A DNA stretch of 64,000 nucleotides from Basidiobolus meristosporus CBS 931.73. Its lineage: Eukaryota; Basidiobolomycota; Basidiobolomycetes; Basidiobolales; Basidiobolaceae. Positions within the stretch are counted from its first letter, which is position 1, and each line of letters starts with the position of its first letter. The stretch lies in NCBI GenBank assembly GCA_002104905.1, contig MCFE01000045.1, forward strand, positions 124,001-188,000, given 5' to 3'. Position numbers and translations under genes: made by a program. The notes beneath the pieces were generated by a model. The model did no database searches. It was given only the letters and a program-made list of their open reading frames with translations, and was not told where the DNA came from. This document shows, piece after piece, positions 1-64,000 of this stretch.

Positions 1-2322
1 CCTCCATGTGCCAGCTCATCACATCCATGATGGACTTGAAGGTAATATTCATGATGAGATTGGGATATGGTAGTTCCTGCAACTTGACTTGTCTTCCAAT
101 CTCTCCGCACAGCCACTCCACAAGAAACTCCCAAAAGGTAAAGCAAGGCCCAATATTCTCCACACACCATGCAAGATGGAGTAGAGAATGGATACAGTAG
201 TGGCAGAGATCTACGCATTCAGCTTTATGTTTGTAGTATAGCTGCTCAAATCCTATCATAAACTTCTTGCACAACAGCTGTAGACTTGTCAAGTTGGCAT
301 TGGTGTTCTTCTTCTGGATAAATATTCCTACAATGTCCACATATGACTCCCAATGCTTCCAATGTACTCTTGGTAGGAATGGGTTTAGAACACCACTTGA
401 ATAAACACATATCCAGCTCATCCAGTCTTTGCATTTGTATTGTTGCATATGCATATGAATATTGATTGGAGCCCAAGAGAAGTACTTAGGGTAGTGGATA
501 ATCAGCAATATCTTGCCAATTCTTTCAAATTTCTCTGGTATCTCAAAGGGCTCTTTTAGCTTGAAATGCCCCATGTGCAACTTGGTCATCAGTATAAGGA
601 TATTGCTGAAAAGCAAATGCATTGCTCCCAGTGAAAAGCTTTGGCTCCAACAGATACCCTGTATCTTAAGTATCTATGGTTTCCAATTGATTCCATATTC
701 TGTCCAATGGCTTATAGCTTGCTATCTTTGCTGCAATTGCACGCTTATTTCTGCACATTCTCTCTGTGGAAAGACAATGTCCTTAGTGCTGGTGTTTGGG
801 TGATAATTTTTGTAAGAGTCTTGGAGGTATTGGAAGTGATTGGGAAAACAAGTAGATTATGTGGTTGTTGCTCAATGATTTACTAAATATGAAAGTAGTA
901 TTTACACTTTTACATGGTCTTGGTATAGCAAACACGTAACATATGTTAAGGAAGATCCCATGAACATATGTGCAAAGTTTGGGGCTGTTTGGACAACTTT
1001 GAGAATTTTCATGTTCTAAGTACCTGGTATTGTGGTGAAAATATTCTAAGTAAATCCTGATAAGGAATTTGGTCAGCATTCCCTAGGACTTGAAGGTAAT
1101 GATCTAAGTGACTAAGTTAGGTGAATTTTTAGGTGGAATTACCAATTTTACAACAATAACAATGTGTGTGAGTTATGGAGTAAATCCCTGGGATCTCACA
1201 CATTTGACAGCAACACCATCCATTGTGCCTGGAAAATCCTGCTACCTTGCTGATGGCTGGGGTATCTCCAATGCTGATAATAATATGTGCTTTTACATGA
1301 TGGCCATTTACTGTTATCCCACTGGAAAGCAAACAAAGCCCATCCAGCAATGGATAAAGGTAGCTATCCAGGTTGGACAGTGATTTAGTCCCAGATACCA
1401 GTGAGACTACTATCAGATTATTGCTCTGATATTGCAAGATAGGCAGCAGACTCAGATTTATGAGAATCAGTGGCCAGCAGGATTTGCTGGTAGAGTACTT
1501 GCTTGATGGGAATCCATCAAGTGCTTTGGCAAAGTCATGGTCATACATACCTTTAAAGCAGCCCTAGCTTCTTAGCTGTTTACAATGTTTGCCATCAAAA
1601 ATATTGGATATTTTTGCACTTGATTGATACTGAGTGCGGTACTGTATGGCTTTGCAATATTTGTCAGACTACATCAGCTTCCTCAGATGGGGTATTACCA
1701 GAATACATCCAGAGTGTGAACAATGTTTTCCCTCAATGGTGGTGGATTCCTGACAATTTGGACACATTGCAATGGTAGCATTTTTGGATGTGAATGTCAT
1801 GCAACTGTTGACACATGCTGGAATCAGGACAGTCTCTGGATCATATGTTGCCAGCTGCATGACAGTAGGCCACTTGTACCATGTACATGGTAAGTTGCAT
1901 CCTGGAATGATTTTGGCAAGAAATAGTGATAAACTCTCAAAGCCCCTATTACTGATGTTAGCAGAAACACACAACTTCTCTAGCCAAAACATTACATCAT
2001 TCACCAGTAGATGGATTACTGGACTCACTTGGTCCAATAAAGTATCCTTAGCACTTCGTTCAATGGGTGTTGTCTCATTATATATAGGGATTTAACTGGG
2101 CTCATATGTGGTACTGTTGTTAAGGGAGATAGGCTCACAATCCATCAGTGAGCCTTCTTTGTCAGAGCTATCACTCTGCATGCCATATTCAGAAGGCCAA
2201 GGTGAGCCTAAAGGTGTCACAAACTTACCTGACTCAGTTTGCGCAAGGTGACAAAGATGGTCAGGTGCCAATATTGAAGTATAAGCTGGCCAGCAAGATA
2301 ATGTTGGCACAGTAGTGACCAA
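1..2322 (-). mobile_element. Degenerate Tnp2 / CACTA-type DNA transposon (transposase remnant, runs off left edge)
   Basis: The minus strand holds consecutive broken reading frames that together follow the layout of fungal Tnp2-type transposases of CACTA/EnSpm elements. They are an acidic N-terminal piece (2322-2092), a piece with a CPNC zinc-binding-like motif (2037-1669), the central transposase block (1548-1129) with a WPL-LIN start and a DTPA motif followed by a Cys-x2-Cys pair, and a C-terminal piece (about 476-1) with a conserved HYCIHSLLHL-type stretch followed by a GP-containing helix. Stops and frame changes separate the pieces and I see no plausible introns between them, so this is a pseudogene. 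The left end of the element lies outside the window and terminal inverted repeats were not identified. Assignment to the family rests on recognised motif order, not on a database search. Confidence 0.75.
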
Positions 2323-2699
2323 TTGATTGTTAAATATTACTTGGGTAGCAAAACACTGGCCATGATCCTTGTGATACTTCCTATGCTGTCTGCATGCTTC
2401 ATGGCTGAGAGGCTTGCCACATTAGCCACATGGTCTTTTTTCACTTCTCTTATGGCATTGAGTCAAAGTAGTCTTGTCTATGGGGCAAGCAGTTGACCTT
2501 CAACAACGTAATGCCATTATATCACTTTTTGGTCAATACTCATGTGAACTTAAGACAGTCTTGTATTTGAGACATTGCACCTATATGAATGTAAGATTCA
2601 ATGATGACCCACCATAGTAGCACTATAAATAGAGTTGTGGCACCACATACACACTTATATGTAACACTATTCCCCCTTTTGTTTGACTCACTTTCATAT

Positions 2700-4022
2700 A
2701 TATGCCGCCAAAAAATAAAACAAAGTTGACCAGTTCCCAACCATACCCCACTGCTGACAGCAGCAGAAGAATAGTTGGACAACAGCTTGCTTTGACATTC
2801 AGTGCTGTGTTGGCTGATAGCATAGATATGATGGCCCAGAGAACTCAGGAAAAAGTCCAGAAACAGGATGAGCAGATAATATGTGTGAGCAATCAATATC
2901 CCAGGTAGAGAAAGCAGTATCTTTGCTGCAAAGATGGAACTAAGTAGCTTAATGTCACAGCTAAGAATTCAGCCATTTCCCAATGTAACAGCAGAGGAAC
3001 ACTGTACAGTCTTTGAAGCACAACAACAGTGCCCAAAGATAAAGCCCACAAAAAACCCATCACAGCATGGGAGGGAGACAATGTGGTGTTTAAGCTAAGG
3101 CCTAAAAAAGAAAAGACACTGAAGATCTGTGAAGCTGTTGAGTGCAATAATGAAGAGTGGGCTAATATTCAAGAGGCCATCTGAAGTCTTGCATGCCATC
3201 ACCTTAAGGCTGGCATACCATGGGACCATCTGGAACTCAAGGCCAAGCAGAATGCACTTGACTTGTTCCATGAGCATTATCCTGGATTCCAACAGGAGCC
3301 TGTCACAACTATGGTTGAGAGCCTGAAACAAGTGGAAAAGAAATGTCAGGTTGCCAGAAGAGTGCCAGCAAGGGACAAGCAGGCCAAAACAAATGCGTCA
3401 GAGCAGAATTTATCAAGGAGAAAACATAGTTCATTACAGGAAGCACTCAGACAAAGTAGCACTGAAAGACCTGGCAACAATAAAGGAAAAGGGAAAGGGA
3501 AAAATGTCTACCCAAGCCTGAGACAGGGAGGCATGCAAAAAAACTGCAGTTATTGCCAATTAATGCCGCAAGCCCAGAACAGACTGAATCCCATCATAGC
3601 TAAGAAGAATTACCAACAAGAAAACAGTTGTTTTGCAAGAGTTGGAAGCATGGTTGGTTGAGCTACACTCCAGCAAGGTCAATGAGTTTGCAGAAAAAGG
3701 CAATTTGTCTACCACAGCCTCCACATCCTCCTTTGTTGACAGAGTGGAGATCCCACTGACAGTCAAGGCTATAATGTCAAGAGCTCAAAAGACTATCACA
3801 ATGCCTTCAGTGGAATTTTGGAACGTTAATAGGCACATTGAGAGATTGCAGCACTTCTTCAAGAGCAGTGCTCAAGAAAATGCACTTGAATATTGCAAGG
3901 ATTTATTGCCAAGACTAGCAGATGAGGTGCTAGACCTTGCAGTGCCAGCTGAAGACCAGGATGTGTGGGAACCAGTGAATGAACAATGGCATAAAGCTGT
4001 TGGGTTCCCACCAAAGTTGTGA
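2700..4022 (+). pseudogene. Unrecognised coding-like fragments inside the transposon island
   Basis: Plus-strand open fragments at 2702-2908, 3129-3326, 3263-3661 and 3633-4022 have coding-like composition but change frame repeatedly. The first begins MPPKNKTKLTSSQ; the middle one is rich in Lys, Gln and Ser with a GKGKGK run; the last contains FFKSSAQENALEYCKDLL. I do not recognise the protein. It could be an accessory gene of the neighbouring Tnp2 element or a captured host fragment, now decayed. The last about 310 bp are duplicated downstream at 4511-4823. Confidence 0.4.
3706..4017 (+). repeat. Direct repeat, copy A of a ~310-bp segment
   Basis: This stretch and 4511-4823 are clearly related along their whole length, with scattered substitutions and small indels. 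Both encode the same peptide region, including HFFKSSAQE and EYCKDLL followed by VWEPVNEQWHKA. Copy A lies at the end of a longer coding-like fragment. Confidence 0.8.
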
Positions 4023-4510
4023 AACCAGAGCATTACAACAATAATACTTATTGAGTGGTGGATTTTAATGGAGTTGCTTGTTGAGTGCGGGGTTGGGGTT
4101 AATGTTAGTGCAGGTTATAGGGACTTGTATAGGTCAATATAATTGACAATTGAGCTACAACTGAAGTTTCAATAGAAATAACTCAATTTGTATGCATGAA
4201 AAGTCAGAGAAATGGTTGAGTCAGGAAGTAAGGAGTGTGAAAAAGAGGCAATAGCCAATCAATGCACACAAATGTTGGAGGTAATAGAGTGTCCAGGATC
4301 AGAAAGTGAGCAAATTGGCAGGGAGCCAATCAAAAGCCACTTTTGTATTGTTGTGATAAGAAATTTTGACTAAGTTTTTTGTGAAATCTGGGATGCAATT
4401 ATTTTTCAATGGTCTCTGGATGGTTTCCTGACAGGATCAGTACCTCTTAGTCACGGGACTTTAACTTTGTGACAGCCTTTTGACAGGATCATTACAATAA
4501 TTTTTCATTG

Positions 4511-4823
4511 AGATCTACTACAGCCTCTACATCCTCCATTGTTGACAGGGTGGAGATCCCATTGACAGACAAAGTAACAATGTCAAGAACTCAAAGGTTA
4601 TCACAGTGCCTTCAGTGAAATTTTGGAGCATTAATAGGCACACCAAGAGGTTGCAGCACTTCTTCAAGAGCAGTGCTCAAGAAGATGCACTTGAATATTG
4701 CAAGGATTTATTGCAAAGACTGGCAGATGAGGAGCTAGCCCTTGCAGTGTTGGCTGGAGACCAGGATGTGTGGGAACCAGTGAATGAACAGTGGCATAAA
4801 GCCATTGGGTTCCTGCCAAAGTC
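4511..4823 (+). repeat. Direct repeat, copy B of the ~310-bp segment
   Basis: This is the partner of 3706-4017. Its reading frame stays open to 4914, but the copy is isolated from the upstream part present before copy A, so it is probably a partial duplication. It is followed directly by sequence whose translation (VPRPWKSIDTAF and on to NHIIYLFSQS) also occurs, inverted, at about 930-811. Confidence 0.75.
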
Positions 4824-4946
4824 ACTTCCAATACTCCTCAGAATATTGCAACATTTGGGACCTTCCAAAACCTATTCTACTTGTTTGATGTGCCAAGACC
4901 ATGGAAGAGTATAGATACTGCTTTTACCTTCAATAAGTCCTTGAGT

Positions 4947-5234
4947 GAAAACCATATAATCTACTTGTTCTCCCAATCAATTCCAATATTGCCAAGAATC
5001 TTACAGCAGCTTGGACAACTCACCAAAGTATCATGTTCTGAGTACCTGATATCTTAGTGAAAAAATTCTGAACAGTGGATGTAGCTAGAATACCTCAAGA
5101 ATTGTAGGTAATGCTCTAATTGACTAAGCCAGGGGATTATATAGCTGTAGTCACAAAATTTGCAACAAAACCTGATGTAAGAGTTTTTGGCAAACTTGAA
5201 TTGATTGGAAGAACAAGCAGATTATGAGGTTTTT
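4947..5234. mobile_element. MITE-like element with imperfect ~46-bp terminal inverted repeats
   Basis: Positions 4947-4993 and the reverse complement of 5189-5234 match at most bases; the shared core reads ATAATCTACTTGTTC on the left arm. The arms enclose about 195 bp with no coding potential. The interior (5016-5190) is related in direct orientation to 983-1170. One arm is also found at about 811-870 beside the Tnp2 remnant. A short non-autonomous element mobilised by the neighbouring Tnp2-type transposase is the simplest reading. I did not find a convincing target-site duplication. Confidence 0.55.
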
Positions 5235-6606
5235 GATGTGAATATTGTAGTTACGCCTAAAGAGTCATGTTAATTTAGTTGCGTAGATCCTAGTCCGCAG
5301 ATCTTGAGTATTTTTCCAAAATCCTTTGTCAGGATTCAATTTAGATACCTTAACATTTGTAGACTAAGATCTAAGTGAGTAACCTGATTGAATATGTAGG
5401 GGTATCTACAAGATTCACAATAGAAAATACAGGCATTGGTATGACAGTGCCAACAAATATTTGGCTATAGAAGGAGTTTCAAAGTACACCAATCCATATA
5501 GATCAGTGTTGGTGGCACTGTTGGAGTTCATGAGGAGGAGTGTGATGAGTGGAGGATTACCAAATAACATACAATGAAGTTGAGATACATTGATAGCTCA
5601 GGGTTGGTGAACAACAATCAAGACACCAATCTATGGATGTTTGGGGGATTGAATTGCAAAATTCTGGTCAAGTTCTTTTGATTCAAGGAGTGATTAACTG
5701 CAGTCAGTGTTGGAATGGTTTCATATCAATCAAATTTACAAATCAGCACACTCTACCATAAATGTGAAGAAGTGGATGCTTTTTATAAGGTCACCGGAAG
5801 CGGAGCAAAATCTTGGGCTATTTGGGGAGGCTTGAAAGATTTGGTCACTTCCAGGACTTTGGTGATTCTTCAGATTGGCAAGTATGTTGAAAAGTAAGAT
5901 ATTGGCCGGATATTTCCCAAAACCATTTCGAAGTCAGAAATAGAATTTCTAATGAAATCACTGATTGTTTACAACTGCCGCCAACTCAGGGATTTGCTGT
6001 TTCGATATTAGATTCTAGGAACCGCGGGTCCAACTAGCACTAGCGTGTATGTAGCACAAGGAACCCGCTAGCACTTTAAGATCGATTAATCACCAGATCT
6101 GGGTCACCCGAGCTCATGAATAGGTACCCAATCTACTGGCCATTCATCTCGAGTTCAACAATATTGTTCAAGTAAATTATGGAATCGTTAGCGGGCGATG
6201 ATTGGAGGAGGGGGAGGGATGGTTTGGTAAACGAATCCATGTGGAAGGATGATTTTGTGGATGATTTCGTGAATCGCAGTGATTGTGAACTTGGCAAAGC
6301 CTAACTGACTTTGGCAGGTATCTATCTTATTTCACCTGGATACGCCTTCCTTGACAAGCCTGTTCCCTTGAACCCGTTGATTTTACGCACCTTGTTTAGA
6401 TTCTGGTGAAAGTTTGTACCTGGTGTTTCTATTCCCACTGTACAGTACCGGTGTATATTTTCCTCTCTTCCCTACCAATTCAAACCACGACAAAGCGAGC
6501 GTTAGGAGGTAGTAGACAAGGTAGATGGGGTTGAGACAGCTCCTTCCATGTAGACATCCAAGCTAAGACCAACCTTGTTTCCTTACCACAGTGACGGACT
6601 CTCATC
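5235..6606. other. Intergenic region upstream of myosin V
   Basis: No convincing gene. A third, weak relative of the island repeat lies near 5354-5430. From about 5900 the base composition shifts from AT-rich transposon sequence towards the more GC-rich myosin locus. The promoter and 5' leader of the myosin gene should lie at about 6180-6606. Confidence 0.5.
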
Positions 6607-9600
6607 ATGAGCATTGCACAATCCCTTGAGGTTTACACAAAGGTGGGTGCTTATCAGCAACCAGGTCATCCGGGGTTCACACTAACCAAAGGTCGCACGT
6701 AGAATACGAACGTATGGCTAGAAGACGATAAAGAAGGATGGATTAGTGGACAGGTGCTCTCCAGCAAAACCGACGACACCAAAGCGTACCTGGAGATCAG
6801 GGACGCTACAGGAAAGGTGGTTTATTTGGATGGGGTATCGAGCGCGGCGAAAAGCTTTGGTTAACCTTTGGCGGTTCTAGGTGGTGAATCTGGAGTTCTC
6901 TTTGGACAAATTGCTGAAGAAGAAGGTGGAACTGCCACCGCTGTGCAATCCCCCCATCCTAGAAGGCATTGACGACTTGACCAACCTTAGTTATTTACAC
7001 GAACCCGCAGGTAAGTCGAGCCTCCCCTGGACACGGCCTTCGCTGGACTAAACAATCCCTCGCCTCTAGTACTTCACAATATACGCACCCGCTACTCCCA
7101 ACACAACATCTACACCTATTCCGGGATAGTGCTGATCGCGTGTAACCCTTTCCAAAAGGTCTCCCTCTACTCGCAAGACGTGATCCAAGCCTATTCGGGA
7201 CGAACCCGAGGCGAGCTGGAGCCCCACCTGTTCGCCATCTCGGAAGATGCCTATCGCTGCATGATCCGTGAGAAACAGAACCAGACGATCGTGGTGTCGG
7301 GAGAAAGGTGACCACCGGCGACACACGACTTCATATCGATTCGTTTACTGACCGAGGTTGATTGGGTTTCTAGTGGAGCGGGAAAGACGGTGAGCGCCAA
7401 GTTCATCATGCGCTATTTCGCCTCGGTGAAAGAAGGCGACGGAAACGGTAAGCCGGCACGGTGTTGACTTCATGAGTGCAGGGCCTCACCCATCTTTTGG
7501 CATGCAGTAGGTTCGGACTTGAGCGAAGTGGAAGAGCAAATCCTAGGTTCGTACCGGGCGGATCCGAATCGCACCCGCTGTCCCCACCTGGACTAACCTT
7601 TGCCTCGTGTTTAGCGACGAACCCGGTCTTGGAGGCGTTCGGCAATGCGAAGACCACTCGTAACGACAACAGCTCTCGTTTCGGCAAGTACATCGAGGTA
7701 TGCACTCATGATGCAAACGTATGCCCGCGGCGGTGCATTACGGCGATTAACCGCACTGACATCTAGATCCTGTTCGACCAATCCACCAACATTGTTGGAG
7801 CCAGAGTTCGAACCTACCTGCTTGAACGCTCTCGTCTGATTTACCAGCCGGAGATCGAGAGAAACTACCACATCTTTTACCAGGTAATTGCTGCACGAGA
7901 ACCATTGGCTCTGGGCCCATGGCTGACTGGGTTTTAGCTTTGCGCAGGTGCCACAGCCCAGGAAAGAGAGGAGCTTTCGATCGAACAGTTCTCGAGCTAC
8001 CACTACCTCAATCAGGGGGGCGATGGGGTGATCCCCGACGTCGATGATTGCCAGGAGCTCGAGTTGACCAGGAAATCGCTGTCGCTTATCGGGATCTCGG
8101 CGGAGACTCAAAGAAACGTGTTCCGAGTCCTGGCCGCGCTGCTCCACCTCGGTAACGTGAAGATCGGCGGGTCGGACAAGTTCGGCGCCATGGTAGACGA
8201 AGACGAGCCATCCTTCCAGATTGTCACCCGCCTTCTTCAACTCAACCCGGCCGATTTCCGCAAGTGGATGGTGAAGAAGCAGATCGTGGCCCGGACCGAG
8301 ACCATCCTTTCGATCCTCAAACCCAGCGAGGCGGTGGCCGCACGCGACGCCATCGCCAAATTCATCTACGCCAATCTGTTCGAGTGGCTGATCAAGGTGA
8401 TCAACACCAGTCTGTGCACCGCGGAGATCGCCAGCACGGCCGATTCGTTCATCGGGGTCCTGGACATCTACGGGTTCGAGCATTTCGAGAAGAACTCCTT
8501 CGAGCAGTTCTGCATCAACTACGCCAACGAGAAGCTCCAGCAGGAGTTCAACAAGCACGTGTTCAAACTGGAGCAGGAGGAGTATGTGAAGGAAGAGATC
8601 GCCTGGGACTTCATCGAGTTCAGTGATAACCAGCCCTGTATCGATCTGATCGAAGGCCGGCTGGGTGTGCTGGCACTTTTGGATGAGGAGAGCAGACTCC
8701 CATCCGGCACCGACGACTCCCTCATCATGAAGCTGTACAAGCAGTACGAAGGCCCGGAGCATAGCAAGTTCTTCAAGAAGCCCAAGTTCTCGAACAGCGC
8801 GTTCACCATCTGCCATTACGCCCACGACGTGTCGTACGAGAGCGAAGGATTCCTGGACAAAAACAAGGACACCATTTCCGAGGAGTTGTCCAAGGTCCTG
8901 CTAGCCTCCGAGTTCGGGTTCTTGCGGGAGATTCTCCCGGCGATGGCGGATGAACCTCCCGTCAACACCAAGGCCCCCAGACGCAGCATGAGCGCGGTGG
9001 CCAAGAAGAAAACCCTAGGGTCGACGTTCAAGGGATCGTTGATCAGCCTGATGGAGACGATCAACTCGACCAACGTCCATTACATCCGCTGCGTGAAGCC
9101 CAACGAAGCAAAAAAGCCCTGGCAATTCGACCCCCAGATGGTTCTCTCTCAGCTGCGAGCGTGTGGTGTCCTCGAGACGATTCGGATCAGTTGTGAGGGA
9201 TATCCCTCCAGGAGGACCATCGAGGAGTTCGTGGACAGATACTACCTGCTGCTGCCCTCCTCCCAGTGGAGCCCGCAGGATTTGTCGAAGTTCACCATGT
9301 CGATCTTAGAGCTGACCATCAACAACCCGGACAAGTATCAGCTTGGATTGACGAAGGTATTCTTCAGGGCGGGCCAGCTAGCGTACCTTGAAAAGCTTCG
9401 CTCCGACAAGCTGAACACCTCCGCGTGCAGGATCCAGACCTCGGTGCGCGGATTCCTGGCCCGCAAGTACTTCCGCCAGCTGAAGCTCTCCACGGTCATT
9501 CTGCAGACCTACGTTCGCAGGATGTTCGCCATGAAGCTCCTTCGGGGTCTGCGTGAGAAGAGAGCGGCCATCGTCATCCAACAGAACTGGCGAATGTATC

Positions 9601-11816
9601 GCGAGAGAAAGCGGTTCCGTCACACCATGGCGTCGATTCTTCAGATCCAATGCCTAGCCCGGAGGCATTTGGCCATGAACAAGGCCCGCGGATTGCGCGA
9701 GGTTAAAGCGGCGCTGGTGATTCAAAAGCATGCTCGTAGATGGTTTGCCCAACGGGATTATCTGCGTACAGTGTATTTGGTGGTTCGCCTTCAATCCTGT
9801 GTGAGACGTCATCAAGCCAAGGCCGAGCTGAAGAAGCTCAGGGTGGAGGCCCGCTCGGTGGACCACTTCAAGGAGCAATCCTTCAAACTCGAGAACACCG
9901 TCATCGCCATGACCAACCAGCTGACCATCAAAACGGACCAGAACAAAGCCATGGTCGAGGAGATTTCCCGGCTTCGGGACCAGGTCGAGTTCTGGAAAGG
10001 GAAATGCCAGGCGGCCGAGGAGAAGAATGCTGAACTCGGCGAAAAGGTGGTGTCGTTTGCCGGTGACCACGACAAGGAACTCTCGACCCTGAAGAACGAA
10101 TACCAGCTGCTCACGTCCAGATTCAGCTTGCTAAGCGACGAGCTCAAGGCGAAGGAGGATGAGCTACACGCCATCAAGGCCGATTTCACCAACGCCAAGC
10201 GAGAACTCCTCAAAGTGAAGAGAATCTCCAGAATCACCGGGGATTCCAGCTACGAGAGTTTGGCCGGGAACAATGGCTACGATGAGCAAGCCAACGGGGA
10301 GATGCAGAAGAGCACCCATACATCCTGGGAAAGCCTATCGCCCAAGTCCCTTCATTCCCTCACCAACGGCCTGGATCACGGTGACTCTGAGAGTCGCCGG
10401 TACAGCCTTACCTCGAACCCCGACGAGAGTCCCAGCTTACGCTCTAGCCGCAGAAGAATCCAATCGTTAATGCCAAGTCCTGCCCACTCCAGGCTACTTG
10501 ATGAGGAATCGGAGACACTCCGTAGACCAGTCTCCGGGTCGGCGAGATACTCGGCATCATTCAAACGCTCGTCGCTCTCCGGGAAGCTGACCAACCCCAC
10601 CAACCAGGATACCCGGGTGATTTTGGAGAGTGAGGAGCTTGTCAACGAGATGGAGACCATGCTACGAGACTCCGAGGTCGCCATTCAGGACGGGCCCAGG
10701 CCGGCTTTGACACGTTCGGAGATCCTGTTCCCTGCACATTTGATGGGCCTCTGCGTGGATCAGCTTTGGACATACGACCTGGGCTTGGAGATGCGTAGAC
10801 TGATGACGAAAGCCACCCAGATCATTGAAGAGCTGGTGGTGAAAGCAGACGCCACTAAGCTGGAGAACATCCACCATTACTGGCTGTCGAACGCCATCTA
10901 CCTGCTCCAATGCGTAGTGGACACTGAACAGCGCATCCAGGCTGAAAGCTCTCCGGGATCCATACGCTACAGCTCGGACTACATCGACCCATCCAAGGTG
11001 ATTTCCAAATGCAAGGAAACCTTGGAGGAGCTGATCGTCAAGATCTACAACCTCCTGATGCAGGATTTGAAGAAGAGGGTGAACAAGCTGATTATCCCTG
11101 GGGTGGTGGAAAGCCAGCCTCTCATAGAGTACTACATCCAGGAGTCAGGCTTCTTCAAAAAGATCATGACCAACGCTCGAAACAGCATGATCCCACCCTC
11201 GGTCAAGATCATCACGGATTTCCTTGAGCACGAGTGGAGCCTGCTGACGGGGTATTTCATTGACATCGAGGTGAGCAGCCACATCGTCGAGGAGCTGCTG
11301 AACTTCGTCGGCGCCACCGCCTTCAACAACGTCATCATGAGACGCAACTTCTGCTCGTGGAAGAGAGGGACGCAGATCCAGGCCAACATCACTTCGATCC
11401 AGGAGTGGTGCGCCAAGACTTCGCACGACATCCCCGAGATCGTGCATCTAGAGCAGCTTCGGCAGGCGATGAAACTGCTGACGCTTCTGAACACCGTCCA
11501 AGATATAGACGTCCTGTTCCAGGCATGCGATTCGCTGAACCCTGGCCAGATCAAGAAGCTCAGCTCCATCTATGCCGTCTCCGATTACGAGGAGCCGCTC
11601 TCCCCCAAGATCCTGACCGAGATTGCTCAGAGAAGCGAGGCTACCGAGAAGGTGGACAACCTCTTCCTCCCGGCAGAGAGCATGATAGACACATATAGGG
11701 TAGGGAAGCTTGTTCAAGTTATGATCTACTCGCCCACAGACGAATACATCCCCGACTGGATGCGACTGCACCTGTTGAGACATGTCCTTCAAACCCGTGC
11801 CCCACACGCCAACTAA
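6607..11816 (+). CDS. Class V myosin heavy chain (actin-based cargo motor)
   Basis: An unconventional myosin that carries vesicles and organelles along actin cables. Nine exons are inferred: seven short introns break the first 1.3 kb and the last exon (about 7938-11816) is uninterrupted. The N-terminal SH3-like region and motor are followed by six IQ motifs (about 9420-9840), a coiled coil (about 9840-10230), a Ser-rich linker and a C-terminal DIL cargo-binding domain (about 10700-11800). Seen directly are the P-loop GESGAGKT, whose Ser codon is split by the intron at about 7309-7373, and the switch II region DIYGFEHF with [15 protein letters not shown]. Total length is about 1,570 residues, normal for class V. 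ATG 6607 opens a 12-codon first exon ending YTK. The end of exon 2 is ambiguous (about 6814 or 6834). It converges on ALG8 with only 73 bp between the stop codons. Confidence 0.95.
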
Positions 11817-11889
11817 TGCTTTTTTGATTATTCTTTGCCCGTTCCTTGGAGGTTTATTCGTTCAATGTTCATTCTGTCAATTCTAATGC

Positions 11890-13859
11890 TTAATAAATGA
11901 ATCCTCGCTGCGAGGTCAGATAGACCCAAGAGAACCCTAGCCAGCTATAGAGCACGCCGACTGCGCAGTAGATCGAGGTCAACATCAGCGGCAGGAACTC
12001 GTATCTCGATGCTCCGAAAAGGGCCGGGTGCGCGATCGAGCTGTAGAACTGGATGAGGAACGCTCCACAGAGATAGCCGACCTCTGACCACCTGCAATAG
12101 CTGGCCTTGGCCGCCTTCTTGTAGAGCCCGCCTCTCCAGGTGATCCCAAGCACGATGGCATTCCATAGCCCGAAGATGACCAACTTGACTGGGGTCTCTG
12201 GGATTTCGATCAGCAGCGGGAACAGGGAGAAGTAGCCAGCGATGGAAAGGATCACGAGGAAATGATCGCTCGCTCGAGTCTTGCCGAAGAGTAGGTTATA
12301 GGGAATGATCACCAGCAAGATTGCCTTTTCGTGAACATGCCAGCCAAACAGAAACGATGAGAATCCGCAGAGGACGACCGCCCCGACAAATCTGTCCGGG
12401 CTGGGCCTGCGAAAGAGCGACACCATGAATGGCTTTGTAGGGGGCTTTAGTCACGGTTCGTCGGCGAGAGGCGTGGAGATGACTTACCAGCTGCGTGAGG
12501 AATGTCAGTTGGAATGTATGACCAGCCGTCGGAGTCGGTAAGATCCCGTAGGCAATGTCACCCACGATTCCCCTGGTTGCAGATTCCAAGGCTTCGGAGT
12601 TGAGGCTAACCCCCAGGACTTTGTACCCTGCAGAATAGCGTAGTGAGGAAACGGATTGGATTTGGCATCTCATCAAGCTCAACGTTACACTGTATCAACA
12701 TTCGGTCCAAGAACGAGTAGAGAGCCCAGAAGTTAGGAGCCCAATAGGCGTGGCATAGGCCACGTTTGAAAGGGAAAAGACGAACGGCCAGCTGGCCGAG
12801 TTGACCATAGTATACAAACGGGCCTAGGGAAATCCCAAAAATCCCCACGACCACAAGCCCCATCTTGATCAAGTTCGAGAAGGAGAAGGAGTAGGAAGCC
12901 CCTGGTAGGATCGAAATACGCGTCAGGGGGCGATGTGGGCCGTTGGCTGTTCATGACCACCTACCTTTCTTTCTGGGCCTGGCGGTGAAGCAGTAGGTTT
13001 TGAGAATGTAGGCAAAGTAGGCAGGGGCCAAATACAGATAGATATGCTTGAAGTTGAGCAAAGCGCTGAACAATGCACCCGATAAAAGTACGTTCCCCTA
13101 AAGTAACAACGAGGTGGACCGTTAGTTCCCAGGCCATGTCTGTTCGAGGAATATCTGCCCACCCTCATCATCTCGACGAGCGAAAACACCAGGATGCCAA
13201 AGAGAAACCCGTTGTATTGGAAATGGATATGGTCGATGAAATAGAACCCGGGGCTGAGGTAAATCAGGGCGGCGATGGCTTTGTTGCGATAGCTGTATCC
13301 GAAGCTGGAAAGGAACCTGGATTTCGCAAGCAATGTGAGAAGAACCCAGCATGGTTAGTCACTCATGTGTGGATAGGGTCTAACCTGCACACAGCGGCAA
13401 ATAATAAGAGCTCGCTGACCAAGACGGTAATACGTTGGAAGAGAATCGTATTGGGACTGGCGTGGTTCAGGTTGTCGACCCTCAACATCTCAGGGTCGAA
13501 GAGACCGGCGAACCAGGACATCGACCACTCGAACCAAGCAAAGAACGGCGGATAATCAAGAGTCCATTCACTTGTTTTCTGTTGGGATGCTCGGTGAGTA
13601 CTGATGCTCGGGCCCGAAAAACGGCACGAAGCTACGTACCTCGTAGTACCACTTCGAAATCGGAAGATTGTGTGTAAGGGCCAACCAATTTCTATGCACC
13701 TCGAAATCGGTAGAAAAGCTGGAGCAGATTAGAAAACCGGTGGAGAGTGGGGCAGATGGAAAGTGGGACCTACTATGTCGAGTACAATAGAGCCTTGGTA
13801 AAGAGGCCGAAAAACAGGATGTCCCTAGTAAACGTTTCCTTCCCAGAATCCCTTCCCAT
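11890..13859 (-). CDS. ALG8: Dolichyl-P-Glc: Glc1Man9GlcNAc2-PP-dolichol alpha-1,3-glucosyltransferase
   Basis: An ER multi-span enzyme that adds the second glucose to the lipid-linked oligosaccharide used for N-glycosylation. Several exons on the minus strand give the ALG6/ALG8 pattern in order: [15 protein letters not shown] near the N-terminus, [15 protein letters not shown], then [11 protein letters not shown]-type sequence, [21 protein letters not shown], and the late [11 protein letters not shown] motif. EVHRNWL and the [10 protein letters not shown]-type sequence favour ALG8 over ALG6. The start at 13859 gives [13 protein letters not shown] and joins across a short intron so that YF precedes STDFEV. 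The last exon runs to the stop at 11890-11892 and ends GFIY. The enzyme acts in the ER lumen. The 3' end faces the myosin stop codon. Confidence 0.9.
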
Positions 13860-14197
13860 GTGCAGAAATTAGAGACCTTGGTTTGTTCCACTTGCACTGG
13901 AACCTTCAGTTGGCTTTTACCGTGGGTTGAACGCCTCTAAATTGATTGGCAAATCACGTTCATTGAATTGGATGATCATTTCATGATATACAATCTTCAG
14001 AATAACATTCCCATAGCTGCTTGTGGAGGACGATTTATTGAAACACGAAAAACACAAACTGGTCATCGGAATGCAATCATATGAGTAGAGTATATATCGG
14101 AAGAAGTAGGGAGGGATACATTAAGTTTGCTTATCATAAGGCGACTATTTACAGGAAGAAATACGCAGAAGGTAGAATGGATGGGACACCGGGCTTG
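13860..14197. other. Intergenic region, promoter of ALG8 and 3' end of PH gene
   Basis: A 338-bp AT-rich gap between two minus-strand genes. No ORF of note. It should carry the ALG8 promoter and the PH-gene 3' UTR. Confidence 0.5.
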
Positions 14198-15463
14198 TTA
14201 ACACTCCATAACTGTGGCTAGTGTATTCGATTTCTTCGAGACTATGGGTGGGAAAGTGATTTCTGTCGGGGAGCAGTTGATGTTTGCCAGCAAACCGTCA
14301 TTAAAGAGTGGCGATTGTGAGATTTGGACATCGATTCTTGGCCGCGATTGTCTTCGTGATTGTTGATACATATTAGAGATATGGGTCTCGCTCTTGTTGC
14401 CGCCGTTCTGAATAAGACTGGAGGATTGAGTATGGCTCATCGATTTACAAGGTCTTGGAACTCGGGGTTTGGTAGTTTGGACATTATTGGCGCTGGCTCG
14501 ACGGGCCATTTCCCTGTACAGATTTCCCAGGGGAACCTCTGGTAGAGTCCGGACGGCATATTTAGAGCGTATGGTGATGGCCCGAAGAGAGTTCAACCAT
14601 GTCTTGAAATCCTCCAAGGATTCTGCTTGGATATACCATGGGTGCGCCAAACCATTTTGAAGCTCCAGCACCCATCGTTTCTCTGGATATTTGTCGCAAA
14701 TAGTAGCGGTGGTGGACGCAGTAATTTCCATGGAGTTGGTCGACATGGATTGCCCGGAGGATGACTTGAACTGGTAAAGATGAGTTGAGGTAAGAACTAG
14801 TAGGCGGCGTTTCCACGCTTTGCGGTGAAAGAAGGTGTTGCTGATACGAAGCTTGTTTAGCCATCCAGCAAGAACCGCATCCATGTAAGCCTCGTTCAAA
14901 GTGACTTCCTTGATTTGGTGAGGAGTAGCAGCACCTTGATCTTTGAAGAATTTGGGGGAATGAGAGAACTCGGAGCTCCAAGCGAAGTATGCACTGGACT
15001 CGCTCTTCTCGCTGTTGTTGGAGCTGACAGAGGCATTGGAATATTTGCGTGAGCTAACTAAATCATGCGACTCATGGCCAAGCTCGGCCGGGGTGGAGGG
15101 GCCACTGGACTCAGATTCGGAGACCACCTTATCTAGGCACGCATCCAACGATTCTAGCAATTCGTTAACCTTGGTTTGATAGCTCGGCTCAGCAGAATGG
15201 GAAGAGCTGTCCTCTCTGGATACCCTCCGCTGTTGGACAATTGCTTGGAGTGTATCACGAAGCCCATCCAAGCTCTTGGCCAAATTGCTTGGGCCCGCTT
15301 GTTTTCTGCTCTCCACGTACTGCGGAAAAGCTGGACGTCTTTTACGGGGCAACATTGGAGAGGACAAAGATGCGGCATCGCTAGAATACATGGACCTACT
15401 CTTGGACCCATCCAGCAGAGCCAAGGTTTGCATGTGTGCCAAGCTTTTGTTGGTGACGGTCAT
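14198..15463 (-). CDS. PH-domain protein, otherwise uncharacterised
   Basis: A 421-residue single-exon reading frame. Residues about 195-295 form a pleckstrin homology domain: AGWLNKLRISN opens the first strand, followed by WKRRLLVLTSTHLYQF, then WVLELQNG and a terminal helix around EDFKTWLNSLRAI with the diagnostic Trp. The N-terminal half is Ser-rich and low in complexity, with an RKRR basic cluster, and the C-terminal tail is basic and Ser/Gln-rich, so both are probably disordered. PH domains usually bind phosphoinositides or partner proteins; the ligand here cannot be read from sequence. I do not recognise an ortholog. An intron in the 5' leader (15472-15530 on the minus strand, GTAATG...CCAG, with a CTAAT branch-like site) lies just upstream of ATG 15463. 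Confidence 0.8.
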   Translation of the reverse strand: MTVTNKSLAHMQTLALLDGSKSRSMYSSDAASLSSPMLPRKRRPAFPQYVESRKQAGPSNLAKSLDGLRDTLQAIVQQRRVSREDSSSHSAEPSYQTKVNELLESLDACLDKVVSESESSGPSTPAELGHESHDLVSSRKYSNASVSSNNSEKSESSAYFAWSSEFSHSPKFFKDQGAATPHQIKEVTLNEAYMDAVLAGWLNKLRISNTFFHRKAWKRRLLVLTSTHLYQFKSSSGQSMSTNSMEITASTTATICDKYPEKRWVLELQNGLAHPWYIQAESLEDFKTWLNSLRAITIRSKYAVRTLPEVPLGNLYREMARRASANNVQTTKPRVPRPCKSMSHTQSSSLIQNGGNKSETHISNMYQQSRRQSRPRIDVQISQSPLFNDGLLANINCSPTEITFPPIVSKKSNTLATVMEC

Positions 15464-15530
15464 GATATGATCTGGTTCAGAATATTAGTCAATCAATTTC
15501 AAAGCATTGTATGGTTGATGGGAGCATTAC

Positions 15531-16432
15531 CTGATACGCAGTGGTAGACAGAGGAGCCGAGCTGAGCGGGGGCTGGGGGAAACAAGGCTTTATTATAAAC
15601 AGTATGTTGATGAAGGGTGCCAAACAAGCAGAGACTCGTGAAGTAGTGAGGGACCACGTATTCGCAAGATTTTCTCTCAATACACTGCGGGAAGACTCTA
15701 AATGCTTGATGAGAAACTTCACACCAAGCACTTGCGTTGCATTTTATAGGGCAGAAGCAGTCTCGAATCAGCGCTCATTATCGGCATTATCGGTGCCATC
15801 AACTGACAACATCCAATCAGGAAATAATTAATGACAGATTCAATGCAAATACACCAGAATATATAAATCTACAGAAATCCGACGACCACAGTTTCGCCAG
15901 AGTGACACCAACACCTGAGCCGTAGAAAGAATCACCACCCACCACTGGACCATCTACGAGCGCAAGTGTGTGAATCCCTCACCTTTCAACGAGCAGGCCA
16001 GCATAGATGGCGTGGAAGTTGAGTGGAGGTGAGCTTTGGAACCTTGATTGTTTCATGGTTAATGGCCAACAAGAAGACAAAGCACATCACCGATAGGTTG
16101 TCACTACAAACCATCGCGGTCTGCAATTGGGGCACCAGTGAGACAGGTACCACGGAGGACGTGGGGCAGTAAATTATACTAGTTGGTATGACATTGACAA
16201 TGAAAGAAAGCTCCGAGGCGTATCGATGATTATGTGTGCATGCGCGTATGCGTGTATGTGTATATTAACCGTCTCTTATTTTGTGTAATTCTGCGGTGGT
16301 GTAGGTTGGCCATGATTGGGTGATTCTGTCAGGGTTCACAAGGTGGATGTTACTTTGTTTCACTATCGGGGAAAATGAACACAAGACACCGGTGGGAACG
16401 GCAGGAGGTTTATTATATCAATTGGATTGTTT
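15531..16432. other. Intergenic region with alternating purine-pyrimidine tract
   Basis: No supported gene. It holds the promoter of the PH gene and the 3' flank of the nucleotidase gene. Positions 16231-16265 are strictly alternating pyrimidine and purine (TG, CG and TA steps), a pattern able to adopt Z-DNA. Confidence 0.5.
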
Positions 16433-17519
16433 CTATTTGTTTCTATTCCATAAATGAGGTAGCACCTTGGGAAGGTCGGTGACTTTGTGGATCTGGTGGT
16501 GACCGGTTTGAGAGAGCTCCGGATGATCAGTTACATGAATGGCTGTCCATCCAAGTTCCTTGTTGAATTCGTTTCAGCAGACCGCGGTTGAGAGCATGAC
16601 TAAGGCTTGCTTACCTGTGCTGTGTTTACGTTGGCAGCAGAGTCATCAACCAAATAGCACAATTTGGGATCGGTAGCCCCAGCTTGCATCATGGCGCGGT
16701 GATACATGGGTGCGTCTACAGGCCAAATCATTAATTTGGACGCTTGGGGAAAGCCGAAAAGTAGGATGCATACCTGGTTTGGATGGGAAATCTGGTTCGC
16801 AGTAGTCGCAATAAGTGATTCCGTCAAATTGATCTTCAATTCCCAGTATTCTCAAAACGCGTTGGGCGTGCTACAAGTTGTCAATTTAGCCGCTATACTT
16901 GATGTCGGCGGTGGGTTACTTACGGGAAGCCCGGCATTGGTGAAGACCCACTTCTTCATATCCAAGCTTTGAAGCATCTGACGAAGCTCTAGATTGGGCT
17001 CTAAAATGTCTTCTAAAGGCAAGCCTCCATCGACTTTTTTGTCTATTGCAAGGCAAGATTTAGTGCTTGTCGCGAATACTGCTGAGCGGAGATGCTAACC
17101 ATATTCAACCGGGTCGATTTCTGTTTACAAGTAAAGCAACCATTGAGTTCGCAAATAAAGAACATTACTCCAAGATAATAGAGCAGTACCATGATGCTTG
17201 ATCAAGCCACGAACGGCGAGACCGTAATCGAGGTAGTACCGCTCACACAAATGCTCCACTAAAGAAAGTTAACGTCGAGGGATATTGGGCGAGGGGCAAG
17301 CGGATCTGTACCTTCATCTTGAGAGATTCCAACCGCCATGCCGTATTCGTAGATTCTATATGTACGTTTAGTTTCTGCGTCTAGGAGCGTAAGTAAGCTA
17401 AAGTACCTTTCTTTCATCATGTTGGCAATGCCAGAGCTCTGTGGATAAAGGCAATTATCTACATCGAAAAAGAACACCGGCTGTGCCTCTGTAAGTTTGG
17501 AAGTAGCTGTATTCACCAT
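16433..17519 (-). CDS. HAD-family pyrimidine 5'-nucleotidase (SDT1/PHM8-like)
   Basis: A haloacid-dehalogenase phosphatase of the fungal Sdt1/Phm8 type, which dephosphorylates nucleoside monophosphates. Exons on the minus strand read, in order, FFFDVDNCLYPQSSGI (motif I with the nucleophilic Asp), RIYEYGMAVGISQDE, a YYLDYGLAVRGLIKHH cap segment, VFTNAG (motif II), a WCDYC-like segment ending CDYCEPDFPSKP, and CYLVDDSAANVNTA (motif IV acidic pair). The last exon (ELGWTAIHVTDHPE) ends at the stop 16433-16435. The start at 17519 places motif I near residue 17, as usual for the family. Five or more short introns interrupt the gene. The physiological substrate, and whether it follows Phm8 (phosphate starvation) or Sdt1, cannot be told from sequence. 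Confidence 0.85.
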
Positions 17520-17911
17520 TGCTTTCGTGAAAATGAAGGATACCAGGAATTACCAAGTTTAATATTGAAAATCCTTACTACGGAATTGATGTCCAACCAA
17601 GCGGCTCGACGAATAAGGCAAATCAAGCCATTACTCATTATTACTATATACCCAAGATATAGTCAACTTACTATGCCAGATAAAATAGGATTTCAAGCTT
17701 ATATTAATAAATAAGCCACATTACTACCTGGCAGCTAGTATTATTCTAGTCAATCGCCTTCCCCTTTCTTTGCTCATCTGAAAGGGTCGGTTTAATATGA
17801 GTTACGAATATCCTCAGGTAAAGTAAAACAATATGTTCATTGGACGTAAGGCTCATCTTTCGCCGTCTGATACAGCCAACCATTCCACACCCCCAAGTCG
17901 GAAACACCAAA
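17520..17911. other. Divergent intergenic region
   Basis: About 390 bp, AT-rich, separating the nucleotidase start from the plus-strand gene at 17912. No gene seen; probably a shared promoter. A short minus-strand ORF (17946-17746) overlaps the next gene's first exon and is not supported. Confidence 0.4.
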
Positions 17912-19074
17912 ATGCTGTCCGACTTCTTGGGCGACTTGTTTACCATGGGTTGCTTAAAAGTAAGGTTTTCTAATGTTAAGGAGAGTTAACTAGCTGTACC
18001 AACCTTGGTTTATTTAACACCTAGGGCTTCCGTTTCTTCGAGCTCTATCTTCGTGGACGTGAAGAGTTGCTATTGCAGGTATATAGGCAGGGTGATCGTG
18101 GTGCTAAGAAACCCGCGCCTTCCAAGGCCTTTCAAATAGCAAAAGCGCAGTACGTAGTTAGGCTCATCACGGGCAATATCCACGTTGGATTTAACTGTTG
18201 TCTCCCCACGTAGGAAAAGCTCGGGCATATCACACAGAACACAAAAGCAGTAAATAAGGCTACCACGAAGGATTATTTAATCCACGCCTCTTAATTCTAT
18301 ACGGTTTTAGGATGAAGTTAATGCCTTCCGGACCTATGCTTCCAGCAACAACCCCGTTGGATCATGACCTACAGCGGGTAAATGGCTGATCATGGGGGAG
18401 ACGTTTATCATTGTTTCTGATGCCTATTCGAGCACTTAGGACCAAACTCGCACGGCATTTCTCATTGCTGGCTACGCACGATACAAAAGACCTTACGTCT
18501 GGGTAGGCTACTGCACTCTGCTCATAAACAACCTAGATCTAACCCTCGACGTAGCTGCGGTCAAACCACAAAGAGCTTCTGAAGCTTGAGATAGACTCCA
18601 CAAGCAACAAGGATGCGGACAATCCCCTTAAGCTCGATTCTATCGCACAATGGAAAGCCAACGGTTCTAGGGTTTGTTTGCCTCTTGTATGATCAAGCAC
18701 ATACTCACTCCTACCACAGAGGTCAAAGTCTGGGATGTTATCGCGGAAATCGTTACTCTAACTCAAGACCCCGCACCAATCAACCCATTTGCGATAAATC
18801 ACGATTTCTTCGATAGCTTGCCTGTAGAGGAGTGTGTGTTTGCCACCGGCGCACTGATATCTGTACTTCAGAAGATCTATCTATCGAATGTCCCTTATGC
18901 TGATCAAGGTGTGTACAGACAGGACTCGTGTTGTCAGATGATTTGCTAAATCCATAACTTCCAGTGATGAGCGATATTCAACAGCTCCACCAAAGGCACT
19001 TCACCGACTTTGGTGAGTTGGTGGAGCTCCAGCTGATGCAAAAGCAAGCACCGAAGCCCAACCGATTCAACTAA
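17912..19074 (+). CDS. Unrecognised multi-exon protein (~255 aa)
   Basis: I assembled this gene from splice signals; no single ORF shows it. The start at 17912 gives MLSDFLGDLFTMGCLK. Short GT-AG introns then join exons in consistent phase through GFRFFELYLRGREELL, SSGISHRTQKQMKLMPSG, RTAFLIAGYARYKRPYVW, LKLDSIAQWKANGSR, VKVWDVIAEIVTLTQD, a longer exon with INPFAINHDFFDSLPVEE, and a final exon ending QKQAPKPNRFN at 19074. Seven exons are inferred; phases match at every junction, which is the main support. The protein is mixed in composition, with no signal peptide, no clear membrane segment and no motif I know. It may be a conserved fungal protein that I fail to identify. The exon containing VYRQGDRGAKKPAPS could hide a further intron. 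Confidence 0.55.
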
Positions 19075-19252
19075 TAAAGCCATAATATGTAGATAACATG
19101 TCTGATTGAATCCCGATCTCGACAAATTGATTCTGACCATTGACAGTGCTCCAAATAGTCAGCTAGCTCTGCGCAATTGGATAATTGGCCGTCTTGTCAA
19201 CTATAATAGTCATTGGTGTGAACGAGGTTGGACTTTCTTTTTGTCCCCGAGA

Positions 19253-19883
19253 ATGTCACGACGTATCAAAACTAGCAAGGGCAAAGAGGATAATATTCTT
19301 ACGCTCCCTTCGGAATTAAGAATCAAGATACTTGGCTACTTGAGCCCTCATCAGTTGGCACAACTAGGCATCCTCTCGAGGGCCTGGCAACACTATGTTA
19401 ATGTGAAGCTAAATGTGCTGTGGTGGAATTGGTGCATGGAATATTTCTGGGAAAGTTCAAGTAGACCCAAGGCTATGGGGAAAGCAGATCAGCGCAAAGA
19501 TTGGCGCCTACTTTATCTAGAGGCTCACCTAGGAAAAGAGCTGGGCTCTGTAGCGTACGTTTGTTGAATTAACGGCATATTTACCAACTACTCAGGACTA
19601 AACCCACTCACATACTCCTCTTAGTCGCCCGATACGCAAGAGTAATGAGAATCGACCCGGCTTGGCAAAGCCTTGGCAACACATAAAGGAACCCTCTATT
19701 GAGGTTCCGGCCGAGGCCGTTCCTTTGTCGCATCACAGCAACCACAATAAGGTAAAACCTTGGAGCTTGAACGGCCGTAACAAGATAGAAATGAGAGAAT
19801 ATTACAAGTCGATTCGAAGCAAGCCCAAGTGGAAGAAGCCCAATCATGATAGCAGCAGGTTGGATTTTCTATGGGATGATTGA
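19253..19883 (+). CDS. F-box domain protein
   Basis: A small protein of about 180 residues in two exons. The first exon begins MSRRIKTSKG at ATG 19253 and holds an F-box (residues about 17-50: LTLPSELRIKILGYLSPHQL followed by LSRAWQHYVN), the motif that binds Skp1 in SCF ubiquitin ligases. A GT-AG intron (about 19557-19624) splits an Ala codon, and the second exon is basic and Lys/Trp-rich, ending SRLDFLWDD. No WD40, LRR or kelch substrate-binding repeats follow, so the substrate is unknown. The reading frame is open upstream to about 19106 but without a better ATG. The ortholog is not recognised. Confidence 0.75.
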
Positions 19884-20097
19884 GGCCAACTCTACCTCAG
19901 ACGCACACTTGCAGGGGCCCATTGAGCCATTCGACCAATTACATTGATTAGTATATTAAAGATGTCAGGACGAAGATACTGTGACTACCAGATACGGCCA
20001 TTGGGAATAAATTTAGATTTATATATAAGTAGATGCTAGAGCCTTGCCTGAATAAACACGCACTTTTGGTGTAGTACCTTCGCGAACACTCATTTGC

Positions 20098-21168
20098 ATG
20101 ATTTTACGCCTGAACAAACAACGCGCTTGGTTGGCAGTAGCTGTGGTATTGATTACCGGAGTTCTCTTCTTCGCATTTACAAGGGATTCCAAAGTGGTAC
20201 TGCTTTCTTCTGAGAGATCTACACCAAAGGCGGAGTCCAACAAGACCTCTCTCAATGAACAAGATCTCCACTTGCTCAAGAAACTATCGGTCCCAGATAG
20301 GCTGAAAGTCGACGGCTCTTTATTAAAACCTCTGCTGATACCACGAGTATCCGGAACACCAGGAAACAAGAAAGTCCAAGGTTTCATCAAAAGGCACTTT
20401 AAAAAACTGGGTTGGAACATAGAGGAAGACCAGTTCAAAGACTCTACACCGCTTGGGGTAAAGTCCTTCAACAATATTGTCGTATCGAAATTTCCCAACA
20501 AACCTAGAAAACTGATACTTGCTGCCCATTTTGACTCCAAATACTACCCAAATGGGGAGTTCATTGGCGCAACAGACTCTGCAGTACCTTGTGCCATCTT
20601 GATGGATGTTGCCTCTACTTTGGATGAATACTTGTCGGATAGCGGAAATCCGGATGTGGGCTTGGAATTGGTGTTCCTCGATGGCGAGGAAGCATTCGTA
20701 AATTGGAACAGAGAGGATTCCGTTTATGGTGCTCGTCATCTAGCAAACAAATGGTCCAACACGCCTGCGCCTGATAATAAGACCCGTATTGAGACCATTG
20801 AACTCTTTGTACTTTTGGATTTGATTGGTGCCAAAGGCTCTACCATTCTAAACCTTGGGCATTCAGACACCCCCGCTATGAATCAGCTAGTTCTTCTGGA
20901 AAAGCGTCTTTCTCAGCTCTCTCTGCTTTCCAATAGTATGATAGAGGACAATTACTTTAGCGCACGTACATTTTATGCAGGTATCGATGATGACCACAGG
21001 CCTTTCCAAGAGAAAGGGGTCTCCATTGCACATCTTATACCATACCCATTCCCGGATGTTTGGCACAAGTTCAGCGATAACGCTGAAGCCATCGACCATG
21101 CAACAGTAGTCGACTTCAGTTTACTTATGCGTGCTTATGTTGCCGAGTATCTTCGACTTTTCCCATGA
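20098..21168 (+). CDS. Membrane-anchored glutaminyl-peptide cyclotransferase (M28-type zinc enzyme)
   Basis: An intronless 356-residue enzyme that converts N-terminal glutamine to pyroglutamate in secretory-pathway proteins. Residues 11-28 form a single hydrophobic segment close to the N-terminus, so it is probably a type II signal-anchored Golgi or ER protein, as animal isoQC is. Catalytic features are in place: AAHFDSKYY (142-150), the zinc Asp in GATDSAVPC (160), the DGEEAF pair (197-198) and the late zinc His in DVWHKFSD (323). Spacing and length fit the QPCT family better than ordinary M28 aminopeptidases. ATG 20098 is the first in frame and begins MILRLNKQRAW. A 162-bp gap separates it from the next gene on the same strand. 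Confidence 0.9.
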   Translation: MILRLNKQRAWLAVAVVLITGVLFFAFTRDSKVVLLSSERSTPKAESNKTSLNEQDLHLLKKLSVPDRLKVDGSLLKPLLIPRVSGTPGNKKVQGFIKRHFKKLGWNIEEDQFKDSTPLGVKSFNNIVVSKFPNKPRKLILAAHFDSKYYPNGEFIGATDSAVPCAILMDVASTLDEYLSDSGNPDVGLELVFLDGEEAFVNWNREDSVYGARHLANKWSNTPAPDNKTRIETIELFVLLDLIGAKGSTILNLGHSDTPAMNQLVLLEKRLSQLSLLSNSMIEDNYFSARTFYAGIDDDHRPFQEKGVSIAHLIPYPFPDVWHKFSDNAEAIDHATVVDFSLLMRAYVAEYLRLFP

Positions 21169-21331
21169 ATTCTACGATTGTATAATAAATTAACGCATAA
21201 ATTAACCAATTCAATCGGAGCGAATATCTGACAGTCACTTCAAAAATTTCTCTGCTATTCAATTGAAAAAATTTTGATACCTTATTTGATTAACAGAGTC
21301 ATATCTGTGGTAAGCTCTGGGAAAGTTACTC

Positions 21332-22261
21332 ATGCTGTCACGAACAACTCTCAGAGCATTTAGGTGAGGCTCTCCGTCTCGGCTATGCTGTATTCTCGGT
21401 ATTTACTTACAGATTCCCTTTCCATCAGGTTAAGCTCAGCCAACTCCTATCTTAAACGATATGGCGCCATAGGAACGAATACAAGAGTGCTTTACAGTAC
21501 CAGCAGCTCTGGAGACGGAGAGGGGCAATACCAGAAGCAAAGCAAAGAGGAACAAAAAGTAAACGCCACCTCAGATTTGTTCGCTGACTTGGTTGAGGAA
21601 GAAACAAGTAGTGGTCTTGACACCAGTTCACCTCTCGAGCAAAGTCTCTTGGACTTGATTGAACGACAGGAGGAGATTTACAAGAACAAAGGTACCCCAG
21701 GTCCGAAGTTCCTTGACAAATCCCCTCGCAAAATCCCACAAACCGCGCTATGGGACGTTTTGAGCAACAGGTCGGGCTTTCGGTCTAGGCCACGTTCGAT
21801 TCTTCCAAAAACTATAGACGAAGATCAGTTGGAATCGCAGATTGCTCAGTTGCAAAGCGCGAAGAATAACCTGGAGTTACGGAATAAGATGGAAGAGTTG
21901 TTTTCGACCGAGGACACCCCTAGAGACGCCATTCTTGGCAACAACCATCTCCTTGGCTCGGAGCTTCGGCGACCCATACATGGGCTATGCCATTTATCAG
22001 CAGATGAAACGCAAGGGAGTGGTCAGTTATGTTACTGGATGCTCGGCGCGCGTGTACAACGAGTTGTTGATAAATAGCTGGGATATCTTGAGGGATCGTA
22101 CCAAGGTTGAGTCTTTCCTAACGGAAATGATTAAAGCTGGAGTAGAGGCGAACCCAGAGACCAAGAGAATCGTTTCCAGAATCATTTCAGAGGAAGCCGA
22201 GTACGGAAAGGAAGTGGATTCCTTGAAAGTCTTAGTACAAAGCTTAGAGTTGCCAGCTTAG
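21332..22261 (+). CDS. Mtf2-like mitochondrial protein with an apparent frameshift
   Basis: Probably a mitochondrial RNA-processing factor related to fungal Mtf2/Nam1. Exon 1 (21332-21363) gives MLSRTTLRAF and an intron (21364-21428) joins it to LSSANSYLKRYG. The result is a basic, Ser-rich presequence typical of mitochondrial import. The C-terminal half carries the Mtf2-type block: DPYMGYAIYQQMKRKG, then GCSARVYNELLINSWD and a final helical stretch ending SLELPA. The two halves lie in different frames: the first continues into a stop at 22077, the conserved block is read in the next frame from about 21905. I found no GT-AG intron of plausible length that repairs this, so the copy has an indel, is a pseudogene, or the assembly has an error here. 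Confidence 0.65.
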
Positions 22262-22763
22262 TCCAATCCTCGTTAGCATATGCATCCACCTTCACTCTAG
22301 AGTTGTAATTGTTTGATTTATTAAGTAAATGTGATGAAATATCCTATCTCAGCCATCTAAACTGCCAAAACCTTTGAGTGAGGTTCTCCCTGGCTGGTGA
22401 TCCGTATTAAGTGGTAGGTCGTTATAAGATATATATGAAAAGCGGATGAACCTCAATAAATGCTCACTGAACCTCAATAAATGCCCACTGGGCCCACTAC
22501 TTGGCGCGTCCAAATGGTCGAAAGTACAGCAAAGAGTAGGTATATGCCGGCTGTCCATACAGTCACAAGCATCAGTGCCCTAAGAGCATTCGCTCGATGT
22601 CAATATGATGCAAGGATGATAATCAAATGCCTTCACTTACTTGGTACATGGATTCACTGAGTGGCCTGTCGCCATTTTGGTAAGGTCCCCGCCAGGTGTA
22701 CTCGGCGGACTTCCGGGTTTCTACTCAGATACGCTAACGTTAGATGGGTCTTAAGAGAAACCT
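22262..22763. other. Intergenic region between convergent genes
   Basis: About 500 bp without a supported gene. It contains a perfectly adjacent 21-bp tandem duplication (22447-22467 and 22468-22488, one mismatch). Confidence 0.5.
22447..22488. repeat. 21-bp tandem duplication
   Basis: Two adjacent copies of TGAACCTCAATAAATGCYCAC differ at one base. Each carries AATAAA, so the duplication may double a poly(A) signal-like motif downstream of the Mtf2-like gene. Confidence 0.85.
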
Positions 22764-23294
22764 CTATACCATACATACTATGCCCTCAGCTTCGAAGGCG
22801 AGAATTTTCTGACTAAGCTCATCCAGCTTTTTCTCCTTTTCAAACAGAACTGATTCTCTTCTGTGGAACTCCTGCTGGATTATGTGTATATCTTCTTCTA
22901 AAAGTGCTTTCTGAACAAATCCAATGAGCGAAAAAGCTCCACTGCGATATAGAAGAGAGCTAAGAGTGACCTTATCTTGTAGTTTACTAAACGAATCTTT
23001 CATGACAGTCTGGCTTTCCATCTCATTTTGGCGGGCTTCCTCAAACCGACTTACCAGCTCGCCGGCTTGCTTTCTTTCCAGGAAAAACCGAACAGTTTAT
23101 AAAAGGAATAGTAATGGCAAGATTTGCAGCCAGGGTACCTGTAGGTTTCGAGCTTCCTCAAATTCAGATTCAGATCGTGTATTGTGTGAACTAGCTATGC
23201 GAAAGGTCAAAGGAGTTGGTATGAGTGGTTTCCCTACGTTCGTTACCTGTTCTTTGGAAGTAGGTTTCCTTTGCGGCTTGGTTCGGACGGCCAT
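22764..23294 (-). CDS. Small coiled-coil protein, unrecognised
   Basis: Two exons on the minus strand are inferred. The first begins MAVRTKPQRKPTSKEQ at 23294 and ends EEARNLQ near 23141; the second begins QAGELVSRFEEARQNE, and a phase-0 GT-AG intron joins them. The joined protein has about 155 residues. It has a basic N-terminus and then a long heptad-like region with many Glu, Lys and Gln. Within it, SLLYRSGAFSLIGFVQ is a hydrophobic interruption. The stop is at 22764-22766. A stretch within exon 1 looks like an intron, but its phase does not fit. Function unknown. The next gene on the same strand (SDE2) ends about 200 bp upstream. Confidence 0.55.
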
Positions 23295-23490
23295 ATTGGA
23301 ATTAAACTTGGGGTATTCTGTCAATCTACATTTTCCGTCCAGATCATTTCTATATCCGTTTTCACCACTGGTGATCATTTATGAGTATTTTGACTGGGTC
23401 TTTTATTCATTAATATAGAAGATGAGTATTTATTCCGAAATATACAGTGTCAGTTGAGGCTATTAATACTAAAGATACATGTTGACCTGT

Positions 23491-24370
23491 CTAGGATGCT
23501 GACGAGCTGGATGAAGATGCTTCCACATCTTCTTCGTCTGAGGACATATCGGAAAATTCGTCCCTAAGTGATCCGATAGTTTAGCTAATGGAGAGGAATA
23601 TTGAAAAAGTAGTTGGGCTTACCACATCGACAACTTGGCTGATTGCTTAGGTACTACTTGCTCCTTCTCTTTGCCTTTGTCTTTTGTATCACCTTTCTTC
23701 TTGGATTTCATGACTTGAGGAGATCGTGTGAGTCTCATGCGATTCAAATCTTCATAATTCGCTCAATAATACCTTCTGAAACGGCGCTCTTTACTTCTTC
23801 GATTAGATCTTGGCTCTCTTGTAGGAATTCTGGATCGTCAAACCGAATCTTCTTTACTGGTCGCTCTTTTAAAGCTTCTTCAATTTTTCGGTTGATACGT
23901 TCGTTTTTTTCACGCTCTCTTTGCTCCTCAAGTTCGGCATAGTCGGCGATCCTGTGTGAAAAAGGGGGTTGAGTTGCCTGGTCGCTCTAGGCACTGCAGA
24001 TATCAAATTACCTTTTGGCTGCTTTAATGGTCTTCAGTCTAGTACCAGAGAGATCGCGACAACTGTCATAGTTGGTGGTCTTTTTGGATGACATTCTGCC
24101 TCCTTGAGCTCTGAGCATGCTTCCAAAACCACCCTTACCACCAGCCAAGGCAACTTGAACCTTCAATGTGGTTGGGTGGGTGTTGTTACTCTCAATTACA
24201 TAGTCCTCGTCCAAAGGTAAACCTCCAAAAGTCAAAATTCTTTGCTCTTCAAGGGGGATATCGGCAAGATCATGTACGCGAGATTTCACGAAAGCTACGC
24301 TAGGCTGGGAATCGAATTCGAGGCAAACTAAACGGGAACTTCCCGGAAGATTGATATAGAGTGGCACCAT
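23491..24370 (-). CDS. SDE2: SDE2-type splicing and genome-stability factor with cleavable ubiquitin-like N-terminus
   Basis: Sde2 is made as a ubiquitin-fold precursor; cleavage after a Gly-Gly pair releases a protein that joins the spliceosome and promotes excision of selected introns. Here the ubiquitin-like fold starts at MVPLYINLPGSS (ATG 24370). It ends at ALAGG, followed at once by KGGFGSMLRAQGGRMSSKK, the diagnostic Sde2 block. Further exons on the minus strand read YAELEEQREREKNERI, an RFDDPEFL stretch, a Lys-rich segment, and an acidic and Ser-rich tail ending SSSSSAS at the stop 23491-23493. Introns join in phase: the last splits the codon after SMW and leads to DEFSDMSSDEEDVE. The gene is head to head with PRP31. 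Confidence 0.9.
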
Positions 24371-24699
24371 ATTTTCGTGAATGGATTGTAAGGAAAGGTG
24401 GAAACTAGAATTACAAATGCTTGCCTTGTGGGTTGAAAAAAATCCAGTTTCAGGATGTTTCACCCTTCAAGTACACGTGATGCAAAATCGCGAGCTAATT
24501 GTCCATTAACATTAGATATCGATATTCTCATGATCTAACTGTATGTACATCAACGAAAATAAGGGAGATTTTCCGCACTATGGGAGCGTTGGATTATTTG
24601 CAGGGTAACCTGACTTGATATTGCAACGATTTTAAATTTTGAAACTTGAAATTCGTTATTATCAATCTTGTCTTGTCGTCTGTCCAGTGCAGTAATAAA
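24371..24699. promoter_or_regulatory. Bidirectional promoter region between SDE2 and PRP31
   Basis: These 329 bp separate the two divergent start codons, so both promoters and both leaders must lie here. The sequence is AT-rich; no TATA box or known factor site could be assigned with confidence. Confidence 0.6.
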
Positions 24700-26731
24700 A
24701 TGTCATTAGCCGACGAACTACTTGCCGATCTTGAAGATCTGAGCGGAAATGAGAGTGGGGAGGAGAATGTAGAAGAAAAAGAGGACGAGCAAATGATGGA
24801 TGAGGCGGAAGATGAAGATGCAATGGAGGACGATGAGAGCAATGTTGACGAAGATAAACTAGCCACTCTGCTCAAGAACAGCGAGACCGTTGACGACGTA
24901 GCAAAGCTTCACAGCAGTAAAGAGCTGAATGAAGTCCTGACTGTTAGTATATGATGACTAGTAACCTCACCAAACACAACCATGACATTTATTCGAACAT
25001 ACTTTTCTAGAAAATCGAGCATTTCAAAGGAGTTCCACGTGAGGCTACTCAGTTGGTTGGTGTGATGGAGGAAGATCCCGAATACAAGTTGATCGTTAAA
25101 GCCAACGATTTGACAGCTGCCATCGATACAGAAATCATCTCCATTCACAAAGTACGCATTTTCAAAGACTTTCAGCCACCCCAGAAAAACTAACCACTAT
25201 CCTCGCTATAGTTCATTCGTGATCACTACGCACCCAAATTCCCAGAGTTGGAATCCTTGGTTCCTAGTGCGTTAGATTACGCGCGTGCTGTGAAGACTAT
25301 AGGAAACGAATCAGTTAGTACTTTCTTGCATCCCTCGAAAAATATTGGGTATTCATATTGAAGCGGTACGAATTTCAACTTAGGATATTACGAAAGTCGA
25401 CCTTCGGTCTATCCTGCCCTCAGCAACCATTATGGTTGTTACAGTCACTGGTTCTACCACTGCTGGACGACCACTGGACGAGCGAGAATATAAGATTGTC
25501 ATGGATGCATGTGACATGGCGCTACAACTCGACGAAGCCAAGAAAACCGTAAGTGCTCTAGATGAACAAGGACGCTTCTCGCACACAGACATTAACCGAA
25601 TCCCCTTTAGATTTTGGAATATGTTGAATCGAGAATGTCATTTATCGCACCGAATCTTTCGGCAATCATCGGTAGTGCCACTGCAGCCAAGCTGATGGGA
25701 GCAGCAGGTGGTTTGACTTCGTTGAGTAAAATGCCCGCTTGTAATATCCAGGTAAGTGTATTCCGAATCTCTCACCCAAACCAGATGTTTGACAGCTACT
25801 TGGGAATAGGTCCTTGGAGCCACCAAAAAAACCCAAACCGGATTCTCCAGTGTCACCATTAATCGACATGCGGGTTTCATCTATCACTCTGAGTATGTGC
25901 AAAGAATCCCGTCCGATCTGAGACAAAAGGCCACTCGTATCCTTGCTGCCAAGTGAGTTCCAGGCATCATGACTTTTCAAGCTTACAAGCTACTTACGCC
26001 ATCTCTCTTGTTAGATGTACATTGGCAGCTCGAGTCGATCGTGGGCACGAATCGATTGATGGTAAGAATGGAGGATCCAGATATATTGCTGGTTGCGTTT
26101 ACTGATCCTTCGACATGCGTTTACTGATCCTTCGACATGCGTTTACTGATCCTTCGATAGGCTCGATTGGCAGGAAATTCCGGGAAGAGATTGATCAGAA
26201 GATTGAGAAACTGGTTGAGCCACCGCCAGGAAAGAATATCAAGGCACTCCCTGCGCCGGATGACGCCCCCAAGAAAAGACGAGGTGGCAGAAGAGTGCGT
26301 AAGCAGAAGGAGGCCTACGCTGTAACCGATCTCCGCAAGGCCCAGAACAGGATGTCCTTCGGAGTTGCGGAGGATGAGGTTGGATCGATGGATTCAACAA
26401 GGGGGTTAGGCATGATTGGCGCCAATTCTGGCAAGGTCAGAGCAGCAGTGGCTGATTCTAGGGCCAAAGGTAGAATGATTTCAATGTGCTCTTGATCTTG
26501 ATGATTTCTAAACCCGATTCCTTTCCCTTATCAGTACCGTATAAAAAACCCAAGATCCTCAGCGGATCATCTGGTGCCACTTCAGGCCTATCATCCTCGT
26601 TGGCGTTTACCCCAGCTCAAGGCCTTGAACTGGAAAACCCCGAGGCACGCGAGCAGAGAATCCGAGACATCAACAGCAAATACTTCGACGATGCAGCTGG
26701 CTTTTTGAAAGTGGGGCAAAGCAAGAATTGA
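24700..26731 (+). CDS. PRP31: U4/U6 snRNP protein Prp31
   Basis: A core spliceosome component that bridges U4/U6 and U5 in the tri-snRNP by binding the U4 5' stem-loop with Snu13. About nine exons are inferred. The N-terminus [14 protein letters not shown] is followed by a long acidic stretch. Next comes the NOSIC/Nop domain, with [13 protein letters not shown]-type and [17 protein letters not shown] sequence, then [20 protein letters not shown] and the Nop core [15 protein letters not shown] with [12 protein letters not shown]. The C-terminal part has [15 protein letters not shown], a MSFG-type motif and [15 protein letters not shown]. The stop is at 26729-26731. Length and order fit the family. 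The intron at 26062-26160 contains a triplicated 22-bp unit. No frameshift is seen. Confidence 0.93.
26094..26159 (+). repeat. Three tandem 22-bp units at the 3' end of a PRP31 intron
   Basis: TGCGTTTACTGATCCTTCGA plus two bases occurs three times in a row. The third copy ends in ATAG, giving the acceptor of the intron 26062-26160; the first two end in ACA. Each unit includes TTACTGAT, a possible branch site, so branch-site candidates have been multiplied in front of one acceptor. Confidence 0.9.
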
Positions 26732-26884
26732 GGTGAGATTTCGTTCAGAGCACAGCAGACAATGTACAAAATAAAAGCAGAATAGATGATTCAAGACAAA
26801 ACCAGAATAGGTCATTCAAGAGTCAGAAGTTTGTTTATTTTGGGGGATTTTTTGCTGAGAACCAGTCTCAATATGTTTGGATCC

Positions 26885-27271
26885 CTAACAACTAGTGAAT
26901 GTCCACGAAATGGTGACTCTTCCAGCTGCCTCGTCAGCGATTCGATTAAATGCGGCAGGACTCAGGTCCAGGTCCCCATGCTTACAGCCAGGACATTTGT
27001 CGACGATCTGGACCTTGACGTTGCCTTTCGGTCCAGTGACAGTGGCACATTTGAAACAAGAGGATGAGCCTCTGGGTGCATTTCCGTACTGAGGGGCGTT
27101 CAATGCCGCGATCATGTCGCTGGGTCCATGGGTGGCTTCGCAAGCGCCAAGTCCTGGATCGTAGTACGTGGCATCCCCTTGAAAGTTTCCAGCTTTGATT
27201 GGGGCGGCGACCAAGAAACCAGCTTGGAAGGTAGCGATGGCAGTGACGAGAAGGGCGAGTTTAGAGAACAT
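26885..27271 (-). CDS. Secreted expansin-like (double-psi beta-barrel) protein
   Basis: A single-exon protein of 128 residues. Residues 1 to about 22 form a signal peptide (MFSKLALLVTAIATFQAGFL), so it is exported. The mature part is a single RlpA/expansin D1-type barrel: GDATYYDPGLGACEATHG, then alanine-rich MIAALNAPQYG, a Cys pair in SSCFKCATVTGPKG, and VDKCPGCKHGDLDLSPAAF with the family's HGDLDLS signature. There is no carbohydrate-binding C-terminal domain. Small proteins of this type include loosenins and barwin-like proteins that act on walls or bind polysaccharide, and papain-inhibitor-like folds. Which of these applies cannot be told. It is minus-strand, and its 3' end faces that of PRP31. 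Confidence 0.88.
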   Translation of the reverse strand: MFSKLALLVTAIATFQAGFLVAAPIKAGNFQGDATYYDPGLGACEATHGPSDMIAALNAPQYGNAPRGSSSCFKCATVTGPKGNVKVQIVDKCPGCKHGDLDLSPAAFNRIADEAAGRVTISWTFTSC

Positions 27272-27841
27272 CTTACTTGTCTTGGACTCTCAGAGTTGAC
27301 CAGAGGATGATAGAAGTAGGGAACAGCGCCGGGTTATTTATACCGAAGTCTGCAGGATACCGTAAAGGTTATATCTGCCAACTTGCGCCAGACTGGGGCC
27401 GACTTTCAGCTTCCCATTTCCGAGCAGAGACCAATGGAATGGTGTTCTGAGGTTGTACGGGTGTAACCACCCACTTGAGATGTCCTTGAAACGGATAACC
27501 TGCCAACTTTCTTTCGTCATCGACGTTATCGACATTCCATCGAGATAGCTGGATGGCTTGTTGCGAAGGAGAAAGAATTCTTCGGTGCTGTCTGAGTGGA
27601 CCACAGGATGTGGGGTGTATGCTATGGGAACCCGAGTCGAGTCCCGACCAATTCCTGGGAATGCCGACTACGGTGTCGAGGCCGTATCCACCCAACAATC
27701 CGGCCAGTTTAAGGTTGGTAGTGAACAGAGGACCATTTATTGGTGGGCCTAGCAAAAAGATGGAGCACAAATAAAAAACGAACTCTGGCAAAATACACAG
27801 GGATTTTCAAAAAAAAATTACATCAAATGAGTGGGGATTGG
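27272..27841. other. Intergenic region upstream of the expansin-like gene
   Basis: About 570 bp. Overlapping minus-strand ORFs (27791-27369 and 27604-27338) are open but show no domain and no splice logic, so I treat the region as the expansin-like promoter plus the Ras-GEF 3' UTR. Confidence 0.45.
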
Positions 27842-30376
27842 TCACGCTTTGGGTTCGCATTGAAGCGAGTACAGATGGAGCTCGTCCTCAGAATAGGCGG
27901 GCATCCCATTCTTGATAAACTCGTGGATCCGAGGGGTTTCAGTAAACTCGTAGGGGAGCTGCTGATACTGCACAATCTCCCCCAGCATCTTACTGATCAA
28001 CCGGAACTTGGCGAAGTTGATCAAGTGTGCTGACCTGCTGAGTGATTGCGCCTTGCCACCCTCTTCCGTGGGCTGTGGCTTGGGTTGGCTAGGGAAGGTG
28101 CGGTTTTGATGCTGATGCAGGATTGGAGAAGGGAGATACTCGTTGGGTGTCACCGAGATGTAGGTGGGGTTTCCATCTTCAGCAAAGACCAGATCAGTCA
28201 AATGAAAGCCTAGATATGGCAGTACTGGCACATTCACTCCTGCAGCCTGAAGACACGTTCGATAAGTACGATGGTTGTCGCTTCTGGATATGACCTTCGT
28301 GAGGTGAGAGTAGATTTGGATGTATTTGTTGGGAAGAGCCTTCCACAGTCCCTTGAGTCTTTGCACCGAGGACTGCTCCAACCCCGCCACGATCTCGAAG
28401 CAACCATTGTAGTTGTGGATCTTGAGGCATATCTGCGCCGCCTGTATCAATCGTTTGACGATGGTCACTCGGGAGGAGGAGGAGCTGGTGGTCACTATGA
28501 TCCCCGAAATCCCGTAGGCGATCTTGTTGAACCAACGGATAAACCCCGACAGGTGCGGGGTCATTTTCTCTTTGATGGCTCGATCGCACCAGGAGTGGTT
28601 GAAGAACTCGTTCAGGTGGATGGCGAAGAAGAGGCGCTGCTCTATCAGGGTCAGCTGGTGGGCAAAATCCTTCGGATCGATGTCGGTGATGGCCAACCTC
28701 TCGATGGGCCCTCTTGTCTTGGCCGGGTCGACCTTGAAGGACGCGGGCAGTGGTGATGAGGCGATTGGCGGCGTCAGCGTCACTGTACTCATCCCCCAAG
28801 AGATCTTGCTAATCGAGTCTGTGCCATCCTCCATCTGGACGAAGCGATGATACAAACTCTGGGTGCCATCGTCGGTGCCCTTGCTGGGGAGCAGCAGCCA
28901 TCCTATGGGGATGATGTCGCGCTCCCCCATCTTTTCGTAGACGGAGTCGGCAAACTTGGTGCGCTTCTCATCACACGTCACCACCTCCTCGAGGAACAAC
29001 AGCACCAGCTCGGTCATCTCTCGGTTTAACGAGAAATCCTCGCAAAACAAGTCGATCCACTTCTTGAAGGTGTTGAGAACGCGGAGTTGGATGATGTTGT
29101 CCCACTCGTCTTGCTTGGCGAACGAAGACTCGCACTCCATCTTCTCCTGAGCCCTCCTCATGATGGATATGGTGCTATTCAAGTATCGGACGATCAGCAG
29201 CCGGGCGACGTCGAGAGGGTCGGCAAAGTAGCGATACGTGCGCAAGAAGTCGATGATATAGTTGGGATCGTTCTGGCCTTCACAGGCCAGCATTTTCACC
29301 AGATAGCGAAGTGAGGAGGCCCGCACCATAGCCTTCCCGGTCTGGGACTCCAGGATCACCTCGTGGGATGTATCGTCCAGGTCCGAAGGCCAGGAGATAT
29401 TCGTTGAAGTCGGCGACTCGGCAAGTGACTCCCGTGAGGCTTGATTTTTTTCGGCAGATTCGGGGTCTTCAGTGAGGTCCTCGGTGGAGATAGAGCCTTC
29501 GCTGCGATCGGTTCCATCAATATGAATCCTTAACTTGTTGACGAGCGTGGTCGAAATCAGCATCGGTAGTATACTTCCGATCGATTTGTCGAACACCCTG
29601 ATTTCTCCAAGAGTTTTGACCGATTCCTTGCCCCTGAAAAACGGCAAGTCGGATGAGGTGGTGGCTGGGGACACAGGTGGGGTAAAGTCTGGCCGCCAAA
29701 CTCGAACCAGCCGTGGTGGTGTGCTTCCGAGGATGTGTGGATCTGATGCCAGGGAGCTGGAATTACTTTGGGTGCTATCACACCGTTTCCGGGGGTAGTA
29801 TGGCTCGCTGAGGGCACTTTCAAAGCTCCCAGACGACACCGAGGACGAGTCGTCCCCCAAATCCAAGTGCTCTGCTTCCTGAAGGGACTTCGAGAAGCCG
29901 ATTCCATTTGAATGGAATTTGGAGCTTAGTGGGGACTGCAGAGGGCTGGAGGATTTTGCTTTCGATGGGAACTTAGGAAGCCTAGGCGACCCGAGAGATT
30001 TGCTGGTTGAGATCCCATCGCTGGTGGAGCTCTTTTTTAGCGTCGGCAGGGTGACTCCTCTTTGCGGAATGTCCCCTAAATGGTTGGCCCCATGCTGCCT
30101 CCCGTAAGCCAGGGCCTCAGAGGACTTCGAATGTAAAAGGCTATATCCTGAGGCGGTGGTGCCCCTGGCAAAGTTAGATGGGGGAGTGGTGGATACGTTT
30201 GTACTCTCTCTCTTTTCCTTGAACAACTGGAATGTATTTAGGGAAGAGCTTCTCTGCGGAAACTCCTGGGGAGCTACGGGTTTACTACTGGACGACATGG
30301 AAGGGGGGATTTTTTGTATTCTATCTTCGGTTACACTTACAGGATCTACTTCGTTGCTTCTAGCAACCAAAAACAT
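27842..30376 (-). CDS. Ras guanine-nucleotide exchange factor (Cdc25-type)
   Basis: An intronless 844-residue protein that loads Ras-family GTPases with GTP. The first about 330 residues are Ser/Pro-rich and probably disordered. A RasGEF_N domain follows (about 350-480; MVRASSLRYLVKMLACEG, then IDFLRTYRYFADP). The catalytic CDC25 domain follows at about 580-830 and contains ITDIDPKDFAHQLTLIEQ, LNEFFNHSWC, the conserved NYNGCFEIVAGLEQSSVQRL helix, and PVLPYLGFHLTDLVF. No SH3 domain is visible, unlike yeast Cdc25. The start at 30376 (MFLVARSNEV) is the longest; Met 27 (30298) is an alternative and a GTAAGT-like site lies between them. The target GTPase (Ras or Rsr1-like) cannot be decided by eye. 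Confidence 0.92.
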   Translation of the reverse strand: MFLVARSNEVDPVSVTEDRIQKIPPSMSSSSKPVAPQEFPQRSSSLNTFQLFKEKRESTNVSTTPPSNFARGTTASGYSLLHSKSSEALAYGRQHGANHLGDIPQRGVTLPTLKKSSTSDGISTSKSLGSPRLPKFPSKAKSSSPLQSPLSSKFHSNGIGFSKSLQEAEHLDLGDDSSSVSSGSFESALSEPYYPRKRCDSTQSNSSSLASDPHILGSTPPRLVRVWRPDFTPPVSPATTSSDLPFFRGKESVKTLGEIRVFDKSIGSILPMLISTTLVNKLRIHIDGTDRSEGSISTEDLTEDPESAEKNQASRESLAESPTSTNISWPSDLDDTSHEVILESQTGKAMVRASSLRYLVKMLACEGQNDPNYIIDFLRTYRYFADPLDVARLLIVRYLNSTISIMRRAQEKMECESSFAKQDEWDNIIQLRVLNTFKKWIDLFCEDFSLNREMTELVLLFLEEVVTCDEKRTKFADSVYEKMGERDIIPIGWLLLPSKGTDDGTQSLYHRFVQMEDGTDSISKISWGMSTVTLTPPIASSPLPASFKVDPAKTRGPIERLAITDIDPKDFAHQLTLIEQRLFFAIHLNEFFNHSWCDRAIKEKMTPHLSGFIRWFNKIAYGISGIIVTTSSSSSRVTIVKRLIQAAQICLKIHNYNGCFEIVAGLEQSSVQRLKGLWKALPNKYIQIYSHLTKVISRSDNHRTYRTCLQAAGVNVPVLPYLGFHLTDLVFAEDGNPTYISVTPNEYLPSPILHQHQNRTFPSQPKPQPTEEGGKAQSLSRSAHLINFAKFRLISKMLGEIVQYQQLPYEFTETPRIHEFIKNGMPAYSEDELHLYSLQCEPKA

Positions 30377-31258
30377 AACATACAGGGAACGGGGATCTGG
30401 TATAAAGCTTCACCTCAACTGGATCTAAAACAAGAACTGGGGTGGGTATGGAAGTGAATAGTCGCCCTGCGAACAAGCGTAGTGTTACAGACAAGGTAAG
30501 AGGGAGAAGGTTAAATAGGGAGAGTTGAAGAGATGTGTGTCGAGCAACCGTCCAACATAAAAAGGAAAGGTAGAGTTTGAGAAAATGGCTCGCCTACATT
30601 CATGATCGGAACTTTATCAAACGCAAAGTCGGGAAAGCAGGGGGGCTGTTATCATTGTAAGTACAAGCAACCAAGGATTCTGTAAGATTTAGGGGTCGGA
30701 GTCAGGGAGGTGTCAATGGCCATCCCAAGGCGCTATGCACAAATAATACCGTGATGGACATTTAAGGAACTGTGGTATGCACTTAGGAGAAATGCTGGTT
30801 AGGCTACGTCTGAGCAAAAAGACCATGATCACGACCACTTAAACCGGTTTTACCACTGCAGCAACCACGCGTGCCTCTGTGTGTGGCTATTACGAGAGAC
30901 TGTTATGCCTAATACGAGACTGCTGTCAATCCCTGTGAAGATAAACCAGTCACACCGGATAGGGCCGAAACGGCGGAATAAACAGTCCAAAGAGACAGTC
31001 CGGATATGAATGCAAAGACTGTTTCACACGATTTATTTAAGAGCAGAAAGATACTAATGCAAGTCCGCATCAAAAAGAGTTGAATGGAAGTATTCCTCAA
31101 GGAATTAAGAAATGCCGAGAGTAGTTGGTTGGGACGGAAGGTCAGAGGATGAGTTGGGTAGGAAGCGAGGTGACGACTAATATAGACAAGTGTAAAGATG
31201 CGGGCAGGGAAAGAATCAGGTAATACAGAGGAAATATAGAAATAAACACTGATGTTAT
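30377..31258. other. Intergenic region, Ras-GEF promoter and STS1 3' flank
   Basis: About 880 bp with no supported gene. Only short ORFs without family signatures are seen (for example minus 31100-30909). Confidence 0.45.
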
Positions 31259-32417
31259 CTAAAAACCAGTTAAAGCGGCGATTCTCGCTTGGGCAAAATT
31301 ATGAGCTGGGACGATTCCGATGATCCATCCTAGCTTGGTCTTGAAATCCTCTACGGCGTCGGCAAATGTGCCGTTGGATTCGGTATTGTGAAGGTCAAGG
31401 CTAACATAGGCAATTTCGGTTAGATATATGCTTCTGACACGTTACGCTGCTTGCTACTTACTTCCTAGCCCACTCGCCGACCACAAGTTGGCCATAGATT
31501 CGGCCCTCTCCAAGCTTGCTAGCTGCGTCCTCGATCGCTTTCCTCCAGTAAATGGCAATACGGGCATACAGAGAGTTCTTCAGCTTCTGATGCTTTGGAT
31601 CGTCCCAATTTGGAAGACGATGGATCACGCTGGTGGCCGTATGCAGATAAGAGAACGTCGTTGTTGGGAACTCTTCCTCTGATGTAAAGTGACAAGCATA
31701 TTCCAGAATTGCGTCCTACAGAGACAAATTAGTACCATGCCCTTGGAGACTCGCGTGTCAGGAAACCTACCTGAATCTCAACCAAAACGTGGTGGACGCG
31801 ATTGAAAGTATAAGGGTCGCGGCCTGGCCCAAATTTGCTGTATGGGAAACTTTCTTGTAGCTTCTTCTCCAGATTCGACAAAAGATTGGTGACCGACTGA
31901 ATAGTTGGTTTGGGCACATACGAGGAAATCTCGTTCTTCAAATGAGGATGATTGTCAACCAGCTGGCTTAGGACAGATATCAGCTGGCTTTTATCGAGTG
32001 GCTCTGTGAAATTCAAAGTTCGTTAACAACATATTCCTAACAAGCTCACGTGCAGGAAACCCTGACATACCAAGCAATTTATTAAGAGGAAGATGACGGG
32101 TCAGACTTGAGCGAAGCTTCTTTACTGGATTGTACTGGTCCATCTCGTCGATGTTGGCTGCGGTATCTGAATCCTCCTCGTAATCATCATCGCGCATGTT
32201 CTCATCAAAGCTAGTTTTTCGTTTTCGGCCTGTTTCAAGCAGACGAATTAGTGGTTATTTTAGAGGATGGTTAAGTGGACTCGCGCTGACCTCTTGAGAA
32301 CTCAATGTTTCTGATGATTGGGCTTCTCTGTGGCGCGAAGCTAAGGGGCCGTTGGTGGAAAGGAGAGTTTTGTGGGGAGTGGACGGGAAAGCACGGTGAG
32401 TGTGAGGCTTCAGACAT
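31259..32417 (-). CDS. STS1: Tethering factor for nuclear proteasome, Sts1/Cut8 family
   Basis: Cut8/Sts1 anchors 26S proteasomes at the nuclear envelope. The assembled exons begin MSEASHSPCF at 32417, with a Pro/Ser-rich tail, then a phase-1 intron leading to GRKRK, a nuclear-localisation-type cluster before TSFDEN. The conserved domain includes LDKSQLISVLSQLVDNHP, PKPTIQSVTNLLSNLEKKL and FPYSKFGPGRDPYTFNRVH, followed by an exon with DAILEYACHFT and HRLPNWDDPKHQKLKN, and a last exon ending FAQARIAALTGF at 31259. Order and length fit the family. At least four introns are inferred. Confidence 0.9.
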
Positions 32418-32545
32418 AATTAATAGAGGTGAGGTGTGTGAAAGAAAATTACAAGTGAAATATAAGAGTAGAAATGAAAAGAGGGAGCTATGAGGATCGT
32501 ATCTGGACTAAAATATTTGTAGGCGAGGCTATTAGGATTTCTTTT

Positions 32546-32980
32546 ATGATTGAGCTGACGTACGGCCAATGTTTCGCAAGGGTTTGCCAGGGTAAGAATC
32601 AGTTTTTTTTCACTTTTTGTGCTTTTACTCGCAATTCACCAATTCTGATCCAGAACCAGCCAGAGATGATTAGAAATCCCTCCTCCAGCTGCGGCATGCC
32701 CTCGATATTTGCGGTGCTATTGAGCCAAACTGGGTTAGATCAATCCATCACACTGTGTTCCGGGACGATGAGGGACAATGTTATGTATACAAATGGCAGA
32801 ATTCTCAACACAAAAAAGGAATCTGTGTCAGGTAACTTGTCACACTCACTCATTCGTCAACCGTTGCCTGTACATGTTTGGGTCAGAATACTCGCCCCAT
32901 TGATGATGCATATGATTGCTGTAACACACCGCGATGATTCGACAGTTTCAATTACGGAAAGCTCCATGCTTGTCAAGTGA
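32546..32980 (+). CDS. Small unrecognised protein, three exons inferred
   Basis: The region is open in one frame from 32474 to 32980, but strong splice signals suggest exons. MIELTYGQCFAR joins in phase 0 (donor GTTTGC, acceptor ATTAG) to KSLLQLRHALDICGAIEPNW and HHTVFRDDEGQCYVYKWQ in another frame. A second intron, GTAACT...GGTCAG, then returns to the first frame, which ends ITESSMLVK. The middle exon looks much more protein-like than the unspliced reading. The product is about 95 residues, with no signal peptide or known motif. ATG 32474 is an alternative start. The gene would be divergent from STS1, whose start is only about 130 bp away. Confidence 0.4.
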   Translation: MIELTYGQCFARVCQGKNQFFFTFCAFTRNSPILIQNQPEMIRNPSSSCGMPSIFAVLLSQTGLDQSITLCSGTMRDNVMYTNGRILNTKKESVSGNLSHSLIRQPLPVHVWVRILAPLMMHMIAVTHRDDSTVSITESSMLVK

Positions 32981-33200
32981 TATCTAGAGTATATATGTAT
33001 ATAAAATGTATCTATTTGCCATCAATCATCGATCCGTAATATAGATGACTATTCCCAAAGTGGGAACTCTCGATCAAATTCTGGTTATTTATAGTTATCT
33101 ACCACAATGAGCTAACTAAGATTATATCGGATTTCTGGTTAATCAATGCGTTGGATATCAAGATATGCACCAACAACCATGCGTGGTTGTGGAGTGTAGA

Positions 33201-33316
33201 GATCAAGATGATTGTTCTTGTGCTGGAGGGTGGAAATCAAGACGATTGTTCTGGCGGCGCTGGAGGGTAGAAGCCAACAAGATTGTTTTTGTGCTGAGGG
33301 TGGGGATTGTTCTTGC
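33201..33316. repeat. Imperfect tandem repeat, about 30-40-bp units
   Basis: Three to four degenerate copies of a unit built around CAAGATGATTGTTCTTGTG and GCTGGAGGGT occur in the upstream region of the CCCH gene. Units differ in length (about 35, 40 and 28 bp), so it is an old, decayed minisatellite. Confidence 0.7.
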
Positions 33317-33607
33317 GAAATATTGCCTCTACAACCACACCTCGTGATGTTCAATGCATCAGATGGAAATGCGACAAAAGAGCTACAATGGTTGCGGCCC
33401 TAAGCACATGCAATGCTCAGATATGATCCCGACATAATGATTGACTTCGGATTTCCGAATTGTTGTATGTCTTGGTTGCAGTGGTTACCGAGGTCAAATC
33501 TCCTTTGCTGGGGATATATATCCAGCACGGTGTTTCCGATTCATTTGTATCTCGACTTCTCGCCTCAATTTCCTGTTTCAACCAAAAAACTTGATCAAAA
33601 AAGCAAC

Positions 33608-34495
33608 ATGGTCTACTCTTCTGTATTTGATGTGAACACAAAAGCCACAAACAGCTCGAAATCAAATGACGATGTGCAGACGGCTTTCATCCCAAGTCTT
33701 GATGATGTGTTTGCTGACTTGAGCTTATGGAGAAATGAGCATCCCAATGGATTTGCAAAGGGGCCATCACAGCAACTGAGCACATTCAGTCGTAAGCTTG
33801 ATGTTAAAGGGTTCCCTCAACACAGCTCTCCTCTACCAAGCCTGCCGAAACAGAACATCAAAGATGTTACGCTTTACAAAACTGAGATGTGTAGATCATT
33901 CGAAGAAACGGGAAGTTGCCGGTAAGCCCATCTCCAATGCCCCACTGACTGTTCCGTGCCCATTAATAGCGTTCACGCATGTAGTTATGGCGAGAAATGT
34001 CAATTCGCACACGGGGCTGCTGAGCTTCGTGTAGTTAAAAGGCATCCAAAATACAAGACTCAATACTGCCGCACTTTCTGGGAGCAGGGGTGCTGTCCTT
34101 ATGGTAAACGTTGCTGCTTTATTCATAGCGAAGAGGAGCAATCTACTTTAGAGCTGAAGGCTCAACAAGCGCCCCCAGTCCCTAGGGTGGTTCCAGTGGA
34201 GAGAACTACCACTGCCAGCCACCAAAAAAACCTCAAGGCAGAGTGGGTCAAGGCCTCGAAAGCAATTGGCCATTCTTGGGAGGAGCCATCTCTCACCCCG
34301 TACCCAACCAGTTTCCAATTGTTTAATGGTTTCGAGGCCAGCAGAGGCCAAGCGGTATCGCGCCCGACTGCTAGTCCTTTCCTCCGTAGCGAGTGGTCGC
34401 CTTTCGGTGGATTGGAGAAATCAAGAAAGCTGTCTGTATCAGCTATCAACCAAGAGCTACCAGAACGTCTGTCCGCTTTTACTCAATTCTTCTAG
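33608..34495 (+). CDS. Tandem CCCH zinc-finger RNA-binding protein (tristetraprolin/Zfs1/Cth family)
   Basis: Proteins of this family bind AU-rich elements in mRNA 3' UTRs and promote decay. In yeast Cth2 does so during iron shortage and in fission yeast Zfs1 does so for several mRNAs. ATG 33608 opens exon 1, and an intron (about 33922-33983) splits an Arg codon inside finger 1. Finger 1 ([20 protein letters not shown]) and finger 2 (CRTFWEQGCCPYGKRCCFIH) both have C-x8-C-x5-C-x3-H spacing, each preceded by the YKTEM or YKTQY lead-in typical of the family. The linker of about 18 residues is normal. The flanks are Ser/Pro/Gln-rich, and the protein ends with a hydrophobic FTQFF tail. Confidence 0.93.
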
Positions 34496-34777
34496 ATCTC
34501 GTGTATTTAAACAGTCCTGGGTGGCTGTTGCATTCAATCGTTGTCGATATCCCATGAACCTACTCCCTAGATAGATAGCATTCAGAATAGGCTTACCATT
34601 GGTGTCATGTTCCTACTCATTTAGATGTTACTTTATTTCACAATAAACTATGCTTGCAATTTGATAAATTGGTTAGGAGATCTTCGCATCGTTTAAATTT
34701 TCTATCGCTTGCCAGAATACAATGCATATAATTTAATCAGGATTTCATTTGCTTCCCCTCCACTCCGTCCACACTAT

Positions 34778-37700
34778 ATGTTTGCAGAAGAGACTGACAC
34801 ATATTTTGAGGTGTTTTCCACAAAGCCAGAAAGGGATTTCCCTTTGCCCACTCTGGCTAAAAAAAGAGGTATCTCTTCTCTGGCTGAGTCAGGGCACAAT
34901 AAAGTAAAACAGAGAAGAGATCTACCGTTCGATTCGGAAATTAGTCAGAGAGTCATTTTGCAAGATGAATTTTTCAAGGATCAAGAGTGTCAGGTTAACT
35001 TTGCCCCTCCATTAAACTTTCAGGTGGAGGTAGATCCCAGAGAAAAGTTAACCTTGAGCCACAAGGTAAATTTGCCACGGTTTACCACGCGTTTATACTC
35101 TGCGTGCCACTATACAACTAGCATCAAATTGCTCAATCACTTAATAGGCATATCACAAGGTAGCCACTATCGTGGATCAGCCTTATCAGCCTTTAGAGAA
35201 ATACGAGTTTACCCATGCTCCGAAATTCGGCTTTAAACTTGATCCATTCCAAGATTTGGCGTGCCGTTGTGTTGAAAGGAACGAATCCGTATTAGTCAGT
35301 GCACATACCAGCGCGGGAAAAACCGTAATAGCTGAGTATGCTATTGAGCATGGTATCAGGCAGCAACAGCGGGTAATATATACCAGCCCGATCAAGGTCA
35401 TAAATTCCATTGCTGAGTATTCTATAAGAGCTTTAGTAAACAGACGTTGATTTTATACTAGGCCCTGAGTAACCAGAAATACAACGACTTTAGAGAAAAA
35501 AATACGGATGTCGGCCTTCTAACGGGTGACGTGGTACACAATGAAAGCGCGCATTGTTTAGTAATGACGACAGAGGTGGTAATTGACTTATCTCCAGCCC
35601 GCGTTCATAGTGCTTACTAACCCGCACCAATAACTCTTAGATTCTCCGGAGTATGATTTATCAAAGTCCGGCTTCGCTAAGCGAGGTTGGCTGGGTTATT
35701 TTTGATGAGGTGCACTACATGCAACACAGAGGTGAGGTCGCCATGTTTCACAACCCTCGCAGCCAACAGTAACCGGGGTCTTTGTAGAGCGTGGTCTGGT
35801 TTGGGAGGAGTCAATCATTCTACTTCCCAGCCACATTCGTTGCGTGTTTCTGTCTGCTACTATACCAAACGCTGCAGAATTTATTCAATGGGTATGCAAG
35901 ATTCGTCAGCAGGTAAGCCTGAGTAGTATCTAGTGGTTGCAATCAAGGGCGCCCCCTTCTAACTGTCCAATTGGTGAATGCAGCCTTGTCATTTAATCCA
36001 TATCGACTATCGCCCCACACCATTACAGTACTATGTATATCCCTCTGGTGGGGACGGAATCCATATGGTGATGGATGAGAATAGACAGTTCAAGGAAGAC
36101 AGCTTTGAAAGGGCACTTGCCTGTGTTGATAACGTGTTGGAGCCTGCTGTGCCCCCGAAAGCGAAGCCTGGGAAAAAAGGAAAAAGTAAGGTTATATCAG
36201 CTTTGTTCGTGAAATACCGGTGCTGATTCGCCTGTTTACAGCCCCTGCTGATATTCAGAAACTCCTGGGCATGATCATAAGCAAAAAGCAGTATCCAGCT
36301 ATTACTTTCGCATTCAATCGTCGAGAAGTAGAGGCGTGCGCGTACGCTTTAAACGATTATAATCTACTTACCGAGGATGAGGTGGAGAAAGTGGAGAAAA
36401 TCTTCTATAGCGGTATAGATAGTGGGCTCAGAGCATGCGATCAAACACTATCCCAGGTTGAGCGTATGCTACCACTGCTCAGACAAGGCATTGGTTTCCA
36501 CCACTCGGGGCTGCTACCAATTTTGCGAGAGCTCATTGAGATTCTGTTCCAAGAAGGACTGATTAAGGTAGGGCGGCTTTCTTGCGAAGGTCCATTGCTC
36601 GGTAGCTACTAACCGCGGTTATTTAGCTTTTGTTCGCCACAGAAACATTCTCGATTGGGTTGAATATGCCGGCAAAAACTGTGATTTTTTCCTCGATTCG
36701 AAAGTATGATGGGGTTTCCAATCGTTGGGTTAGTTATATAGTTCAACCCGCAAACCAGCCCCGGGGCTCACAAACCCTCTCATTTGTAGCTCACTCCTGG
36801 TGAATTCATCCAGATGAGTGGCCGTGCGGGAAGACGAGGGGTTGACGATCGTGGGGTAGTAATTATGCTTTTAGATACCAAGATTCCGCCCGAAGCGGCA
36901 AGGGAAATGCTTGAAGTAGGTGCAAGCCCGTTATTCATGCAACCAGCAAGATACTGATCGACATCTAGGGAGAGGCACCCCCACTGAATTCAGCTTTTCA
37001 TCTAACGTATACAACCATTCTCAACCTCATGCGATCCAACACTATCCAACCGGAGTCTATATTGGAGCAATCCTTTTATTGGTTCCAAAACAGCATTCGC
37101 CAACCAGAGCTGACCAAAGGTTAGTGTGACTTTTCGGATCGATTGTGGTGACATTCGCTGATTAGGGTATCGTTGCAGAGCTTCAGAAACTGTCACAAGA
37201 ATACGAGTCCACCCAGTTGACTGAGCCCCACAACATCGCCCAGTACTTTGAGGTTCGCCAGAAGCTCGACCAGTATGCAGGCGATCTAAGGAAAATCATG
37301 TACCACCCTGTCTACGTCAAGAAGTTTATTCAAAAAGGTCGCTTGGTGAGAGTGGAGTACAAAGGGCGCGCTCTAGGCTGGGGGTGCTTGACGCGTGCAC
37401 TTGGCTATCCTCAGGCCAAAGGAAAGGTATGCTTATGATGGTTCCATTGAAGAAACTCGTGATCTCACGAGTTCCCTATTGTAGAGCTCAAAGGAGCAGA
37501 TCGTTGACCCATATGACTTCAAGAGAAGCTCATTGTATATTGTTGAAGTATTGATATATTGTGCTGCTGGGACCGTTATTACATTGGATCCCAATTTTTG
37601 TGCCACTCACGTAGAGCCATGTCCTCCAGGGGAAAATGGCGTAATGATCCCAGTATCCCTACCCTTATCTGCTCTGATAGAAGTCAGTTCTCTTCGCATT

Positions 37701-39035
37701 TTTTTGCCAAAGGAGTTGGATTCGAAGCCAGCGCAAGGCCGTAATACTGTATACACCTATCTAAAAGTATGTCGATTCGCTGATCGTTTCATCCTCGAGG
37801 CATCAATAACATGTACCTTCACTTGCCTAGAACCTGGAATCCCGGTTTCCTGACGGCTTTCCATTGCTCGATCCTGTTGGAGATTTGAATGTCCCAGAGC
37901 AAGATATTGTACACCTCGTCAAGGTACTTTTACCATCAAGAGATGCTCTACAGCTGTGTTATTCACGATCTTGTTGTTAGAAAATCGAGGAGCTTGAGAA
38001 TGTACTGTATTCGAATGCTCTTGTGAACGACCCTCGACTCCCCGAGTTATACAATAGCTACGCCCACAGCAAACTATTGCAGAGGAAAATCCGGGAAGTC
38101 AAGAACGAGCTCAAGCGTGCACAATCTGTTATAGAGTTGAAATTAATGAAATCCCGTAAACAAGTATTACAAAGGTAAACATGCTCCTCACTGTAAAGTT
38201 TGAGCACATGTACCTAACAATACCTCAGGCTAGATTATATCAAAGACGATTGTGTTTCCCCCAAGGGGCAAGCAGCCTGTGCCATCCAATCGGGCCACGA
38301 GCTCGTGTTAACTGAAATGATATATAGCGCGACCTTCCAACAACTCGAACCTGAGCAAATTGCTGCGCTGTGTAGTTGCTTTATATTCACATCTCAAGTG
38401 CGTTTTTATCACTGTCGTTGTACCAGCGATGGCAGTTTAGCTAACCATACAACAGCCCATAGAGCCACCGAAACTCCGTAAGGAACTAGCCGATGCCCTG
38501 GGTAAACTGAAGGTAGAGACTTGTGCGATCCTCCCAAGTTACAATGTTGATCTTCTCACTGTTGTTCGATGTAGCTTTGTGCAAGGGTGGTGATTGAGGC
38601 CTCGGAGAAAGCCCATCTCACTGTCGAAGAGAGCGAATATCGATACGCAGAATACGATGGATACATGGATATCGTGTATGAATGGTGCAAGGTAAATAGC
38701 TTAAATCTGTATCGACCGGGACAGCGTTCTCAACGTCCTGATAATCAGGGGGCTACTCTGGCTGAGATCATGGCGAAGCCAGATCGCGGCTTCGAAGGAG
38801 ATATCATCAGAGGGCTCCGAAGGCTGTTAGAACTGATGCAGGAGCTCTCCACAGTAGCCAAGGTGATAGGAAATCATCCATTAGAAGAGAAGTTCGAAAA
38901 AGGTTGTTTATTATAGTTCATTTGAGCTTGGTGAGATGCTCGTCAAGTGCGGTTTGTTCATAACCTCTCTTTTGTTTAGCTTCAGCGTTAATTCAGCGAG
39001 ATATTGTATCCGCCGCAAGTTTGTACATAGAATGA
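34778..39035 (+). CDS. MTR4: Exosome-associated DExH RNA helicase Mtr4
   Basis: A nuclear Ski2-like helicase that feeds RNA to the exosome within TRAMP and related complexes. Many short introns interrupt it. The start at 34778 gives [17 protein letters not shown]. Motif I is SAHTSAGKT after FKLDPFQ; motif Ia is YTSPIKA; the DEVH box lies in [12 protein letters not shown]. Downstream come [23 protein letters not shown], and MSGRAGRRG with [16 protein letters not shown]. Then follows an exon set encoding PPLNSAF and an MTR4-type [14 protein letters not shown], which separates it from Ski2. An arch region and the DSHCT-like end ([10 protein letters not shown] followed by [15 protein letters not shown]) lead to the last exon, ending SAASLYIE at 39035. 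It converges on SMU1. Confidence 0.92.
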
Positions 39036-39109
39036 TCCAGGTTTGTGTTGTTCGAGCCTTGATATTTCCCAATTATAAAAAATAAATTGGTTGGAGTTTA
39101 TTGAATGGT

Positions 39110-41277
39110 TTATGGTTTCCAAAGGTGAACCTTGCCATCATCCGTGTAAACGGCCAGAATATTAGAAAACGGATGATGCACAACGCCTATCACCTCGGCT
39201 TCGGTTAGCTTGAACATAAACGAGTTGATTAGTAACTAAGGATGGAGGGTTAGGGTGCAATCATCCTACCTTAATGGTGGATAGTAGTTTGCCACTTTCT
39301 AAATTGAAGCTATAGAGCTGTGAGTCTTCACCAACGCAATACAAAATCTCCGCTTTGGGCGAAAGAGTGATGCTGGCGAACTCGGTGCGTATGGATTCGT
39401 CGGTTAACTTTCTCAGAATCTGTGCGTCCGGTATTAGATACATCTTTCATTTGGATTAGCTATGCCTAGCACCTACCCGTCCTTTGGTCGACATTAGGTA
39501 AGCAGCAGACGACTTGTTGCACATGATAAGTTGCTCAGTGGAATCTGGCACCAAGATAACGGAATTGACAGTGGGTGACCCACCAATGGTACTATTTGCT
39601 GGTGCTTCTGTAGGTGTTACAGTGAGTAGGCACTCAGTGGTTCTGTAGTCCCAAATCTGTTGATGCAGTTGGTCAATAGTCATACTTGAAAGTGGATAGA
39701 GTTCCTAGACTCACCTTCACTGTTCCATCACTACTCCCGCTAATAATCTTACTCATGTCTGATGAAAATGCGACAGTGTTGACAAATGAGCTGTGTCCTC
39801 TATACTCTCTCAAAGTTTTTCCGGATTTCAGACCATGGAGTCTATCATAAGCTTACTCAGTATCGAGAAGGCTGGCAGATCGTGATGCTGATATCAAGTA
39901 CCTGATGGTTTGGTCAAAACTTCCAGTAATTATTTGACTACCGTCTTTCGAGAAGCAGACCGAAGTAACGCCTTGGGCGTGAGCAGGTGTAAACTTTCGA
40001 ATGCATTGACCACTGTGTACTTTCCAAATCTACAATAAGTACGCTTTCAGTATTCTGGATGATGCTGTTATTTATGGTGCTTGGGTACCTTGACTTTTCC
40101 ATCTTGCGAGCCGGAAGCAAGCAAATCACTGGTTCTACTAAAAGCTAGGCAAAGTACAGCGTCCTCCATCAACATCAGCTTGTCTTCAGCCTGATATTTC
40201 AGGTCTTTTCTTAACTTTGCTGTAAGATAGTTCCACACTTCGATAAATCCATCCACACTACCAGTTACCATGTATTGACCATCCGGTGAGAACGCAACAC
40301 ATTCCGCATGTTGCTTTTTAGGAAATTTGATGGTATTATAGCATTTGGATGGTACAGCATCTTCCTCGGATTGTACCGTAGGAACTTTTCCCTGGAATAA
40401 GTCGTAGCTCACGTCGGGGGGAAGCAACCCTTGATGCTGTTGCCATTTGACTGCCTGCCCAAGTAGTGTAAGCAATCGTGAAGGCGGAACGACAGTAACT
40501 TCCGATGAAAGTGCTTCTCAAGAACTGATGAATTAGCATTAAATTAAGAAACTAAATCAGATATGACTGCTACCTTTCGCGATAGCCTGGCGTCTCTTCT
40601 CTTTGCTCGAATCCCCTGGATATGCCTTATTTGATGGGGTCAACTTACCAAGCCATCCTTTGGAATGAAGAAAGAAGCATACCTCTTTAGGGTCGAAGAA
40701 AGTACGCGACAGAAGCTGCTCTAATGCAAGATATCTGTCCGGAAATTTGTCACGTAAAACAAACATAGGGTCGGTCTGCCTCAACAGTGTTCTTGCTGCG
40801 CCTAATTCACGCATTTCAATCAACTCTATGATAATCTAAGATATCATTTTGACGTAAAGTTTGTTGTTCGTAAGCGGGGTTCCAAATCGGTATCTCAGGA
40901 ATATAGATCAGCCTACCTGCTCATATAGATCTACAAGTTTTCCCTGAGGTATACGTATTTGACCTACGGTCTTCAAAACCGAATCCCACCGCCCTTCTTC
41001 GATCTCTTTGGAAAACGCGTCAATGTTCTCGACTGTATTTAACACGACTGAGCTTTCATCCTTCAAGTAAATGGTTTAGTCAGATTCTTCTTGGCCTTTA
41101 GAGCTTGCTACAAAATTGATTACTTGCAAAGCCTTTAGCGCATTTGGTAAATTGTTTTCTTTCAAAAATTGCTGTATTAGACGTATGACACTACAGAGGA
41201 AGGCAGCTTAATGTTGAGTACGAAATATACCCTCTCATAGAAAGTACTTACTCAGTGGACTCTATTTCTAACGACAT
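39110..41277 (-). CDS. SMU1: Spliceosomal WD40 protein Smu1
   Basis: SMU1 is a B-complex spliceosome protein that works with RED/IK. ATG 41277 opens a first exon ending at a split Asp codon, and the next exon gives [21 protein letters not shown], a LisH motif. A CTLH-like region follows ([16 protein letters not shown], then [11 protein letters not shown]). WD40 repeats come next, with [53 protein letters not shown] and [18 protein letters not shown], and a last exon ending [12 protein letters not shown] at 39110. Domain order, spacing and overall length (about 510 residues) match SMU1. About ten introns are inferred. The stop codons of MTR4 and SMU1 are 74 bp apart, so the 3' UTRs probably overlap. 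Confidence 0.92.
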
Positions 41278-42009
41278 GACTGATTTCCCTGTAAAAATGG
41301 CCGAGATACACTAAGCCTACTTTCGGTCGTACTAGCAATTGTCTTATCATTTAGACAGGATTTTTTTAGCATTGATCGCTTCAATAAACAGTAACTATTC
41401 GCTTGTAAATATTAACCAAATTGAGATAATAATCACCATATCTTGAAAGCTCGGTTGTGAATAAGATATTCGGCTAGGTGTACATTAAATCATGCAAGCC
41501 ACTGCATCATTAGGAACTGTAGAATGTTACAACCGAGGTCCCCTCTCTAAAGTAGCCTTCGAAATTTCCATAGATCCATTGTATTCTGGGTTGATGAATA
41601 CCACAGCGAAGCTAGAGTAATGTGTGTATTGTATGCCTTAGTGATGGTCAGAGTTTGCCTCTGGAGATATACGTTATTGAGTATCGGACGATAATCAACC
41701 CCTTGGAGAATCGCATTGGACAATCTTTATTGTATTTTGGCCATTGATTGTATGCTCTATGCAGCCTTGGTTCTTATATAAGCTGGAATTCTATAACCAA
41801 CCACAGCGAAGATTCATTTTCTTTACGAACTCAAGGCTCCATCTTTGCCATAAACTACTCTTCCCTGGCGTAAAATAGATCTAAGTGGTACTGGATACCT
41901 CAAGTGGGAAGCCTCAAACCATTTGACAAACTGATTTAACGGATCATATCGAACTGTGCATTACAGCAATCCACTAGATACCCTCTTTACCCATCAATTT
42001 TGAGCAAAC
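41278..42009. promoter_or_regulatory. Divergent promoter region of SMU1 and the Chs4-like gene
   Basis: About 730 bp of AT-rich sequence between two divergent start codons. No further gene is supported. No individual regulatory site could be assigned. Confidence 0.5.
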
Positions 42010-44213
42010 ATGCTTGCTTCAAACGAATTCCCTACAATGCAAAGTGTGAGAAAGGTTCACATGGATCAGACTTTGAAAAAACTGGTAGGTATTGGCGCAC
42101 CCCACCTCAAGAAAGCTCTATCGAAACAGGGGGCGCCAGTGATAAGTAGATCGCGATCTAGCGGGAGAACACGACTCCCTTCATCTACAAAAATGGCAGA
42201 TAGAAAAATCGATAGCCGGGCTAAGCCAACTCGATACTCTCATTTTCCAGGCCAGGCAGATAACAACCAGAAGCAACCAAGTGCCCGAAGGAAACAGCGT
42301 TCGAGTGTTCTGTATTCATTTGAGGGGGGCATATGTACTGGGTATCCTCCACGCCTTCCACCTTCGAATCCAGGCGCCGATTCAAGACGCAAAGGTGATC
42401 GGGTGCACTCAGAAAAGCGGAAAAGTGAGATATCGCGACGTCATGTATCTGTGCCGATCACTTCCAACCATGACCGAGAAGCTAGTCAACAATATAAGGG
42501 GACATCTCAAACGGCAAAATCAATCCCATCAGGCCCGAATATGATCGGGTCAAATGGTGAATATCGTAGGGTCAATCTACATGGTAGATGTCACTCTAAC
42601 TCTGCCTCATCAGTATTACTGTCGGAAATTAGCGCTACCAAGGAAAAAGTTCCGATTCCAAGGCCACAGTCTGACTATGTCACTTCCAAACACTCGGCTA
42701 GATTTTCAAACGTAGGAGATACGAGACATACAACATCGTATGCGGGATTAACAAGTGCCGGTCCATTTAATAATACTACAACGATTCCACTTTCCTTGTC
42801 TCCACCTGGTACACCTTCTATCTCTTCCATTCGTTCAAGTAGCCATTTATCTACGCTTTCTTCTAGCTCAACCACTTCCGGTGCATCCAATAACTCCTTA
42901 ACTTCGACTCGTTCGTCCAGAAACATGACGGTAACCACACATAGAACATCATTAACACTGATAAATCAAGAGTCGGCTTTGTCGATGTATCGCGAAAATG
43001 CTAAAAAGACCAATAACCCCACGGTTCAGTTGGAATTTGCCAAGTATCTGGTTGCTTGTGCAGCAGTGTTAGGTGAACCTTGCTCTACCTCGAACGATTA
43101 TGGTCACTCGGCGAGGCAAAGCCCAAATAGCACAGACTCTGGTAAACCTGCAAACAAAAACTCTAAAGACCTGCTGGAAGAGGCGAACTTTTGGATTCGT
43201 AGACTACAAAAAAGTGGAGACCCAGAGGCTACTTATATTTTGGGCACTTGGGTTGAAAACGGTCTTTATGGGTTTTCCCCAAACCCGTATAAGGCCTTTG
43301 CACTTTACAACAAATCTTCGAAACTTGGATTTGTCAAGGCAATTCACAAGGTTGCCATCTACCATGAGGCAAGAAAGGAGTATTCAAAGGCGCAGCAGTT
43401 TTTTCTGAAGGCCGCTAGTCAGGGGAGTACTAGTGCAAATTATGTACGTTGTCCAGAAACGCTCAAACCATACCAACCTCATTCTTACCCTTTTTGTGTT
43501 TATGATAGAGACTTGCCAAGGCGTATATGCATGGCGAGTTGAAACTGAAGCCCAACATTAATCAAGGGATTCTGTACCTAACTAGAGCTGTCAACAGTAA
43601 TGACTCGCTGGAGTGCCCCGAAGCCTCATACATCTATGGACTAATCTTGACTGGTGCATATACGCAGGTGGATGTGTCAAGTATTCCAAAGGATGTTGGC
43701 ATGGCCCATGATCTAATCGAAAAGGCCGCCGAATTGGGTTACACGCCTGCACTCTACAAACTTGGATACTCGTACGAATTCGGCGAGCTTGGTTACAAGA
43801 TAGATCCAGCTAAATCGATATTTTATTACAAACAGGGTGCAGAACGTGGCGATCCAGAATGCCAAATGGGCTTATCCGGGTGGTACCTAAGTGGGGTTCC
43901 AGGCGTCTTGGAGCCAAATGATGATCTAGCTTATAGTTGGTGCAATCAGGCAGCATCGAAGGGTCTACCGAAAGCAGAATTCGCCATGGGCTACTATTAT
44001 GAGCTAGGGGTTGGGGTTCCCAAAGATATGTCCATGGCTAACTTTTGGTATGTCCGTGCAGCATCGCATGGCAGTAAGGAAGCCCAGAGCCGCTTAGAAA
44101 GAGGGGATGAGAGCCCTCCCCATCCCATTATCGCCGGTGCCAGAGCACAGGGATTGCACAAAGAAATGAAGGATCAGAAAAAGCAGACCAAGGAAGACTG
44201 TATCGTCTCCTAA
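42010..44213 (+). CDS. Sel1-repeat protein of the Chs4/Skt5 type (chitin synthase activator) with CAAX box
   Basis: In yeast, Chs4/Skt5 activates chitin synthase III and links it to septins at the bud neck. This protein has about 705 residues in two exons: the intron at about 43444-43519 joins SANY to AYMHGELKLKPN in phase 0. The first about 300 residues are Ser/Thr/Arg-rich and likely disordered. Sel1 repeats begin near residue 385 (EEANFWIRRLQKSGDPEATY, then ALYNKSSKLGFVKAIHKVA). They continue through FYYKQGAERGDPECQMGLS and ANFWYVRAASHGSKEAQ. The protein ends CIVS, a C-terminal CAAX prenylation motif; yeast Chs4 is also farnesylated, which supports the assignment and suggests membrane attachment. 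Confidence 0.88.
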
Positions 44214-44555
44214 GTTGGTAGTAATCGGAGCTGCACGACTTGCACTAGAATCCAACCAAGTAGAGGTTTTGCCATCTAATCTAAACCCAACTTCGTGTTA
44301 GATTGGCACCATTCCTGATCCAATACCAACTGGCAAGCTACGACGTTCTATTGAAGAGAGATTATGAAAGAATTCAGATCAATTCAATATATAGCTGACA
44401 CTATACGAAATGTCAAAGCCCCTTTATTTTGACGTTGTCAGTACTTTTCCTTACGCGCAGTGTTTTCGATGTGCGGCGTACCATCGAAGAGATCTCAAAT
44501 AAATACGTCACAAGCTTGTGTTTGTAGCAAAAAGATTATGTATCTAGATTGGATT
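44214..44555. other. Convergent intergenic region
   Basis: About 340 bp between the stop codons of the Chs4-like and gephyrin-like genes. It contains AATAAA-like motifs; no gene seen. Confidence 0.45.
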
Positions 44556-46812
44556 TTACAATGAACCTACAAGGATGGCATTTACAAAGGAGCCTTCTTC
44601 CAAGACAGTCTTTCCATCATCAGATGAGGGAAGCATCAGCAGGGCGTTCGCACTACGCATGCTTAGCATGCGGCTGCTTTGTTGAACTCCGGTGCTTGAG
44701 GCAACCAAGGTCATCTCATTACCCACAAGAGTAGGGACGATAATGGCTCTGTGGTACTCAGGGCGGGTGTCCAAACGCAACGAATGTGAGATCTATTACG
44801 GAGGGCGAGGTCAGTAACCGATTCAAGAATGTAAAATCAGCAAAATACCGACCTTGACTTTGAGGGTTGGCAGTTGTGGCCGTGAGTAGCCCAACAACTT
44901 GCGCAACGATGGCAGCACAAATAGGTAGAAGGTTACAGTGGCAGAAACAGGGTTTCCGGGCAAAGCGAAGATCAGCTTCTTTTGCTCGGAATTTTCCGGG
45001 GTATAGGTGGCAAAAGTAGTGGGTTTTCTGCATTGGATTAATCGTCAGCACGATCCTACATGAATCAAAGTGGTTGAACTTACCCAGGCTTCATGTTCAC
45101 CCGACCGAAATGTAACTGAGCCTTGAGGTCATCTTCAATGATCGACTTCATCAGGTCCAACTCACCCATGGAAACGCCGCCTGTAGAGATGATTACATCG
45201 ACCTTGTCAAGTCCATCCACCAGAGCATTCTTCAGCGTCTCTCGGCTATCCTTCACGATCCCCAAATCCAAGACCTCACAGCCAGCGGAACGGATGGCTG
45301 CAGCTAGGGTGGGTCTGTTGGAGTCTCGAATTTGGCCGTACTTTAGCTCGTTGGTTGAAGTTAGGTCAATCACCTCATTACCAGTGGAAAGGATGCCAAC
45401 AACTGGTCTCTTGTACACCAACACTTCTCTAACACCAACCGATGCCAAAATCCCAATCTCTCCTCCTACCAAGGTGATGCTGTCACCCTTCTTGAGTACC
45501 AAATCACCGGCCCGAGTATCGACTCCGATCTCGCGAATATTGGCTCCTTCGGGCACACCCTCCGAGATTTCAACAACCTGTTCCACTGAGCCGTCTTCGG
45601 ATGCTTGAATTAAGGAGGTATACTCGACCATTACTACTCCTGTGGCACCTTCCGGAACAGGCGCTCCGGTGGTTACTCGAGCAATATGGCCAGAAGTCAG
45701 TTGGATCGGAGCCTCGAGCCCGCCAGCCGTTGAGGCATCTTGAATTACTGGGAATTTTCCTGCGCCATCAGTGGCCACAACTGCATATCCATCCACAATG
45801 GAGGCCCGATATCCGGGGACAGATTCTTTGGCGAAGATATCTTCGGCTAATGTGTAACCAATTAAGCTGGTATCGACCGGTACTTTCACAGTGGGCAATG
45901 TTTGAACATTGTCCAAAATGGTCTGGATGGCTTGATCTACAGGCTTCATTGGATATGGGGACGAACGGTCTCTAAATGCCACTGTTCGGAATAAACAGCA
46001 TTAGCGAAGCCCGATCGGAGCGATAACCTGTACACATAAGGTAGATACCTGGCTTAGGTCCCTTACCACCGTGCTTATGCCCGTGTGAATGGCCGTGAGT
46101 ATGATCCCGGCCACAGCTATGGTGATGGGAGCTCTGGTGGCTATGTGTGTGACTAAACGAATCACCTTGCATCTTCTGGTGGACGCTCTTTCCACTACCT
46201 CCTGAAGCTAAATCTAACGCATGTGGTAAGCCGCGAACAATCGCTTCTAGATTCTCAATAGCTGCCTTTGGACTGCCAGGTAGAGTGACGATAACGCTTT
46301 CTTTTCTGACCCCCGCTGTAGCACGAGACAGCATGGCCATATGAGTGATTTTTAGGGAAGAAACCATCATGGCAGTACTGATTCCAGGAGCGCTGCGATC
46401 AAACAAAGGGGAAACCGCCTTAAAACAACTCTATTAGTCTTTCGGAAGGGGGGAAGTAGCCACCTCACCACCTCACATACCTCAGGAGTTATGTCACGCT
46501 TGGCAAACCCAGTTCCACCGGTAGTCAGAATCAGGTTCAACTGAAGCTCATCGACCCATTGCCTCACAACGCTCTGGATTTTCTCGACCTCATCGGGCAC
46601 ACACCCTACTTGAACAACATTCCAAGCACCAGCCTCCTCCAGGAATGCTTTGAGTTTTGGGCCACTCCGGTCTTCGTTAAGACCTTGGAAACAGGTATCA
46701 CTAACTGGGGAAGAAAGGTAAGGTCACCAAAAGCCTCATGCTGCCGTGCTTTAGGGTCTATTTGGAAAATACCGGTAAGAATTCCAACAGTGTACTTCAT
46801 TTTTTCACTCAT
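44556..46812 (-). CDS. Gephyrin-like molybdenum cofactor synthesis protein (MogA-MoeA fusion)
   Basis: This protein inserts molybdenum into molybdopterin. The G (MogA/MoaB) domain adenylylates molybdopterin and the E (MoeA) domain inserts the metal. Exons on the minus strand start [17 protein letters not shown] at 46812 and give [20 protein letters not shown], then [14 protein letters not shown] and [20 protein letters not shown] (G domain). A His-rich linker follows, then the E domain: [51 protein letters not shown], and [10 protein letters not shown]-type sequence, ending NAILVGSL. The N-terminal G, C-terminal E order is that of gephyrin and the reverse of plant Cnx1. The linker has at least 13 His in about 35 residues (46055-46160), many as HSH or HGH. 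Confidence 0.92.
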
Positions 46813-49375
46813 TTGATAAGTTAAAGGCTCGAATCCTTCACCCTCCAATGGTCGCGGGCTGGTATACTTCCCGAATTTAAATCCAATACACATATCCCCT
46901 GCACACTCATGATATATATCTTACGTGGACACAAAGTAGGATCTTTTATGTTCAATCGTAAATAATGGTGCCACTTTGGTCGATTGCAATAACTTTTTCC
47001 GAATGATAACGAGTATTTGGACTTGCAGGAGAATCCCTGGGCCAATCATCCAATCCCGGTGGATTCCCTATGTTTTCAAACCACTCGATATAACAAATAC
47101 AACTAGCGGGACTTGTGCCCAGGTAGCACTGATGTTTCCACAAACCTTAGTCTGATCCATGTGGTGGTTATGGTGGCTATATGCTAATCTTTTCTCACCG
47201 CGCTATGGTAAAATCCCATATAGAAAGTCATAACCCTAATCCATATATATGTCAGCCGTTATGTAATATGTGGCCACCTCTTCCCTCTAGCCATCTATGG
47301 ATAGGCAGGCCAAGGCCCAGTGCCGTATGACAGTAGGATAGTGTCTGAGTGCACGGGAAGGATGGTCCGCATCACTGGGCAGTCAGTGGAAGCTTGCACC
47401 ATCTCATGTGTCTAGACAATGTGATCAACTGAGGAATTTCTAGAATGGCATGGAGTGAAAATCACGAGTAGTCTCAGCAGATTTAATAGTCAAGGATCCA
47501 CAAGCAATCAGTCAATTTTTAATCAAAACCGTCTTGGAAAGCAATTTACAAAGCACCTATCGTCCAGCCAATCCGACACCTTCGCTTTAAGCTCATCAAG
47601 CTTATCCTGGTAGTCATATATATATGAGTTTGGTAAATGGGGGATTGTTTACGAGTGGGAAATGTATTCTTCCCATTTGGTTGAGCTCGAATACAAAGAC
47701 ATCCAACAGATAACCATATTGGTGAATCAAGGCTTTGAACAATCGCCAATTCCCGCCTTTTATTCGGGGCGAATTCCCTGTTCCCACCATTCCCATCACA
47801 AATACGTGCTAATCTCTAAGTGGATTGAAACAATGGTCTTTGTATAACTTTCAATCAATATCGACGGCCCAATCACCGCGGCGGACTGTTCCACAGCGAC
47901 TATTCTACTTCGCTCCGTTGTTGAATGATCTTCGCCATGAATAGGGAATGCTCTACTGTAGTAGGAAGGTTTACCAGACGCCAAGATGCTTATCTTGACT
48001 CGTTCCAATGGATAATCACTTGGTGATTCATGGTCAATGAATCTGAAACATCGCAATGAAGGTTCGATATCTCGACCAATCGTGGGAAGCTCCGTGCATG
48101 ATTGGCCGCAAAAATAGAATGGCACCTGGATATTCTAAGAGCTTCCAATTTCCGATTATTAAGGCGGTGTTAGGGCTAGGGCTTGGGTTCGGCCTAGGGT
48201 GCTGACTACCCGCCCCCACATTTCCAATCCAGCCGCGAAAATCCACTGAGCTCTGCAGCTCACTCCACTTGTCTGCGTCGAACGATGCTGATCTGGCGAC
48301 TCACCTGCCAGCAAGGTGCCTTCATCCCTCACCGCTGCTCGAGGTATGCTGATCGGATGATGCGGCTAAAATAGGAAAGTCTAAATTCTGCCTCAGGAAC
48401 CACACAACGTTTTCTGAGGATCTAGAAGTGAGGGTATGATTTGTGTTCCAAACCCAAACACCTTGATCCAAGGGTCTCACATGCAAGATAATATCTAACC
48501 AAACCCATCCACCCACCCGACGAGCGGAGTTCATTCTCCGGGTACACATGGCAGACTCGAGCCCCCGCCCCAACCTCGACAAAGCAGCGACGGTGAAGCT
48601 TCTTGAACAAAGGAGGGATGAAAAAGGAGGATTCGAGACTTTCATCTAACTAAATCTCCCGTGCTTCACCAGCAAGCCGATATCAAATCCCTATTGCAAG
48701 TAGACTAGCGAAATCAATTAATTTGGTTAGCAAGCTCATTGAAGCGGATTTTGGAAGTTTCGGTTCCATTAATAATATCCAATTGATGCAAGGAATCTCT
48801 GCCTCTCTTGCCCAAAATTGGCTGTCACTAGGGATAGTACTGCATATGCTGCATTCATTGTACTTAAACCGTTTTCCTACCGTGAATAAATTAACTCACC
48901 CGGGGGGCTCGAAGCTCCGAGTTAGGTCGGGAATAAGGGCTAGTGCGGATTTCTTGGCCTTGTAGCGACCGACTAAATCAATTATATAAACTTTGCCGGT
49001 TGCTGAGCCAAGCTCACTCGCTCCTACTTTATCTATCTGTTTTTTCTTTTTCTGTTACCGCATCTTTTTTTGATATTTTTGAACTCAGGGCCATTGGTAC
49101 TTTTCCATTGTTCTATACTTATCTTCCACTTACAACTCAGCACAACTTATACCTATCTTGATATCTCTACCTTGGCGTTACTCTATTCTATTTTGAAAGC
49201 TATACAGTCTAGTATACACCACACTTCCCGATATTTCCTGCAAGTTTCCTGATGAACTGTATTGCGGATTGAGTGAACGAACGACCTATTTTCTACGAAT
49301 CCTCTTCTCCCTGATTACCCCTATTCTCTATTCTACTCATAGACAAATATTCCCTTGGTCTTCTAACCAACAAAC
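46813..49375. other. Long intergenic region between divergent genes
   Basis: About 2.56 kb, the longest gene-free stretch in the central part of the window. Short ORFs exist on both strands (for example minus 48645-48322) but none shows a domain or convincing splice signals. From about 49010 to 49370 the plus strand is strongly pyrimidine-rich, as expected for the leader or core promoter of the C2H2 gene that follows. The size may reflect complex regulation of that factor. Confidence 0.5.
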
Positions 49376-52169
49376 ATGTCTGAGCAACCCATGCAGATCA
49401 CGGAGGATCCTTCTCCCTCTATACCTTCAAATAATATCCCTCCCACCGAGCTTCACTTGAATTTCTCCTCACAGGAAACGCAAACTATCGCTAGTGCGGA
49501 AAACTTGTTTACAAATATGTCCCAAGACGCCATAAACCAGGCTTTTCTCAATCAACAGCTGGCCTCTCAACAGGAGCTCAACAACCTCCTTGCTGGCTCG
49601 TCCATGCTATCTGAAGGCATGATGCTGATTGATACACCCACCCTACCCTCACAAGAGATGCTGAGTCCTTCTAAAGTAAACCTTCACAATGCTAACCTAG
49701 AGAGCCTTGTTGTTTCGGGAGAGTCGACGCCCAGCGGTGGGCTGACCCCACAGGAGCAAGTGATGTCCTCCATGATGCAAATCCCCTCACACGGGGGTTT
49801 CCACACGGAGGTCCCCAATCTTGTGATGGCGAATAGCATGATATCTCCTACCGTACAGGAGCAGCAGTTCTTCGAAAACATGCTTACCGAGGCTAGCACG
49901 GGAACAATCGTATCGAACCCTCAAAATATGTTAGTAGGCGAGGGTATGCCTCTTGAACCACCCAGAAGCGTCCCCTCCATGGGCCCGATACACCCGACCT
50001 CGGGCACACAAATGTCAACCATGTTCCCGGATAATGGTAACATGATGAGCTTCGATATGGGTCTTTCACAAGCGCCACCCAAGCAACACGCCTTACGTGC
50101 AAACCGGCCGGCCCACCTTCGTCATGGCTATAGCAAATCGGTTTCCATGTTCACCCCTCCAAACCAACCGAGACCCTCGACCAGCACTCAGTATGTTGCG
50201 AGTAATCTTCAACCGATGCCCAACTCGCAGATTGCACCCACCATGCCCTCCGAGCGGATTCCACCTTTGTTCCAGAAACAAATGGTTGAAAACAGCCAGA
50301 TGCTTCATGCGATGCGTAAAAAAATGGGTCACCGGAGGCAGTATTCTGCACCGGAGCTGAAGTATTCGGGATTTCCTAGAAGCCCCGAGAAACAGCTGCT
50401 CCGGCAAACCACGGAGGGGCAAATGCTGAGACAGCGTGGGCTTATGCAAATGACGCCCATGAAACAAATGGCGCCCCATGAGTTACACGGGCTCAGCCCG
50501 GAGCAGATTGAGGCTTTGTCTTTACACTCTCATGGCGAGCCAGACCCGAAACCACTTAAAATACTAGAATACACGGCGGATGGCTACGGCATACTCCGAC
50601 CTAATAGCACAAACATGGCGAATCCCATGCAGGATGTGAAATGTGAGGAGCCTGAACCTCTTCATAAGCAGAGTTCTGTGGATGACATTTCTGCTAGCGA
50701 CAAGGTGAGTTCACTGGACAACTTAACCCGGGAGGAGCTGATCAAGAGGCTCCGGAATGTGGAGAGCGAGCTGGCCAAAACCAAGAATTCGCCCACGAAA
50801 TCCCCGAATTTGAAGGTGGAGACATCGGTCAGTCCTTTCGGAGAGACTGGATCTGAGCAGGGTGACGAAAGTAAGTCTAGGATCACAGATTGGTTCGCTT
50901 TGTGGTCCATTACTAACGAGGCCCATGTAGCTGGAACCGGGGATTCCGTCAGTCCAGTTGGCGCCCACTCCCAAACGCACCTACAAGCGACACCAGAGGA
51001 TAAACTGGTCGATGATGACGATGATGATGACGACGAGCCAGAAGACGATGAGGACTCGAAAGACGAGGAGAAGTCCGAAAAATCCCAGTCGTTCGATTGT
51101 CTCTGGGGTGACTGCTCAAGATCATTCCCGGCACTTGATGTTTTGATCTCGCATATTGGCCAGGAGCATATCGGAAGCGGGAAGGTAAGCAGGAGTCGCA
51201 ACTGACAGGCATCTATGGGTTGCAGTCTAAATTTGTCGCATCATTTCCTTAGGCTTCTTACAAATGTGAATGGCAAGGTTGCCCGCGGAATCAAAAGCCG
51301 TTCACCAAACGCCACAAGATGTACAATCACTTGCGAACCCACACTGGGGAGAGACCGTTCCAATGCCCTGTTGCAGGTACTTTCATATTCGGACCATTGT
51401 TTCTCTTTGAGTGGCTATTGATGAATCCTCCGTAGATTGTGGCAAACGATTCTCCAGACCCGACTCTCTGGCAACTCATGTTAAAACCCACTCCAACGTC
51501 AGACCATACATATGCCCCGTCCCAGGCTGTGGAAAAGCATACTACCATTCGCGCTCTCTACGCAAGCATATCAAAAGCCACGAGATGACACGCCCTCTCC
51601 AGATATTCTCCCAGAACATCCCTGGGGTGAGCCCACAAAATATGATCGACCTAAACAACCATCAGCTACTTGGGGCCAGCCAGCTAGGGATGACTCAAGG
51701 GATCAAGTATCACCATTACCAGCCGGACTCCTCGACATTCTCCACTCCAAAGCCTGGGGAAGAGATCCCCGCAATCAACAACGCACAGCCATCTGCTGCA
51801 CCTAGTGGAGGACATGGGCCAGCCATGGCCAGCTCCAACCTGAACACAAATGTGCCCAACGACTTCCCCATATCACCAGTGGATGTTTCCAACCTTCAGG
51901 GGACAGCGGCGATGATCGAGCCGCCTGTCCTTCAGTCTCATCAATTTGCCGATGACGACGCAAGAAGACTAGAGCCGGCCATCATGGCTACTCCTGGCTC
52001 CCTTACGTCGGAAATGTTAGACCAGCTGATTCAACAAGTAACTCCCCCGATACCTTCATCACACCCCACTACCCCGTCTGGTGAAGGGCTTGGAGCATCT
52101 CCTTTCATTCCTTCGACAGGATTCTCCGCCCAAGCCATTCCTACCATACCGACCACACAAACTCAGTAA
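49376..52169 (+). CDS. C2H2 zinc-finger transcription factor with GLI/ZIC-like finger array
   Basis: A predicted nuclear regulator of about 830 residues. The first about 480 residues are Met-, Gln-, Ser- and Pro-rich and disordered, a typical activation or docking region. An acidic run (DDDDDDDDDEPEDDEDS) precedes the fingers. The fingers are CLWGDCSRSF...HIGQEH, CEWQGCPRNQKPF...HLRTH, CPVADCGKRF...HVKTH and CPVPGCGKAYY...HIKSH; the CxWxxC style and the extended second finger resemble GLI, ZIC and Zap1-type arrays. Introns lie at 50871-50930 (in frame), after GSGK, and after CPVA. The C-terminal tail is Pro/Ser/Thr-rich, with a conserved-looking LTSEMLDQLIQQ helix. ATG 49376 (MSEQPMQITEDPS) has a good context. 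The target genes are unknown. Confidence 0.88.
50871..50930 (+). other. In-frame 60-nt intron within the C2H2 factor gene
   Basis: GTAAGT at the donor, TACTAAC branch site at about 50911, and CATGTAG acceptor. Its length is a multiple of three and it contains no stop codon, so unspliced RNA would stay in frame and add 20 residues. Ab initio predictors may miss it. Confidence 0.85.
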
Positions 52170-52930
52170 GCTTCGTTGGCAGCAAGATCGGTTGAATTCA
52201 GCCATCATCGACCCCATGTATATAACTCCAAACAAAAGCAAAAACCCTTTTTGTCCGCTCAAAATGTGTTTTAGACAATCGGAGCCATGGTGCGAATTCC
52301 AAGCCAGCCAGAACCTATCTTTGCTTCCACCCCAAAATATAGAGGATCGCCGTTCGCTTTCACCCCGGACGACCAGCGCGAAGTAGAACTCCCAGCCGCT
52401 TCCCGCTTCCGTCGATTTTCCCATGTACAAAATTGAAATCATCGTTGCTTCCAGCTAACCTTGATACGCTTGACATCTCTTAAAACTATACAATGCACTC
52501 TATCCCACCAATCGGTACCGCCTGGTTAATGTATTCACTACGTATTTATTTCCAAGTGCTACATACCCCCTCCCCTCAATCTTTTGCAAACCCACTAACC
52601 TTATAATAAAAAACCCGCCAGAACAACGCGGTGCAGTTGTTTCTATTCCTAGAAATCCCTTTACCGTATCACATGATCTCTCAAATGTTGCTCACCCGAC
52701 CCTCTATCCCCCTATCCCCCTATCCCGTGCGAATGGAATAGGGAGCCAACCTCTGGTCGCCGGATAAACGATGAGGAAGGGGCAGGGGAAGCAACAATAT
52801 TATAGCCAATCGCTCGGGTGAATCTTTTGGCCAGAAGTAGTCATGGTAGTGCTTTGAGAAGAGTGACTATTATTGATTCATTTTGAGCCGCAACCAATGG
52901 AGAAAGGGGGGTTGACAAATAAGGACGGTA
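52170..52930. other. Convergent intergenic region
   Basis: About 760 bp between the C2H2 stop and the ANKRD40-like stop. It contains a short CCCCTAT repeat near 52700-52728. No gene is supported. Confidence 0.45.
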
Positions 52931-53961
52931 TCAAAGTGGTATAAGTACAAGTTGTTCTCCTTCGGCGCGGAAATGCCTGCTGATGGGATGTTCCATCTGT
53001 TTGGTGCTGATAGGTACGGTCTGTTGACGATCTTTGTTATATCGGGCGACCTTGAAATTGGTCGGAACATTGTCGATTTCCTAGATGATCGAGGGTGAGT
53101 GGGTGTTGCGTGGATCGGAGCATCGATGGCTGTAAGGGATATTACCTCACGAATCATCTCCACCGCTTTCGAAACACTCGCGCTGGGTGGAATGAAGATG
53201 GCGCCAAGTACCGTATGGGAATTTTGGGATTCGAGGCTAATCAATAATTCCTTGACCTCAGAGTTGGCTAAACGAATTGAATTAGAGGTGGGGTCGAGTG
53301 GGAAAAGCGCTATCGTGGGGTGGGCGTTACTTGGTTCGGTCGATACGGGCTGGCTGGGAGGGACGGGGACGCTTCATTGCTCGGCTGAGGTTTGTCTTCT
53401 TTTGTAGAGAAGGCCTGCTCTAACTTCTCAAATGGGAGCTTTACTCTGGGCTCCACCACATCATCTGGAATCGACCATAGTTTTCCAAGATCCGGAGAAG
53501 TGATATAGTTGGGAACAAAGCTCGGCTCATTGGAAGTGGTCTCGGTTTCTGGCTGCTCTTTTACCTCCACTTGAAAAGTAAACACCCATTTAGTATCGAA
53601 CTCAAGCCGGGTCAACATAATCCATTTCCACTAACATCCAAATGCCTCGCGGACCGTATTGGTTGTGGCCAAATCAGCAGCAGTTTGGCCCTTGTTGTTT
53701 TTCAAGGTGGGATCGGCTTCGTTGGTGAGAAGCAACTTGACAATCGTTGCATGGCCACGGTGCGCAGCCCAGTGGAGGGGTGACCTATATGGCGCGGGCT
53801 TTGAGTATTTGCTCTCGTGGTCCAATTCGCGAATGGACTTACCAGCCGTTGATCTTATTGACCGAGTTGACGTTCACCCCATTACGAATGTAGAGATAGA
53901 CGGCCTTGAAGTTACCAATAGCCGCCATCTCTCTAAGAGATTCCTCACGCTCGTCTAACAT
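52931..53961 (-). CDS. ANKRD40-like ankyrin-repeat protein
   Basis: Five exons on the minus strand are inferred. The start at 53961 gives MLDEREESLREMAAIGNFKA; ankyrin repeats follow with NGVNVNSVNKINGW, SPLHWAAHRGHATIVKLLL and KNNKGQTAADLA. The repeat region and its position at the N-terminus resemble animal ANKRD40 (same opening helix and an NGW-LHWA join). The middle is Pro-rich. The C-terminal part, with SNSIRLANSEVKELLIS then VLGAIFIPPSASVSKA, and the last exon VARYNKDRQQTVPIS to EGEQLVLIPL, fits the ubiquitin-like C-terminal region of that family. Introns split Trp and Leu codons and close in phase, including a 53-nt intron at about 53375-53427. Function is unknown in fungi. It is divergent from the kinesin gene. 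Confidence 0.75.
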
Positions 53962-54423
53962 GGCCCGAAAGAAGAAATAAAAATTTCGAAAGAAACGGGT
54001 GCCGGTTCGGTGGTTATAATATTCGTATCCATGTCTCGACAAATCATTTTCCTGGTTTAATAAGAGGAGATTTATGCAGGAAAAGAAGCAATGTGGTAAT
54101 TGGTAAAGACCGGGCACCAAAGCAATTTTCATCTCGGCCATCCTTATGCATAAATGTGCTCGCCTATGATTAATTTCAATCCCATTGATTGTTGGCTTTG
54201 ACCAAATAACCTAGATTTGTTTATGGTTTGGAAAATCGGAAAATCGGAAAAATGGAAACGGGAGCCGTGATGTTTGTTGTGAAAGTCACTAGGTTACGGT
54301 GCTGTGGTACAAAATGAAGTTGATAAATACGGGCTTGGTCAAAGAGCATACACCCAGTCTCCTCTTGTATCATATTTAATTCACCAAGGATACTTCTCTT
54401 GTAATAGTAGTGTATACTCTCAG
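53962..54423. promoter_or_regulatory. Divergent promoter region, ANKRD40-like and kinesin-like genes
   Basis: About 460 bp. The plus-strand frame of the kinesin is open upstream to 54304 but without an ATG before 54424. Short GGAAAATC repeats occur at about 54230-54252. Confidence 0.45.
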
Positions 54424-55695
54424 ATGGTAAACTTAAATAGGAAAAGTGTCGTCAAAGTCGCCGCTCGGTTACGCCCTAACGAACTACCAGCGGGGTCGCA
54501 ACTTCCATATGAAGTTGTAGAGCCCAACACAATCATACTGAAAGAGCAGAAGATCGCGAGAGGCGACTCCATTGAAAAAAAGCACTCGTTCACTTTCAAC
54601 CAAGTGCTTCAAGAATCCGCAACACAAGAGCAAGTGTACGCCACAACCGTGAAGCCTATGGTAGACGCATGGATAAACCAGGGAAAACACGCAGCAGTGT
54701 TCGCTTACGGATTTACGGGTACTGGAAAGAGTCATAGTTTATTTGGAACAGAGGAGCAGCCAGGTCTCGTTGTTTTGGCGGCTCAAGAGTTGTTGGATAG
54801 AGTAGATACCACTTCGGGGGTATCATTGCGGGTTTCGATGTATGAAATTGCCGGGGATAGTTGTTTCGACCTTCTAGCCGAAAAGAACAGACTGAAGGTC
54901 CGTACTGACGTCCACGGAAACATTCATCTTCGCCAAGAAGGAGGCGGTTCTTTGTCCAGGCATGTTGTGACTTCCATGAGCCAATTTCTCTCATTGTGGA
55001 CAAGTGCTATGAAGGCCCGTCGTGTTGGATCCTCGACAGTTCACGATGCCTCGTCCCGTTCGCATGGTATTGTAGATATGCAAGTAATCTCTGATGAGCT
55101 TGTCGAAGCAGAGAACCGAATCTTGTTCAGTGAGAAGGAGCTGATTCGACTTAGCAATGAAAAAGACGATATTCTGAAGGCACGCATCAAGGAGGCATAT
55201 GAAAAAGAAGGACCAGAAGCACTGGCTCCTGGGACGGCATTGGCAGAAGAAATGACACAACTAGGTGTGCCATACGAAGAGGCATCCAGAGCTTTGGATG
55301 AGGAGCGCCAGGCCTATTTAACACTACTCAGCGAGGCGCCTGCTGTTCAACAAGGCGGTTTTTCATTTATCGATATGGCAGGTAACGATTGGGAAAAAGC
55401 AACAGCAACACAGACGACCCTAGCCAGGGCCGAGCATGCTGCCATCAATTCCTCTCTTCTTGCAGTCAAAGAGTGTTTCCGTGCACTAGCCACTGTGCCT
55501 ACACCTGCTCGCATTCCATTCCGCAATTCGCCATTAACCCAGGTTTTAAAGCGACATTTTGCCCCCGGATCATTACTTCTAATGTTGGCAACATTAACGC
55601 TTCCGGTGACTTCTGATACAGAGGCCAACCAAACATATGTAAGACAGAGTCTAAACACACTGTCGTATGCCAAATTAGTTCAGAATAAAAAGTGA
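54424..55695 (+). CDS. Divergent single-domain kinesin-like protein
   Basis: An intronless 423-residue protein that is almost only a kinesin motor. N-terminal SVVKVAARLRPNE is the first core strand. The P-loop is GFTGTGKS (96-103) instead of GQTGSGKT. Switch I is DASSRSH (208-214), and switch II is DMAGND (316-321) in place of DLAGSE. The alpha4 and later region SSLLAVKECFRAL and IPFRNSPLTQVLKRHF is well conserved. Between switch I and switch II, residues about 222-312 carry an acidic, helical insertion that normal kinesins lack. There is no neck coiled coil or tail. Nucleotide binding looks possible, but processive walking is unlikely without a stalk. Subfamily not assigned. Confidence 0.8.
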   Translation: MVNLNRKSVVKVAARLRPNELPAGSQLPYEVVEPNTIILKEQKIARGDSIEKKHSFTFNQVLQESATQEQVYATTVKPMVDAWINQGKHAAVFAYGFTGTGKSHSLFGTEEQPGLVVLAAQELLDRVDTTSGVSLRVSMYEIAGDSCFDLLAEKNRLKVRTDVHGNIHLRQEGGGSLSRHVVTSMSQFLSLWTSAMKARRVGSSTVHDASSRSHGIVDMQVISDELVEAENRILFSEKELIRLSNEKDDILKARIKEAYEKEGPEALAPGTALAEEMTQLGVPYEEASRALDEERQAYLTLLSEAPAVQQGGFSFIDMAGNDWEKATATQTTLARAEHAAINSSLLAVKECFRALATVPTPARIPFRNSPLTQVLKRHFAPGSLLLMLATLTLPVTSDTEANQTYVRQSLNTLSYAKLVQNKK

Positions 55696-55801
55696 CAAGT
55701 GTGGCTCAGAGATGATGCTACAGTACAAAAACCAACATGATTGTGGTTGACAAACTGTAAGGTTTATTGACACCGAGCAAACTTGCTAACAAATAGCCTT
55801 A

Positions 55802-58434
55802 TTAACTGATAGAGGGCTTCATCAGCTCTCGCTTGCAGTGCTTGTAGAGCTCGGAGAAGCGAATATGTAATAAAATGGTACCAGCAAACAGGTACCACTT
55901 CCAGTCGATATTATATTGCTTGAAACCAACGGTATTAACTATACATTGGGTGAACATAAGATTCCTGCCAACTAAACCAAACATGAATGGGCTTACTTGG
56001 GAAAATCTACAGAAGAACAAGAACCATGGACCAAACAAGAGTTTTGGATCTGAAGGTTCTTTTGAGCCTGGTGGTAGACCATTCTGTGTTGCGCAGACTT
56101 CTATTATTGATGCCTTGCGCGTAAAACAGAAGAATCAGCGTTACCAGCACGGTGCTACGTGCACGATAAAGTCCTTTACAACCGTCGCTATACTCATTAT
56201 TGCAATTCAGTGCTTGCACACCGTCAGCCAACACTATAATGAACGAAGCAACGAAGATTGCTCCTAATTCCAACCCATAGACAAACGTATCTAATAGTGA
56301 TTCAAAAGAAAATATGCTTTTCTTTGGCGATCTCGGGGGCTCGATCATTATAGTCTCGCTGGCCTCTTGAACCCCCCGCTCTGCCGCCGGAGGAGTGTCG
56401 ACAAAAAACGTGAAAAGAATCTGTATAGGACTCGGTGGGAATACTACCATGCATGAAGGCAGAATTTCTATTGCAGAATCAGTTCCAAATTGTAAATTAG
56501 TGCGTACAGTGCACTACTAATCTTGAGTATCCTGTAATGCGTCGCTTCTCTAATGCGCTGATAGTGATCGCTAAGTTATCGTGTGTTAAATGATATCGCG
56601 ATCCATTCTTTACATGCATGCCAACATCGGTCATGGTTGAAACATGCAAGTTCTTTTCATCTTTGACGCAAGATGTGAACTTTTCCAGGATGTCGCTAGA
56701 ATTTTTGATATCTTGGCAAAGAGGTAAAATTGCCTCTGTTGCGCCTTTGGTGAACACAACCACGTTTTTGAATAATTGAGACGACATACTACCGACATCC
56801 TCTTGATTGTCGAGCCGAATAGCTGCTCAAGTAGCTGTTGGGAATTTCCCTCCAAGTCGAGTCCGAATTTAAGAGCAAACATCTTCAGTGCAACCTCAGT
56901 GGAGCTTCCGCTAGCAGCTCATTCACCAGATTGATCTTCACGAACAGTTGCCATATTGCAAAGAGCTGAGCGTTGAATAAATTTCTTAAGGTTGAACCCT
57001 AGTTGTTGATAGGAATCTGATTTGCTCACAATAACATGGCTAATTTCTGGCGACGAGCCCAAGCGATAGACCTCCCCTTCTGGCTTCGAGGTTACTGAGT
57101 AGTAGCCTCATATGAATTTGACCAAAACATTCGGGCTTCGGTTAGAGTGTCAGTCTTCTTAAGTGAGGATAGTGGTTTAATTGCAAGGGTTACACAAAGA
57201 AAATATACGTTATCTGAACAGATGTTGGTTACTCCACCTAGGGTCTCCAGTGAGTTTAGTTTTCGTACAATAGCTTTCTTCTCAATCATCTCCTTGCCAC
57301 CAAGGACAAAAATTACAGTTAACATAGTGGTTATTCTAGCCGGTACAGCACATAAACCAGCAGTCATTGCGTACATCCGGACATCGTAGCTGATTGCCAT
57401 TGAACATTAGTGCAACCCTATTGACCCGTTAGAGAAATAAGTAACTTACGTAATATTGAATTTGTTAATTCCCATCACAATAATTGCAGCAATCACCGCG
57501 CTGAGTAGCAAAAACAAGGCCATAAGGTCCAAACTACAAAATCAACTTATTTAGCAATGGTTACTATTGAGGGATCCAGTATGCCCTACCTCTTCTGTAA
57601 GCGAGTTTGACCATGGTGCTAGCCTGTGTGATTGTTTTAGCAATCTTACCAACCTCAGTATTCATCCCAGTGGCTATTACTATGCCATTGGTCCGGCCTT
57701 TGCAGATGATGGTCGAGGAATATGCTATATTGCAACTATCTCCTATTGGTAATATAGTTTCTTTACACGGAACACCTAGCCTTCGGGAGACTTGGTTAGC
57801 CCGCTCATCAAATCTCCCTCTTAATATAAGTCTTAACCAACCTTCTGCCAACGTTCTCGGATTCACCAGAAAGAAGTGCTTCATCCACCTCAAAGTTGGA
57901 CCCATCAAATAATAGAATATTAGCGGCAATTGCATCACCCTCTTGAATCAATAGAATGCCCCCTGGGACCAATTCCCGACCTATTATTATCAGTTCTTTG
58001 CCGTCTCGGATGACACTAGTTGTGGGTGAGGCCATACTATGGAGCACCTTCATTGTTTGCTCTACTTGATACATTTGATGAACTTCTAGAAACGAATTCA
58101 GAAGAGTAATCGCAAGGACTAGGGAGCCTAATATGCAATCTTTCTGTACAAAAGACAAAATCTACAAATGCAGTTAGAAGACATCACAGTCTGATTTGAT
58201 ATCAATTTTTTACACTGTTACAGCGAGAAAGATATAGTTGATGGCATGTTTGAGTTGGTGTGATAGAAGGATATGCCACTTAGTATCACTAGCTCCGTCC
58301 AACTCATTGAGGCCGTATTGTTGCCATTTCTTGTGCATCTCTGAGCTACTTAACCCTGTCTCGATATCTGTATAGAGCATTTGAATCACCGTGTTGATAT
58401 TTAGTGAATGACATATTTCTGTTTTCGATGTCAT
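55802..58434 (-). pseudogene. Broken ENA-type (P-type IID) cation ATPase
   Basis: Minus-strand fragments follow the order of fungal Na+/K+-exporting P-type ATPases. They are an N-terminal cation-ATPase region (58434-58210), the actuator with EALLSGESE (about 57830), NIAYSSTIICKGRTNGIVIA with TGMNTEVGKIA, and then IVRKLNSLETLGGVTNICSD. The phosphorylation site should read DKTGTLT, but here an intron-like stretch and substitutions leave D-N-T-D-T-L-T at best. An in-frame TGA near 56930 falls where the family has Trp, and a frameshift lies near 56797 after STIKRMS. The P-domain with the TGDGVNDSP motif and helix M5 is missing between about 56500 and 56450. The C-terminal membrane part (PPSPIQILF onwards to MKPSIS) remains. 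It cannot make a working pump. Confidence 0.82.
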
Positions 58435-59327
58435 TTAGCTGATTAGTTTATATACAAAGGCATACTCCACGATGACCACACCAGCTTCCCAATTTCAACT
58501 AAACAAACTTCCAGTGGCTCTCAGTACTTATCATATTGTGTAACCCAATGCCTATTCAAATCCGAAAAAAGGTCGAGCCCTGCCAAACTAGGTTACCAAA
58601 CAGCAAACCTTAAACGGTCATTGGAAAATCAAGTTTATAGTGTCCATTGAAGCCATTGCAATACTGCTTTGACTTTCATAATTTGATCTTGCCCTACACC
58701 CAGATACTTCATATGCGGCATATTTTACAGGCTTTCAGATGCTAAATACATCATCCAGTTGTTACTGACATCACCTATTCTTAATAATAATTTACGTCAC
58801 TATTCCGGGTATTTACTACCATGATAAGGAAGCATCGCACCACGTCAAAAAAAGGTTTTACGTTTCTTTTGGCACAATATACAATAAACACAGACTTCTT
58901 ACTATGAAATACCAATCTTCTCCTTGTTTACTGTGATAGGGACGGATTTGGAAGCAAGGAATTTAGGAGATATTGAGACGTTCAACCAAGCGAAAGGATT
59001 AATATATGATAAAGTTGATGAGAGGGTTGTGTTTGGGGGATCTTGTTACGTGCTTAAGGAGTACGCAAATAGATAACGTGTATGTTATCTCGTAGATTCG
59101 ACGGGGTAGTGTGTGAATATCTATCAAAAGGTTAGGATCGTGACTTGTAGAAACACATTCAATCATTTCTACTGCTCTTCCTACTTCTAACCAAACTTCT
59201 ACTTTATTTGATTGCCTGATTGGTATTTATACCTTGTCTCTTACTTTTCCCGGGCTACTAAGTCGTCTTTGTATACGTTGATGTCATTTAACATCGAGCT
59301 ATTGCGTACTCCAGAATAATTTGTGAA
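58435..59327. other. Intergenic region
   Basis: About 890 bp, AT-rich, between the ATPase pseudogene and the tRNA. I see no gene or clear repeat. Confidence 0.5.
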
Positions 59328-59409
59328 GGTGAGATGGCCGAGTGGTCTAAGGCGCTGCGTTCAGGTCGCAGTCTCTTCGGAGGCGTGGGTTCGAACCCCA
59401 CTCTCATCA
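59328..59409 (+). tRNA. tRNA-Leu (anticodon CAG)
   Basis: An 82-nt cloverleaf with a GGTGAGA / TCTCATC acceptor stem (one G-U pair), a D-arm in GGCCGAGTGGTCTAAGGC, an anticodon stem CTGCG/CGCAG around loop TTCAGGT giving CAG, the long variable arm typical of leucine tRNAs, the T-arm GTGGGTTCGAACCCCAC, and discriminator A. No intron. A T-rich run follows at once (59411-59418) and should end RNA polymerase III transcription. Confidence 0.95.
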
Positions 59410-59410
59410 A

Positions 59411-59418
59411 TTTATTTT
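59411..59418 (+). terminator. Pol III terminator-like T run after tRNA-Leu
   Basis: TTTATTTT lies one base after the tRNA. The final TTTT is a minimal RNA polymerase III termination signal. Confidence 0.6.
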
Positions 59419-60705
59419 ACTGCCTCATCCATAGGTTCCCTTTCTGGTTGATTAGTACCATTGCGATACCCCCAATATGATTTTTACAACCTGAAGAAAT
59501 ATGGAGACTTTCGTACCTTGTATGAGTAATTTAACATTGAGTACTATCCAAGATTAAGTATTTGAAGGTTGAAGAACTAACATTGTGCTTCTCTGAACCA
59601 AAATAATCCTAGTCAGATTATAATGAACTACTGGTCAAATTGTACAATGTGAATAATCTAGACTTTGTAGTGTTTTTCGCAACAAATTTCCATTTGAATC
59701 AATCCATGATTTAATATCAAAATAGAGGGCGCATGTCCTCAATAGGATTTCTTAACATCCTAAAGCTCAGACCACTCGGGTTTAGTTGATCACTCAGAAT
59801 TTAGAGAATACGTGTTTAATATGGACTAATCAAAATAGGGTTACTAATCACATGGAACCACTTGCAGTTGTTTAAATTAGATAATGTATTCTCAAGTCAG
59901 CAGACGATACAGACCCGGGTTGCAATCCGAGTGTACCTGGGTTCTTTTAATCATTAGTAAGTAATGAGTCCCGTTTGCATCATAAAGAAAACTATATGTT
60001 ATTTATAAAATAACAGGTAAAAGTTTCCTACTGAGAATTGATCTTCCCCTAATTAATCCTCATCATTATAAATCCAGATCAGGAATCCGGTATATTATGG
60101 GATTGCTTGGACTCACAGATATCTTTTCGTCAATTTGATAAATATCAAGTCCAATTTGGAAGTTCACATATATTTAGATTCAGGATACTACGCATCAATT
60201 CTCGTGGTTTGAACCTCATCATTGCAGTGCTTAATGGGTGTTCCAAAGAGAGAGAGATTGTTCCGAATTGTTTTAATCTTTTTCGTTTGAAAGATTCAGT
60301 ATTGATTTAAATATCGCAAGGTTGAAAATAATCATGTTGAGGTTATTCTCCTTAACTACACCAATCGTCAAAACTGACCCTGAGTCATTGACCAACCAAG
60401 CTTGGAATATCTAGGGTTTGCTTATTTCTAATCTAATGTAATGAATTTCTGCTTGCCGGATCATCTATGTTAGGTTCAAATCAGAGCTAGCTTGATAAGC
60501 GCCAGTTAATGCAACAATGGTACGAGTGCTATAGAAACGGAACGCGCCATTGTAGTAATGATCCATTTACAATGGAGTTGTGTGATTATTCTTATCATCC
60601 ATCCACTGGGCGATGAATTAATTAATAGCCGGAGTTGGAAAAAATAATACCAGTGCTGAGATGAAATTTATTGGGCAACCAGTGTAGGCATACGTGATAA
60701 ATCAG
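59419..60705. other. Intergenic region
   Basis: About 1.3 kb, AT-rich, with only short ORFs. A T-arm-like string near 59915-59935 looks like part of a tRNA, but no cloverleaf can be built around it. No gene is supported. Confidence 0.5.
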
Positions 60706-61611
60706 TTATAATCGTTTGGCAATAACGATGGAATTCACCACTTCATTATATGGATGAACGACAAGGACAGGCTCGAAACCTGTCAACATCTCTGTTTCAA
60801 TTTCCGGGTACAATAGGGTCCTGAGGCTGTGAGCACTTCGAAGAACCAAGTAAGAGCCGGGTCTCATGGCTCTCCATAGCTGTTTGGTGATTTCTTGTTT
60901 TTCGGCTTGAGCAAGTCCTACCAGTGCAGCCAGATATACAATATCATGACACTTCAGGTCTTGTATCTTACCAACATCCTGATGATGAAAGATCAGGTTG
61001 CTTTGGACATCTGGCAATTGTTCTACAAGCGCCGCACTTACGGTCAGCGCCTCCAAATCAATATCATAGTTATCAATGACGAAGGAAGTCACCTCCGAGC
61101 TTCCAATCTGGGTCAATAGTTCTCTTGCCAAACAAATCGAAGTTAACGGAAGTGGTCCCGAGCCCAAAAACGCAATCTTTTCGGGAGATTGATGTAAAAC
61201 GGAACGGATGGCATTGAGTTCCATCTTCGCCAGGGAAACATAATTTTGATAATACGGAAAACGCAGTAGCTCCAACGCGGCTTCTTCGGGCTTCTTGACA
61301 ATGTGGGCAGCCCATGTTGCCTCCAACCGGAACTCACCGATGGCACAGAGCTGTCGAAAGTGCTCAGTAATCGCTATGATCTGCCTATCACGGAGAATGG
61401 CCTCCAGATCATAGCGCGGTAGTGTTTTTATGCAAATACTAACCAGCTCACTGAAGGCGGCGTTAATTTCGGGGCAAGGATCCAAAGCGGATGCTTTGGC
61501 CAATGTTTGATATATGCTGTAAATCCGATTCCTGGTTTCCTTTGCTCTTACGAATCCGTTTTGTGCACAAAAATCTGAGGGCTCAGTAGGAACAATGGAG
61601 TGGCTTAGCAT
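60706..61611 (-). CDS. Nicotianamine synthase
   Basis: The enzyme joins three aminocarboxypropyl units from S-adenosylmethionine to make nicotianamine, a chelator of Zn, Fe, Cu and Ni. The gene is intronless, with 301 residues, close to the plant length of about 320. Family marks are clear in order. AFLGSGPLPLTS (147-158) and DNYDIDLEAL (180-189) form the SAM site. LIFHHQDVG (206-214), DIVYLAALVG (223-232) and LVLRSAHSLRTLLYPE (255-270) follow. The N-terminal helical part has FSELVSICIKTLP. The start at 61611 (MLSHSIVPTE) is the only good ATG. It is divergent from a ZIF-like transporter and shares its promoter. Lack of introns in an intron-rich neighbourhood could mean a past retrocopy or transfer, but this is only a hint. 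Confidence 0.9.
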   Translation of the reverse strand: MLSHSIVPTEPSDFCAQNGFVRAKETRNRIYSIYQTLAKASALDPCPEINAAFSELVSICIKTLPRYDLEAILRDRQIIAITEHFRQLCAIGEFRLEATWAAHIVKKPEEAALELLRFPYYQNYVSLAKMELNAIRSVLHQSPEKIAFLGSGPLPLTSICLARELLTQIGSSEVTSFVIDNYDIDLEALTVSAALVEQLPDVQSNLIFHHQDVGKIQDLKCHDIVYLAALVGLAQAEKQEITKQLWRAMRPGSYLVLRSAHSLRTLLYPEIETEMLTGFEPVLVVHPYNEVVNSIVIAKRL

Positions 61612-61921
61612 GTCGAGAGAAGATTGGATAGTATGTAATCTGTGGGCATATCGAGTAGAAGATAGCCTTTATATACTGCAAAAAATGTTATGGCAAAGCT
61701 CTGCTGCATCTTTGACAATCAAATGGGGTTATTCAACGTAGAAACCCCATTACTTCTCTTGCTGCACCATCTACCTCCCACCAATATGACTAATTCTTGT
61801 TATCCGAGTCTTGGCCAATAATTTTGAACATGGTTTGAGTACCCTATAGGGCATCAAACTAGACTAGTTTTGCACAACAAACACGATGATGACCGATAAG
61901 GTGCTCAGATAACAGTCGCAC

Positions 61922-61943
61922 TCTAACCTCTAGGGTACGCATC
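61922..61943 (+). promoter_or_regulatory. Promoter repeat copy 1
   Basis: Core ACCTCTAGGGT at 61926-61936 followed by ACGCATC. It lies 21 bp after the GATAAG at 61895-61900 and near a second GATAA at 61908-61912. Confidence 0.6.
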
Positions 61944-62066
61944 GAATCAAATGCTCCACAAAGTACCACAATGGTGGGATCGCCCGTATATTATCTAACT
62001 ATGGCCAACGTTACCTGAGTCATAATGTCATTATCCAAGAGATTGATGGCTGATAAGCTTAATCTT

Positions 62067-62088
62067 TCTAACCTCCAGGGTACGCATC
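62067..62088 (+). promoter_or_regulatory. Promoter repeat copy 2
   Basis: Core ACCTCCAGGGT at 62071-62081 followed by ACGCATC. It lies 9 bp after GATAAG (62052-62057) and about 140 bp before the transporter ATG. Confidence 0.6.
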
Positions 62089-62229
62089 AACTTTAACTCA
62101 ACCAAAGCCCCAGGAAATATTGCAACACAACAACCCCAGAATGTTGATGCTTCCGCAGTCCCTCATTTTGTTCACAAGTATTTAAGCCGTATTATTGAAG
62201 GATTTCCCAGGGCTTAAACCACCGTCAAT

Positions 62230-63934
62230 ATGTCACCCGAGAGAGATGATAGCATGAAGATAACGCCGCTCCCTACAAGACAACTGATTGTATTGTGCTT
62301 GGTAAGGCTTGCCGAACCAATCAACTATACTATTCTTTTTCCATTCATGTATAGGGTAAGTTGCATACTTGTGCCCATTCGGACTACTTTTCTAACCCTC
62401 GTAATGGATCAGATGGTTAAGTGGATGAAGGTAGGCGAAAGCGAGGAGGATGTAAGCTCATATGCGGGCCTGATAGCGGCGTCGTTTGCGATTGCCCAGT
62501 TTTTCAGTGGTACATGGGTGGTCTCTGACTCAGATATGTGCGGGCGGTGCTAACCTTGTGCTAAATATATTCAGGTATTCCTTGGGGCTGGTTGTCGGAT
62601 CGCATCGGAAGAAAGCCCGTGATTCTGATGGGCCTACTAGGAAGTACAGTTGGAATCATAATGTTTGGTTTAAGTCAGAGTTTTGCCATGGCTATAATCA
62701 GTCGCTCTTTGGCCGGGATACTCAACGGGAATATTGGTGTCATCAAATCATTGCTAGCCGAGATTACTGATAAATCTAATAGAGCGAAAGCTTTTTCATT
62801 GCTCCCACTAGTCTGGGGAGTGGGAAGTGTAGTTGGTCCCCTGCTAGGTGGTCTATTGTCAGAGCCAGCTACTCAATATCCGTCGGTATTCGGTAACAAT
62901 TCTGTGATGATCAAGTTTCCTTATCTTTTGCCTTGCTTGATTGGTTCCTGCATTAGCCTGGCAGGGTCCATCTTCGGTTTCTTTTTCCTAGAAGAAACAT
63001 TGAAAAGTAAAGTACAAGAGAAGAACCAAAAGAATGCGCAAGCAGGACCACATGCTTCCCAGGAAAAATCCTCACAGACAACTGGCGAATGTGAAAAAGG
63101 CTCAGAAATCATTGAGGTGGCAAATGCGAAATTGGATACTCACACCCCTGAATCTAAGCCATCGCTCAGATCCTCGCTTACCAAGCCTGTACATATAGTG
63201 GTGCTCTCGTATGTACTATTTTCCCTTCAAAATGTTACATGGGACGAGCTATACAACCTTTGGACTGCTGCTCCCATTGAACACTATGGGCTTGGATTAA
63301 GCCAGTCGAAGATCAGTATCACATTAGCTATAGTGGGCATTTTAACGCCAGTGGTACAGCTTATGATTTACCCACCGCTTCAGCGACGTTTTGGGGATCT
63401 ATCCTGTTACCGAGTTGTGCTATTTGTGTACATCCCATTTTATATATTGCAACCTTTTGTAGCGGATCTGGCTCGGCATGGTGAGCAGTTTAGAGACCAT
63501 AACACAAGTACTTACAGACTTGTCCAAGTGGGTGTCTGGGCAGGGGTTGGGCTCTGCCTTATTACCAAAGTAATTTGCTCACCCATCTGCTTTACTGCTA
63601 CATCGATATTGCTTACAGATGTCTGTGAGAATAACGAGGTTTTAGGAACAGTGAATGGGTAAATAGTCCTACTAATCATTTACACCTGAATTTACACCTG
63701 AATATATATATCCTGACAACTTATTGTAGATACTCGCAAGCCGTGGTTTCGCTTACGAGAGCGGCTGGGCCAGCCATGGGTGGCGCTTTACTTACCCTGT
63801 CAATCAAGTCTTCTCTACCCTTTCCATTAAATAGTCATTTAGTTTGGAATGTATTATCAGTCATTGCTATTATTACTTGGATTGAATCATTCTGGGTAAA
63901 GTCAGTTTTGAGTAAGAAGGATAATTCACATTGA
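62230..63934 (+). CDS. MFS transporter of the ZIF1/ZIFL (zinc-induced facilitator-like) type
   Basis: A multi-pass major facilitator of about 500 residues in four exons; introns fall at about 62356-62411 (phase 0), 62512-62575 (phase 1) and 63661-63729 (phase 2). The N-terminus PLPTRQLIVLCLVRLAEPIN is the ZIFL signature opening of the first helix. Loop 2-3 has GWLSDRIGRKPV, the MFS G-x-x-x-D-R-x-G-R-K motif; LLPLVWGVGSVVGPLLGG is the fifth helix antiporter-type motif. A hydrophilic central loop of about 80 residues separates six plus six helices. In Arabidopsis ZIF1 moves nicotianamine into the vacuole and gives zinc tolerance. The synthase next door makes a nicotianamine or metal-complex substrate likely here. 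The membrane location cannot be read from sequence. Confidence 0.85.
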
Positions 63935-64000
63935 AATAAAACCCACGTATTAAGAGACATAATTTGCACTGAAATATGTTACACGGAGCATAAAATGAGA
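63935..64000. other. 3' flank of the MFS gene, window end
   Basis: 66 bp after the stop codon, AT-rich; no gene. Confidence 0.5.

Follow-up and report, generated by a model that had tools for sequence, protein, structure and literature searches.

Strategy II iron uptake in grasses relies on nicotianamine synthase (NAS), TOM1/ZIFL efflux and YS1 uptake, the same three families as at the locus described here, which act in the order of synthesis, secretion and re-import; it differs in that what is secreted is not nicotianamine but the mugineic acids made from it, and to our knowledge its genes do not lie in one cluster. Nor do we know of any adjacency between the ZIF1 and NAS genes of Arabidopsis, or of an OPT partner at that locus. 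According to the accessible text of PMC10341464, Arabidopsis ZIF1 is likewise a ZIFL transporter that acts on nicotianamine, but it is vacuolar. The bacterial opine metallophore clusters (staphylopine cnt, bacillopaline and pseudopaline) also combine a NAS-like enzyme with an efflux protein, which belongs to the MFS in some of them, and an importer (PMC7438024, accessible text); the pairing of NAS-like enzymes with MFS exporters is thus already on record for bacteria. In these clusters, however, the NAS-like enzyme adds aminobutyrate to histidine, an opine dehydrogenase finishes the product, and the importers are described as ABC permeases, some with a TonB-dependent protein (PMC7438024), whereas the Basidiobolus locus encodes a eukaryotic NAS, a ZIFL-type MFS transporter and an OPT/YSL-type importer, with no adjacent opine dehydrogenase of the CntM type.

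Among fungal systems, NcNAS of Neurospora crassa, a class III NAS, is likewise a core-NAS without the inhibitory C-terminus, and fungal NAS is active in vitro; unlike at the present locus, no transporter neighbours are described for this class in the accessible text (PMC10248798). The copper-responsive cluster of Pseudogymnoascus destructans (VC83_01834 to VC83_01838) also contains an MFS transporter and an enzyme that uses S-adenosylmethionine (SAM), and has been likened to metallophore genes, but copper is the metal it responds to, it also encodes an opine dehydrogenase, a metalloreductase and a P450, and the accessible text mentions no OPT gene (PMC12113139). The remark in the first-pass annotation that no fungal gene pair of this kind had been described holds narrowly within the literature searched, although this cluster with its MFS, opine dehydrogenase and SAM enzyme is already published.

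The window, that is, the whole 64,000-nucleotide stretch of Basidiobolus meristosporus CBS 931.73 DNA analysed here, contains a divergent pair of NAS and MFS genes (Table 1), and the spliced MFS model is identical to the deposited protein P0121 of this strain. The existence of the pair is confirmed, and the spacer between the two genes measures 618 bp, as annotated for their common promoter. The annotation of a two-gene unit is partly supported: the pair recurs, but the unit comprises three genes, an OPT/YSL-type gene lying directly after the MFS gene at both NAS loci of B. meristosporus, on the contigs designated C702, which includes the window, and C425. Likewise, the NAS and MFS genes lie where they had been placed, but the interval given for them leaves out the OPT gene, which starts 301 bp past the MFS gene and 236 bp past the window edge.

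Table 1. Features of the three-gene locus, in window positions
Feature	Position	Strand	Description
NAS gene	60706..61611	-	Nicotianamine synthase, core-NAS type, 301 aa, intronless, without the plant C-terminal extension
NAS/MFS shared promoter region	61612..62229		618 bp, between the divergent genes
Palindrome 1	61892..61902		ACC-N5-GGT, ACCGATAAGGT
Palindrome 2	61926..61936		ACC-N5-GGT, ACCTCTAGGGT, within a 21-bp direct repeat
Palindrome 3	61965..61975		ACC-N5-GGT, ACCACAATGGT
Palindrome 4	62071..62081		ACC-N5-GGT, ACCTCCAGGGT, within copy 2 of the 21-bp direct repeat
MFS gene	62230..63934	+	ZIFL-type MFS transporter, 503 aa, 4 exons; introns 62356-62412, 62510-62574 and 63659-63729
MFS-OPT spacer, first part	63935..64000	+	First part of the 301-bp spacer
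OPT gene	from 64236 (contig C702:188236-190334, outside the window)	+	OPT/YSL-type transporter, 657 aa, 3 exons

The description of the NAS gene as intact is borne out by its single 301-aa frame without interruption, by a match to PF03059 of 236 bits (cut-off 27.1) that covers profile positions 10-271 of 276, and by retention of the AtNAS1 catalytic residues that were tested. In a 22-sequence alignment, which included two plant NAS but not AtNAS1 itself, the equivalents of AtNAS1 E73, E77 and Y106 are E93, E97 and Y124; E77 and Y106 are catalytic and E73 is the residue found in nicotianamine producers, and deletion of the VGMD motif inactivates AtNAS1, according to the accessible text of PMC10248798. 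This motif reads VGLA in the Basidiobolus enzyme, a point against the cluster proposed below; among the 12 fungal NAS rows outside Basidiobolus it occurs only in Powellomyces, the other 11 being without it, and the two plant rows read VGMD and VGMS. Family membership and residues together support the assignment of the predicted protein as a true nicotianamine synthase. In a tree of 39 hand-picked rows, the four Basidiobolus NAS form a single clade (100/100) adjoining four of the five chytrid NAS (98/94) and apart from plants, while the fifth chytrid sequence, that of Polychytrium, sits on a very long branch among bacteria. A plant origin of the fungal NAS is rejected on the position of the Basidiobolus clade in this tree.

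P0121 matches plant ZIF1 (28%, 190 bits) and plant ZIFL (30%, 186 bits) in alignments of nearly whole length, and a profile made from plant ZIFL proteins only gives it 260 bits, whereas five other MFS proteins, an outgroup of distant sequences, two of them bacterial, that are joined by long branches and include no named fungal DHA1 drug-efflux reference, score 18-27 bits. The ZIF1/ZIFL-type assignment in the first-pass annotation is upheld by these matches. The PDB matches of P0121 (MFSD10, 53 bits; NorA, 48 bits) are confined to its N-terminal half, and its NCBIfam matches are all below the cut-offs among the 25 listed of 61. It carries the MFS signature G-x3-D-[RK]-x-G-R-[RK] and the antiporter signature S-x8-G-x3-GP-x2-GG, both as defined for ZIFL proteins in PMC8747725. 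The former is present in 32 of the 33 fungal and plant ZIFL-type rows and the latter in 22, the NAS-linked B. ranarum protein 001641 being without it; neither is found in any of the five other MFS rows. With both signatures present and the profile scores so different, an identity as an ordinary drug-efflux MFS, which the first-pass annotation had named as a refuting outcome, is not supported, and P0121 did not fall with the five distant proteins that stood for other MFS families. The N-terminal Cys motif CPGC, which we take to be a mark of plant ZIFL, is present in both plant rows and absent from P0121 and eight other fungal rows; therefore, the transporter is designated fungal ZIFL-type rather than plant ZIF1 proper.

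The product of the third gene scores 277 bits with PF03169, and its sole PDB match is 7wsr, named as an iron-phytosiderophore transporter (residues 38-644, E 5.3e-23) and presumably barley YS1. These matches point to the yellow-stripe half of the OPT family for the predicted protein. The OPT sequence on contig C394, taken as two joined exon frames, gave no match in the PDB with a threshold as loose as E 10 and, by our reading of its motifs, would be of the peptide type.

A second divergent NAS-MFS pair is found in B. meristosporus at C425, where the spliced MFS product is P0122, and the pair is present at two places in B. ranarum, as judged from consecutive locus tags and contigs of equal length; the same arrangement at C425 and at the two B. 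ranarum places indicates more than chance. Between C702 and C425, similarity extends across all three genes, in the same order NAS-MFS-OPT, and the NAS-to-MFS stretch gives 42 tblastx rows, while neither tblastx nor blastn gives any row at E 1e-3 for the flanks compared (left, 10.7 kb vs 4.7 kb; right, 8.6 kb vs 1.4 kb). Divergence at codon positions 1, 2 and 3 is 0.22, 0.14 and 0.56 for NAS, 0.19, 0.09 and 0.58 for MFS, and 0.17, 0.09 and 0.56 for OPT, which is the pattern of purifying selection; this measure was used because dS was saturated for NAS and MFS, that of OPT being finite (2.97 or 1.69, depending on the method). OPT proteins form a broad family with varied substrates, as the TIGR00728 superfamily match of the third protein also reflects, and the three genes might be neighbours without a common function, the OPT importing peptides or another substrate and the adjacency arising by chance or from chromatin. 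We regard this as highly improbable: the genes stay together at two loci despite a third-position divergence of approximately 56% and flanks with nothing detectable in common, and few contigs of the genome bear PF03169 matches (at least seven, one of the matches being a near-copy of the C702 gene).

Outside Basidiobolus, no contig common to NAS and MFS was seen by eye among the matches listed (120 of 192 and 120 of 1629), which is a weak test of linkage. Of 183 confirmed bacterial NAS loci, 80 were kept, and a ZIFL-type profile, which could miss other MFS types, found an MFS frame in 6 of these 80, with weak scores of 18-35 bits; these few and weak matches do not indicate a bacterial source of the NAS-MFS pair.

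The arrangement suggests, with moderate confidence, a three-gene nicotianamine metallophore cluster for synthesis, export and re-uptake. For its product, transport direction, membrane, metal and regulation we infer a scheme in which NAS would join three SAM units into nicotianamine, and the ZIFL-type MFS would remove this from the cytosol by proton exchange, with the plasma membrane as the most likely site. The secreted nicotianamine would bind Zn(II), possibly also Fe, Cu or Ni, and the OPT/YSL-type transporter would return the metal-nicotianamine complex into the cell; zinc scarcity would probably raise expression through a Zap1/ZafA-like factor acting on the ACC-N5-GGT palindromes. Nicotianamine might instead be an intermediate that is finished by an enzyme encoded elsewhere, comparable to staphylopine or mugineic acid, as suggested by bacterial metallophore clusters in which an opine dehydrogenase accompanies the NAS-like enzyme (PMC7438024), by the P. 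destructans cluster with its opine dehydrogenase and P450 (PMC12113139), and by the 7wsr match of the OPT protein. However, no other biosynthetic gene lies between NAS, MFS and OPT at C702 or C425, and we consider a further-modified metallophore improbable. An opine-type product in particular was rejected, the PF10100 opine dehydrogenase profile having 0 matches in the genome, in a search without a positive control, and neither locus having such a dehydrogenase as one of its three genes.

The NAS/MFS promoter contains four ACC-N5-GGT palindromes where 0.11 are expected, and none of 20000 first-order Markov resamples has as many as four, the motif having been noticed first and the statistics applied afterwards. 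A tight triple (gaps of at most 31) occurs at two places in the 89-Mb genome, one of them this promoter, as opposed to 17 places for a backward-read control pattern. Each of the four palindromes has 2-3 mismatches to the yeast ZRE consensus, ACCTTNAAGGT; the first degenerate form used for them was what we took to be the element, ACCYYNARGGT, and both palindromes in the repeat copies are off by one position from the published form ACCYKNRRKGT. Five such palindromes lie upstream of one ZIP gene, but a cluster is present in only 1 of 16 ZIP upstream stretches, 12 of which have at most one site; none occurs in the C425 promoter, the C834 orphan region or either MFS-OPT spacer (C702, C425). The palindromes hint that the cluster may be under zinc-starvation control.

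An alternative is intracellular handling or detoxification, in which the MFS would fill the vacuole with nicotianamine as Arabidopsis ZIF1 does, trapping excess zinc, and the OPT would release metal-nicotianamine again. Plant ZIFL proteins are located at the tonoplast or the plasma membrane (PMC8747725), ZIF1 itself being a tonoplast nicotianamine transporter (PMC10341464), and the cluster MFS is ZIFL-type; however, the palindromes resemble an element of starvation, not of excess, and also lie upstream of a gene of the zinc importer type, and scavenging is the simpler fit for an OPT/YSL importer. We judge the vacuolar scheme unlikely, and because the OPT/YSL-type gene is present at both loci, scavenging by export and re-uptake is favoured over vacuolar sequestration.

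B. meristosporus is an early-diverging fungus that dwells in the amphibian gut. For such an organism the locus could represent a self-contained eukaryotic nicotianamine metallophore cluster that is induced by zinc starvation and provides a zincophore, a reading which we put forward tentatively as a possibility somewhat short of probable. Small-molecule metal scavenging of this kind is known from bacteria and grasses; for fungal nicotianamine, the enzyme is known, but we are aware of no worked-out physiological system, and the candidate exporter and importer beside NAS indicate what this compound may be for and make that testable. If the proposal is correct, the clustering of metallophore synthesis with transport, as known in bacteria, would extend to an early-diverging fungus, ZIFL and YSL-type proteins outside plants would gain a candidate ligand, and the plant set of NAS, ZIF/TOM and YSL would be found packed as a single fungal cluster. 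Because NAS transfers from microbes to plants have been published, the cluster may also serve as a model for the assembly of NAS/ZIF/YSL sets.

The first-pass annotation had described an intact nicotianamine synthase gene (NAS) and a divergent ZIF-like transporter gene (MFS) across 618 bp, and this arrangement proved right: NAS is an uninterrupted frame, the two starts lie 618 bp apart, and the spliced MFS product is identical to the deposited B. meristosporus CBS 931.73 protein P0121 (assembly of 89.0 Mb in 1311 contigs). As a separate observation, frames left of NAS at 56010-58161 of the window (minus strand) match segments of a cation P-type ATPase (PF00122, PF00689). The accompanying reading of the pair as a chelator module was right in kind but incomplete, since the cluster comprises three genes instead of the proposed two and is kept at two loci, on the contig of the window (C702, of which the window is 124001-188000) and on a second contig of the same genome (C425); at both, an OPT/YSL-type gene (OPT) lies directly 3′ of MFS.

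Features of the two NAS-MFS-OPT loci of B. meristosporus
Contig	Gene	Coordinates	Strand	Remarks
C702	NAS	60706-61611 (window)	minus	uninterrupted, 301 aa
C702	MFS	62230-63934 (window)	plus	four exons, 503 aa
C702	OPT	C702:188236-190334		301 bp past MFS, 236 bp outside window edge
C425	NAS	82684-83511 (matched)	minus	
C425	MFS	84141-85836	plus	
C425	OPT			starts 378 bp past C425 MFS

Similarity between C702 and C425 was detected in NAS, MFS and OPT (42 tblastx rows over the stretch from NAS to MFS), and no tblastx or blastn row at E 1e-3 was obtained in the flanks (10.7 vs 4.7 kb left of NAS; 8.6 vs 1.4 kb right of OPT). Divergence at codon positions 1, 2 and 3 is 0.22, 0.14 and 0.56 in NAS, 0.19, 0.09 and 0.58 in MFS, and 0.17, 0.09 and 0.56 in OPT; this pattern is that of purifying selection on the three genes while their surroundings diverged. 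The MFS intron sites correspond between the copies, and the C425 NAS-MFS spacer is 551 bp. Two NAS matches occur in the genome, each of them head to head with a ZIFL-type MFS. In B. ranarum, NAS K7432_004752 and MFS K7432_004751 are both located on a 23,209-base contig, and NAS K7432_001642 and MFS K7432_001641 on a 40,173-base contig; given these consecutive tags and both B. meristosporus loci, all four Basidiobolus NAS genes seen therefore have an adjoining MFS, in B. ranarum as judged from locus tags alone. The third ZIFL-type protein of B. meristosporus, P0125, is encoded on contig C834 (about 3600-5215 in stretch L051, C834:46000-53000) and groups with B. ranarum K7432_001641 (99/97) in a 38-row tree (33 ZIFL-type rows and five others). 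In profile searches, in which OPT counts are lower bounds, neither a NAS match nor an OPT match of the genome falls on C834, which, with the grouping of P0125, suggests that B. meristosporus lost the NAS of one ancestral pair.

The NAS protein scores 236 bits against PF03059 (cut-off 27.1). A total of 192 proteins were found at E ≤ 0.001. Among the 120 matches listed, a B. ranarum protein is closest (76%), ahead of the other B. meristosporus copy (73%) and the other B. ranarum copy (64%); chytrid and Pezizomycete proteins follow (43-48%). A tree built on 39 hand-picked rows places the four Basidiobolus proteins in one clade (100/100), which adjoins four of five chytrid NAS (98/94), apart from plants. 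The essential AtNAS1 residues E73, E77 and Y106 (PMC10248798) are all kept in the alignment, as E93, E97 and Y124. Deletion of the VGMD motif inactivates AtNAS1 (PMC10248798); VGLA occupies this position in NAS, and 11 of 12 other fungal rows are also non-VGMD. NAS stops at the end of the core domain, as do active fungal and moss enzymes described in the same paper (PMC10248798). Nicotianamine is, on family knowledge, a well-supported predicted product. Elsewhere in the family, metagenomic NAS proteins P0023 and P0041 (438-448 aa) carry an extra acetyltransferase (GNAT) domain by precomputed Pfam. In Pyxidicoccus fallax (L053 4757-9410) and Jiangella endophytica (L056 5935-8069), NAS is followed by an ATP-grasp L-amino-acid-ligase-like gene, with an MFS gene 3′ of the latter in P. 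fallax; a nicotianamine-amide metallophore is a possible product of these bacterial genes.

Assignment of the transporter to the ZIF1/ZIFL type was upheld. P0121 can be aligned along almost its full length with Camelina ZIF1 (28%, 190 bits) and Morella ZIFL (30%, 186 bits), sharing a stretch past the antiporter signature (SEPATQYPSVF vs AQPADKYPTIF). On a profile built on 60 of 103 plant ZIFL rows it scores 260 bits, whereas two bacterial MFS proteins and three further MFS fragments of B. meristosporus score 18-27 bits. It has both ZIFL signatures given in PMC8747725, but the CPGC motif of the plant N-terminus was not found in it; because of these features, P0121 is classed by sequence as a fungal ZIFL-type protein and not plant ZIF1 itself. 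In the 38-row tree, whose long outgroup branches leave plants vs fungi unrooted, the four NAS-linked MFS proteins and the C834 orphan form a clade (100/100).

The PF03169 search of the genome returned at least 17 match rows on at least seven contigs. The C702 OPT protein (OPT_sfam, 211 bits; PF03169, 277 bits) is 79% identical to that of C425, and at E ≤ 1 the sole PDB entry that it matches is 7wsr, an iron-phytosiderophore transporter (E 5.3e-23 over residues 38-644) that we take to be barley YS1. An unlinked OPT on contig C502 (46-47% identical) also matches 7wsr, and one on C394 (two joined exon frames), which reads as peptide-type, has zero PDB matches at E ≤ 10, so that within this small test the 7wsr match does separate the two halves of the OPT family. 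A near-identical copy of C702 OPT with its downstream DNA starts at the end of contig C32 (C32:1 onward, stretches L144 and L140, against L024 2256-5569; 99.96% over 2.2 kb, 99.2% over 3.3 kb); either C32 is allelic or the gene was duplicated very recently. Shortly 3′ of C702 OPT, a 570-aa frame (L024 5048-6760, minus strand) resembles by eye a LINE-type reverse transcriptase.

The shared promoter contains four ACC-N5-GGT palindromes, a motif chosen after looking at this promoter; two of the four are copies inside a direct repeat. The whole 64-kb window has 17 (shuffle mean, 10.7 per window), and within 618 bp 0.11 are expected, four being reached in 0 of 20,000 first-order resamples. In the 89-Mb genome, triples with gaps of ≤31 bases were found twice, in a scan that passes over simple repeats and very common words: in the shared promoter and at C845:14783, which by eye falls where an exon of an unrelated gene ends; a backward control pattern gave 17 in the same scan. 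Among 16 upstream stretches of ZIP genes (of 23 match rows), 12 have at most one site, and the one on contig C784 alone is clustered, with five palindromes within 350 bp (gene product PF02535 ZIP, 169 bits). The zinc-responsive element of yeast is ACCTTNAAGGT (PMC2535606), and each of the four palindromes is two or three positions off this yeast consensus. The C425 promoter has zero ACC-N5-GGT palindromes. The palindromes are a lead to zinc control, not evidence of it.

In the open-licence literature, no paper was found that joins Basidiobolus and nicotianamine, though subscription papers may exist, and the titles and abstracts surveyed described no fungal NAS flanked by ZIFL and OPT genes; the nearest published system is a cluster of P. 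destructans that responds to copper (PMC12113139). A 2025 study of NAS transfer to plants makes no mention of Basidiobolus in its main text (PMC12454661). Siderophore activity was shown in strain CBS 931.73 and tied to NRPS siderophore genes (PMC7466969); nicotianamine may contribute to the signal in assays of this type. Systems in which the synthesis and transport of a metallophore are clustered are known, and the NAS-MFS-OPT set parallels both bacterial metallophore clusters (PMC7438024) and the grass pathway. Because of these parallels, the combination of three families and their retention as a unit, the most likely reading by analogy is that NAS would make nicotianamine, the ZIFL-type antiporter would export it and the YS-type OPT protein would recover it as a metal complex; here we infer export over vacuolar loading, and re-import of metal-nicotianamine.
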